Source of the DNA: a virus | Strand: one strand, 5' to 3' | Length of the DNA: 24,999 nt | IMG/VR virus record: IMGVR_UViG_3300035698_001071 | Span: 1 to 24,999 of that record | In this document: positions 1 through 24,999 of the stretch, piece after piece | Layout: every line of letters begins with the position of its first letter | How positions within the stretch are numbered: the first letter of the stretch is position 1 | The notes under the pieces: generated by a model | Database searches by the model: none | Told to the model about the DNA's origin: nothing | Seen by the model: only the letters and a program-made list of their open reading frames with translations | Made by a program: the position numbers and the translations under genes

Positions 1-32
1 AATAAATTGTTTTCTAACTCATACAGAAAAAA

Positions 33-46
33 AGGTAGTATAACCT
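33..46. promoter_or_regulatory. interrupted palindrome AGGTAGTATAACCT
   Basis: This 14-bp sequence has AGGT/ACCT arms and matches 12 of 14 positions with AGGTTGGATAACCT at 5171-5184, which lies before the capsid gene. A third copy lies at 9997-10010 before the tail tube gene. It could be a protein-binding operator, a promoter element or a small RNA hairpin. Function is inferred only from its recurrence in non-coding gaps. Confidence 0.4.
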
Positions 47-120
47 AGTGACATAATATAGAACACCTTATTATTTGCAGCAAGTAAAATAAATAAATAT
101 TGTCTGGTAAAAGATAGAAA

Positions 121-219
121 TTTTCTACATTTTCTACATGTGGCTAAAAGATGGTGTTTTCGTCCAGATAATATAGAAAGATGGTGTTTTGGCTAAAAGA
201 TGGTGTTTTCTACACGTGG
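121..219 (+). repeat. cluster of short direct repeats (iteron-like)
   Basis: AAAGATGGTGTTTT occurs three times, at 147-160, 177-190 and 196-209. The first and third copies extend to the 19-bp unit ggctaaaagatggtgtttt at 142-160 and 191-209. The cluster is bracketed by ttttctacatgtgg at 130-143 and ttttctacacgtgg at 206-219, which differ at one base. A further ttttctacat lies at 121-130, and the inverted form ccacatgtag lies at 494-503, just before the small terminase gene. Repeats of this kind are typical of protein-binding arrays such as terminase recognition sites, replication iterons or operators. The sequence does not tell which. Confidence 0.6.
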
Positions 220-233
220 TAGATTTGGGCAAG

Positions 234-248
234 GGGGGTAGCTCCCCC
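234..248. other. G5/C5 hairpin
   Basis: GGGGG at 234-238 pairs with CCCCC at 244-248 across the five-base loop TAGCT. No T-run follows on either strand, so it is not a classical Rho-independent terminator. It may be part of the packaging or regulatory region. Confidence 0.35.
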
Positions 249-482
249 TATAAATGTGGTGGCGCACACAAATAGGTAAATTTCAAAAAATCTAGCAAAT
301 CTGACAAATCTACCACACACAACCCTACCCCCACGTTCTCCAAACCCAAATGCCCATCGACAAAATATCAAATATATGCCATTATCCACATTCGCCCTTT
401 CCTTTCTATATGGGTAAAGTGAAACCACGAGGGGCAAATCCTAAGAGTTGTTGAGACCATCTTCAGTCCTGACGGTGTGGAT

Positions 483-515
483 TGACTTTTATCACCACAT
501 GTAGCATTCTATATA
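483..515 (+). promoter_or_regulatory. possible sigma70-type promoter before the small terminase gene
   Basis: TTGACT at 483-488 resembles a -35 box. TA-rich sequence (TTCTATATATAT) at 507-516 could supply a -10 box at about 18 bp spacing, though it abuts the ATG at 517 and would give a nearly leaderless transcript. The inverted copy ccacatgtag of an upstream repeat sits between the two boxes at 494-503. The -10 match is weak and the call is tentative. Confidence 0.25.
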
Positions 516-516
516 T

Positions 517-1128
517 ATGACGGAGCAACATACAGTACCTACGACCGCCTATGATTTATTGGAACTTGATGAACGTCAGGTGGTCGATGACTATATTGTA
601 TACGCCGTCAACCTTCAGCATTCTAAACGTCAGCGAATAGCGCACGCTCTTGAGATGCCTATACCTGATGAGTATGTTCGCCGGAGCAAGGGCTTGTTGG
701 CTAAACCGCTGATACGCGCTGCCGTGGCTGAGATTATTAATAAGAAAGCCGGATTGCAAGACCTGAGCCCTGATCGGGTCATTCAGGAACACGAGGCAAT
801 CGCTTTCTCTAATATTGCTGACTTTATGGAGATTGGGGCGTTTGGTGAGGTGAAACTCAAATCTTTGGACAGTATTGATCGAGCGTCACTGGCTGCTGTC
901 AAGAGCATGAAAACCATCCCCAGTCCTTATGGGACGCGTACGGAGATTACATTGTATGACAAACAACCGGCGTTGCGTATACTTACTGAGTTGGTGGGTC
1001 TGGTGGCGTCTGACAAACCGCCAGCGCTTGAGAGCTATGCGAAACCGCCTGAGAGCGCCGAGCAACGTGGTCAAACATCCGAGGCGCAATATGCTGAGTT
1101 ATTAGAGACTACCTCATGCAAGACATAA
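517..1128 (+). CDS. terS: terminase small subunit
   Basis: The protein has 203 residues. It recognises phage DNA for packaging and recruits the large terminase to the portal. The N-terminal part (about 20-75) has the helix-rich, DNA-binding layout of Terminase_2-type small subunits. The middle (about 85-135) has the family's hallmark run with SPDRVI, EHEAIAFSNIADFM and SIDRASLAAVKSM. Position directly before the large terminase supports the call. The ATG at 517 has no good Shine-Dalgarno sequence upstream, only a run of TA repeats, so initiation may be leaderless or weak. The 3' end overlaps the large terminase gene by 13 bases, suggesting coupled translation. Confidence 0.88.
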   Translation: MTEQHTVPTTAYDLLELDERQVVDDYIVYAVNLQHSKRQRIAHALEMPIPDEYVRRSKGLLAKPLIRAAVAEIINKKAGLQDLSPDRVIQEHEAIAFSNIADFMEIGAFGEVKLKSLDSIDRASLAAVKSMKTIPSPYGTRTEITLYDKQPALRILTELVGLVASDKPPALESYAKPPESAEQRGQTSEAQYAELLETTSCKT

Positions 1129-2843
1129 CCGAGTGGAGGGCGTCAGCCGCACGCGTTGCTAATATAGCGACTCGACCGACGCCATTGTCGGCTGAGAACT
1201 GGCCCCCTGACTATGATGCGATTTGGCAATGGCGTGTCAACCGGCTCAAAGAGCTGAGGGCTGATCCTGTATTGTTAGAGTCGTCCATGACGTATTATTC
1301 AACCCGCCCGGTCGAGTTTATTATGGATTGGATGGATACTTATGACCCTCGTAAGACAACGAGCAAGTGGATGCCGTTTGTGTTCTTTGAGAAACAGGTT
1401 GAGCTTGTTGAGTTCCTTGAGGCGCTGGACATGGACCAAGAGTCGGGTCTGATTGAGAAATCACGTGATATGGGGGCTACATGGGTGGCCTGTGCCTACA
1501 CTGTATGGCGGTGGTTATTTGTCAAAGATGATGCGGTTGGTTGGGGATCTCGTAAAGAGGCGCTGGTCGACAAAATTGGCGATCCTGACTCGATATTTGA
1601 GAAAATGCGGTTGTTGATTCGTCGGTTGCCTGACGTGTTCAAGCCGAAGGACTTTAACTGGGCCCGTCACGGTGGTTACATGAAGTTAATCAATCTCAGC
1701 AACGGGTCCATTGCCTCAGGTGAAGCGGGTGACAATATTGGTCGTGGTGGACGTAAATCTATCTACTTCAAAGATGAGGCGGCGCATTATGAACGACCTG
1801 AGAAGATCGAGGCGGCGCTGGGTGACAATACTAATGTTCAGGTAGACATCTCGTCCGTAAATGGGCTGGGCAACGTGTTCCACAAGCGTAGAGAGCATGG
1901 TATCGAGTGGGAGCGTGACAAAATCATTGAGCGCGGGTATGTGCGTATTTTTGTCATGGACTGGCGAGATCATCCGAACAAAACGCAGGAATGGTACGAC
2001 GCACGTAAGGCGAAATATGAACGTGAGGGTATGGCGCATGTGTTTGCACAGGAGGTCGATCGTAATTATTCAGCAGCGGTTAGCAACGTCATCATACCTT
2101 ATGAGTGGATACGAGCGTCGGTCGACGCGCACATTGAGATACCTTATATTGCTGCTGCCACAAAGGATCGGTTGGGGCAGTGGCTTGCTGGGCTCGATGT
2201 GGCAGATGGGGGTAGTGATCGCAACGCTCTGACATTGCGTGAGTGGATCATATGGCGTCATGTTGAAGAATGGGGCAGTCGTGATCCGGGTGTCAGCGCC
2301 CGCCATGCTATCGACGCGTGCCGACCCCATCTGAAACGTATCGCATGTATGTATGACTGCATTGGTGTAGGGTCTGGTGTGAAAACTGAGTATAATCGTC
2401 TAACTCTGGACGAGGGTATTTTTAGGCAAGATGAGCTTCCTTTTTATCCGTGGAATGCTGGCGCCGGAGTATTGCGACCATATGAACGCATCATTCCCGA
2501 CGATGATGAAAGTTTGCTAAATCGAGAGTTCTACGATAACATGAAAGCTCAGGCATGGTGGTCAATTAGGACTCGCTTCTATAAAACGTGGAAAGCAAGG
2601 ACTGAGGGTATTGTGTATCCTGTTGATGAGTTAATAAGCCTTGACAGCAGGATGGCTTTGCTTGAAACTCTGATGAAAGAATTAGCACAACCAACTAGCG
2701 GAACTTCGAGTAGGCTGAAGATGATTGTGAACAAGAAGCCCGAAGGAACTAAGTCACCGAATCTCGCGGATAGTGGTGTTCAGGCGTACTTCCCGATCGA
2801 TAACGAACATATTAAAATTCAGGTAGGGTCTTATGGTCATTAA
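1116..2843 (+). CDS. terL: terminase large subunit (ATPase and nuclease)
   Basis: The protein has 575 residues and is the packaging motor that pumps and cuts DNA at the portal. Residues 115-123 (KSRDMGATW) are a deviant Walker A loop, with the lysine ahead of the arginine rather than after the last glycine. Residues 215-222 (SIYFKDEA) are Walker B with D220 and E221. The RNase H-like nuclease carries acidic residues at D361 (LDVADGG), D414 (MYDCIGVGSG) and D552 (SPNLADSG). All motifs are in the expected order and the length is normal. The gene overlaps terS by 13 bases and the portal gene by 11, typical of a translationally coupled packaging cassette. Confidence 0.95.
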   Translation: MQDITEWRASAARVANIATRPTPLSAENWPPDYDAIWQWRVNRLKELRADPVLLESSMTYYSTRPVEFIMDWMDTYDPRKTTSKWMPFVFFEKQVELVEFLEALDMDQESGLIEKSRDMGATWVACAYTVWRWLFVKDDAVGWGSRKEALVDKIGDPDSIFEKMRLLIRRLPDVFKPKDFNWARHGGYMKLINLSNGSIASGEAGDNIGRGGRKSIYFKDEAAHYERPEKIEAALGDNTNVQVDISSVNGLGNVFHKRREHGIEWERDKIIERGYVRIFVMDWRDHPNKTQEWYDARKAKYEREGMAHVFAQEVDRNYSAAVSNVIIPYEWIRASVDAHIEIPYIAAATKDRLGQWLAGLDVADGGSDRNALTLREWIIWRHVEEWGSRDPGVSARHAIDACRPHLKRIACMYDCIGVGSGVKTEYNRLTLDEGIFRQDELPFYPWNAGAGVLRPYERIIPDDDESLLNREFYDNMKAQAWWSIRTRFYKTWKARTEGIVYPVDELISLDSRMALLETLMKELAQPTSGTSSRLKMIVNKKPEGTKSPNLADSGVQAYFPIDNEHIKIQVGSYGH

Positions 2844-4293
2844 ACAAGAACACCCACTTCTGGCACGAAGTAAAGATATTGCAAAGATGGTTCCTTATTG
2901 GGACAAGGTCACAACAATCGTCGAAGGGTACGAGGCTATCAAAGCCGAGCGTGTGAAGTATTTGCCTAAATTTCCTGATGAGGATAACGACGCATATAAC
3001 TTTCGTTTGCAGACGACTAAATTCACGAACATCTATCGCGATGTATTGGAAGGTTTGTCTACTAAACCGTTTGAGGAAGAAATCAGCCTGATCGGTGGTG
3101 AAGACATCCCGAAAAAGGCGACGGAGTTTATTGAAAACGTAGACGGTGCGGGCAACAACCTGACGATGTTCTCGTCCCTGACATTCTTCAACGGGATCAA
3201 CGAGGCTATTGCGTGGATTTTTGTTGATTACCCTAAAACGACCGGTAAAACGCTTTCTGTAGCCGACGCCAAATCGCGGAATATTCGCCCTTTTTGGTCA
3301 CATATTGTAGCGCGTAATGTACTGGAAGTGACTACTAAGGTGGTAGGTTCCAAGGAGATGATCGTGTATTTCCGGTTGCTTGAACCTGCTGTAAAGGCTG
3401 CCGAGCTGGATCGCGTACGCGTTTTCGAGCGCAGTGACGAAGGTGTTGTCTCGTGGATTTTATATGAGAAACAGGCGTCGTTCACCAAACCTGAAGACGA
3501 GATGATCAAGATTGAAGAGGGTTTCCTGAGCATCACCAGTATCCCGTTCGTCCCATTCATCACAGGTCGTCGCAACGGGCGTAGTTTTGAATTCGCGCCG
3601 GTCATGCGAGATGCTGCTGACTTGCAGATCATCTTGTACCGCAACGAGTCAGGTCTTGAGTTCATCAAGGTCATGGCGGGTTATCCGATGCTTGCAGCTA
3701 ACGGGATGAAACCTGAGATGAGCGAAGACGGTACGCCGAAGAAGGTCAAGGTCGGCCCTATGGCTGTACTATATGGTTTGCCTGATAACAACGGCGGTCA
3801 TGGTGAGTGGAAATTTATCGAGCCGAACGCGAATTCAATGGAACTGCTGCAGAAGGGTATTGTTCAAACCAAGCAAGACCTTCGTGAGCTGGGTCGTCAG
3901 CCGCTTACAGCGCTTTCAAGTCAGTTGACCACTGTTACTACATCTATTGCAGCTGGCAAGGCTCGTAGTGCTGTAACAGCGTGGGCTCTGGCACTCAAGG
4001 ACGCTCTTGAGAACGCGATGGCGATTACGATGGAATATGAGAATATTGGTTATCGACCTGAAGTAAATGTTTACACAGGCTTCGATAATGTTACAGACGA
4101 CGGCAGCGATCTTGACGCACTGAACAAGGCGCGTGACCGTGGTGATATTTCACAGGAAACCTATCTGTTTGAGTACAAACGCCGTAAAGTATTATCGCCG
4201 GAGTTCAATTTTGAGAATGAAATGACTAAAATACTAAACGAATTACCGTCCGAAGAAGATGAGGATGAATCAAACAATCCAGAAGATGCTTGA
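2833..4293 (+). CDS. portal protein (DUF4055-like)
   Basis: The protein has 486 residues, a normal portal length. It forms the dodecameric ring at one capsid vertex through which DNA passes and to which the tail connector binds. The N-terminus (HPLLARSKDIAKMVPYWDKV, then KYLPKFPDEDNDAYNFRL) and the IYRDVLEGLSTKPFEEE segment resemble the DUF4055 phage family. The C-terminus is strongly acidic (EEDEDESNNPEDA). An AGGTAGGG sequence lies just before the ATG at 2833. Its place between large terminase and scaffold is the standard portal position. The portal role is inferred from family resemblance and order. Confidence 0.85.
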   Translation: MVIKQEHPLLARSKDIAKMVPYWDKVTTIVEGYEAIKAERVKYLPKFPDEDNDAYNFRLQTTKFTNIYRDVLEGLSTKPFEEEISLIGGEDIPKKATEFIENVDGAGNNLTMFSSLTFFNGINEAIAWIFVDYPKTTGKTLSVADAKSRNIRPFWSHIVARNVLEVTTKVVGSKEMIVYFRLLEPAVKAAELDRVRVFERSDEGVVSWILYEKQASFTKPEDEMIKIEEGFLSITSIPFVPFITGRRNGRSFEFAPVMRDAADLQIILYRNESGLEFIKVMAGYPMLAANGMKPEMSEDGTPKKVKVGPMAVLYGLPDNNGGHGEWKFIEPNANSMELLQKGIVQTKQDLRELGRQPLTALSSQLTTVTTSIAAGKARSAVTAWALALKDALENAMAITMEYENIGYRPEVNVYTGFDNVTDDGSDLDALNKARDRGDISQETYLFEYKRRKVLSPEFNFENEMTKILNELPSEEDEDESNNPEDA

Positions 4294-4314
4294 TTTAACC
4301 TAGGAGATTAACAA

Positions 4315-5118
4315 ATGAAGAAACTATTATTTTTGAGTGCTTTAACAGCATTCGACAATTCACCGGGCTGGTTGCTCGATAGTGAAGGTCACATGGTTGT
4401 ACGTGACGGCAATCCTGTCTATGTTGACACAGCAGGTCAGGAGAAAGCGTTTGAGCACAATGCTATTTCCGGTCTGAATCGTGAAGCTCAGCTTCATCGT
4501 GAAGAAAAACAGGCGGCTGTTGCAGCTTTGAAGAAATTCGACGGTATCAAAGACCCTGAGTTGGCTATTAAAGCTTTGGAGACTGTTGCACGTTTGGATG
4601 CTAAGACTCTCATCGATTCGGGTGAAGTGGAGAAGGTCAAAGACACCATCCGTTCTGAATTCACAGATCAGTTAACAGCTTCAAACGCTGTTAATAAAGA
4701 CCTGCAATCGCGAATTGATGGTTCACGAATCAAAGATGTGTTTACATCGTCTACTTTCGTAAACAAGAACATCGCCGTACCTCGCGACATGTTCGAAGCT
4801 TCTTTTCGTGATAATTTCAAGATCGAAAACGATGAACTTATCTCACGTGGTAAAGACGGGAACCGTCTTATGAGTAAAGAAAAGCCGGGCGAGTATGCGT
4901 CACCTGAAGAGGCCCTGCGTCTTCTCGTGGACGCTCATCCTCAAAAAGATGTGATCATGAAAGCTGACAGCGGCAATGGTACTGGTGGTGACGGTAACGG
5001 GGGTCATAACCCGAATAAGAGAGTAATCACCCGTGCTGAGTTTGATCTACTGACACCTGCTGACCAAGCGGCAACTTCCGTAAAAGTAAATGCTAAAGAA
5101 ATTACCTTGACTGATTAA
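4315..5118 (+). CDS. capsid scaffold-like protein
   Basis: The protein has 267 residues. It lies between portal and capsid, where the assembly scaffold is normally encoded. It is rich in charged, helix-forming residues (about 45-150). A Gly/Asn-rich linker follows (about 220-235), then a short C-terminal segment, VITRAEFDLLTPADQAA, of the kind found at the end of many phage scaffolds, where a helical tail binds the coat protein. AGGAG at 4302-4306 gives a strong ribosome binding site. No protease motif is visible, so cleavage of the scaffold would need another enzyme. A hydrophobic start (MKKLLFLSALTAF) is odd for a cytoplasmic scaffold but probably not a signal peptide. Confidence 0.72.
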   Translation: MKKLLFLSALTAFDNSPGWLLDSEGHMVVRDGNPVYVDTAGQEKAFEHNAISGLNREAQLHREEKQAAVAALKKFDGIKDPELAIKALETVARLDAKTLIDSGEVEKVKDTIRSEFTDQLTASNAVNKDLQSRIDGSRIKDVFTSSTFVNKNIAVPRDMFEASFRDNFKIENDELISRGKDGNRLMSKEKPGEYASPEEALRLLVDAHPQKDVIMKADSGNGTGGDGNGGHNPNKRVITRAEFDLLTPADQAATSVKVNAKEITLTD

Positions 5119-5157
5119 TAACGCTTCTTTATATTGAAGGAGCATTATTCTGGATTG

Positions 5158-5231
5158 AATAAAGCGCACTAGGTTGGATAACCTAACAAATTTCGGTTAA
5201 ACAATCGGTGCGCTTTATTACCTCTCTTTTT
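5158..5231 (+). terminator. long stem with T-rich tail before the capsid gene
   Basis: AATAAAGCGCAC at 5158-5169 pairs perfectly over 12 bp with GTGCGCTTTATT at 5208-5219, followed by the T-rich tail acctctcttttt. The 38-base loop contains a second hairpin, TAGGTT-GGAT-AACCTA. The shape fits a partial terminator between scaffold and capsid. It could also be a 5' leader structure that stabilises or regulates capsid mRNA. Confidence 0.5.
5171..5184. promoter_or_regulatory. interrupted palindrome AGGTTGGATAACCT
   Basis: This perfect 5-bp inverted repeat with loop GGAT differs at one base from AGGTTGGACAACCT at 9997-10010 before the tail tube gene. It lies in the 145-bp gap before the capsid ATG. 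TTGGAT could act as a -35-like box, but I see no good -10 box 16-18 bp downstream. It may be an operator or an RNA hairpin. Confidence 0.5.
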
Positions 5232-5263
5232 AATGAGTGCGCCACTATACAAAGGTGACACTC

Positions 5264-6466
5264 ATGACTAACAAACTCAAAACATTTAATATTCTGTCTT
5301 CAGCTTATTCCTACGCGAATACTTTGACAGGTCTGATTCCTGATCTTTACGCAGGCATGGACGTCGTTTCTCGCGAGCAAGTGGGTTTCATCCCATCTGT
5401 AATGCGTGACAGCTCCGCTGAACGCGCCGCTGTAGGCGAGCCTGTGAAATATCATATCGCTCCTGCTTCAGCAGCTGTTGATATTACACCAGCAATGGCG
5501 ATCCCTGAACCTGCCGATCAAACAATCGGAGTCGGTTCAATGACAATCAGTAAAGCACGCTCTGTTGCGTTCGGCTGGACTGGTGAAGAACAGAAGGGTC
5601 TTAACAACGGCGTTGGCTATCTCAGCGTTCAAGCCGACATGTTTGCTCAAGGTCTTCGCACCTTGGTGAATGAGATGGAATCAGATTTGGCTGTTGAAGC
5701 TTATCTGAATGCATCCCGAGCTTGGGGCACTGCTGGTACCACTCCTTTCGGTACTAACACTGGCGAAGCTGCTCAGTTGAAGAAAATCTTAGATGATAAC
5801 GGTGCGCCTTTAACCGGTCGTGCTTTGATCTGCGATACTTCAGCAGGCGCATCGCTTCGTACATTGGGTCAGCTTAATAAAGTGAACGAAGCTGGTACAA
5901 GTATGACTCTGCGTGATGGTCAATTAGGCGATCTTGCAGGCTTCTACGTTAAAGAGTCAGCTCAGACCGTAAACCACACCAAAGGTACTGGCGCTTCCGC
6001 AACCACCAACGCAGCCGGTTACGCAATCGGTGATACAGTGCTTACACTTGCTTCAGCAGGTACTGGTACGATCCTCGCAGGTGATTACATCACTCTGGCA
6101 GGTGATACCAACAAGTATCTTGTTGTTGCCGGTGACGCAGACGTTTCAGGCGGTGGCACTATTACTCTTGCTGCTCCTGGCTTACGTATCGCGATTACTA
6201 CGTCTGCTACAGCAATCACATTGATAGCATCATCTTCACGCAGTATTGCGTTTAGCCCTAATGCCATCCATCTTGTTGCACGTGCTCCTGCACTGCCTCA
6301 AGGCGGTGACGCTGCCATCGATCGCTTCATGTTGACTGACCCTCGTTCGGGTATGACTTTTGAAGTGTCTCTCTACGCTGGTTATAAGAAAATCCGCGCA
6401 GAAGTCGGCCTCGCATGGGGTGTACACGCTAGTAAAAGTGAGCATATCGCTGCGCTGCTTGGTTAA
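5264..6466 (+). CDS. major capsid protein (P22 coat-like, HK97 fold)
   Basis: The protein has 400 residues from the ATG at 5264. An in-frame GTG at 5237 is possible, but AAAGGTG at 5251-5257 sits at ideal distance from 5264. The N-terminal part (ANTLTGLIPDLYAGMDVVSREQ shortened: TLTGLIPDLY, DVVSREQVGFIP) and the C-terminus (YAGYKKIRAEVGLAWGVHAS) match the P22 gp5-like coat family. Residues about 250-320 are rich in Gly, Thr and Val with an ILAGDYITLAGDTNKYLVV run, as expected for the inserted beta-barrel domain of this coat family. It builds the icosahedral shell around the scaffold. It is flanked by two structured intergenic gaps, consistent with separate control of a highly expressed gene. 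Confidence 0.9.
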   Translation: MTNKLKTFNILSSAYSYANTLTGLIPDLYAGMDVVSREQVGFIPSVMRDSSAERAAVGEPVKYHIAPASAAVDITPAMAIPEPADQTIGVGSMTISKARSVAFGWTGEEQKGLNNGVGYLSVQADMFAQGLRTLVNEMESDLAVEAYLNASRAWGTAGTTPFGTNTGEAAQLKKILDDNGAPLTGRALICDTSAGASLRTLGQLNKVNEAGTSMTLRDGQLGDLAGFYVKESAQTVNHTKGTGASATTNAAGYAIGDTVLTLASAGTGTILAGDYITLAGDTNKYLVVAGDADVSGGGTITLAAPGLRIAITTSATAITLIASSSRSIAFSPNAIHLVARAPALPQGGDAAIDRFMLTDPRSGMTFEVSLYAGYKKIRAEVGLAWGVHASKSEHIAALLG

Positions 6467-6472
6467 TCTCCC

Positions 6473-6527
6473 AGAGCAATGATATTTTCCCCAGAGTGGA
6501 TCGCTCCTTCACTCTGGGGGATGCTCT
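6473..6527. other. two-tier hairpin after the capsid gene
   Basis: CCCCAGAGTG at 6489-6498 pairs perfectly with CACTCTGGGG at 6510-6519 around an 11-base loop. An outer AGAGCA/TGCTCT pairing at 6473-6478 and 6522-6527 adds a second tier. No U-run follows, so this is not a standard Rho-independent terminator. A role in protecting the 3' end of capsid mRNA, or in partial termination, fits the position right after the capsid stop codon. Confidence 0.55.
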
Positions 6528-6564
6528 ACCTAAATTTTAACATGACAACCTAAAGGACGATAAA

Positions 6565-6903
6565 ATGAGCGAAAGATGCCCCACCATTACAATTCTGCGA
6601 GGTAAAATGCCCGTAGCAATCAACCTGACCGATTATGATGAGAAAAAAGACAAGCTTTTCGTCGGTGCAGAAACAGATGCTCCGGCAGATGTATCATCAG
6701 AACCTGCGGTTGATCCTGAAGTTTCAACCCCGGTCGTCACCGCCCCTGTCGCATACACTGTGGGTGAGAAGAAAAAACGCGGCAAACCAAGTGAATTCGT
6801 AATCCTCGGCGCTGATAAGAAATCCGCTACCAAGGATGTATACGCAACGGAAGCAGCCGCTAAAGCAGCGATTGAAACACTGCTGACACCTAAAGCTGAG
6901 TAA
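6565..6903 (+). CDS. small head-associated protein of unknown function
   Basis: The protein has 112 residues. The N-terminus (PVAINLTDYDEKKDKLF) resembles small proteins often encoded directly after phage capsid genes. A low-complexity acidic and Pro/Val-rich middle (about 36-68) is followed by a Lys-rich stretch (GEKKKRGK) and a short alanine-rich C-terminal helix. AAAGGACG at 6552-6559 is a good ribosome binding site for the ATG at 6565. An alternative start is the ATG for residue 14. Function is not known. Decoration or head completion is a guess from position. Confidence 0.6.
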   Translation: MSERCPTITILRGKMPVAINLTDYDEKKDKLFVGAETDAPADVSSEPAVDPEVSTPVVTAPVAYTVGEKKKRGKPSEFVILGADKKSATKDVYATEAAAKAAIETLLTPKAE

Positions 6904-6907
6904 AAAT

Positions 6908-7414
6908 ATGTACGGAGACGCAACAAGTTTTGACACATACTTAGTCGCTCGTGGTAAAGCCATACCGGTAGGTTGGGACACGGCTGACAAGAATGCTGCC
7001 ATACTTGTCGCGTCCGAGTGGATTGACTCAGTTTTTGGTCTGTCTTTCATCGGATATAAGAAAGATGGTTTTACACAAGCTCGTGAATGGCCTCGCACAT
7101 CGGCGACTGTTTACGAGAACGATCAAACCTACACATACGGTGATACTGTTGTTCCTGAACGCGTGCTGAACGCAACTTATGAAGCTGCTTTTCGTGAGGC
7201 CACGACACCTGGTTTGTTGCATAAGGACTTCACCCCTGAAAAATATAAGAGCGTTAAGATCGACGGTGCTGTTGGTGTCAATTACGCAGGCTTCTCGCAA
7301 TCTTATGAATCGCAAATTCAAATGCCTGTGATCGAAGCGATCCTCCGCCCGCTGATTGATCCGAGTTCATCTCATGCTTCGAGTGGTCAAGCAGGTAAGT
7401 CAGAACGCGTATGA
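6908..7414 (+). CDS. head-tail adaptor (DnaT-like domain family)
   Basis: The protein has 168 residues. The opening MYGDATSFDTYLVARG, the helix with AAILVASEWIDSVF and the REWPRTSATVY segment match phage proteins annotated as putative DnaT-like ssDNA-binding proteins. In virion gene clusters these act as the first head-completion ring under the portal. The gene lies between the small head protein and the putative stopper, the usual adaptor position, and its stop overlaps the next start (ATGA). I favour a structural adaptor over a replication role. Confidence 0.7.
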   Translation: MYGDATSFDTYLVARGKAIPVGWDTADKNAAILVASEWIDSVFGLSFIGYKKDGFTQAREWPRTSATVYENDQTYTYGDTVVPERVLNATYEAAFREATTPGLLHKDFTPEKYKSVKIDGAVGVNYAGFSQSYESQIQMPVIEAILRPLIDPSSSHASSGQAGKSERV

Positions 7415-7764
7415 GCATCTATGAAGAAATGCAAGCTGTGGTTCAAGAACTGTTCGGAGAATTCTCGCAAGGAACCATAAATCTGATTCAGGTCACTACA
7501 GGAGCGGGTACGCCTGATGAGCCTGGGGTGTCTACAGAAACCACTCACAGCTTGAATGCTACCGCAAAAGGTGTATGCTATAAGTATGTAAAAGACGGTT
7601 TAGCGGTAACTACCGATCTCGAAGTGACCGCTGCTGTCGTAGATGGTGTGACACCGGCGAAGAATGATTTCATTGAGATCGACGGTTCTCGCTATAAGAT
7701 CATAGAAGACGTGAGTTCTCCCGCCGCAGGCACTAAAGTAGCGTGGAAATTTCTCGTTCGTTAG
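7411..7764 (+). CDS. putative head closure (stopper) protein
   Basis: The protein has 117 residues and is predicted all-beta. It ends with the IEIDGSRYKIIEDVSSPAAGTKVAWKFLVR pattern (shown here in parts: FIEIDGSRYKII, KVAWKFLVR) typical of small phage head-tail connector barrels, where a 'variable then ID-G-x-RY-x-I' edge recurs. It follows the adaptor with a 4-base ATGA overlap, as adaptor and stopper genes usually do. The stopper role is inferred from fold pattern and order. Confidence 0.6.
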   Translation: MSIYEEMQAVVQELFGEFSQGTINLIQVTTGAGTPDEPGVSTETTHSLNATAKGVCYKYVKDGLAVTTDLEVTAAVVDGVTPAKNDFIEIDGSRYKIIEDVSSPAAGTKVAWKFLVR

Positions 7765-7773
7765 TGAGGAATT

Positions 7774-8808
7774 ATGACGGTCTATTCAACAATCGACCAG
7801 CTTTACGCTCTGAAAATCCCAGAAGTTCAGAAGATATTCCTCGACGTCATGGAAGATGTCGTAGACAGGGCCATTCTTAGTGAGATGATCGCTGCTATCG
7901 AAGCTAATGACCCTGAGCGATTGTTTCGAGCCACAGGCTTCACACCAGCCGCGCTGGGGCCTATATTAGATTCCATTGAGCAAGTATATCAGGATGCTGC
8001 CGAAACCACTGTAGGAGGCTGGCCTGCTCGTATTCGCACGCCGACAGGTTTGGCGTTGTTTCGTTTCGATGTACGCAACCCCCGTGCAGAGCTTGACTTA
8101 CGCACACAATCAAGCACCTTGATCACACGTCTGACTGACGAAGCGCGGGAAAATACCCGCCGGGCATTGGAAAAGGGCATGTTACGAGGCAACAACCCTC
8201 GTACTACAGCTTTGGATATTGTTGGTCGAATAGACCCTAAGACAAGAAAGCGAGTAGGCGGTGTAATCGGTCTGACAGCATCTCAAGCTCGATGGGCCGA
8301 CAGCGCCGAGCGCTACCTGCGAGAAGGTGACACGAAATATCTAAATCTCAAGCTGCGCGACAAGCGCTTCGATGGAATATTCAAGCAGTCCATTAAGTCA
8401 GGTACGCCTCTGTCTTCATCGCAGATAAGCAAGCTCACCACTAGTTATAGGAGCCGCGCACTGAAGCACAGAGGTGAGGCTGTATCAAGAACCGAGACAA
8501 TTCAGTCAATCAACCGTGGTCAGTTTCAGGCTAATTCTCAAGCAGTGTCTGAAGGTCTGATTGATCGCAGTGCAATAACAAAAGAGTGGGATGACGCGGG
8601 TGATTCACGCGTGCGTTCAGATCATCGAGCACTGGCTAAAAAATACGGGACAGGTAAGGGGATCGGTCTTGACGAAGCTTTCGTGGCATCTGACGGTGAC
8701 AGGTTATTGCATCCTGGCGATACAACACTAGGTGCTGGCGCTGAACAAATCGTACATTGCAGATGTCGAATTAAATACACGGTTGATTTCTTCGCAGGAG
8801 TTGAATGA
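7774..8808 (+). CDS. minor head protein (phage Mu F / SPP1 gp7-like)
   Basis: The protein has 344 residues. The C-terminal half has the Mu F-like head morphogenesis pattern: RGEAVSRTETIQSINRGQ (about 230-247), then KEWDDAGDSRVRSDHRAL, and a terminal EQIVHCRCRIKY with the Cys-Arg-Cys motif near the end. Such proteins sit inside or at the portal vertex of the procapsid and some are injected with DNA. GAGGA just before the ATG is a good ribosome binding site. Its position after capsid and connector genes, rather than next to the portal gene, is unusual. I see no toxin domain fused to it. Confidence 0.8.
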   Translation: MTVYSTIDQLYALKIPEVQKIFLDVMEDVVDRAILSEMIAAIEANDPERLFRATGFTPAALGPILDSIEQVYQDAAETTVGGWPARIRTPTGLALFRFDVRNPRAELDLRTQSSTLITRLTDEARENTRRALEKGMLRGNNPRTTALDIVGRIDPKTRKRVGGVIGLTASQARWADSAERYLREGDTKYLNLKLRDKRFDGIFKQSIKSGTPLSSSQISKLTTSYRSRALKHRGEAVSRTETIQSINRGQFQANSQAVSEGLIDRSAITKEWDDAGDSRVRSDHRALAKKYGTGKGIGLDEAFVASDGDRLLHPGDTTLGAGAEQIVHCRCRIKYTVDFFAGVE

Positions 8809-9227
8809 TGCAAGATTTGGAAACTCAAATAGACAAAATCGTTATCAACACGGAGGCTCGTCTGATGGCTGTCCTCAAGGATTCGATCAGTCGCACGATC
8901 CACGATGCTCAGACACCTACAGGCAAGGGTGGTAGGATGCGTGTAAAGACAGGTTTCCTGCGCAACACCGGCGTTGCTAGTGTCAACGCCAAACCTGTCG
9001 GCCCGTCCAAAGGTGACAAAAAGGCGACTTATGTATGGAGTGGCGACACCATCGAGGTGGCATTGGCTGAGTTGAAATTCGGTGATACATTTTATTTTGG
9101 TTGGACGGCTAATTATGCAAGGTATCGTGAAGTATATGACGCATTCCTTGAAACATCTCTACAGAAGTGGCAGACTCGCGTAGATGATGCTGTGAGGAAG
9201 TTTAAGAGTAAGGATGCTGGTAAATGA
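8805..9227 (+). CDS. neck / tail completion protein (HK97 gp10-like)
   Basis: The protein has 140 residues. A helical N-terminus, a conserved MRVKTGFLRNTGVAS segment (about 45-59) and an aromatic stretch near FGWTANYARYREVYDAFLE (about 99-118), followed by a C-terminal helix, resemble the HK97 gp10-type neck family. That protein binds the head stopper and helps join the finished tail. It overlaps the Mu F-like gene by 4 bases (ATGA) and sits two genes before the tail terminator, as expected. Confidence 0.7.
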   Translation: MMQDLETQIDKIVINTEARLMAVLKDSISRTIHDAQTPTGKGGRMRVKTGFLRNTGVASVNAKPVGPSKGDKKATYVWSGDTIEVALAELKFGDTFYFGWTANYARYREVYDAFLETSLQKWQTRVDDAVRKFKSKDAGK

Positions 9228-9505
9228 TGAACGCTAGATGTAAGATCGGAAAAGTAACACCCAAACTCAGAGTCGTTGAGAAGATAGCGGCACCTGTGAA
9301 TTTTGAGGCTGTTGAGTATTTGGAATACTTGTTGGATAATTTTAAGAACGGTCATTTCAGAAGTGTCGCAATAGCTTCTGTAAACTGTCGCGGCTATGTT
9401 CAGACGGGATACGCGCATTCTCAGATGGAGAATCCTGTTTTAGTACACGGAGCTGTCTGTTGGCTGGGTGAACGCATCATGCAAGATATTTGTGAGGAAA
9501 ACTGA
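9224..9505 (+). CDS. small protein of unknown function
   Basis: The protein has 93 residues. It starts with a 4-base ATGA overlap and has the shape of a widespread class of short phage proteins: a helix with a charged face, a central beta pair (FRSVAIASVNCRGYVQTGYAH) and a C-terminal helix (VHGAVCWLGERIMQDI). It is normally spaced between two tail-joining genes, and GAGGA near its 3' end serves the next gene. I cannot assign a function. Confidence 0.65.
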   Translation: MMNARCKIGKVTPKLRVVEKIAAPVNFEAVEYLEYLLDNFKNGHFRSVAIASVNCRGYVQTGYAHSQMENPVLVHGAVCWLGERIMQDICEEN

Positions 9506-9507
9506 TT

Positions 9508-9933
9508 ATGACTGAGAAAGCTGTATTAGAAGCATTGCAGAAAGCCGTGATAGCTGCTGTTGCCGCCAGTACCGATGCTTCATTGAGTGTGAAGTTTCTA
9601 GGTAGAAATTTTAATAAGCCCGGCAACGCGTCGTGGTTAGAGATTCTGCACATGCCGAACAATGTGACAAATGAATTCTGGGCGTCCGGTAAGACTCATC
9701 GTGGTTTACTTCGACTGATTCTCCACGCTCCATTGGCCGATGAAGGAGTGTACACTTCGATTGATTTGATAGAATCCATTACTTCTTATTTTATCAAGGG
9801 CACGAAATTTGCCGATCCTGATGAGACAGTGAGCGTAATGATCACTGACAACCCCGACTTTATGGGTTCTATGGAAGAGGCTCCTGAGATTCTATTTCCG
9901 GTTACGATTCGTTATAATTTTTTCAATGCTTGA
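9508..9933 (+). CDS. tail terminator (DUF4128 / gpU-like)
   Basis: The protein has 141 residues. It has an N-terminal helix, a WLEILHMPN strand, a GLLRLILHAP strand and a final FPVTIRYNFFNA strand, the alpha/beta layout of DUF4128-type tail terminators. These rings cap the tail tube when it reaches the length set by the tape measure. Location directly before the tail tube gene is the canonical one. GAGGA about 9 bases before the ATG supports this start. Confidence 0.75.
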   Translation: MTEKAVLEALQKAVIAAVAASTDASLSVKFLGRNFNKPGNASWLEILHMPNNVTNEFWASGKTHRGLLRLILHAPLADEGVYTSIDLIESITSYFIKGTKFADPDETVSVMITDNPDFMGSMEEAPEILFPVTIRYNFFNA

Positions 9934-9960
9934 CATAAAGCCATTGTCTATCATATTATT

Positions 9961-9976
9961 GATCTTGCAAAAGATC
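9961..9976. other. hairpin with GCAA tetraloop before the tail tube gene
   Basis: GATCTT and AAGATC form a perfect 6-bp stem around GCAA, a stable GNRA-type tetraloop if transcribed. It stands 28 bases after the tail terminator stop codon. It may shape the tail tube mRNA leader or protect the upstream message. No U-run follows. Confidence 0.45.
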
Positions 9977-9996
9977 GGATGATCTGGAGTGCTGTT

Positions 9997-10017
9997 AGGT
10001 TGGACAACCTTTGTTTT
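9997..10017. promoter_or_regulatory. interrupted palindrome AGGTTGGACAACCT before the tail tube gene
   Basis: A 5-bp inverted repeat with loop GGAC is followed by TTGTTTT. It differs by one base from the element before the capsid gene at 5171-5184. Read as RNA it could be a weak terminator. Read as DNA, TTGGAC at 10000-10005 could be a -35-like box, with TATTCA about 16 bp downstream. Its location before a second highly expressed virion gene is the main reason to treat it as regulatory. Confidence 0.5.
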
Positions 10018-10043
10018 AATGTATTCAAACGAGGATTTATCCA

Positions 10044-10865
10044 ATGAAAAACCTTCTATTATCTTCAAGCATTCTTGCGCAAGCCGTCCCTCTAACAAGC
10101 TTTGCAGCATTTGCCAACGCCAACGCAGCGTCAAAATTATATGTATGTGCCACCGAACAGAACACTGTTCTTGACCAATCAGCTTTCGAAGCTCTTGAAT
10201 GGGTTGAGATTGGTTCGATCGGTTCACTGGGTGAAACTGGTAACAGCACCAACATCCTCAACTACGACACATGGGACACCGCTGTTACTCAGAAAGCCAA
10301 AGGCATCACCGATGCTGGTTCTCCTGAGCTAGAATTAGCTTACGCCCCTTCCGATCTCGGTCAGGACGTTCTTCGTGCCGCAGCTGTTATCGGTAACAAC
10401 AACAACTACGCATTTAAAGAATTGCGCTCTGACGGTACAACTCTGACAAACGGTACGGTTCGTTATAACCGTGGTTTGGTTGCAGGCCCTGTATCTCCGA
10501 ACGGACGTAATGAAGATTTCGCGTTGCAAGTATTCACGCTGGCTTTCCAACAAGAACAAATTGTTGTTGAAGCGGCTGGTTCTGGTGAAGCACCTTATGT
10601 CACAGCCGCTCCTGCTATCACAGGCACAGAAACTGTAGGTAATACACTTACTGTCTCTAACGGTACATGGGCAGGTGCTGCAACAATCGTTTATGCATAC
10701 ACATGGTACCGCAACGGCGCTAAGATCGCTGGTGAAATCGCCAGCACTTATGATCTTGTGGCGGGTGATGCGACCAAGTATATTACAGCACGTGTAACAG
10801 CTACTAACGGAGCTGGTTCAGCTGCTGCAACTGCAGATCCTACCGGAGCTATCGCAGCTTCATAA
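10044..10865 (+). CDS. major tail tube protein with C-terminal Ig-like domain
   Basis: The protein has 273 residues. Residues about 29-180 form the tube domain, with KLYVCATEQNTVLDQSAFEAL, WVEIGSIGSLGETG and a NEDFALQVFTL strand typical of siphovirus tube subunits. Residues about 181-273 look like one Ig-like domain (GNTLTVSNGTW, YTWYRNGAKI, YITARVTATNGAGS), which in tail tubes projects from the tail surface. GAGGA at 10031-10035 supports the ATG at 10044. The first 28 residues (MKNLLLSSSILAQAV...ANANA) are hydrophobic with a Lys at the start and look like a Sec signal, unexpected for this family. It polymerises around the tape measure. Confidence 0.85.
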   Translation: MKNLLLSSSILAQAVPLTSFAAFANANAASKLYVCATEQNTVLDQSAFEALEWVEIGSIGSLGETGNSTNILNYDTWDTAVTQKAKGITDAGSPELELAYAPSDLGQDVLRAAAVIGNNNNYAFKELRSDGTTLTNGTVRYNRGLVAGPVSPNGRNEDFALQVFTLAFQQEQIVVEAAGSGEAPYVTAAPAITGTETVGNTLTVSNGTWAGAATIVYAYTWYRNGAKIAGEIASTYDLVAGDATKYITARVTATNGAGSAAATADPTGAIAAS

Positions 10866-10889
10866 CCTTCCTGATGTGAGGAGCGCACA

Positions 10890-11312
10890 ATGGAATTAAC
10901 TAAACTCATACCAACTGAACGGTTGGTCGAGATCGTATCGCCTGGAACTAAACAACCTATCGGCGTCCGAGTAACTCTACGACATATCGAAGATGAAAGT
11001 CTGAAGAAGTTGAAACGCAGCTTCCAGGATGCTCGGTATCGGCTTGAGTCGAAGGGTAAAACCTTTAAGGCTGCTGATTTTGAAGACAACGCTAACGAAT
11101 TGGCATGTGCTGCGATGACGAGCTGGGAATGGTATAATCCTACAGGCAAGAAGAATGATCCTGATTATGACCCCGAGGGTAAAGCCTCTTTCAATGGTGA
11201 AGTACCTGATTTCACACCTAAGAACGTTAAAGAGGTGTTTGATAAACTTCCTTGGTTCCGTGATCAGATCGGTCAGGAGATGAGCGACGACGAAGCTTTT
11301 TTTCCCGTCTAA
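10890..11312 (+). CDS. tail assembly chaperone, short form (gpG-like)
   Basis: The protein has 140 residues. It follows the tail tube gene, precedes the tape measure and ends at a slippery T-run, which is the gpG arrangement of lambda. The N-terminal part reads as a small beta domain with PIGVRVTLRHI. The C-terminal half is acidic. GAGGAG 7 bases before the ATG is a strong ribosome binding site. The chaperone coats the tape measure and recruits tail tube subunits, and is not part of the virion. Most ribosomes should stop at TAA 11310-11312. Confidence 0.78.
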   Translation: MELTKLIPTERLVEIVSPGTKQPIGVRVTLRHIEDESLKKLKRSFQDARYRLESKGKTFKAADFEDNANELACAAMTSWEWYNPTGKKNDPDYDPEGKASFNGEVPDFTPKNVKEVFDKLPWFRDQIGQEMSDDEAFFPV

Positions 11313-11701
11313 GATCTGAGCTTGTCGAAACTGCGCGTATCTATGCTCGTTATGAGACCCCAAACGAAAAGGGTCTGACTCGTCGCGAGCGCAATGAAAA
11401 GATGGGTAATCGGACAGATGCTTTTGAGATACCTGAAACGGGTGAGTATCTTTGGGAAATGTACCAGAAAATCAGCAGATCCCATGACCGTATCACCGAA
11501 GGTGTCTATCGCCAAATCCCCCCGTCCGAATTCGATGCTTGGTTTCGTTTGACGAATAACATTGTTTACCCGCAAGAATATGATATTCTATGTTCAATGG
11601 ATAGAATTTATTGTGATGAGATGAATAAAGAGATTTCGGATATTCAACATCGCAGAGAAGAAGAACGCGCTCGTCAATCAAAGATCAAAAGCGGAGGGTA
11701 G
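10890..11701 (+). CDS. tail assembly chaperone, frameshifted long form (gpGT-like)
   Basis: At 11297-11303 seven T residues form a T_TTT_TTT slippery heptamer in the reading frame GCT TTT TTT CCC. A -1 slip enters a frame that is open without interruption from 11303 to TAG at 11699-11701, adding 132 residues to residues 1-138 for a total of 270. The extension begins SRLRSELVETARIYARYE and contains PNEKGLTRRERNEK, with a highly charged, helical end. An ATG at 11402 is internal and has no good ribosome binding site, so independent translation is unlikely. The T part binds the tail tube protein in lambda. Confidence 0.8.
11297..11303 (+). promoter_or_regulatory. programmed -1 ribosomal frameshift site TTTTTTT
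   Basis: The heptamer fits X_XXY_YYZ in the zero frame, three codons before the stop of the short chaperone. Both tRNA positions can re-pair with TTT after slipping. No strong downstream stem is obvious. AAGCT at 11293-11297 could pair with AGCTT at 11318-11322, but this pairing would enclose the slip site. A Shine-Dalgarno-like stimulator upstream (ggagatgag at 11277-11285) lies about 11 bases before the T-run, a spacing known to promote -1 slips. Confidence 0.75.
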
Positions 11702-11704
11702 AAC

Positions 11705-14023
11705 ATGGCAGATATTGCCAATATTGGGTTTCGTGTGAACACTGATGATCTTGACAAGGCTGTCAAGAAGCTTAACGCTCTCGGCCCTGCCGCAGCTGGG
11801 GTGGCTGCTCAGTCTACCAAAATGTCTCAAGCAATCGAAGGGGCGAATGTTGCAATCGCGAGCGCTGCTACAAGTGTCGTACGCGCTGAGGTTCGTCGAA
11901 CCTCAGCCACACTTAAGGCTCTTCAGGCCAAGAAAGGTTCTTCACAAGCTGACATAGCCGCTGCTCGTGCTGCACAATTAACAGCCAAGGCTAATCTGTC
12001 TGCCGCAATTGCAGAAGAAGATCGTGTAATGTCGCTGAAAAAAGTAGCAAACGGGTTGCGTAAAGTAGCCACTGCTGAGAAAATCGCCGCAGCTGAAGCC
12101 CGTGCTAGAAACAGCGCACCTCGACTTGCTGTGAATAACGGCATAGCTCGTGATCAGATGCCTAACCGGTTCAACACCGGAAATTTGGCGGCACAGTTTC
12201 AAGATGTCGGCGTCACAGCAGCTATGGGCATGAACCCGTTGATGATTGCAATGCAGCAAGGTACTCAGTTGAGCGCAGTTCTGCAAACCATGGACAAACC
12301 ACTACAGGGTCTGAAGATCGCATTGATGCAGGTATTCAACACGGTTTCCTTACTATCCATCGGTGTAATTGCGGTCGTTGCTGCTTTAATACAATTTGTT
12401 GATTGGACGTCCGTAGCCAAGAGTATTTTAGGAGGTCTAGCCAATGTGATAGAGGCTACGACCCCTTACGTTCTAGGGCTGGCTGCAGCCATGGCGTTGT
12501 TGTATTCAAGAAGCATCGCTTCAGGTGCTGCTATCTTGGCAAAAGATTTACTTGAAGTCGGTGCAGCCGCTGTCACGGCAGGCGCTAAAATGGCCATGGC
12601 TTGGGTCATTGGCATGGGACCTATTGGATGGGCTATCGCAGGTATTGCCGTTCTTGCGGGAGCTTTCCAGGCTTTCGGCGGCGATGCTGTCGGCTACATG
12701 AAAACAGCAGCTAATGGAATTGTTAATTCTTTCATCGGAGCATTCGGTGCTGTTAAAGCCGTCTGGGGCATGTTACCTACTGCTTTGGGTAATGTGACCA
12801 TAAAAACCGCCAACCTCATCCTGAGTGGTGTTTCTGCGATGGTAAACGGGTCTATAGCGCTGATCAACGGTATGATAAAATCCCTGCCGAATGGTTTGAA
12901 GCCTGAAGGTGGTGAAATAACGTGGCGTGCGAATTTTGAGATCGATAATGAATTTGCAGGTCAAGCAGGTCAGGCAGGTGTGGTAGCTGGTAAAGCTTTT
13001 TCAGATGCTTTTAAAAACGATACTGTAGGCGCTGCTTTTGATGCTGCTAAAGAATTAGGGAAATCAGCAGCAGCTGGTATCCGTGATTTCGCGTCTGGCA
13101 TCGGTGCTGAGGACGCGGATAAAAAAGGCGGCAAGACAGAAGCCGAGCGCTATGCTGACATCATCAACGGAGCGGAGCGTCGTACAAAAAGCCTGAAAGC
13201 CGAACGCGATGCTATAGGCATGACAGCGGAAGCTACTGCACGCCTGAAGAACGAAACCGACCTTCTGAATGAAGCACAGCAAAAGAATATAACACTAACT
13301 CCCGCGCAGCGAGCTGAGTTCGGTGAGCTCGCTAAAGATATGGCAGCAATCGGTGAGGAAACTCGACGCACCAAAGGAGCTTATGATTTCCTAAAAGCAG
13401 GCTCAAGAAGCTTCGTCCAAGATTTGAAACAAGGTCTTCAACAAGGTAAAAATGCGTGGGAGTCCTTCGGTGACGCTGTAATAAATGTCATGAACAAGGT
13501 CGTAGATAAAATTCTAGACAGTGGTGTAAACGGTATTATCGACGGTGTTTTTGCCGGTGCAGGAGGTGGTGTAGGCGGTGATCTGTTGTCTACCATCGGC
13601 AGCGCTCTTTTTGCCGCGAAAGGTAAAACCTTTGACCAGCGCGGCGTCACACCATTCGCCAAAGGCGGTGCATTCACTAACAGCATCGTAAAATCAGCCA
13701 CACCGTTCGCTTTTGCTAACGGTGGCGCATTTGGTGTGATGGGTGAAAAAGGCGCAGAAGCGGTCATGCCTTTGCACAGAGGCCCCGATGGTTCACTAGG
13801 TGTCAAAGCCTCAATGGGGGGTGGTGATTCAGGCGGTGATGTCGTTGTGAACATTCTGAATTATGGTAATTCAGAAGCGACAGTGAAACAGCGTAAGTCA
13901 GGTAGCGGAATAGAGATTGACGTAATCATCGACGAAGTTGTAAGTCAGAAAGTTTCAGATCAATCTTCATCAACCAACCGTTCACTGCACTCGCGTGAAA
14001 ACCGCCAACTGATTTCGAGGTAA
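11705..14023 (+). CDS. tail tape measure protein
   Basis: The protein has 772 residues. It sets tail length and is ejected through the tube at infection. By the usual rule of about 0.15 nm per residue, the tail would be near 115 nm. The N-terminal region (about 1-150) is alanine-rich and helical. Residues about 205-330 hold several hydrophobic segments (LLSIGVIAVVAALIQFV, YVLGLAAAMALLY, IGWAIAGIAVLAGAF). Residues about 480-570 are a charged coiled-coil stretch. The C-terminus has the lambda gpH-type FAKGGAFTNSIV, FANGGAFGVMGEKGAEAVMPL signature. GGAGG at 11692-11696 is a strong ribosome binding site. Confidence 0.92.
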   Translation: MADIANIGFRVNTDDLDKAVKKLNALGPAAAGVAAQSTKMSQAIEGANVAIASAATSVVRAEVRRTSATLKALQAKKGSSQADIAAARAAQLTAKANLSAAIAEEDRVMSLKKVANGLRKVATAEKIAAAEARARNSAPRLAVNNGIARDQMPNRFNTGNLAAQFQDVGVTAAMGMNPLMIAMQQGTQLSAVLQTMDKPLQGLKIALMQVFNTVSLLSIGVIAVVAALIQFVDWTSVAKSILGGLANVIEATTPYVLGLAAAMALLYSRSIASGAAILAKDLLEVGAAAVTAGAKMAMAWVIGMGPIGWAIAGIAVLAGAFQAFGGDAVGYMKTAANGIVNSFIGAFGAVKAVWGMLPTALGNVTIKTANLILSGVSAMVNGSIALINGMIKSLPNGLKPEGGEITWRANFEIDNEFAGQAGQAGVVAGKAFSDAFKNDTVGAAFDAAKELGKSAAAGIRDFASGIGAEDADKKGGKTEAERYADIINGAERRTKSLKAERDAIGMTAEATARLKNETDLLNEAQQKNITLTPAQRAEFGELAKDMAAIGEETRRTKGAYDFLKAGSRSFVQDLKQGLQQGKNAWESFGDAVINVMNKVVDKILDSGVNGIIDGVFAGAGGGVGGDLLSTIGSALFAAKGKTFDQRGVTPFAKGGAFTNSIVKSATPFAFANGGAFGVMGEKGAEAVMPLHRGPDGSLGVKASMGGGDSGGDVVVNILNYGNSEATVKQRKSGSGIEIDVIIDEVVSQKVSDQSSSTNRSLHSRENRQLISR

Positions 14024-14027
14024 TTAC

Positions 14028-14360
14028 ATGACCGACTGGCCCTCTACAATACCTGTTACTCGCAAGAGCTACGTTGAGAAACCTGCCGATCGCACATTCC
14101 GTTCAAACATGGATGTAGGCCCTGATAAAATCAGACGGCGCTCATCTGCACAGCCTCGTGAAGTAGAGTTCAAGCTGTTCCTGACAAACGCTCAAATCGT
14201 TACTTTGGACGCATTCTACGATACCAACGATGTCTTAGCGTTTAATTTCACCGATCCAAGAACGGAAGTTGTCAAGCGAGCTCGTTTCTCTGAAACTCCT
14301 AAATACCCTTATGAAGAAACTCACTGGAATGTTTCTGTGAAGCTGGAGTATCTGCGATGA
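14028..14360 (+). CDS. minor tail tip protein (gpM-like)
   Basis: The protein has 110 residues. WPSTIPVTRKSY at the start and a FTDPRTEVVKRARF and WNVSVKLEYLR ending fit the small beta-sandwich minor tail proteins that follow the tape measure in lambda-type tails. These form the distal ring between tube and tip. GAGGT lies 7 bases before the ATG. Its stop overlaps the next start (ATGA). Family placement is by pattern and order. Confidence 0.65.
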   Translation: MTDWPSTIPVTRKSYVEKPADRTFRSNMDVGPDKIRRRSSAQPREVEFKLFLTNAQIVTLDAFYDTNDVLAFNFTDPRTEVVKRARFSETPKYPYEETHWNVSVKLEYLR

Positions 14361-14857
14361 GTGTGAGTGACACATTCAAACAGGCTGCTTACGATCAGGA
14401 AACTGACGAAGTATTCGCAGTGCTTGTCACGTTGTCCAGTGATGAATTGACAGAGGACATCAACATAGCTTCTGACCCTTATGAAAAATTCGACGACCTT
14501 GGTGATGAAATTTACGGGATCACCAGCAACAGCGTCCGGTTTCTATTCATGCCTTTTGAGGTAAAGCTCCCTCGCGACGATCAGTCGGGTTTGGTATCTG
14601 CGCAACTCTCAATGCAGAATGTGGATCGTCAGATTGTGTCGGCTGCTCGATCTATAACATCACCTATGAACGTCAGATTGCAAGCAGTGTTAGTCAGTGA
14701 TCCTGATACGATCGAGCTTGAGTTTGACAACTTCGAGCTTTCCAACGTGACCTACGACGTCATGCGCGTGGAGGGGAACTTGACCTTAAATTATTGGGGC
14801 CTGGAGCCTTTCCCGTCCTACAATTTTACACCGTCAAATTTCCCCGGTCTTTTTTAA
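14357..14857 (+). CDS. tail tip protein, DUF1833 (gpL-like)
   Basis: The protein has 166 residues. The VFAVLVTLSSDEL strand near the start, the LPRDDQSGLVSAQLSMQNVD stretch (shown partly: SAQLSMQNVDRQI) and the YDVMRVEGNLTL ending agree with the DUF1833 family, which holds the tail-tip position of lambda gpL. It overlaps the previous gene by 4 bases and is followed by an NlpC/P60 gene, the same order as L-K in lambda. No cysteines for an iron-sulfur cluster are present, so it lacks that domain of lambda gpL. Confidence 0.72.
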   Translation: MSVSDTFKQAAYDQETDEVFAVLVTLSSDELTEDINIASDPYEKFDDLGDEIYGITSNSVRFLFMPFEVKLPRDDQSGLVSAQLSMQNVDRQIVSAARSITSPMNVRLQAVLVSDPDTIELEFDNFELSNVTYDVMRVEGNLTLNYWGLEPFPSYNFTPSNFPGLF

Positions 14858-14858
14858 C

Positions 14859-15287
14859 ATGTGGACTGACAATTACATTCGCATTCCTTTTGAGGATCAT
14901 GGTCGTTCTAGGGAAGGAGCCGATTGTTGGGGTCTCTGCAGAATTATCTATCAAGAACAAGTTGGCGTGGAACTCCCTCTTTTGACTGACTATTCCAGCA
15001 CAAAGGATACGATCACGATCTCTAAAATGGTTGACGATCAAAGAATCGGTTGGGATCTGATCGCGGCAGGTGAGGAAAAACCGTTTGACATGGCTGTTTT
15101 CAAGATGTTAGGCAGACCGACGCACGTAGGTCTTGTAGTTAAAGCCGGTCTCATGATACATTGTGAACGAGGGTTGGGTGTTTATTTGACCCATTACAAT
15201 AAAGAGAAGCAGTGGGATAGGCGCTTAGAGGGGTTTTTCAGATATGCAAAATATTCAGACATCGCTGCTTCCATTCCACCTTCATAG
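14859..15287 (+). CDS. NlpC/P60-family tail tip peptidase (gpK-like)
   Basis: The protein has 142 residues. The catalytic Cys is C23 in GADCWGLC, the His is H89 in RPTHVGLVV, and H101 in MIHCERG is a probable third residue. This is the standard order for NlpC/P60 cysteine peptidases, which cut peptidoglycan stem peptides. At the tail tip it would help DNA cross the cell wall. Lambda gpK has an extra N-terminal Mov34 domain which this protein lacks. The start is right after the previous stop (TAAC-ATG) with a poor ribosome binding site, so translation is likely coupled. Its last 44 bases overlap the next gene. Confidence 0.88.
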   Translation: MWTDNYIRIPFEDHGRSREGADCWGLCRIIYQEQVGVELPLLTDYSSTKDTITISKMVDDQRIGWDLIAAGEEKPFDMAVFKMLGRPTHVGLVVKAGLMIHCERGLGVYLTHYNKEKQWDRRLEGFFRYAKYSDIAASIPPS

Positions 15288-18200
15288 GCACGGCGTAGAA
15301 GTACCTGAAGGGCTGAACTTAGAAGAAATCGTAGACGTTGTGTTCCCGAAGAAGATTCGCGGCGTAAACATTGTTGTCAGTATCGAAGATCAAGTCATAC
15401 CCAGCTCCAGATGGAAATCAATCAAACCCAAACAGAACGCGCTTGTAGGTATTAATGCTGTTGTAGCAGGCGGCGGCGGCGGTGGCAAGAACCCTCTAGC
15501 AATCCTGCTGACTGTTGTGGTGCTTGTCGCTGCTCCTTATCTGGCGGCAGCTTATGGTGTCGCAGGTGCTGCGGCTATTGCTGGTACAGTCGGCCCTGTT
15601 ACAGCGGGTCAGGTCGCTCTTGCGGCAGGTTTGATTAAAGTAGGGGTGGGTCTGGTCGGCGCTTTGGCGGTTTCGATGCTTTCAAGCGTCCCAAAACAAC
15701 GATCTCGCCAAAGCACGGGTAGTAGTATTAAAGAACCTACCTCGCAGTTTGTCGATGGTGCTCAGAATCGAGTGAGTCGATTTGAACCGATCCCTGTGAA
15801 TCTTGGCACGAATAGAATGATCCCGCCTCAAGCTGCTTTGCCGTACACTGAGACAAGCGGTAACAAGCAATACTCCCGCCAAATTTTTACGTATGGTTTC
15901 GGTAAGGTGAAAATCGTCGAACGTAAAATCGGTGAAACACTCCTGACTGATTTCGACGGTGTGGAAATGAATGATCGTTTATCAGCCGATCTGTCGGACG
16001 GTGTGGCTCTTTACAGTAATGACGTGAATCAGGAAGGTTTTTCGGTGGTTGTTTCCAGCACCGCAGGCGCGATCGTTCGCACCACCGCCGATGATGTTGA
16101 TGAAGCTGAAATTGACATAACCTTCGGTTCCGGTCTGACTGAGTTTAACTTATCTGGTCAAAGAGGGAATTTCACGGTGAGTTTCAATTTGCGGTATGCT
16201 ATCGCAGGTAGTGGCAACTGGTCAGGTGCCGCAGGTGCATCTCGTTCTGTTGACGCTCAGGTGATAACGGCTGATTATCCGCCCGGTCTTCACACCTCCG
16301 GGCAATTTCGTCGTGTTGGGTATAACATAATCGCTCTGAATCTAGCTACAGGCGCAGTGGCGTCCGTTGCCTACGATGAAGGGTCTGAGCCGATTCTACC
16401 CGCTGACAGTATCCGCATCGCTTCTTTCGAAACTGAAACATCAATGCCTCAGTTGAGTGCGCCTTTCAGCATCATCAATTTTGTAGATGAGCGAGCAAGT
16501 CATATACCCAGTACGATCAGCAGCTCTGCTGATTTTACATTCAGTAATAATCCCGAAGGTGGTGAAATAACGATCGCGTCCGGGACAATCACGGCTCAAA
16601 TATGGTCTACCACAGCAGCTACGGCTCAGGCGCTTCGAACCGTTCGCAGGATGGTGTTTCCTGCTCGTGGTCAATATGACATCGAGATCACCCGGATCAC
16701 CACCGATTCAGAAAATGATCGAGTAAGAGACACTGCCACACTATCAGCTATTCGCTCGATCAAACAATCCAGCCCGATCAGTCAAGCCGACATTTCAGGT
16801 ACGGCAATTCGACTGTTGGCTACAGATCAAACCAACGGCACGGTGAACAGTTACAACGGTGTTGTTTCCACGCTGGTCAAGGATTACATCCTGGCGAGTG
16901 ATGAATGGGTGGACGACGCTGTCACATCCAACCCTGCAAGCATTTACCGCAATGTCCTGCAAAGTCAGGCGTTCGTCAAAAGATTACCTGACAACCGTAT
17001 AAATTTAGAGAAGTTGGAAGAGTGGCACACGTACTGTGCCGCGAAAAATCTCACTTACGATCGAGTTGTCGATCAGCGTACTGATGTTGACACATTGCTT
17101 AATGACATCGCAGCGGCTGGTATGGCTACTCTGCATAAGATCGAAGGTATTTATAGCGTATTAATCGATAACGAGCGCGACACTTACAAAGGCATGGTTA
17201 CGCCTCGTAACTCTTGGGGTTATAGCGGAACGTTGTCATATGTTGACATACCTCATGCCCTGCGAGTGCAGTTCAGAAATGCGTCCAAAGGGTACGCCCT
17301 CGACGAGCGTATAGTGTATGCAGATGGTTATGATGAATCTACAGCTTCTTTATTCGAGCGTTTGGATTTTGAGAGTTGCACCAATGCCGATCTCGCGTGG
17401 TTCTACGGTCGAACTTATCTGGCAACTGCCTTGTTACAGCCTGAGACCCACAGCTTCAACATGGATTTCGAGAATCTAGCGTTCAATCGCGGCGACAAGA
17501 TTCTGTTCGTAAATGATTCCATTTTGGTGGGTAGTGGTCAGGGTCGGATCACTGCGCTGGTTTACGATGATGATGGTACACCAACCGAGGTTCTAGGGTT
17601 CGTGGTTGATGAAGATGTGACCATACCCAACTCTGGTCAATTCGGTGTTCGTATGCGCTACTCAGACGCTTCTGGCTTCCTGTACCACGGCTTGACCACA
17701 ACAGCAGGGACGACTGATACATTCACCTTCGCAAATCCGATACCTTACGCAGACGAACCGCCTCTTGAAAGCTTGTGCGCGTTCACTGAGTTTGGTTTAG
17801 AGCTTGACTTACTAGTTACTGAGATCACCCCTAACAAGGATCACGGCGCGAAAATAACAGCAGTCAACTACGCGCCTGAGCGATTCAACGCAGCCACAGG
17901 TACGATCCCTGCTTTTAAATCAAACATCACAGTTTCTACAGACTTCTACCGACCTGAGCCACCTCAGTTAGCTGGTGAAATTATCTCTGATGAAACAGCC
18001 ATGACCCGAAATAGTGACGGCTCTCTGATCGGTAGAATGATTATACCTTTAAACAATGTGAACGAATCATCCGTGGGTGTCGTAATCAACACTAATGTGA
18101 CAGGCGGTACAGAAACTTTCCGTCCAGATGTGCTCAGTATTTCACCCGAAGAAGTGGTTCTGACAGGTCTTCAGGACGGTAAGAGTTACGATCATCGCAT

Positions 18201-19332
18201 TATTTATCAACGCAGGCTCGGCGCTCAACTTTCATCGAGGCCTCTTGTTCTGAACGGAGTAAAGTACATCGGTGCCTCGTCTTTACCCACAGATGTTACG
18301 AACTTCAAAGTGACAGTGACAGGTGACAACCTGCTCATAGCATGGGATGCCGTCCCTGACATCGACTTTTCGAAGTACCAAGTCAGATTCTCACGTGTAT
18401 TTACAGGCGCTACTTGGGAAACTTCTCAAATTGTAGAAGACATTGTAAAAGAAACTCGTCTGACATTGCCATTCATCGGCGGCACATACCTAATCAAAGC
18501 GTTTGATCTTTTAGGTAATGAATCCGTGAATGCGACTGCTATTATAACATACGCTGAAACCCCCGCTAACGTTGTCGCAACGCTGACTGAAGATTCTGAT
18601 TTTGACGGGGTGAAAGATAACGTAATTGACACAGGTACTTCGGTTGTCCTGGCTGACACAGCAGCGGTTGGTTACTATTATTTCGATAACGATATTGATC
18701 TGACTGCTGTATACGAGTGCCAGTTGTCTGCTAGCATTGCAGCCGGTGGTGAATATACAAACGACGTGTTTGATATGAGCGATGTGTTTGCTGAAACGGA
18801 TGTTTTCGGTTCAGGCGGCGCATCAGGCGGAAACGACATCTTCAATGAATTAGATGTGTTTGCGATGGATGATGTTTTCGGCATCGCAGTAGGGTCTTGG
18901 AAAATCACGCTGGAAATTCGACTGACCGAGGATGACCCCGCCAGTTCACCGACTTGGAGTGATTGGGTCGAATTTACAGCAGGGTTCAAAACATTCCGCG
19001 CACCTCAATTCAGACTCAAGATGGAATCATTCGCCAGTAATATCACCCCTAACGTAACAACACTGCGTGTTGTAATTGATATGCCCGATCGCATCGTCCG
19101 TGGTGAAGACCTCACGGTTGGCACGTCAGGCACTACAATTACTTACTCACCAGCGTTCAAAGCAGCACCGGCAGTAGGTATTACTATACAAGACGGTGCT
19201 ACTGATGATAGAGTGGAATTCACAAGTAAAACCTCAGCAGGGTTTACTTTTAAGGTTTATAACGCTACCGCAAGTGCGTATGTGGAACGTGATTATGATT
19301 ATATTGTATCCGGTTACGGAAGGGTGATTTAG
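15244..19332 (+). CDS. central tail tip / host specificity protein (gpI-gpJ-like fusion)
   Basis: The protein has 1362 residues. Residues 1-80 look like the ubiquitin-like domain of a gpI-type tail assembly protein (VPEGLNLEEIVDVVFP). A glycine run and two hydrophobic segments follow (about 82-104 and 108-145), then a gpJ-type body starting near FEPIPVNLGTNRMIPP. An FN3-like domain lies at about 1013-1105. A hexapeptide series based on D-V/I-F (DVFDMS, DVFAET, DIFNEL, DVFAMD) lies at about 1170-1213, before the final beta domain. The tip trimer closes the tube, contacts the cell and anchors receptor-binding proteins. GAGG at 15229-15232 serves the ATG at 15244. Confidence 0.88.
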   Translation: MQNIQTSLLPFHLHRHGVEVPEGLNLEEIVDVVFPKKIRGVNIVVSIEDQVIPSSRWKSIKPKQNALVGINAVVAGGGGGGKNPLAILLTVVVLVAAPYLAAAYGVAGAAAIAGTVGPVTAGQVALAAGLIKVGVGLVGALAVSMLSSVPKQRSRQSTGSSIKEPTSQFVDGAQNRVSRFEPIPVNLGTNRMIPPQAALPYTETSGNKQYSRQIFTYGFGKVKIVERKIGETLLTDFDGVEMNDRLSADLSDGVALYSNDVNQEGFSVVVSSTAGAIVRTTADDVDEAEIDITFGSGLTEFNLSGQRGNFTVSFNLRYAIAGSGNWSGAAGASRSVDAQVITADYPPGLHTSGQFRRVGYNIIALNLATGAVASVAYDEGSEPILPADSIRIASFETETSMPQLSAPFSIINFVDERASHIPSTISSSADFTFSNNPEGGEITIASGTITAQIWSTTAATAQALRTVRRMVFPARGQYDIEITRITTDSENDRVRDTATLSAIRSIKQSSPISQADISGTAIRLLATDQTNGTVNSYNGVVSTLVKDYILASDEWVDDAVTSNPASIYRNVLQSQAFVKRLPDNRINLEKLEEWHTYCAAKNLTYDRVVDQRTDVDTLLNDIAAAGMATLHKIEGIYSVLIDNERDTYKGMVTPRNSWGYSGTLSYVDIPHALRVQFRNASKGYALDERIVYADGYDESTASLFERLDFESCTNADLAWFYGRTYLATALLQPETHSFNMDFENLAFNRGDKILFVNDSILVGSGQGRITALVYDDDGTPTEVLGFVVDEDVTIPNSGQFGVRMRYSDASGFLYHGLTTTAGTTDTFTFANPIPYADEPPLESLCAFTEFGLELDLLVTEITPNKDHGAKITAVNYAPERFNAATGTIPAFKSNITVSTDFYRPEPPQLAGEIISDETAMTRNSDGSLIGRMIIPLNNVNESSVGVVINTNVTGGTETFRPDVLSISPEEVVLTGLQDGKSYDHRIIYQRRLGAQLSSRPLVLNGVKYIGASSLPTDVTNFKVTVTGDNLLIAWDAVPDIDFSKYQVRFSRVFTGATWETSQIVEDIVKETRLTLPFIGGTYLIKAFDLLGNESVNATAIITYAETPANVVATLTEDSDFDGVKDNVIDTGTSVVLADTAAVGYYYFDNDIDLTAVYECQLSASIAAGGEYTNDVFDMSDVFAETDVFGSGGASGGNDIFNELDVFAMDDVFGIAVGSWKITLEIRLTEDDPASSPTWSDWVEFTAGFKTFRAPQFRLKMESFASNITPNVTTLRVVIDMPDRIVRGEDLTVGTSGTTITYSPAFKAAPAVGITIQDGATDDRVEFTSKTSAGFTFKVYNATASAYVERDYDYIVSGYGRVI

Positions 19333-19333
19333 A

Positions 19334-20290
19334 ATGTCTCAGAGTGGTTTTCCAGATTTAAGCAGCCCGGTGAGTGGTACTGCGTTAATAAATACATATC
19401 TCGAACCTTGGCGTGCGGCTGTACACTCGATGCATTCGGGTACAAGCCGACCGTCTTATGTTGTGGCAGGTATGGAATGGTTGGACACGACCTCAGACCC
19501 TTGGGTTAGAAAGTTCTGGGATGGGACAAACGACCTCATCGTTGGTTATTATAACTCAACCACTCACATACATACGGCAGCAGGTATCCCGTTACAGAAC
19601 TTAGTTGCTACAGTAGCACCTGTGGTGGGCGATGACAGTGCGGATGGGTACTCCGCAGGTTCTGTTTGGGCAGATGTAACTGCTGAAAAAGCGTATATTT
19701 GCTTGGATGCTACAGGCGGTGCCGCTGTCTGGAAACAAATCACTTTGACAGTTGCTGACATCGTAGGCAAGCAGACAATCTGCATACCTGCGGCAGCTAT
19801 GACACCTCGGAAAACTAACGGATGCTCTGCTCTGACATTTGTGAACGGCGCTACAGGTCAACCTGACATCGCTCATTTACTCTTTGACGGTGCTGCTGAT
19901 GAGTATGCCAGCTTCATGGTGTCGATGCCTAAGAGTTGGGACAAAGGTACGGTCACTGCTAAATTCTTCTGGCGTCGCGCTACCGGCACAGGTGCTGCTA
20001 ATGTGGTTTGGGGTATTCGCGCTCTAGGTGTAGGTGACAGCGATTCACCGGTTTCCAATCTGGGCACGGTTGCTACAGTTACGGACGACGCTGATGTAAC
20101 TCTTGTTGATTTAGCTGTGTCCGATGAAACGGCAGCGTGCACCGTGGCAGGTACTCTGGTTGATAACGATCTTGTGATGTTTGAGGTGTTGCGTAACGGA
20201 GCCAACGCCCTGGATACTTTGAACGCTGTTGACGCTCAGCTTGTAGCCGTCCAGTTATTTTATACAACGAATGCGCTGAACGATGCTTAG
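19334..20290 (+). CDS. putative tail fibre or tip-associated receptor-binding protein
   Basis: The protein has 318 residues. It follows the gpJ-like gene with one base between. Residues 1-75 end in a WRKFWDGT-like segment (WVRKFWDGTNDL) common in short tail fibres. Residues about 100-130 form a SVWADVTAEKAYICLDATGGAAVWK strip (shown partly: AYICLDATGGAAVWK). Residues about 145-315 resemble a beta-sandwich (jelly-roll) domain of many phage tail proteins, with HLLFDGAADEYASF, MPKSWDKGTVTAKFFW and VWGIRALGVGD. Binding a cell-surface sugar or protein is likely but unproven. The 3' end overlaps the next gene by 8 bases. Confidence 0.68.
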   Translation: MSQSGFPDLSSPVSGTALINTYLEPWRAAVHSMHSGTSRPSYVVAGMEWLDTTSDPWVRKFWDGTNDLIVGYYNSTTHIHTAAGIPLQNLVATVAPVVGDDSADGYSAGSVWADVTAEKAYICLDATGGAAVWKQITLTVADIVGKQTICIPAAAMTPRKTNGCSALTFVNGATGQPDIAHLLFDGAADEYASFMVSMPKSWDKGTVTAKFFWRRATGTGAANVVWGIRALGVGDSDSPVSNLGTVATVTDDADVTLVDLAVSDETAACTVAGTLVDNDLVMFEVLRNGANALDTLNAVDAQLVAVQLFYTTNALNDA

Positions 20291-21032
20291 TAATAACCAC
20301 CTCATAGGCTTCGGAGCCAACCAAGCTGACGGTGATATAAATGCCGTCAACTACGACGGTGTCGATGATTATTTGAACCGCGCTTCCGGTTTGACCGGAG
20401 GTGCCGACACAGGTGTAGGTATATTTTCAGTACGTTTCCGTCGAGATTCTCTTACAGCAGGTGGTCAAGATGATCTTTTACTGAACCTCGAGCTCGGGGG
20501 AAGTGATACGATTGAGATGGGTTTCTTCAATGATCAGAAATTCTACGTTTATTTGTCAAGCGGTGCCAATGTCTTGTATTTTCAAACAGCCGCCACATTT
20601 TCTGTAGACGGTCTCTATCACCACGTCCTTGTGAATTATGATACGAACCAAACCACAGGAAGTCGCGTGCAACAGATGCGAATTGATGGCTCCAGCGACT
20701 CTGTGAGTGTCACCAACAACGGTGTCGCGTTTACCAGCGACTTGGCAGCTGCTACACGTGTTCAAGTCGGTCGCAACAATAGCGGTGCAGGTCACTACGG
20801 AGGTGATCTTGTGGAACTTTACTACGCAGGCGGGCAATCACTTGACATTGACGTCTCAGGGAATCGAGATAAATTTGACGCAGGCACATTGGGTTCGGAC
20901 GGGTCACTACCTACCGGCGTAGCTCCTCTGGTGTTCCTGAGAAATAAAGCATCTACTGTTAACGTGAACTCAGGAAGCGGTGGTGATTTTACAATAAACA
21001 GTGCACCTACTGACGCAGAATATGTACCATAA
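20283..21032 (+). CDS. LamG / concanavalin A-like tail protein
   Basis: The protein has 249 residues. The core (about 25-190) has the LamG-like pattern: FDGVDDYL-type opening (YDGVDDYLNRASGLTGGAD), FSVRFRRDS, the strands FYVYLSS and LYFQTAATFSVDGLYHHVLVNYD, then VQVGRNNSGAGHYGGDLVELYY. This jelly-roll fold often binds carbohydrates, so a role as a second adhesin at the tail tip is reasonable. The start ATG at 20283 overlaps the previous gene and has a poor ribosome binding site, indicating translational coupling. No transmembrane segment or signal peptide is seen. Confidence 0.7.
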   Translation: MLSNNHLIGFGANQADGDINAVNYDGVDDYLNRASGLTGGADTGVGIFSVRFRRDSLTAGGQDDLLLNLELGGSDTIEMGFFNDQKFYVYLSSGANVLYFQTAATFSVDGLYHHVLVNYDTNQTTGSRVQQMRIDGSSDSVSVTNNGVAFTSDLAAATRVQVGRNNSGAGHYGGDLVELYYAGGQSLDIDVSGNRDKFDAGTLGSDGSLPTGVAPLVFLRNKASTVNVNSGSGGDFTINSAPTDAEYVP

Positions 21033-21046
21033 ATAGAGGAAATGAC

Positions 21047-21625
21047 ATGAGTACCAAATACGCCTTAATTGTCGATGACCAGATAGTCAAAGAGGTTTTC
21101 AAAGCCGAAGCACCTATCAGCGGTTACGTGGGTGGTAAATTGTCTTGGCGACCAATCGTCGTCGTGACTGCCAAGTATGACAAAGCTGTGAAAACTCACA
21201 CCGTCACACGCACGATTGAAGACACTCGTGTGGTTGACACATGGGTGGTTGCTGATCTAGCAGGCACTGTCGCAGAGGCTAATTTAATCAAGGCCCTCAA
21301 GGCTTACCGATGGTTGAAAGAATCGGGAGGGATCATCCATGCGGGTGTGGCAGTCCCCACAGACGAGGTTACTCTCAGTCGTCTTGACTCGATGTGGGCA
21401 AAAGCTAAATTCGATAGCAAATACATTGTCGAGGATTGGACTGTGGGTGATACGCCTGTAGATTTGTCCAATGCTCAAATCATAGGAATCGCAGAGGCTG
21501 TTCATGATCATTTAGCGGATTGCTTCAAGGCTCAAGGCACAGTCATCGCAGGCATTAAGGATGAGACATACTCGACAAAGAGCGCTGTTGAGGCAGCATT
21601 CGACACGGCGTTCGATGCCTTGTAG
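21047..21625 (+). CDS. DUF4376-containing tail-associated protein
   Basis: The protein has 192 residues. The N-terminal part (1-75) is a beta-rich segment with YALIVDDQIVKEVF. The C-terminal part (about 83-192) matches the DUF4376 pattern: ALKAYRWLKESGGI, VAVPTDEVTLSRLDSM, VEDWTVGD and an ending with AVEAAFDTAFDAL. Such proteins lie next to tail fibre genes and are thought to be structural or fibre-assembly factors. AGAGGAA before the ATG is a strong ribosome binding site. Confidence 0.75.
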   Translation: MSTKYALIVDDQIVKEVFKAEAPISGYVGGKLSWRPIVVVTAKYDKAVKTHTVTRTIEDTRVVDTWVVADLAGTVAEANLIKALKAYRWLKESGGIIHAGVAVPTDEVTLSRLDSMWAKAKFDSKYIVEDWTVGDTPVDLSNAQIIGIAEAVHDHLADCFKAQGTVIAGIKDETYSTKSAVEAAFDTAFDAL

Positions 21626-21845
21626 TGTTCCTAAAGCATTCGGGTTGCGTAGATGGTTTGAATCTCGATTCGGTGATTTGTGCGCTCAACATGACACTGA
21701 CTATGTGTGGAAGTTGGTGAGTAAAACACAAGCCGATTGGTTGTTCATACGCGGTGTATGGTGTCGTGGCTACAAAACAGCTGCTGTAGTGTCGTGGCTG
21801 GTCTTTCAAACACCTTGGGCATGGTGGTTGTGGATCAGAAACTAG
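21615..21845 (+). CDS. small membrane-type protein with CxxHDxxY motif
   Basis: From the ATG at 21615 the protein has 76 residues. An upstream in-frame ATG at 21561 would give 94 but overlaps the previous gene by 65 bases. C23, H26, D27 and Y30 form CAQHDTDY, the CxxHDxxY arrangement seen in phospholipase A2-like proteins and in many short phage proteins of unknown role. The C-terminal part is hydrophobic and tryptophan-rich (AAVVSWLVFQTPWAWWLWI), likely a membrane segment. The first basic helix is LRRWFESRFG. The ribosome binding site is weak, so translation may be coupled to the gene before. Possible lysis or envelope role is an inference. The stop overlaps that of the opposing gene. Confidence 0.5.
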   Translation: MPCSVPKAFGLRRWFESRFGDLCAQHDTDYVWKLVSKTQADWLFIRGVWCRGYKTAAVVSWLVFQTPWAWWLWIRN

Positions 21846-23935
21846 ACAACCAGCTTGGATGCTTCTTGTATATACCAAGCCCAGTTCACATTATTAAAGT
21901 CAAAATTTCTAACGTCGTTGCATATGCTAACGTTGTACCCTGCGCAGATCTGACTCTCGCGTATTTGATATGTGCTTTTGTTTTTAGTGCAAACGCGTTC
22001 ATCCCAAGAGCCACCGGTTTCAACCATGACCGAATCATATTGTTGTTGCGTTACTCCGTTGGCTTTTTTGAATGCGCCGATCGCTCCCATTGCTGGGGCT
22101 CTCTTCACCAAAGCACTGCCATTCACTGAAACATAATAGCGAGTACCACGCTTTTGCTGTGGTATCCCATTGTGAAGCAGTTCGTCACCACCGCGAGTCT
22201 TTACCCCGCACATGAAGTCGTAAGGGTTGGTGTTCATTCGTATGAACTGCTCGATGTCAACACCGTGAGTCATATGAGCTACAGCAGCTCGAATACTGGC
22301 ACAGTTGGATAAGTCCTTGTGCCATGCAGGAGGTTGTGAGTTCGCAATCGAACCGACATAATCCAATGGGTCAGGAGCCCAATAAGCACCTTTCAGTTTT
22401 AGCAACCCGTCCTTATCCTCGGCAATGTAATTATTTACATCTCTGATCCACATACGATTATAGTCAACATCCTCAAGGACGAGCCTTGTGATAGCCTCCC
22501 ACTCTTTGCATTGCACTGCTGCCAGATGTTCGTAACTCTTGTGAATTTGGTAGGTTATCCCGTCCGTGTTGATCTGGATGACCTGCAGAGTCGGTATATT
22601 CACCAAACGTTCCGCTAACATACACAGCATCAGCTGACCATTGATTGTGATCGTCATGGTGAAGAGCGGGTCGTAGAAAGGGCTATAAACGCTGTTACTT
22701 TTTCCGTAAACACCATTCGCAGCAAGTTTCAAAGCGTTTGCTTCAGGGCATTTCTTACCTTTCTGTTTCTGCCACATCTTGCGTTCTTTCGGTATTTCAG
22801 CATAAACATTCGTGAAAGCTTCACCTAAATGGGCAGGAGATAGATTGTTCTGAATTGCAATCGACGGGTATAGCGACGCCACATCAATGTCGCGTACAAG
22901 CCATTCGTCCGTTGAGACGACTCTGCGGCGTTCTAAACTGCCGTGGATTCCACCGACACCGAAGTGGTAGTTAACACCTCCCACAAGTGCTGTGAGACCT
23001 TTAAAAACACCCTTCGTCACGATTTTAGCGGTCTCGTCAACGTTGCCGATGTCTTCAGCCTTTAGAACTTGCTGCTTCAAATATTCATGCACTCGCTGAA
23101 ATTCAGGGTTTTGGAACTGCACGTAAGGGAATATGATGTCCTTGAATGCTATCCGATCTCTGGGTGTCTGACGCGGTTCTTTCTTTCCACTGCTTTTATC
23201 ATAACATGCGTCAAAACCGAGTCGGTCGATCACGGTTTGCTCACCGATTTTCGTATCGTTCCAGTTCATCACCTCGTCACCAAATTTCTCAACCAGTGAC
23301 TTGCGGAATTCCATTGCTCCGAGGCTATGGATCGCAAACCTCTTGGTTTCTTGAACATCATGATCACCGTAAGGTATCAGTTGTTGATCGACTTGTTGTT
23401 TAGACAGCACTGTTCCATTCTCTACAGGCATGTCTTCAACTGAATCCGTCCTCATGTTAATCTGAAGATATTTAAGGCTGGTGGCTTTAGCCATGTTGTC
23501 GAAGTGGTGAATTTTGTATAAGTCGATTTGTGGAATCTTTCGATCACTAGCCCAAATCATATGAGCGAATCGATTTTTAGTGTTGAATATCTCCTGAGAT
23601 CTTGCGTATATCTGCTCAACTGTTGCTGTTGGGTTGTTCATCAGGAAATGCAGGATAACATAATCGAATCCGAGATTGTTGAATCCTATCATCGGTATCT
23701 TGTTAAATTTCAAATACAATAAGAACTCGAACAATTGTGCTCGATCATCACGGAAATGAGAGATTTCCCACACCGCTCCTTTGTCGTTAAACAAAGGCTC
23801 CATTGCTAAAGTGAAGCAGTTTGGGAAAGTTTCTTCATCGTATACTATTGCGTTGTCGAGGTTCATAATTTTACAGGGTTTTCTATATACCCTTCCCTGG
23901 CCATAATTCTGTAATAATCGTTCAGGCAAAGCCAT
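21842..23935 (-). CDS. family B DNA polymerase with 3'-5' exonuclease
   Basis: The protein has 697 residues from the ATG at 23935 and replicates the phage genome. Exonuclease motifs are complete: Exo I D33-E35 (YDEETFPN), Exo II N86-D91 (NNLGFD), Exo III Y189-D193 (YGDHD). Polymerase motif A is DVASLYPS (351-358) and motif B is KLAANGVYG (403-411). Motif C reads NTDG (456-459) where DTD is usual, keeping the second Asp. Only about 45 residues separate motifs A and B, a compact fingers region. The alternative start at residue 24 (ATG at 23866) overlaps a small ORF stop as ATGA and lies only 9 residues before Exo I, so it is also plausible. Confidence 0.9.
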   Translation of the reverse strand: MALPERLLQNYGQGRVYRKPCKIMNLDNAIVYDEETFPNCFTLAMEPLFNDKGAVWEISHFRDDRAQLFEFLLYLKFNKIPMIGFNNLGFDYVILHFLMNNPTATVEQIYARSQEIFNTKNRFAHMIWASDRKIPQIDLYKIHHFDNMAKATSLKYLQINMRTDSVEDMPVENGTVLSKQQVDQQLIPYGDHDVQETKRFAIHSLGAMEFRKSLVEKFGDEVMNWNDTKIGEQTVIDRLGFDACYDKSSGKKEPRQTPRDRIAFKDIIFPYVQFQNPEFQRVHEYLKQQVLKAEDIGNVDETAKIVTKGVFKGLTALVGGVNYHFGVGGIHGSLERRRVVSTDEWLVRDIDVASLYPSIAIQNNLSPAHLGEAFTNVYAEIPKERKMWQKQKGKKCPEANALKLAANGVYGKSNSVYSPFYDPLFTMTITINGQLMLCMLAERLVNIPTLQVIQINTDGITYQIHKSYEHLAAVQCKEWEAITRLVLEDVDYNRMWIRDVNNYIAEDKDGLLKLKGAYWAPDPLDYVGSIANSQPPAWHKDLSNCASIRAAVAHMTHGVDIEQFIRMNTNPYDFMCGVKTRGGDELLHNGIPQQKRGTRYYVSVNGSALVKRAPAMGAIGAFKKANGVTQQQYDSVMVETGGSWDERVCTKNKSTYQIRESQICAGYNVSICNDVRNFDFNNVNWAWYIQEASKLVV

Positions 23936-24048
23936 GCAGTCGCGTTGTGCGAGGGAAATTCCACAACAAGTTGAGTCGTCAGGGAAAGAATTAAACCCGT
24001 CCCTGTGCTCACTAACGACTCAACTAAAGAACCGCGCTTACTTTGCAT
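23863..24048 (-). CDS. small hydrophobic protein overlapping the polymerase start
   Basis: The ORF gives 61 residues from the ATG at 24048, or 69 from 24072. The ATG at 24048 overlaps the kinase gene end by 11 bases, and the stop overlaps the alternative polymerase ATG as ATGA, both typical of phage operons. The first half (QSKRGSLVESLVSTGTGLIL then SLTTQLVV) resembles a family of small phage membrane proteins (DUF7220-like) that normally continue with two further segments. The second half here diverges (YRIMAREGYIENPVKL), so this may be a truncated relative or a chance overlap with the polymerase reading frame. Confidence 0.45.
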   Translation of the reverse strand: MQSKRGSLVESLVSTGTGLILSLTTQLVVEFPSHNATAWLCLNDYYRIMAREGYIENPVKL

Positions 24049-24604
24049 GGACGAACTCTTTGATGATTTCACCGACTTTTATGTGAAGTTCATCAAGAGT
24101 TCCGTTGTTCTCAAGTTCGTAATTCTCACAGTCAAGACCTGTGATGTACGAACGTTTATCTTTCTTGAATGTTGCACCTTTGCGCTCGATGTGGACGATC
24201 ACAACATTGTCTGTACCGAAAGCTTCGATAAGCTCTTCAGCTTCTTCGGAAAAACCGCAGTCTGATATAACAACGACATTGTTATCAAAGCGAGCCTGTA
24301 TCGTTTTTACAGCAAGTTGTGCGAAGAAATAACCACCGAATTTCGGCTTCGCTACTTTTTCGGACATCCAAATATATGCTTCACGCGGTGTCATGCCTGC
24401 GAAGTCTGGGTTCGGGTCATCCTTAACATCTGTGAAATGCTCCTGAATGACATCTGACATGCCAAACAAACTGTGTACAGCGTCTTTGAGAGGCCCTGCC
24501 AAACGATAGTGAGCACCTGTGCCGCCGAGTGTGTTTAGAGCGGATTTGGTTGCTTCGTCTTTACCGCTGCGAGGAGGGCCGTTGAATAAAATAACTTTAG
24601 GCAT
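24038..24604 (-). CDS. deoxynucleoside monophosphate kinase-like protein
   Basis: The protein has 188 residues. A P-loop at 9-17 (GPPRSGKDE) binds nucleotide. A LAGPLKDAVHSLFGM segment at about 35-49 and a PREAYIWMSEKVAKPKFGG segment (shown partly: MTPREAYIWMSEKV) fit the phage dNMP kinase family (T4 gene 1 / T5 type). VVISDCGFSEEAE is the second nucleotide-side motif. It would phosphorylate dNMPs and so feed the adjacent polymerase. AAGGAC seven bases before the ATG is a good ribosome binding site. Substrate range cannot be read from sequence. Confidence 0.82.
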   Translation of the reverse strand: MPKVILFNGPPRSGKDEATKSALNTLGGTGAHYRLAGPLKDAVHSLFGMSDVIQEHFTDVKDDPNPDFAGMTPREAYIWMSEKVAKPKFGGYFFAQLAVKTIQARFDNNVVVISDCGFSEEAEELIEAFGTDNVVIVHIERKGATFKKDKRSYITGLDCENYELENNGTLDELHIKVGEIIKEFVHAK

Positions 24605-24704
24605 AATTTTCAGTCCTTTTCGAGATTATCAGTAAGGAACACAATCCTGACCGAGTGGGACGATGCGGCACCGCTCCGTTTTAATAGCGCCGCATCGTTT
24701 GCAG
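24605..24704. other. gap with a 10-bp stem between two - strand genes
   Basis: ACGATGCGGC at 24660-24669 pairs with GCCGCATCGT at 24689-24698 around a 19-base loop. No T-run follows on the - strand, so termination there would not be classical; on the + strand three Ts follow. The kinase ribosome binding site lies at the other end of the gap. The stem may process or separate the two messages, or bind a protein. Confidence 0.45.
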
Positions 24705-24999
24705 TTATCGCGGGACGGGATAGCCCGGCAATGCTCCTTGTGGGTTAGACGGGGATTGCGGAGCAGTCGCGACAGGTGCCGCAGGTTGGGCAGCTGGTTG
24801 TTGCACCCCCATTGTGTTGTTCACATAATCGTGAGCAGGTTGAGGCAATACCTGCGGTTGCATAGCAGGTTGCTGCATGGCTGGTTGCATAGCAGGTTGC
24901 TGCATGGCTGGTTGCATAGCAGGTTGCTGCATGGCTGGTTGCATAGCAGGTTGCTGCATGGCTGGTTGCATAGCAGGTTGCTGCATGGCTGGTTGCATA
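24705..24999 (-). CDS. C-terminal part of a Gln/Met/Pro/Ala repeat protein (partial)
   Basis: The frame is open from the right window edge to TAA at 24705, so the N-terminus lies outside. The visible 97 residues begin with tandem MQPAMQQPA units and pass into a Pro/Ala/Gln-rich tail ending ALPGYPVPR. No folded domain is visible. The low-complexity tail resembles disordered C-termini of phage replication proteins (for example some ssDNA-binding proteins), and the neighbourhood fits that, but the acidic tip typical of ssDNA-binding proteins is missing. The identity cannot be decided from this part. Confidence 0.6.
   Translation of the reverse strand, partial: MQPAMQQPAMQPAMQQPAMQPAMQQPAMQPAMQQPAMQPAMQQPAMQPQVLPQPAHDYVNNTMGVQQPAAQPAAPVATAPQSPSNPQGALPGYPVPR
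24861..24999. repeat. perfect 27-bp tandem repeat inside a coding region
   Basis: The unit starting at 24861 recurs at 24888, 24915, 24942 and 24969, with the first bases of a sixth copy at 24996-24999. The five full copies are identical. The unit encodes nine residues (MQPAMQQPA on the - strand), so copy number can change without a frameshift. Complete identity implies recent expansion or ongoing homogenisation. The array continues past the window edge. Confidence 0.95.

Follow-up and report, generated by a model that had tools for sequence, protein, structure and literature searches.

P0001, a 76-residue protein encoded at positions 21615–21845 (+ strand) of a 24,999-base virus record (the window), is very probably a member of the phospholipase A2 (PLA2) superfamily. 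It is predicted to be an unusually small form of an enzyme type already known, belonging to a phage family without an assigned function, and the variant appears to be new. The reading that we favor, at somewhat less than even probability, is that P0001 is a minimal DUF1353/group XIV PLA2-type protein, made late with the tail genes, that attacks host phospholipids and most likely helps lysis. The support for superfamily membership is strong at the level of the family and good for P0001 itself. A preliminary description had called the product PLA2-like on the strength of its motif; that reading is supported by homology beyond the motif, namely profiles of relatives not chosen by pattern, PDB sequence matches, the modeled structure of family member L028 and the connection of DUF1353 to the proven enzyme TtaP.

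The window carries the late operon of a tailed phage. PHROGs profiles identify scaffold, major head, head morphogenesis, major tail and tail assembly chaperone proteins, together with an NlpC/P60 protein of the minor-tail type and a large fiber protein with relatives in 45 phage records, the best from Rhizobium, Bradyrhizobium and Rhodovulum phages. A LamG/concanavalin-like protein (20283–21032, + strand; PF13385, E 2.2e-4, under the curated score cut-off) belongs to the same operon. The + strand run continues through further genes to a DUF4376 tail-fiber-type gene (21047–21625, + strand; PF14301, E 3.5e-11; phrog_10508, tail fiber protein, E 2.7e-15) and then P0001. As described earlier, P0001 closes the operon: it is the last + strand gene, and its stop abuts that of a convergent family-B DNA polymerase gene (21842–23935, − strand; PF00136, E 2e-6) that marks the operon end. 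The accompanying statement that the window shows no standard holin or endolysin gene agrees with the absence of any PHROGs match of the ‘lysis’ kind at E 0.001 among the 15 window genes scanned (5 + 10), in a record of 25 kb whose completeness is unstated, so that the rest of the phage may hold such genes.

The region beyond P0001 has several features of its own. The DNA polymerase is divergent (697 residues) and its Pfam match comes in two pieces. A deoxynucleotide monophosphate kinase-like gene (24038–24604, − strand; E 3.2e-7) is likewise opposed to the late operon. At the record edge (24745–24999), an (MQPAMQQPA)n protein is encoded by direct repeats on the − strand; the record breaks off within these repeats, a possible reason for the end of the assembly there.

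The P0001 gene is real, and its start is probably the ATG at 21615, giving 76 residues plus a stop codon. The frame is open over 109 codons. The ATG overlaps the preceding gene, whose stop lies at 21623–21625, by 11 bases, and is consistent with the usual N-terminus of the phrog_6098-type family. An upstream ATG at 21561 would add a less likely 18-residue extension (21561–21614, + strand); the resulting 94-residue product matches phrog_6098 no better (E 0.0027 versus 0.0021). By eye, a good ribosome-binding site is missing at the normal distance from either ATG, and the start at 21615 is therefore graded as probable only.

The translation contains the motif C23-A-Q-H26-D27-T-D-Y30, confirming the CxxHDxxY signature reported for this 76-residue product. 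Its HDTDY segment (codons 26–30, 21690–21704, + strand) provides the predicted catalytic His26, the predicted calcium-binding Asp27 and Tyr30, assigned from family conservation. A second catalytic aspartate, missed in the preliminary description, is predicted in the ADWLF segment (codons 40–44, 21732–21746, + strand), where family conservation and the spacing in TtaP point to Asp41, 15 residues past His26, as the dyad partner. Among the 444 window frames of at least 30 codons, CxxHDxxY occurs in the P0001 frame alone. It arises in one of 5,000 full shuffles of P0001, and the longer pattern C..HD..Y-9-AD..F in none of 5,000. Judged from the sequence, the motif is no coincidence.

The most independent evidence for homology is PHROGs’ own profile of phrog_6098, a phage family of unknown function, which aligns residues 21–73 of P0001 with positions 19–71 of 78 (E 0.0021). 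The same profile matches 30 of the 31 sequences of our alignment A1 at E 0.01, P0001 among them. A scan of IMG/VR with C..HD..Y-9-AD..F yielded 47 loci, comprising five with an internal stop, one unrelated-looking long frame and 41 small frames, two of them truncated. The small frames share a layout of an N-terminal Cys loop, a helix, CxxHDxxY, a short loop, ADxxF and an aromatic helix that often ends in VRxFGW or similar. Seventeen of the 47 loci were left out of A1: those with internal stops (L010, L012, L015, L024 and L044), the long frame (L048), the truncated frames (L019 and L043) and duplicates or near relatives (L011, L018, L021, L022, L033, L035, L040, L042 and L046). Because these loci were chosen by pattern, conservation of the motif columns is built into A1 and, to a large extent, into alignment A8. 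A score of P0001 against A1 from hhalign was discarded as circular, P0001 itself being in A1.

Since the scan selected for the motif, the test was repeated with relatives that were not chosen by pattern. This set comprises six named phages found by tblastn and four loci found with peptide seeds (L072, L075, L076 and L082); it is partly dependent, in that loci chosen by pattern had served as the queries from which it was derived, part of C..HD is present in the peptide seeds, and L072 is nearly a duplicate of L076. A profile of the 10 relatives ranks the P0001 frame first of the 444 window frames (E 3.8e-8; next frame 2.7). No full shuffle out of 4,945 scored attains its score for P0001, nor does any of 5,000 shuffles in which eight motif residues were fixed in place, the best of the latter falling 1.7 bits short (28.0 versus 29.7 bits). 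The strictest profile, built from the six named phages found by tblastn alone, also places P0001 first (E 2.5e-5; next 2.3). None of 4,940 scored full shuffles equals the P0001 score with this profile, and six of 5,000 motif-keeping shuffles do; the evidence beyond the motif residues is therefore real but modest there.

The putative active-site residues are conserved throughout. His, Asp, Tyr and the second Asp are present in all 31 sequences of A8, most of which were picked by motif, and the positions of H26, D27, Y30 and D41 are kept in 10 of the 10 sequences not picked by pattern. Two cysteines, C3 and C23, are conserved in the family together with Y30. In HMMER alignments, H26, D27 and D41 correspond to H64, D65 and D85 of the Streptomyces violaceoruber enzyme (1faz), and C3 and C23 fall at C45 and C61. 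The roles assigned to the three 1faz residues are those of PMC11525133 and of PLA2s in general.

The connection to PLA2 is also found in searches with the family as a whole. The top four PDB sequences matched by the A8 profile are all PLA2s (1faz, E 2.9e-5; 7ygk; 4aup; 8k1w), with E values from 2.9e-5 to 4.6e-4 and the next match at 0.24, a result that holds for the family and not for P0001 alone. An earlier PDB profile search of the family likewise returned PLA2s in the first four places. In Pfam, at E values up to 1, DUF1353 (PF07087) matches 21 of 31 members (best 3.6e-11), and the PLA2 families Phospholip_A2_3, Phospholip_A2_4 and PLA2G12 match five, five (best 0.007) and four, respectively; P0001 alone has no Pfam match at E 1. 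TtaP, a DUF1353 protein, is a proven PLA2 that needs D85 with H70 and D71, the D85A mutant being inactive; its authors note that it resembles DUF1353 proteins of prophages, and they expect PLA2 activity in further members of DUF1353 (PMC11525133).

Structural modeling gives a less clear picture. The AlphaFold2 model of P0001 (pLDDT 89.4) is composed of helices spanning residues 12–32, 37–50, 54–64 and 67–75, an order that fits the three-helix PLA2 core. C23, H26, D27 and Y30 lie on the first helix and A40, D41 and F44 on the second, and the four-residue turn between them should put H26 opposite D41. The best viral structure matches to the model are weak (a ‘Cje0229’ protein, E 0.76; a DUF1353 protein, E 1.9), and a parvovirus minor capsid protein aligns over 29 columns with an rmsd of 1.3 (E 5.1). 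Foldseek matched the model to four PDB chains, none of them a PLA2; realignment covered those four only, and the result is not counted as evidence of absence. For the model of L028 (pLDDT 78.7), realignment to 116 chains gave Z scores of 6.8 for 8k1w, 6.3 for 4aup and 5.8 for 7ygk, all below the caution level of the tool for helical proteins, with the PLA2 matches spanning 82–88 residues at 25–32% identity. An unrelated chain, 1sqf, follows at Z 5.5, tied with the second and third PLA2s, and the structural evidence taken alone is for that reason moderate. Foldseek’s own ranking has no PLA2 among the 47 matches listed for L028.

The closest kin of P0001 are L013/L061 (38% identity over 74 residues) and L062 (37% over 73). 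L062 was found through WFES and WW seeds and not through the HD motif, and still carries HD..Y and AD..F. P0001, L013 and L062 form a branch with R.WFES.F ahead of the motif and WW.W at the C-terminus. The match seen in L062 is also present on a 30,035-base contig of a Micavibrio MAG. The phage record collection contains no close relative of P0001 or L062, and a single-protein seed search of viral contigs confirmed no relative. Two tblastn matches to P0001 among 50,697 phage records were rejected, one in a frame that differs from the annotated microvirus gene and the other inside a long frame that is DinB-like by eye. The preliminary description had named absence from related phages as a ground for rejecting its reading; relatives are in fact present in many. 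More distant members are encoded by Mannheimia, Aeromonas, Pseudomonas and Aurantimonas phages, some of them as longer DUF1353-like proteins, as in nickie (137 residues) and QdP_Psa3 (187 residues). No paper on the short phage PLA2-like family was found in the literature searched, which largely omits subscription papers.

Bacterial genomes gave a different kind of match. At E 1e-5, a limit that misses the copy of the Micavibrio MAG itself (1.4e-4), phrog_6098 matches two of 289 genomes of the class of that MAG; both copies look chromosomal, and the class-wide scan provided no host clue. Caulobacter vibrioides, included as a control genome, matches at E limits of 0.01 and 0.001 and not at 1e-5. 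PLA2-like frames in apparently chromosomal genes of two genomes are a short one with CCNEHDDDY (L092, 4128–4442) and a 227-residue DUF1353-like one with LHDFLY (L093, 5246–5929), which follows a predicted five-span membrane protein. Elsewhere, L081 and L082 share a C-terminal extension of ~80 residues past the PLA2-like part that is alike by eye, and the 1152AP2 copy, 59 residues long and beside an integrase, looks like a remnant.

Catalytic activity of P0001 is judged slightly more probable than inactivity. The calcium-loop Asp, two positions before the N-terminal Cys, is replaced by Met (the start Met) in P0001 and by Arg in L013 and L062, and is present in nine of the 31 A8 sequences. The residue two before the aligned Cys of 1faz is Asp43, which we take to be a calcium ligand. 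In the classical secreted animal PLA2s, calcium is held by backbone carbonyls together with the HD aspartate; activity of P0001 is still possible for this reason, although its likelihood is lowered.

The C-terminus (codons 54–76, 21774–21842, + strand) had been described as tryptophan-rich and hydrophobic, and the product as of membrane type. P0001 as a whole has nine tryptophans (11.8% of its residues versus 1.3% in 11 large late genes). Its membrane character is weak, the best 19-residue hydropathy mean being 1.15 and the usual threshold for a membrane span 1.6. The segment forms the last two helices of the model (54–64 and 67–75), and HMMER alignments place the Trp-rich end at the final PLA2 core helix. 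The Trp-rich segment is probably this last helix of the fold plus a lipid-facing surface rather than a clear membrane span, and may serve interfacial binding.

Family genes are often found near tail-fiber or lysis genes, and the neighborhoods point both ways. In the window and in L013, the gene comes after fiber-type genes; in PHL101, 3927AP2, AmM-1 and nickie it directly follows a tail-fiber gene, and its flanking genes in ZRG1 are baseplate V and PAAR. Francisella phage KIRK has DUF1353, DUF4376 and tail-fiber genes in a row, much as in the window (PMC7924643). In L008 and L077 the gene is directly upstream of a holin-family gene, and in L016 and L034 directly upstream of an endolysin gene. 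An endolysin (phrog_465) lies 1.4 kb upstream in L062, where two small downstream genes look holin- and spanin-like by eye only, with no PHROG match for either. The 187-residue DUF1353-like relative in the Pseudomonas phage QdP_Psa3 overlaps an endolysin gene. The gene follows genes of unknown function in Aeromonas phage PhAER-1, and in its relative PCAh2 tail genes are found just beyond it on the opposite strand; in D6 a DUF1353-like gene lies amid unknown genes, and the Epa5 record carries no annotation. The DUF1353-like gene of Pseudomonas phage nickie (L086) is part of a tail-gene run with three annotated lipases.

These contexts were tallied for 32 loci, which remained of 39 after omission of L071 (no focal gene) and six near-duplicates or near relatives. 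The 32 loci have 87 upstream and 87 downstream neighbors, called with a simple script. We scanned 74 and 71 of these, plus one L062 gene added upstream; the 13 and 16 left out by hand were mostly on the opposite strand or very small, and the choice was not fully consistent. Among the 25 commonest of 68 families, the 71 downstream proteins include DnaB-like helicase, tail sheath and head closure (three each) and endolysin and holin (two each), numbers that are plain counts and not enrichment statistics. Minor tail, virion structural and tail fiber families are among the 25 commonest of 100 for the 75 upstream proteins.

In the lysis reading, P0001 would accumulate in the host cytoplasm, as its gene neighborhoods and the lack of an evident signal peptide suggest. 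By analogy with the family, Asp41 on the neighboring antiparallel helix would hold His26, and His26 would activate a water molecule for cleavage of host phospholipids at the sn-2 ester. A calcium ion would be bound by Asp27 and backbone carbonyls of the N-terminal loop, and the Trp-rich C-terminus would rest at the membrane surface. At the onset of lysis, P0001 would weaken first the inner and then the outer membrane, acting beside or partly instead of the usual membrane-disrupting lysis proteins. Given activity, we consider a lysis role and its alternatives about evenly balanced. We favor lysis over entry because P0001 has no evident signal peptide, because lysis genes are close to the gene, or to a longer relative, in six loci, and because the proven relative TtaP shares an islet with a prophage-type muramidase. 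Against the lysis reading, the neighbor in the window is a tail gene rather than a lysis gene, and deletion of ttaP caused no visible change in the envelope of its host (PMC11525133).

The first alternative retains the same fold and chemistry and would place P0001 in the virion, at the tail tip or fiber, where it would cut or loosen host phospholipids for passage of the tail tip or DNA, much as the parvovirus VP1 PLA2 is pictured. We regard this as possible though unlikely. The position after a tail-fiber-type gene in the window speaks for it, and we give it about half the weight of lysis; the same arrangement in PHL101, 3927AP2, AmM-1 and nickie, and the baseplate setting in ZRG1, point in this direction. 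The five parvovirus-type Phospholip_A2_4 matches and the short structural match to the parvovirus capsid protein noted above also fit, and the conserved C3/C23 pair would suit an oxidizing place outside the cytoplasm. The six loci near lysis genes argue otherwise, and lysis and fiber genes often stand side by side in phages.

Somewhat less probable is a PLA2 fold without catalysis, serving as a structural part or fiber-assembly helper. The absence of the calcium-loop Asp from P0001, L013 and L062 would fit this, as would the tail-fiber position of the gene and the match of phrog_1158 (‘tail assembly chaperone’) to 25 of the 31 members, a label that may itself stem from gene position. A dead enzyme would not need the His, Asp and second Asp that are kept in all 10 non-pattern sequences, and TtaP of the same superfamily is active (PMC11525133).

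It is improbable that P0001 modifies the host by altering membrane lipids outside lysis and the virion, be it to keep out competing phages, to prevent DNA entry or for a similar purpose. Its small size and lack of an evident signal peptide are compatible with such a role, as are the PhAER-1 context and the three DnaB-like helicase neighbors, by size presumably those of L025, L030 and L078; set against these are the mostly late location, seen in the window and wherever the context of a named phage could be read, and the tail genes just beyond the PCAh2 copy. An unrelated protein, such as a small metal-binding one, that has CxxHDxxY by chance, which the missing Pfam family for P0001 alone and the six matching shuffles of the strictest profile might suggest, is largely refuted by the profiles, the colinear relatives, the PDB sequence and structure matches and the single short motif in 5,000 shuffles, and is very improbable.

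The family bears on the way in which phages of Gram-negative hosts that lack recognizable spanins get through the outer membrane, and on the question whether tailed phages employ lipid-cutting enzymes for entry or exit. P0001 may help its phage breach the bacterial envelope, and very small proteins with a complete PLA2 dyad, encoded at the ends of tail operons or near holin or endolysin genes, become candidates for this function. A biochemical guess is now attached to phrog_6098, which has no assigned function. With 76 residues, P0001 would, if it is active, be a much shorter PLA2 than those compared here, which have 113–125. A wider and more speculative proposal, which we consider unlikely, is that phages widely carry a minimal PLA2 of 75–100 residues as an overlooked lysis module. 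Such a protein would lie dormant in the cytoplasm until calcium and oxidation of the Cys pair switch it on, after holin or endolysin has opened the envelope; it would then hydrolyze the membranes from within and help or replace spanins, and the PLA2–muramidase pair of the typhoid islet would be a domesticated copy.

Several known systems resemble P0001 in part. The parvovirus VP1 PLA2 domain (Pfam Phospholip_A2_4) is a viral PLA2 with HD..Y. It is part of an animal-virus capsid protein, and its sequence and structure links to the P0001 family are weak. Parvovirus PLA2 is thought to act in entry, although the classical model is disputed in PMC11311400. Holders of the Tox-PLA2 domain include a Campylobacter phage (PMC3482391). 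The lytic cassette of Wolbachia phage WO, with its patatin-like PLA2, offers a similar case of a phage PLA2-type protein proposed as a lysis factor beside a tail module; that enzyme is a patatin and thus of another family than P0001, and its lysis role is a proposed one (PMC9203015).

The best PDB sequence matches are the PLA2s of S. violaceoruber (1faz/1lwb) and Tuber borchii (TbSP1; 4aup), placed in group XIV in PMC11525133. These share the C...C..HD..Y and Asp-x-x-Phe core with the P0001 family and are among the best structure matches of L028. They are secreted proteins of about 120 residues, whereas P0001 has 76; H64 and D85 of 1faz are 21 residues apart rather than the 15 of P0001, and the aligned Asp43 is absent in P0001. 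TtaP of the typhoid toxin islet, as described in PMC11525133, belongs to the same superfamily and has the same 15-residue spacing (H70/D71...D85 versus H26/D27...D41). Like P0001, it has no overt signal peptide; it differs in having none of the disulfide cysteines of the Streptomyces enzyme. Its islet partner TtsA resembles prophage muramidases (PMC11525133), an arrangement that recalls the PLA2–endolysin neighbors in the phages studied here. TtaP is a proven enzyme of 125 residues (PMC11525133), and P0001 a predicted one of 76. The closest likeness in size, N-terminal Cys, CxxHDxxY, ADxx[FL] and aromatic C-terminus is to the phrog_6098 proteins of PHL101, AmM-1 and ZRG1, which also share a tail-gene neighborhood with P0001; within that family P0001 is a remote member (E 0.0021), on a branch of its own with L013 and L062.
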